DNA from: Candidatus Zhuqueibacterota bacterium
Lineage (GTDB): Bacteria > BS750m-G25
Assembly: GCA_016783505.1 (NCBI GenBank)
Contig: JADHWK010000089.1
Location: 1 to 5,260, forward strand
DNA: 5,260 bases
Reading direction: 5' to 3'
This document shows, piece after piece, positions 1-5,260 of the stretch. The first letter of the stretch is position 1. Each line of letters opens with the position of its first letter. The position numbers and the translations under genes are program-made. The notes below the pieces were generated by a model. That model worked only from the letters and a program-made list of their open reading frames with translations, was not told the DNA's origin and searched no databases.

Positions 1-505
1 AAGAACACTGCTGCTCTACCCTTATTCCCGGCAACCCTTGCAAAAGTTCATAGAGATCGGGAGCTGCTTTTTTTTCAATCATACGGGCAGTGATAACCTC
101 GGTGCGCACAGGAACATCCTTGATAAATCGGGGAGTTCGGGTGCCGGTGACTACTATGCCTCCGAGTTCGAGCACACTTTCCCTTAACTCGAAATCAACG
201 GTTACCGTGGCACCAGTACGAATGTCTACCTTTTCTACTCTGGACTTATAACCCATCATTAATGCGATGAGCCGATACTTACCAGCCGGAACAGTAGCAA
301 TAACATAACTGCCATCCGTGCCGGTGGCTGCCCCCAGGGTTGTTCCTTCGATGACGACATTAGCGCCGACAAGGGGTTCTTTGGTCTCGACATCGATCAC
401 TTCCCCCTGAATTTTGCCCGTAACTCCGGCAAAGGCCCAAACAGGGAGCAGAGCAGTCATCAAGACCGCTGCGACGATCGAACCTAAATACTCTCTTCCT
501 TTCAT
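1..505 (-). CDS. TonB-dependent outer-membrane receptor, N-terminal part (3' end beyond window)
   Basis: The first 168 residues of an outer-membrane receptor are visible; the reading frame is open to base 1, so the barrel lies outside. Residues 1-26 form a signal peptide (basic start, hydrophobic core, end PVWAFA). Residues 29-110 look like a carboxypeptidase-regulatory-like beta-sandwich (GEVIDVETKEPLVGANV, then DGSYVIATVPAGKY). Residues 114-123 read LGGIVVTGTR, like the segment that opens the plug, and 124-168 begin the plug (VPVRTEVITA, LYELLQGLPGIRVEQ). The ATG at 505 is supported by AGAGGG seven bases upstream and by an in-frame stop at 518-520. Such receptors import ferric chelates, haem, cobalamin or metals using TonB energy. 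The substrate cannot be read from this part. Its place after feoB and a Fur-box-like site makes iron most likely, though cobalamin or another metal is possible. Confidence 0.9.
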   Translation of the reverse strand, partial: MKGREYLGSIVAAVLMTALLPVWAFAGVTGKIQGEVIDVETKEPLVGANVVIEGTTLGAATGTDGSYVIATVPAGKYRLIALMMGYKSRVEKVDIRTGATVTVDFELRESVLELGGIVVTGTRTPRFIKDVPVRTEVITARMIEKKAAPDLYELLQGLPGIRVEQQCS

Positions 506-525
506 TGCGAAACCCTCTTAGTTTG

Positions 526-537
526 AAGTTTAAACTT
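526..537. repeat. Perfect 12-base palindrome AAGTTTAAACTT
   Basis: The palindrome lies about 20 bases upstream of the receptor start codon and just before its ribosome-binding site. It could be an operator or could arise by chance in AT-rich DNA. It does not match the Fur-box pattern seen elsewhere in this window. Confidence 0.3.
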
Positions 538-587
538 TTGTAAATTGCCTTTAGAACGACGATACTTAAAACCACCGATCTGCAGGA

Positions 588-608
588 TTATTCGGATAAG
601 CTAAACAT
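588..608 (-). CDS. Possible six-residue leader peptide MFSLSE upstream of the receptor
   Basis: A short frame (ATG, five codons, TAA) encodes MFSLSE. It is preceded by AAGGAGGT at 621-614, five bases before the ATG, which is a near-perfect match to the 16S rRNA anti-Shine-Dalgarno sequence and stronger than the site of the receptor gene itself. It ends 82 bases before the receptor ATG. It could be a translated leader that affects mRNA stability or receptor expression, or the site could be a standby site for ribosomes. No run of regulatory codons is present, so classical amino-acid attenuation is not indicated. Translation is inferred, not shown. Confidence 0.35.
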   Translation of the reverse strand: MFSLSE

Positions 609-735
609 CTTGAACCTCCTTCCTTAAATGAACCTATCAGACCTCTATTCCACAATCATCCGGCATCACCTCATATCTTTAAAACGAATAAAGTTTTTAC
701 TTTTTATGGTTTATCCCATAGGTATTGCTCCCTTT

Positions 736-756
736 TGATTTTGAAATTCAATTTCA
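736..756. promoter_or_regulatory. Fur-box-like operator upstream of the receptor gene
   Basis: Bases 742-756 form a perfect 7-1-7 inverted repeat, TGAAATT-C-AATTTCA. A second 7-1-7 repeat with one mismatch, TGATTTT-G-AAATTCA, overlaps it at 736-750, offset by six bases. This layout is that of classical Fur operators, and the half-site resembles the TGAAAAT type known from deltaproteobacteria. A fur gene lies in the same window and two close copies of the site sit before fur and feoB. Confidence 0.8.
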
Positions 757-773
757 TTGCATTTCTAAAAAAA

Positions 774-800
774 ATTATATCTGCCCCCAGCTCATCTCAA
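774..800 (-). promoter_or_regulatory. Possible sigma-70-type promoter for the receptor gene
   Basis: On the minus strand TTGAGA (800-795) and a perfect TATAAT (779-774) are separated by 15 bases, shorter than the preferred 17. The -35 box overlaps the feoB stop codon. The Fur-box-like site begins about 18 bases downstream of the -10 box, so Fur bound there could block initiation or early elongation. The short spacer keeps this tentative. Confidence 0.4.
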
Positions 801-2524
801 AGTAATAGATTGAGTATCCCTCCGACTGTCAAGGCGGAAACAATCATAATCCCCGCCGATTTTATCATATCTTTCACACCCAGTTCCTTGACCAGGACCG
901 CAAATGTGGCCACGCAGGGGAAGTACATGGCTAAAACCACGCTGGCGATTATTAGTTGATTTAAGGTCAAATCAAGGGGCAAGAGCATCCCTACGGCAAC
1001 GTCCTTGCGCAAGAATCCGATGATAAGGGCACCGACTGCCTCCCTGGGAAGCCCCAGAATTCCAGTTACAACCGGCGCCGTGAACCTGCCAATGAACTCA
1101 ATGATCCGGAGGGAATAGAGAATGTTTACAATAAGGACTCCGAGGAGGACATAAGGAACGGCCTCCTGTAGAAACCATCTGGTTCTCATCCATAATTTTT
1201 TTAATAGTGCCCTCAAATAGGGAATACGATAGGGGGGAATTTCCACGAATATCTCAGGGCTTTCCCCCTTTAAAATCAAGTTCAGCAGAATTCCAAGTAT
1301 TATCCAGACTACAAATAAAGTTCCAAAAACCAGCCCCAGCCCTTTTGTTCCATATCTGCCCACCAGTCCGATAACCATTGCCTGCAGGGCCATGCAGGGG
1401 ACCGCTATGGCCATTAAGGTTGCACTAATAAACCTTTCTCGCCTTGTTTCGAGCACCCTGGTGGCCAGAGCGCCAGGAACATTACAGCCCAATCCCAGCA
1501 TCATAGGAATAATTGCCAGCCCGTGCAGTCCTAAGCGGTGCATAATGTTATCAACAAGGACACCGAGGCGGGGAAGATAGCCCGAATCCTCTGCAAAACT
1601 TAAGACTAAATAAAAAGAAATGACATAGGGAAGAACCATGGCAATGGGGACAAAGAGCCCTGTGGTCAAGAGCCCCAGGGACTCCACAAAGTCTATCTCG
1701 CCCCCAACTAATTTCCCGATTAATATGTTGTGGACAAAACCCTGGGATCCCAGGACAAAAGAAAGCTTCATCATCAATGGCGCCCACAATCTGTCAAATA
1801 TAGGCTCAAAAATATACCCGATGAGACCCTCCCCGATGAATCTTATAATCTTAAATGCCGCATACATGGCCACCAATGCGAGGGGAATTCCCGTTAGGGG
1901 TCTTATGGAAGCATCCCCCAACCTTTCCAAAAGGGTGTGATGGCGATGGGTTACCTTCTGCACCTGGGAGATGATGTTTCCCACTTCGTGCCACCGCTCC
2001 TCATTCTGGTATTCATAAATTCCGACCTTTGCATCGGGGAGTCTGGTCACCAGGTTTTTTATCCCCTCGCCGGATATGGCGCAGGTGGGCACAACCGGCA
2101 CCCCGAGGATCTTCTCGAGTTCCTCAGTATCAATTGAAATTCCAGTATGTTTTGTCTCATCCCAGAGATTGAGAGCAACAATTACGGGAATATTTCGTTT
2201 AAGTAACTGAAGGGTAAGATTAAGATTCCGCTCAAGATTGGTAGCATCTACAATATTTATCACCAGATTTCCCTGCGAGTGCTCAGACACGGCCTCATTA
2301 AGCATTTCCACCGCCACTTCTTCAGCCTTTGAAGTCGGCTCAAGCGTATAGGTTCCTGGGACATCAATGACCTCTGCTTTTTCATCGCCGAGTCTCATGG
2401 TCCCTTTCGTAAATTCAACAGTCGTCCCTGGATAGTTAGAAGCAATGACGTGAACCCCAGTAAGCCGTGAAAAAACCACGCTTTTACCTACATTAGGATT
2501 GCCCATTAAAAGTATTTTTTTCAT
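797..2524 (-). CDS. feoB: FeoB ferrous iron transporter, compact form
   Basis: Inner-membrane Fe(II) permease with an N-terminal G domain, 575 residues. G-protein motifs are complete: G1 GNPNVGKS (8-15), G2 YPGTT (31-35), G3 DVPGTY (54-59), G4 NLWD (119-122) and G5 near SGEG (151-154). A short helical linker spans about 166-205; about 208-575 is membrane-embedded. Gate motifs: EDSGYLPR (312-319), GCNVPGALATR (346-356), FLRKDVAVGM (504-513) and PCVAT (536-540). Cysteines 347, 377 and 537 fall where FeoB gate cysteines are expected. The protein is shorter than common FeoBs of 650-800 residues, in the linker and between the gates, and carries VPCMALQAM (375-383) where SCSARLPVY-like sequence is usual. 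GGGAG precedes the ATG. It follows feoA by 79 bases and a Fur-box-like site. Fe(II) is the likely substrate from context; another divalent metal is possible. Confidence 0.95.
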   Translation of the reverse strand: MKKILLMGNPNVGKSVVFSRLTGVHVIASNYPGTTVEFTKGTMRLGDEKAEVIDVPGTYTLEPTSKAEEVAVEMLNEAVSEHSQGNLVINIVDATNLERNLNLTLQLLKRNIPVIVALNLWDETKHTGISIDTEELEKILGVPVVPTCAISGEGIKNLVTRLPDAKVGIYEYQNEERWHEVGNIISQVQKVTHRHHTLLERLGDASIRPLTGIPLALVAMYAAFKIIRFIGEGLIGYIFEPIFDRLWAPLMMKLSFVLGSQGFVHNILIGKLVGGEIDFVESLGLLTTGLFVPIAMVLPYVISFYLVLSFAEDSGYLPRLGVLVDNIMHRLGLHGLAIIPMMLGLGCNVPGALATRVLETRRERFISATLMAIAVPCMALQAMVIGLVGRYGTKGLGLVFGTLFVVWIILGILLNLILKGESPEIFVEIPPYRIPYLRALLKKLWMRTRWFLQEAVPYVLLGVLIVNILYSLRIIEFIGRFTAPVVTGILGLPREAVGALIIGFLRKDVAVGMLLPLDLTLNQLIIASVVLAMYFPCVATFAVLVKELGVKDMIKSAGIMIVSALTVGGILNLLL

Positions 2525-2542
2525 TCCCCTCTCCCTTTTTTT

Positions 2543-2563
2543 TGATTTTGAAATTCAGTTTCA
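2543..2563. promoter_or_regulatory. Fur-box-like operator between feoA and feoB
   Basis: Bases 2549-2563 read TGAAATT-C-AGTTTCA, a 7-1-7 inverted repeat with one mismatch. The second, overlapping repeat at 2543-2557 (TGATTTT-G-AAATTCA) is identical to the one before the receptor gene. The site ends 18 bases before the feoB start codon, so it would control feoB separately from the operon promoter upstream of fur. Confidence 0.75.
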
Positions 2564-2592
2564 TTAAAGGAATAAAAAATAAACCAGGTGAA
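2563..2592 (-). promoter_or_regulatory. Possible internal promoter for feoB
   Basis: On the minus strand TTCACC (2592-2587; four of six to TTGACA) is followed after 18 bases by TTTAAT (2568-2563; five of six to TATAAT). The Fur-box-like site begins at the last base of the -10 box, covering the expected start. The -35 match is weak and the region is AT-rich, so the main support is its placement relative to the operator. Confidence 0.4.
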
Positions 2593-2603
2593 ATTATTAA
2601 GTT

Positions 2604-2834
2604 TTATGTGTTTACCATAATTTTCCTGGCCATGCCGAAGCCCAGGGCGACCTGAGAATTGCCTACCTGTATGGTTACGGGACCACGCATAAACTGTGCA
2701 GAAACCTTCATAATCATTACCCCTGGTCTCACCCCGAGGGATTCCAGGCGCCTGCGCAGGCCGTGTCCCCCTTGAATGTTAACGATAGTTCCTGTCTCTC
2801 CCTGTCTTAGCTGGGTTAAATCAATCAAATTCAT
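2604..2834 (-). CDS. feoA: FeoA, small SH3-like partner of FeoB
   Basis: A 76-residue cytoplasmic protein of the usual FeoA length, with the family pattern: LTQLRQGETGTIVNI (6-20), a glycine turn and basic helix GGHGLRRRLESLGVRPG (22-38), the strand MIMKVSAQFMRGPVTIQV (40-57) and a C-terminal ALGFGMARKIMV (63-74). FeoA is needed for Fe(II) uptake through FeoB and is thought to bind or tune it; it has an SH3-like fold and no catalytic site. Its ATG overlaps the fur stop codon (ATGA, 2834-2831), and AGGTG within the end of fur can serve as ribosome-binding site, so translation is probably coupled to fur. feoB follows in the same direction. Confidence 0.95.
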   Translation of the reverse strand: MNLIDLTQLRQGETGTIVNIQGGHGLRRRLESLGVRPGVMIMKVSAQFMRGPVTIQVGNSQVALGFGMARKIMVNT

Positions 2835-3253
2835 TCACACCTGTTACAATATCCGTAAAGTTCCAATTTGTGATCTGTTACCCTAAAATTATGTTTCCCT
2901 GCCACTCCATTTTGCAGTTCTTCTATTCTGTCGTCTTTGAATTCCACAATTTTACCGCATTTGATGCAGATCAGGTGATCGTGGTGTTCCTCCCTGTGCA
3001 CAGGCTCGAAGCGGGTGAATCCATCCCCGAATTGACGCTCCGTCGCCAGCCCCGCCTCAACAAGTAATTTCAAGGTCCGATAGACAGTGGAGAAGCCGAT
3101 CCTGGGATCACTTTTTTGAACCCTTCGGTATAGTTCTTCGACACTAAAGTGCCTGTCCGCTTTCAGAAACAAATCTGCGACCTCATCACGCTGCTGGGTG
3201 CCCTTCAATCCCTTATCTTGAAGGTAATTTCCAAAAGTAATTTCCCTACTCAT
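2831..3253 (-). CDS. fur: Fur-family metal-dependent repressor
   Basis: A 140-residue repressor of the Fur family. The N-terminal winged helix covers about 1-85, with recognition helix FSTVYRTLKLLVEAGL (54-69). The dimerisation half carries HHDHLICIKCGKIVEF (90-105), with metal-binding His90, His91, Asp92 and His93, and two CxxC pairs, Cys96/Cys99 and Cys136/Cys139, that would hold a structural zinc as in many Fur, PerR and Zur proteins. His121 and His128 are further candidate ligands. AAGGAG seven bases before the ATG fixes the start. Sequence alone does not separate Fur from PerR or Zur, but placement at the head of a feoAB operon and three Fur-type operators favour an Fe(II)-sensing Fur. 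One operator sits at its own promoter, which implies autoregulation. Confidence 0.92.
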   Translation of the reverse strand: MSREITFGNYLQDKGLKGTQQRDEVADLFLKADRHFSVEELYRRVQKSDPRIGFSTVYRTLKLLVEAGLATERQFGDGFTRFEPVHREEHHDHLICIKCGKIVEFKDDRIEELQNGVAGKHNFRVTDHKLELYGYCNRCE

Positions 3254-3278
3254 GGGTGTACTCCTTACGCCGTTCCAA

Positions 3279-3296
3279 CTTGTTATTTCTAACTAG
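3279..3296 (-). repeat. Small GAAA-loop hairpin before the fur ribosome-binding site
   Basis: On the RNA strand GTTA-GAAA-TAAC forms a four-pair stem closed by a GNRA-type tetraloop, extended by two more pairs beyond one A-A mismatch. It ends roughly 15 bases upstream of the fur AAGGAG. The stem is weak, so a structural or regulatory role is only possible. Confidence 0.3.
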
Positions 3297-3315
3297 ATCT
3301 GGAAATAAAACACTG

Positions 3316-3360
3316 AATTGTTGATTGTTAAACACCAGGCTCCAGCATCAATCAGCAATT
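3316..3360. repeat. 12-base inverted repeat in the fur leader
   Basis: AATTGTTGATTG (3316-3327) and CAATCAGCAATT (3349-3360) are reverse complements at 11 of 12 positions, with 21 bases between them. Short low-complexity motifs such as CAATCA and GGCAAT recur nearby. The pair could fold as an mRNA stem or be the remnant of a small interspersed repeat element. Confidence 0.5.
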
Positions 3361-3390
3361 GGCAATCATTTCATTGTCATTTCCCAACAT
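3352..3390 (-). CDS. Possible short upstream ORF (MLGNDNEMIANC) in the fur leader
   Basis: A 12-codon frame with ATG at 3390-3388 and TGA at 3354-3352 is preceded, at five bases, by AGGGGG (3401-3396), which could bind ribosomes. It ends about 100 bases before fur, so direct coupling is not expected. In E. coli an upstream ORF, uof, controls fur translation, but no similarity to it can be claimed. It is weak because the G-run also belongs to the leader hairpins. Confidence 0.2.
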   Translation of the reverse strand: MLGNDNEMIANC

Positions 3391-3398
3391 CGTTTCCC

Positions 3399-3461
3399 CC
3401 TGGCCGGGCAGGCAAGACCCTTCGGGTCCCAAGACCTTTGGGGCCGACAGTGTTTCCCGAA
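3399..3461 (-). ncRNA. GC-rich hairpin cluster in the fur leader
   Basis: An outer stem of six pairs joins 3456-3461 (TTCGGG on the RNA) to 3421-3426 (CCCGAA), enclosing a five-pair hairpin at 3428-3442 (CCCAA, loop AGGTC, TTGGG). Next to it, 3416-3428 can instead form GACCC-GAA-GGGTC, which uses the same CCC bases, and 3399-3412 can form CCTG-CCCGGC-CAGG. A further alternative pairs 3462-3467 (CCAAGA) with 3429-3434 (TCTTGG). No T-run follows, so this is not an intrinsic terminator. The competing pairings resemble a switch, but this is inference. Confidence 0.35.
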
Positions 3462-3507
3462 TCTTGGATCTAAAGAATTATCGGAATTTAGCTGGAATGG
3501 TGCTTGT

Positions 3508-3528
3508 TGATTTTGAATTTCATTTTCA
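3508..3528. promoter_or_regulatory. Fur-box-like operator at the fur-feoAB promoter
   Basis: Bases 3514-3528 read TGAATTT-C-ATTTTCA and the overlapping repeat at 3508-3522 reads TGATTTT-G-AATTTCA, offset by six bases. Each is a 7-1-7 inverted repeat with two mismatches, so the site is slightly weaker than the other two. It begins four bases downstream of the -10 box and covers the expected transcription start, which would let iron-loaded Fur repress its own operon. Confidence 0.75.
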
Positions 3529-3532
3529 CTAT

Positions 3533-3561
3533 AATATAATAAAAAAAATCCTTATTGTCAA
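3533..3561 (-). promoter_or_regulatory. Strong sigma-70-type promoter of the fur-feoA-feoB operon
   Basis: On the minus strand a perfect TTGACA (3561-3556) is followed after exactly 17 bases by TATATT (3538-3533), five of six to consensus, in a T-rich spacer. Transcription should begin near 3526, inside the Fur-box-like operator. The -35 box lies only seven bases beyond the stop codon of the sigma-54 activator gene. Confidence 0.75.
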
Positions 3562-3567
3562 GTAATT

Positions 3568-5260
3568 TTATCGCTTTTGTACGATCCCATATTTTTTAGT
3601 CTTTCTCCATAAAGTAGTGCGGCTTATCTTAAGCTCAGCAGCGGCATTATGCCTATCCCAATTATTTTTAGTCAGAACATCCAAGAGGATCTGCTTTTCC
3701 AGCTTAGCCAGGGGAGAGGAAGATAGAGCCACCCCCTCGACGAGACTGCGGCGCTGGGCTTTTAACTCTTCGGGTAGATGGGCGGGTCGAATGACCCCTT
3801 CCCGGCAGTGGACAAAAGCGTGTTCGATGGCGTTCTCCAGTTGACGGATATTTCCCGGCCACGGATAGTCAACGAGGATGTCCATTACCTCAGGGGTTAC
3901 CGACGTTATTTTTTTACCAGTCTTTTTATTAAATTTTTCTATGAAATGCTCAACGAGAAGGGGAATGTCGTCGTTTCTTTCCCTCAATGGCGGAAGATGG
4001 ATGGGAACGACATTTAGTCGGTAGAATAGATCTTCCCTGAACCCTCCCCCTTTGACGGCCTCTTGCAGATCCCTGTTGGTGGCGGCGACCACCCGTATGT
4101 CCACCTTTATCGTTTTCGTCCCGCCCAGACGTTCAAATTCCCCTTCTTCCAGTACCCTAAGGAGTTTTAACTGCACCGGTTTGGATATGTCACCTATTTC
4201 GTCTAAGAATATGGTTCCCTTATGGGCGAGCTCAAACCTTCCAGGTTTGTCTCTGTCAGCCCCGGTAAAGGCCCCCTTTGTGTGTCCGAACAGCTCGCTC
4301 TCCAAAAGGGCCTCCGGAAGGGCAACACAGCTTACTTTTATGAAGGGTCTCTCCCGTCTGGGGGAATTGTAATGGATGGCCCTGGCTACCAAATCCTTTC
4401 CTGTGCCCGTCTCCCCTTGGACCAGAACGGTGGAGGAGGTCTCGGCCACCGCCCCTAAAAGGTCATAGAGCTTAAGCATCTTCGGGTTTTTGCCCAAAAT
4501 ATTGGCGAAACTGTATCGTTTCTTCAGTTCATCCCTCAGGTGTTTTAGGGTTGAGAGATCCCTGAAGGTTTCCACACCACCGATTATCTCACCCTCTTCA
4601 TCTATCAGAAGGGCAGTGCTCACGCTTATTTGGACCGGTTTTTCATCTTTGCTTTTAATTTCGAACTCAAGGTTGGAGATGGATTGGCCGCTTTCAAATG
4701 TCCTGCGGAGGGGGCAGGCCTCCTGGCAGACCCGGCTGCGAAAAATTTTATGGCAGGGTTTTCCGATCGCATCCTGTCTGGGAAATCCGGTTATCTCCTC
4801 TGCGGCTTTGTTGAAACTGGTTATACGCCACTGGGGATCAACGGTAAATACCCCATCGGCAACGCTCTCAACGATGGCCTGAAGCCTGTTTTTCTCCTTT
4901 ACGATTTCGGAGGTGAGGGAGTAGAGCTCGGCGATATTCCTGAAGGTTAGGATAACCCCGATGATCCCACCCCGGGGATTCTTTAAGGGAACAGCGGTTA
5001 AGCCGATGGGAATTATCTCTCCCCCAATCGTGGAAATCTCCGCCCTGAGGTTGGAGAGCCCTTGGTGGGTTTTAAGGGTCTCTCTTAAGGGGCAGTTTTT
5101 TTCGCAGAGGGTTGACTTAAATATGTCGTAGCAGTGATGGCCGCATGCATCATCGGCCCCATATCCGGTTATCCGCTCCGCCCCCCGATTGAAACTTATG
5201 ATCTGGAACTGGGCGTCAATGGCAATGACCCCATCGCCCAGGGCATCGTCGAATTCCTCA
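3568..5260 (-). CDS. Sigma-54-dependent transcriptional activator with two cysteine-bearing PAS domains (5' end beyond window)
   Basis: The frame is open from base 5259 to the TAA at 3570-3568, giving 563 visible residues; the start lies outside. Visible residues about 1-110 and 127-235 are two PAS domains (VIAIDAQFQIISFNRGAERITG; VFTVDPQWRITSFNKAAEEITG). Each carries C-x8-C-x3-C-P-L: Cys43/52/56 and Cys169/178/182. The AAA+ domain follows: Walker A GETGTGKD (282-289), GAFTGA (329-334) that contacts sigma-54, Walker B GTIFLDE (348-354) and arginine-finger region FREDLFYRLN (407-416). The end is a Fis-type helix-turn-helix (about 517-560, NNWDRHNAAAELKISRTTLWRK). All catalytic motifs are intact. 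No receiver domain is seen in the visible part, so input probably comes through the PAS domains. A GTG at 4623 is not a real start because both PAS domains lie in frame before it. The neighbouring iron operon suggests, but does not prove, iron or redox sensing. Confidence 0.92.
   Translation of the reverse strand, partial: EEFDDALGDGVIAIDAQFQIISFNRGAERITGYGADDACGHHCYDIFKSTLCEKNCPLRETLKTHQGLSNLRAEISTIGGEIIPIGLTAVPLKNPRGGIIGVILTFRNIAELYSLTSEIVKEKNRLQAIVESVADGVFTVDPQWRITSFNKAAEEITGFPRQDAIGKPCHKIFRSRVCQEACPLRRTFESGQSISNLEFEIKSKDEKPVQISVSTALLIDEEGEIIGGVETFRDLSTLKHLRDELKKRYSFANILGKNPKMLKLYDLLGAVAETSSTVLVQGETGTGKDLVARAIHYNSPRRERPFIKVSCVALPEALLESELFGHTKGAFTGADRDKPGRFELAHKGTIFLDEIGDISKPVQLKLLRVLEEGEFERLGGTKTIKVDIRVVAATNRDLQEAVKGGGFREDLFYRLNVVPIHLPPLRERNDDIPLLVEHFIEKFNKKTGKKITSVTPEVMDILVDYPWPGNIRQLENAIEHAFVHCREGVIRPAHLPEELKAQRRSLVEGVALSSSPLAKLEKQILLDVLTKNNWDRHNAAAELKISRTTLWRKTKKYGIVQKR

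Follow-up and report, generated by a model that had tools for sequence, protein, structure and literature searches.

A conserved cysteine triad in the tandem PAS domains of a sigma-54 activator and its likely role in an Fe-S redox sensor

The window analysed here, an entire 5260-base contig, encodes a sigma-54 activator with two PAS domains, each of which carries three cysteines with the spacing C-x8-C-x3-C. We consider it likely that this protein is a tandem OrpR-like Fe-S redox sensor in which one redox-labile cluster per PAS domain gates the AAA+ ring. We favour an Fe-S role because cysteine in the related PAS domains is confined to the three triad columns and is retained there in nearly all-or-none fashion, because 85 of 198 genomes from one phylum contain the motif whereas none of the 198 matches a pattern with altered spacing, because orp-type genes are common neighbours of triad activators, and because of the reported precedent of OrpR. 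PAS domains that sense through Fe-S clusters are an already known kind of sensor, of which the window activator is one instance.

Both PAS domains carry the triad

The activator gene (3568..5259, minus strand, as are all of the activator features described below) is an open frame of 563 aa with its 5' end lost at the contig end. Pfam analysis identifies Sigma54_activat (PF00158, 3.6e-70) as well as AAA_lid_14 and, in two stretches, PAS_9, and the domain order is PAS1-PAS2-AAA+-Fis HTH. The AAA+ sigma-54 interaction domain, as delimited by Pfam, spans residues 254-421 (3997..4500) and contains a GAFTGA loop at residue 329 (4258-4275), and a Fis-type helix-turn-helix (HTH_8, PF02954, 1.5e-10) occupies residues 517-557 (3589..3711); with both of these present, the protein is a sigma-54-dependent activator (bEBP). 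PAS1 (residues 6-110; 4930..5244) was located by iterated HMM and PAS2 (residues 127-236; 4552..4881) by both Pfam and iterated HMM, and the two domains share 38% aa identity.

PAS1 reads ...ITGYGADDACGHHCYDIFKSTLCEKNCPL, with C43, C52 and C56 (5092..5133) and an additional cysteine, C39 (5143..5145), and PAS2 reads ...ITGFPRQDAIGKPCHKIFRSRVCQEACPL, with C169, C178 and C182 (4714..4755). A codon check of these residues confirms the original prediction that a C-x8-C-x3-C-P-L motif stands at the same place in both PAS domains, directly after ITGY/ITGF, and with all three cysteines in register both domains have the cysteine signature of the triad PAS subfamily. Within the window's own genome the motif occurs twice in the activator and once elsewhere (C84), the latter probably being a chance match. 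The source assembly is 59.9% complete in 89 contigs, and its phylum is represented in our comparisons by this one genome alone.

An AlphaFold model of a PAS2 fragment (residues 118-247) has a mean pLDDT of 94.8, and in this model the triad is predicted to lie at the E-alpha and F-alpha helices (fragment residues 52, 61 and 65). The structure matches of the model are to general PAS folds, including those of LOV, NifL, FixL and CitA, and they report on the PAS fold only. In a PDB profile search no solved structure clearly displays the triad, a literature search for PAS domains with C-x8-C-x3-C found none in the papers covered, and a plasmid search returned only distant PAS matches, all below 30% identity.

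With LOV, FixL and NifL among the best fold matches, one may ask whether the cysteines surround a PAS pocket for flavin or haem, the domain then acting as a sensor based on that cofactor. As in LOV domains, which share the same overall fold, Cys1 comes after G-x-x on the E-alpha helix; its context G-x-x-C-x-x-[IV]-F resembles the LOV G-x-N-C-R-F-L-Q, and in an alignment by eye it falls on the reactive cysteine of LOV. We nonetheless regard this explanation as very improbable, given that the fold matches show only a PAS fold, that the PDB profile matches mostly end near the first cysteine, and that Cys1 lacks the surrounding LOV signature. The signature around the LOV reactive cysteine is GxNCRFLQ; the window segments read GKPCHKIF and GHHCYDIF, and LOV membership was rejected on this basis. 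LOV domains further differ from the triad PAS domains in having a single reactive, flavin-binding cysteine, and Cys2 and Cys3 are not known to have a counterpart in LOV sequences, which also counts against a flavin or haem pocket.

Conservation and distribution of the triad

A scan with the tandem PAS domains across 84,980 species genomes yielded 80 named loci, and an iterated HMM search of the frames from these loci yielded 151 homologous PAS domains. Of the six peptide probes used in the scan, two contained Cys1 and none contained Cys2 or Cys3, so the scan somewhat favours Cys1 and not the other two cysteines. Cysteine is found at the three triad columns in 56%, 61% and 54% of the 151 domains, and in 0-1% at the columns around them, save for 7% at position 185. 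The triad is nearly all-or-none, with all three cysteines in 63 of the 151 domains.

Of 28 genomes of relatives, 23 contain a match to the DNA pattern of the motif, as do 85 of the 198 drawn from the Trichlorobacter thiogenes phylum (Desulfobacterota-type), whereas a spacing control in which Cys2 is moved by one residue (C-x9-C-x3-C) matches none of the same 198, and the reversed motif pattern, used as a control for the same search, gives no match. None of 200 genomes from the phylum to which a Sedimenticola genome belongs matches the motif pattern, the phylum of each genome set having been taken from its named locus. A chance origin of the motif is ruled out by the spacing control and the reversed patterns. 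The earlier suggestion that retention in both copies implies selection is strongly supported by this family-wide conservation, and the distribution of the triad is biased to anaerobe-rich groups.

Nearly all triad PAS domains are followed by a sigma-54 AAA+ domain, and in a tree of the AAA+ domains the triad label is strongly clustered, requiring 8 changes versus 38.9 when shuffled. The window activator lies at the base of the main triad group with modest support (92/77), and its nearest relative in both PAS2 (59%) and the AAA+ domain (62%) is that of L126. Geobacteraceae-type loci (L020-L023) have two triads per protein and L016, L018 and L019 have four, such that the Trichlorobacter/Geobacteraceae (L020-L024) and Desulfobulbaceae-type (L016, L018) activators resemble the window's tandem in placing 2-4 triad PAS domains before the AAA+ domain. 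L022 has genes for c7 cytochrome, TPR and polyphosphate kinase proteins nearby, and L016 has orp-type genes, unlike the fur and feo neighbourhood of the window. Near the four-PAS triad activators of L016 and L018 there are also short proteins with one triad PAS domain and a Fis-type HTH and no AAA+ domain (L016:13483-14079, minus strand; L018 near 13893-14282, minus strand).

GAFTDA is the commonest loop among the triad activators compared (36 of 75, versus 3 of 49 non-triad activators), and in many of the L096-L195 triad activators it replaces GAFTGA in the sigma-54 contact loop; the window activator has GAFTGA.

Residues that accompany the triad

We aligned 84 triad domains chosen by the motif (alignment A1), so that the invariance of the cysteines and of a Phe in this alignment is by construction. 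Glu230, in the last strand of PAS2 (4570..4572), had no part in this selection and is present in 83 of the 84 domains, the sole exception being PAS1 of the window, which has Leu; Gly is the commonest residue at this position in PAS domains lacking any triad cysteine. PAS1 is also alone among the 84 in having a cysteine at the C39 position. What is new here is a glutamate on the last strand that tracks the triad and, among the 84 domains, is missing from the window's PAS1 alone, the domain with an extra cysteine.

In a broader set of domains, Cys185 is found in none of 50 triads with the glutamate versus 9 of 13 triads without it (Fisher p 3e-8), with the caveat that the nine are largely of one AAA+ tree clade and may reflect a single event, in which case this p value is overstated. 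These C-x8-C-x3-C-x2-C triads, with a fourth cysteine and no strand Glu, are at L059, L063, L068, L071, L077, L079, L081, L085 and L086, which are mostly of Kiritimatiellota, Lentisphaerota and Desulfobacterota. Within the main triad group, a conserved fourth cysteine was looked for and rejected, the extra cysteines being scattered. Because Cys185 replaces the glutamate in one set of triads, and because the Glu-less PAS1 has C39, the sequences suggest that the fourth ligand of a putative cluster can be either Glu or Cys. The rule is not strict, since a Nitrospirota PAS variant keeps the glutamate with another cysteine layout. This variant is found in sigma-54 activators of Nitrospirota loci within L043-L076 and has five cysteines (GKSC-x7-C ... 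SCDLF-x5-C-x3-C) together with the strand Glu; it may be another Fe-S-type PAS domain.

A more elaborate version of the Fe-S reading, which we hold to be tentative and rather doubtful, is that PAS1 has a four-Cys cluster (C39/C43/C52/C56) and PAS2 a cluster bound by three Cys and Glu230, making the protein a two-threshold sensor of redox state or Fe-S supply; triad PAS domains would then generally have a carboxylate-ligated [4Fe-4S] cluster, exchanged for an all-Cys site in another clade.

Neighbouring genes

The window also encodes a Fur-family regulator (2831..3253, minus strand; PF01475, 5.5e-40), FeoA (2604..2834, minus strand; PF04023) and FeoB (797..2524, minus strand; TIGR00437 above cut-off). 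There are five Fur-box-like sites in the window where 0.2 are expected. In three intergenic regions, before fur, feoB and a TonB-dependent-receptor-type gene, there are Fur-box-like palindromes: upstream of fur and downstream of the activator gene (3514..3528; one mismatch to TGAAAWTNAWTTTCA), upstream of feoB (2549..2563; one mismatch) and upstream of the receptor-type gene (742..756; no mismatches). Because Fur-box-like palindromes stand before all three genes, Fur control of feo is plausible.

From this neighbourhood an iron-sensing role for the activator had been proposed, which our comparisons leave unsupported: fur, feoA and feoB were sought beside 180 relatives' loci (E<=1e-4) and found beside none, so that the Fur-family gene is not conserved there, and no sigma-54 promoter above chance is present near fur/feo in the window. 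Probably the activator forms a unit of its own and adjoins feo by position only. These observations also bear on a reading in which the triad is a site for Zn(II) or some other single metal, either structural or directly sensing, and with its Feo neighbour would sense Fe(II). Three cysteines and a carboxylate are a possible zinc or iron site, and the gene adjoins Fur, FeoA and FeoB with their Fur-box-like sites; we nevertheless find a single-metal site quite unlikely in view of the relatives' lack of adjoining fur/feo genes, the lack of a sigma-54 promoter above chance in the window, and the skew of the distribution to anaerobe-rich groups.

A different set of genes recurs beside the relatives. 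Of the 53 triad loci of at least 8 kb, 27 have orp-type genes (PF02579) nearby, compared with 4 of the 46 non-triad ones; the loci come from different phyla, and the control is therefore unmatched. L182 encodes PF02579 proteins, NifU_N, DnaJ and two Fer4-Mrp ATPases, Fer4-Mrp ATPases are also encoded at L016, and L164 encodes NuoF- and FlpD-type proteins. Multihaem c7-type cytochromes are present at L022 and L016. The wider locus of the nearest relative (L156, the same place as L126) has three ORP and two Mrp genes. There are no orp genes on the window contig, which is cut 5' of the activator; the orp and Mrp genes of this genome are on a separate contig (C74), where the orp cluster has no sigma-54 promoter above chance. 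On that contig (L201:3123-11874), PF02579 orp-type, Mrp/Fer4 ATPase, DUF169 and a second Fur-family gene (10714-11154) are grouped, with a perfect Fur-box-like site (10681-10695) adjoining the second Fur gene and no triad activator nearby.

Relationship to known sensors

The closest studied system appears to be that of Desulfovibrio vulgaris Hildenborough. Its activator DVU2106 has been named OrpR, and was reportedly described in Molecular Microbiology in about 2021 as a [4Fe-4S] PAS redox sensor. OrpR is likely a studied member of the triad activator family, a placement that takes its triad from synteny and from its loop. Like the window protein it is a one-component sigma-54 activator of an anaerobic host, and it regulates genes of the Fe-S type; relatives of the window protein adjoin orp-type genes. 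The window protein is unlike OrpR in carrying a pair of triad PAS domains, in its loop (GAFTGA, against GAFTDA in OrpR) and in its fur/feo neighbourhood. The D. vulgaris orp operons are activated by DVU2106 with sigma-54 (PMC3897727), the loop of DVU2106 is GAFTDA (PMC4641369), and most ORP proteins are predicted to bind metal, several of them as Fe-S proteins (PMC6345978).

The original prediction drew a parallel with other cysteine-bearing PAS sensors. The PAS domain of NreB has four cysteines at a spacing other than C-x8-C-x3-C. The window activator differs from it in having three cysteines in PAS2 and an AAA+/HTH output rather than a histidine kinase. In NreB of staphylococci, a PAS histidine kinase, the PAS cysteines bind an O2-labile [4Fe-4S] cluster (PMC4601167).

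A set of three cysteines is equally compatible with zinc binding or with disulfide formation, and a metal-free switch can be envisaged in which two of the triad cysteines, such as the C-x3-C pair, oxidise reversibly and alter PAS dimerisation or the AAA+ ring. ArcB offers a precedent for redox sensing through a cysteine pair within a PAS domain (PMC11620690), and the strictly conserved cysteines here are three, not four. All three are retained together, however, rather than as a pair; the neighbours encode Fe-S assembly and Fe-S electron-transfer proteins; and the glutamate accompanies the triad and gives way to a fourth cysteine in another clade, which suits a metal site. As the reported precedent of OrpR also points away from it, we judge such a thiol or disulfide switch to be unlikely.

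A model for the activator and its family

The proposal of cysteine-ligated cluster or redox sensing in these domains is well supported by the family-wide conservation, the restriction to anaerobe-rich groups and the Fe-S and redox neighbours, and from the sequences we infer the presence of a cluster, its type, its fourth ligand and the direction of switching. The activator would be a cytoplasmic one-component sigma-54 activator in which each PAS domain holds an oxygen- or redox-labile Fe-S cluster, probably [4Fe-4S]. The cluster would be bound by the conserved cysteine triad in the E-alpha/F-alpha region and by a fourth ligand, for which the candidates are Glu230 of the last strand in PAS2 and Cys39 in PAS1, which has Leu at the position of the glutamate. 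In the reducing, anoxic state, with clusters in place, the PAS pair would permit the AAA+ ring to engage sigma-54 and putative target genes would be on; upon oxidation the cluster would be damaged or altered and these genes would be turned off, as reported for OrpR.

A motif seen in raw sequence is thus tied to a large and mostly unstudied family of anaerobe sigma-54 activators, many of which may read redox state through Fe-S clusters in their PAS domains. The signature of C-x8-C-x3-C plus the strand glutamate offers a simple finder for such sensors and a concrete hypothesis for their ligands.
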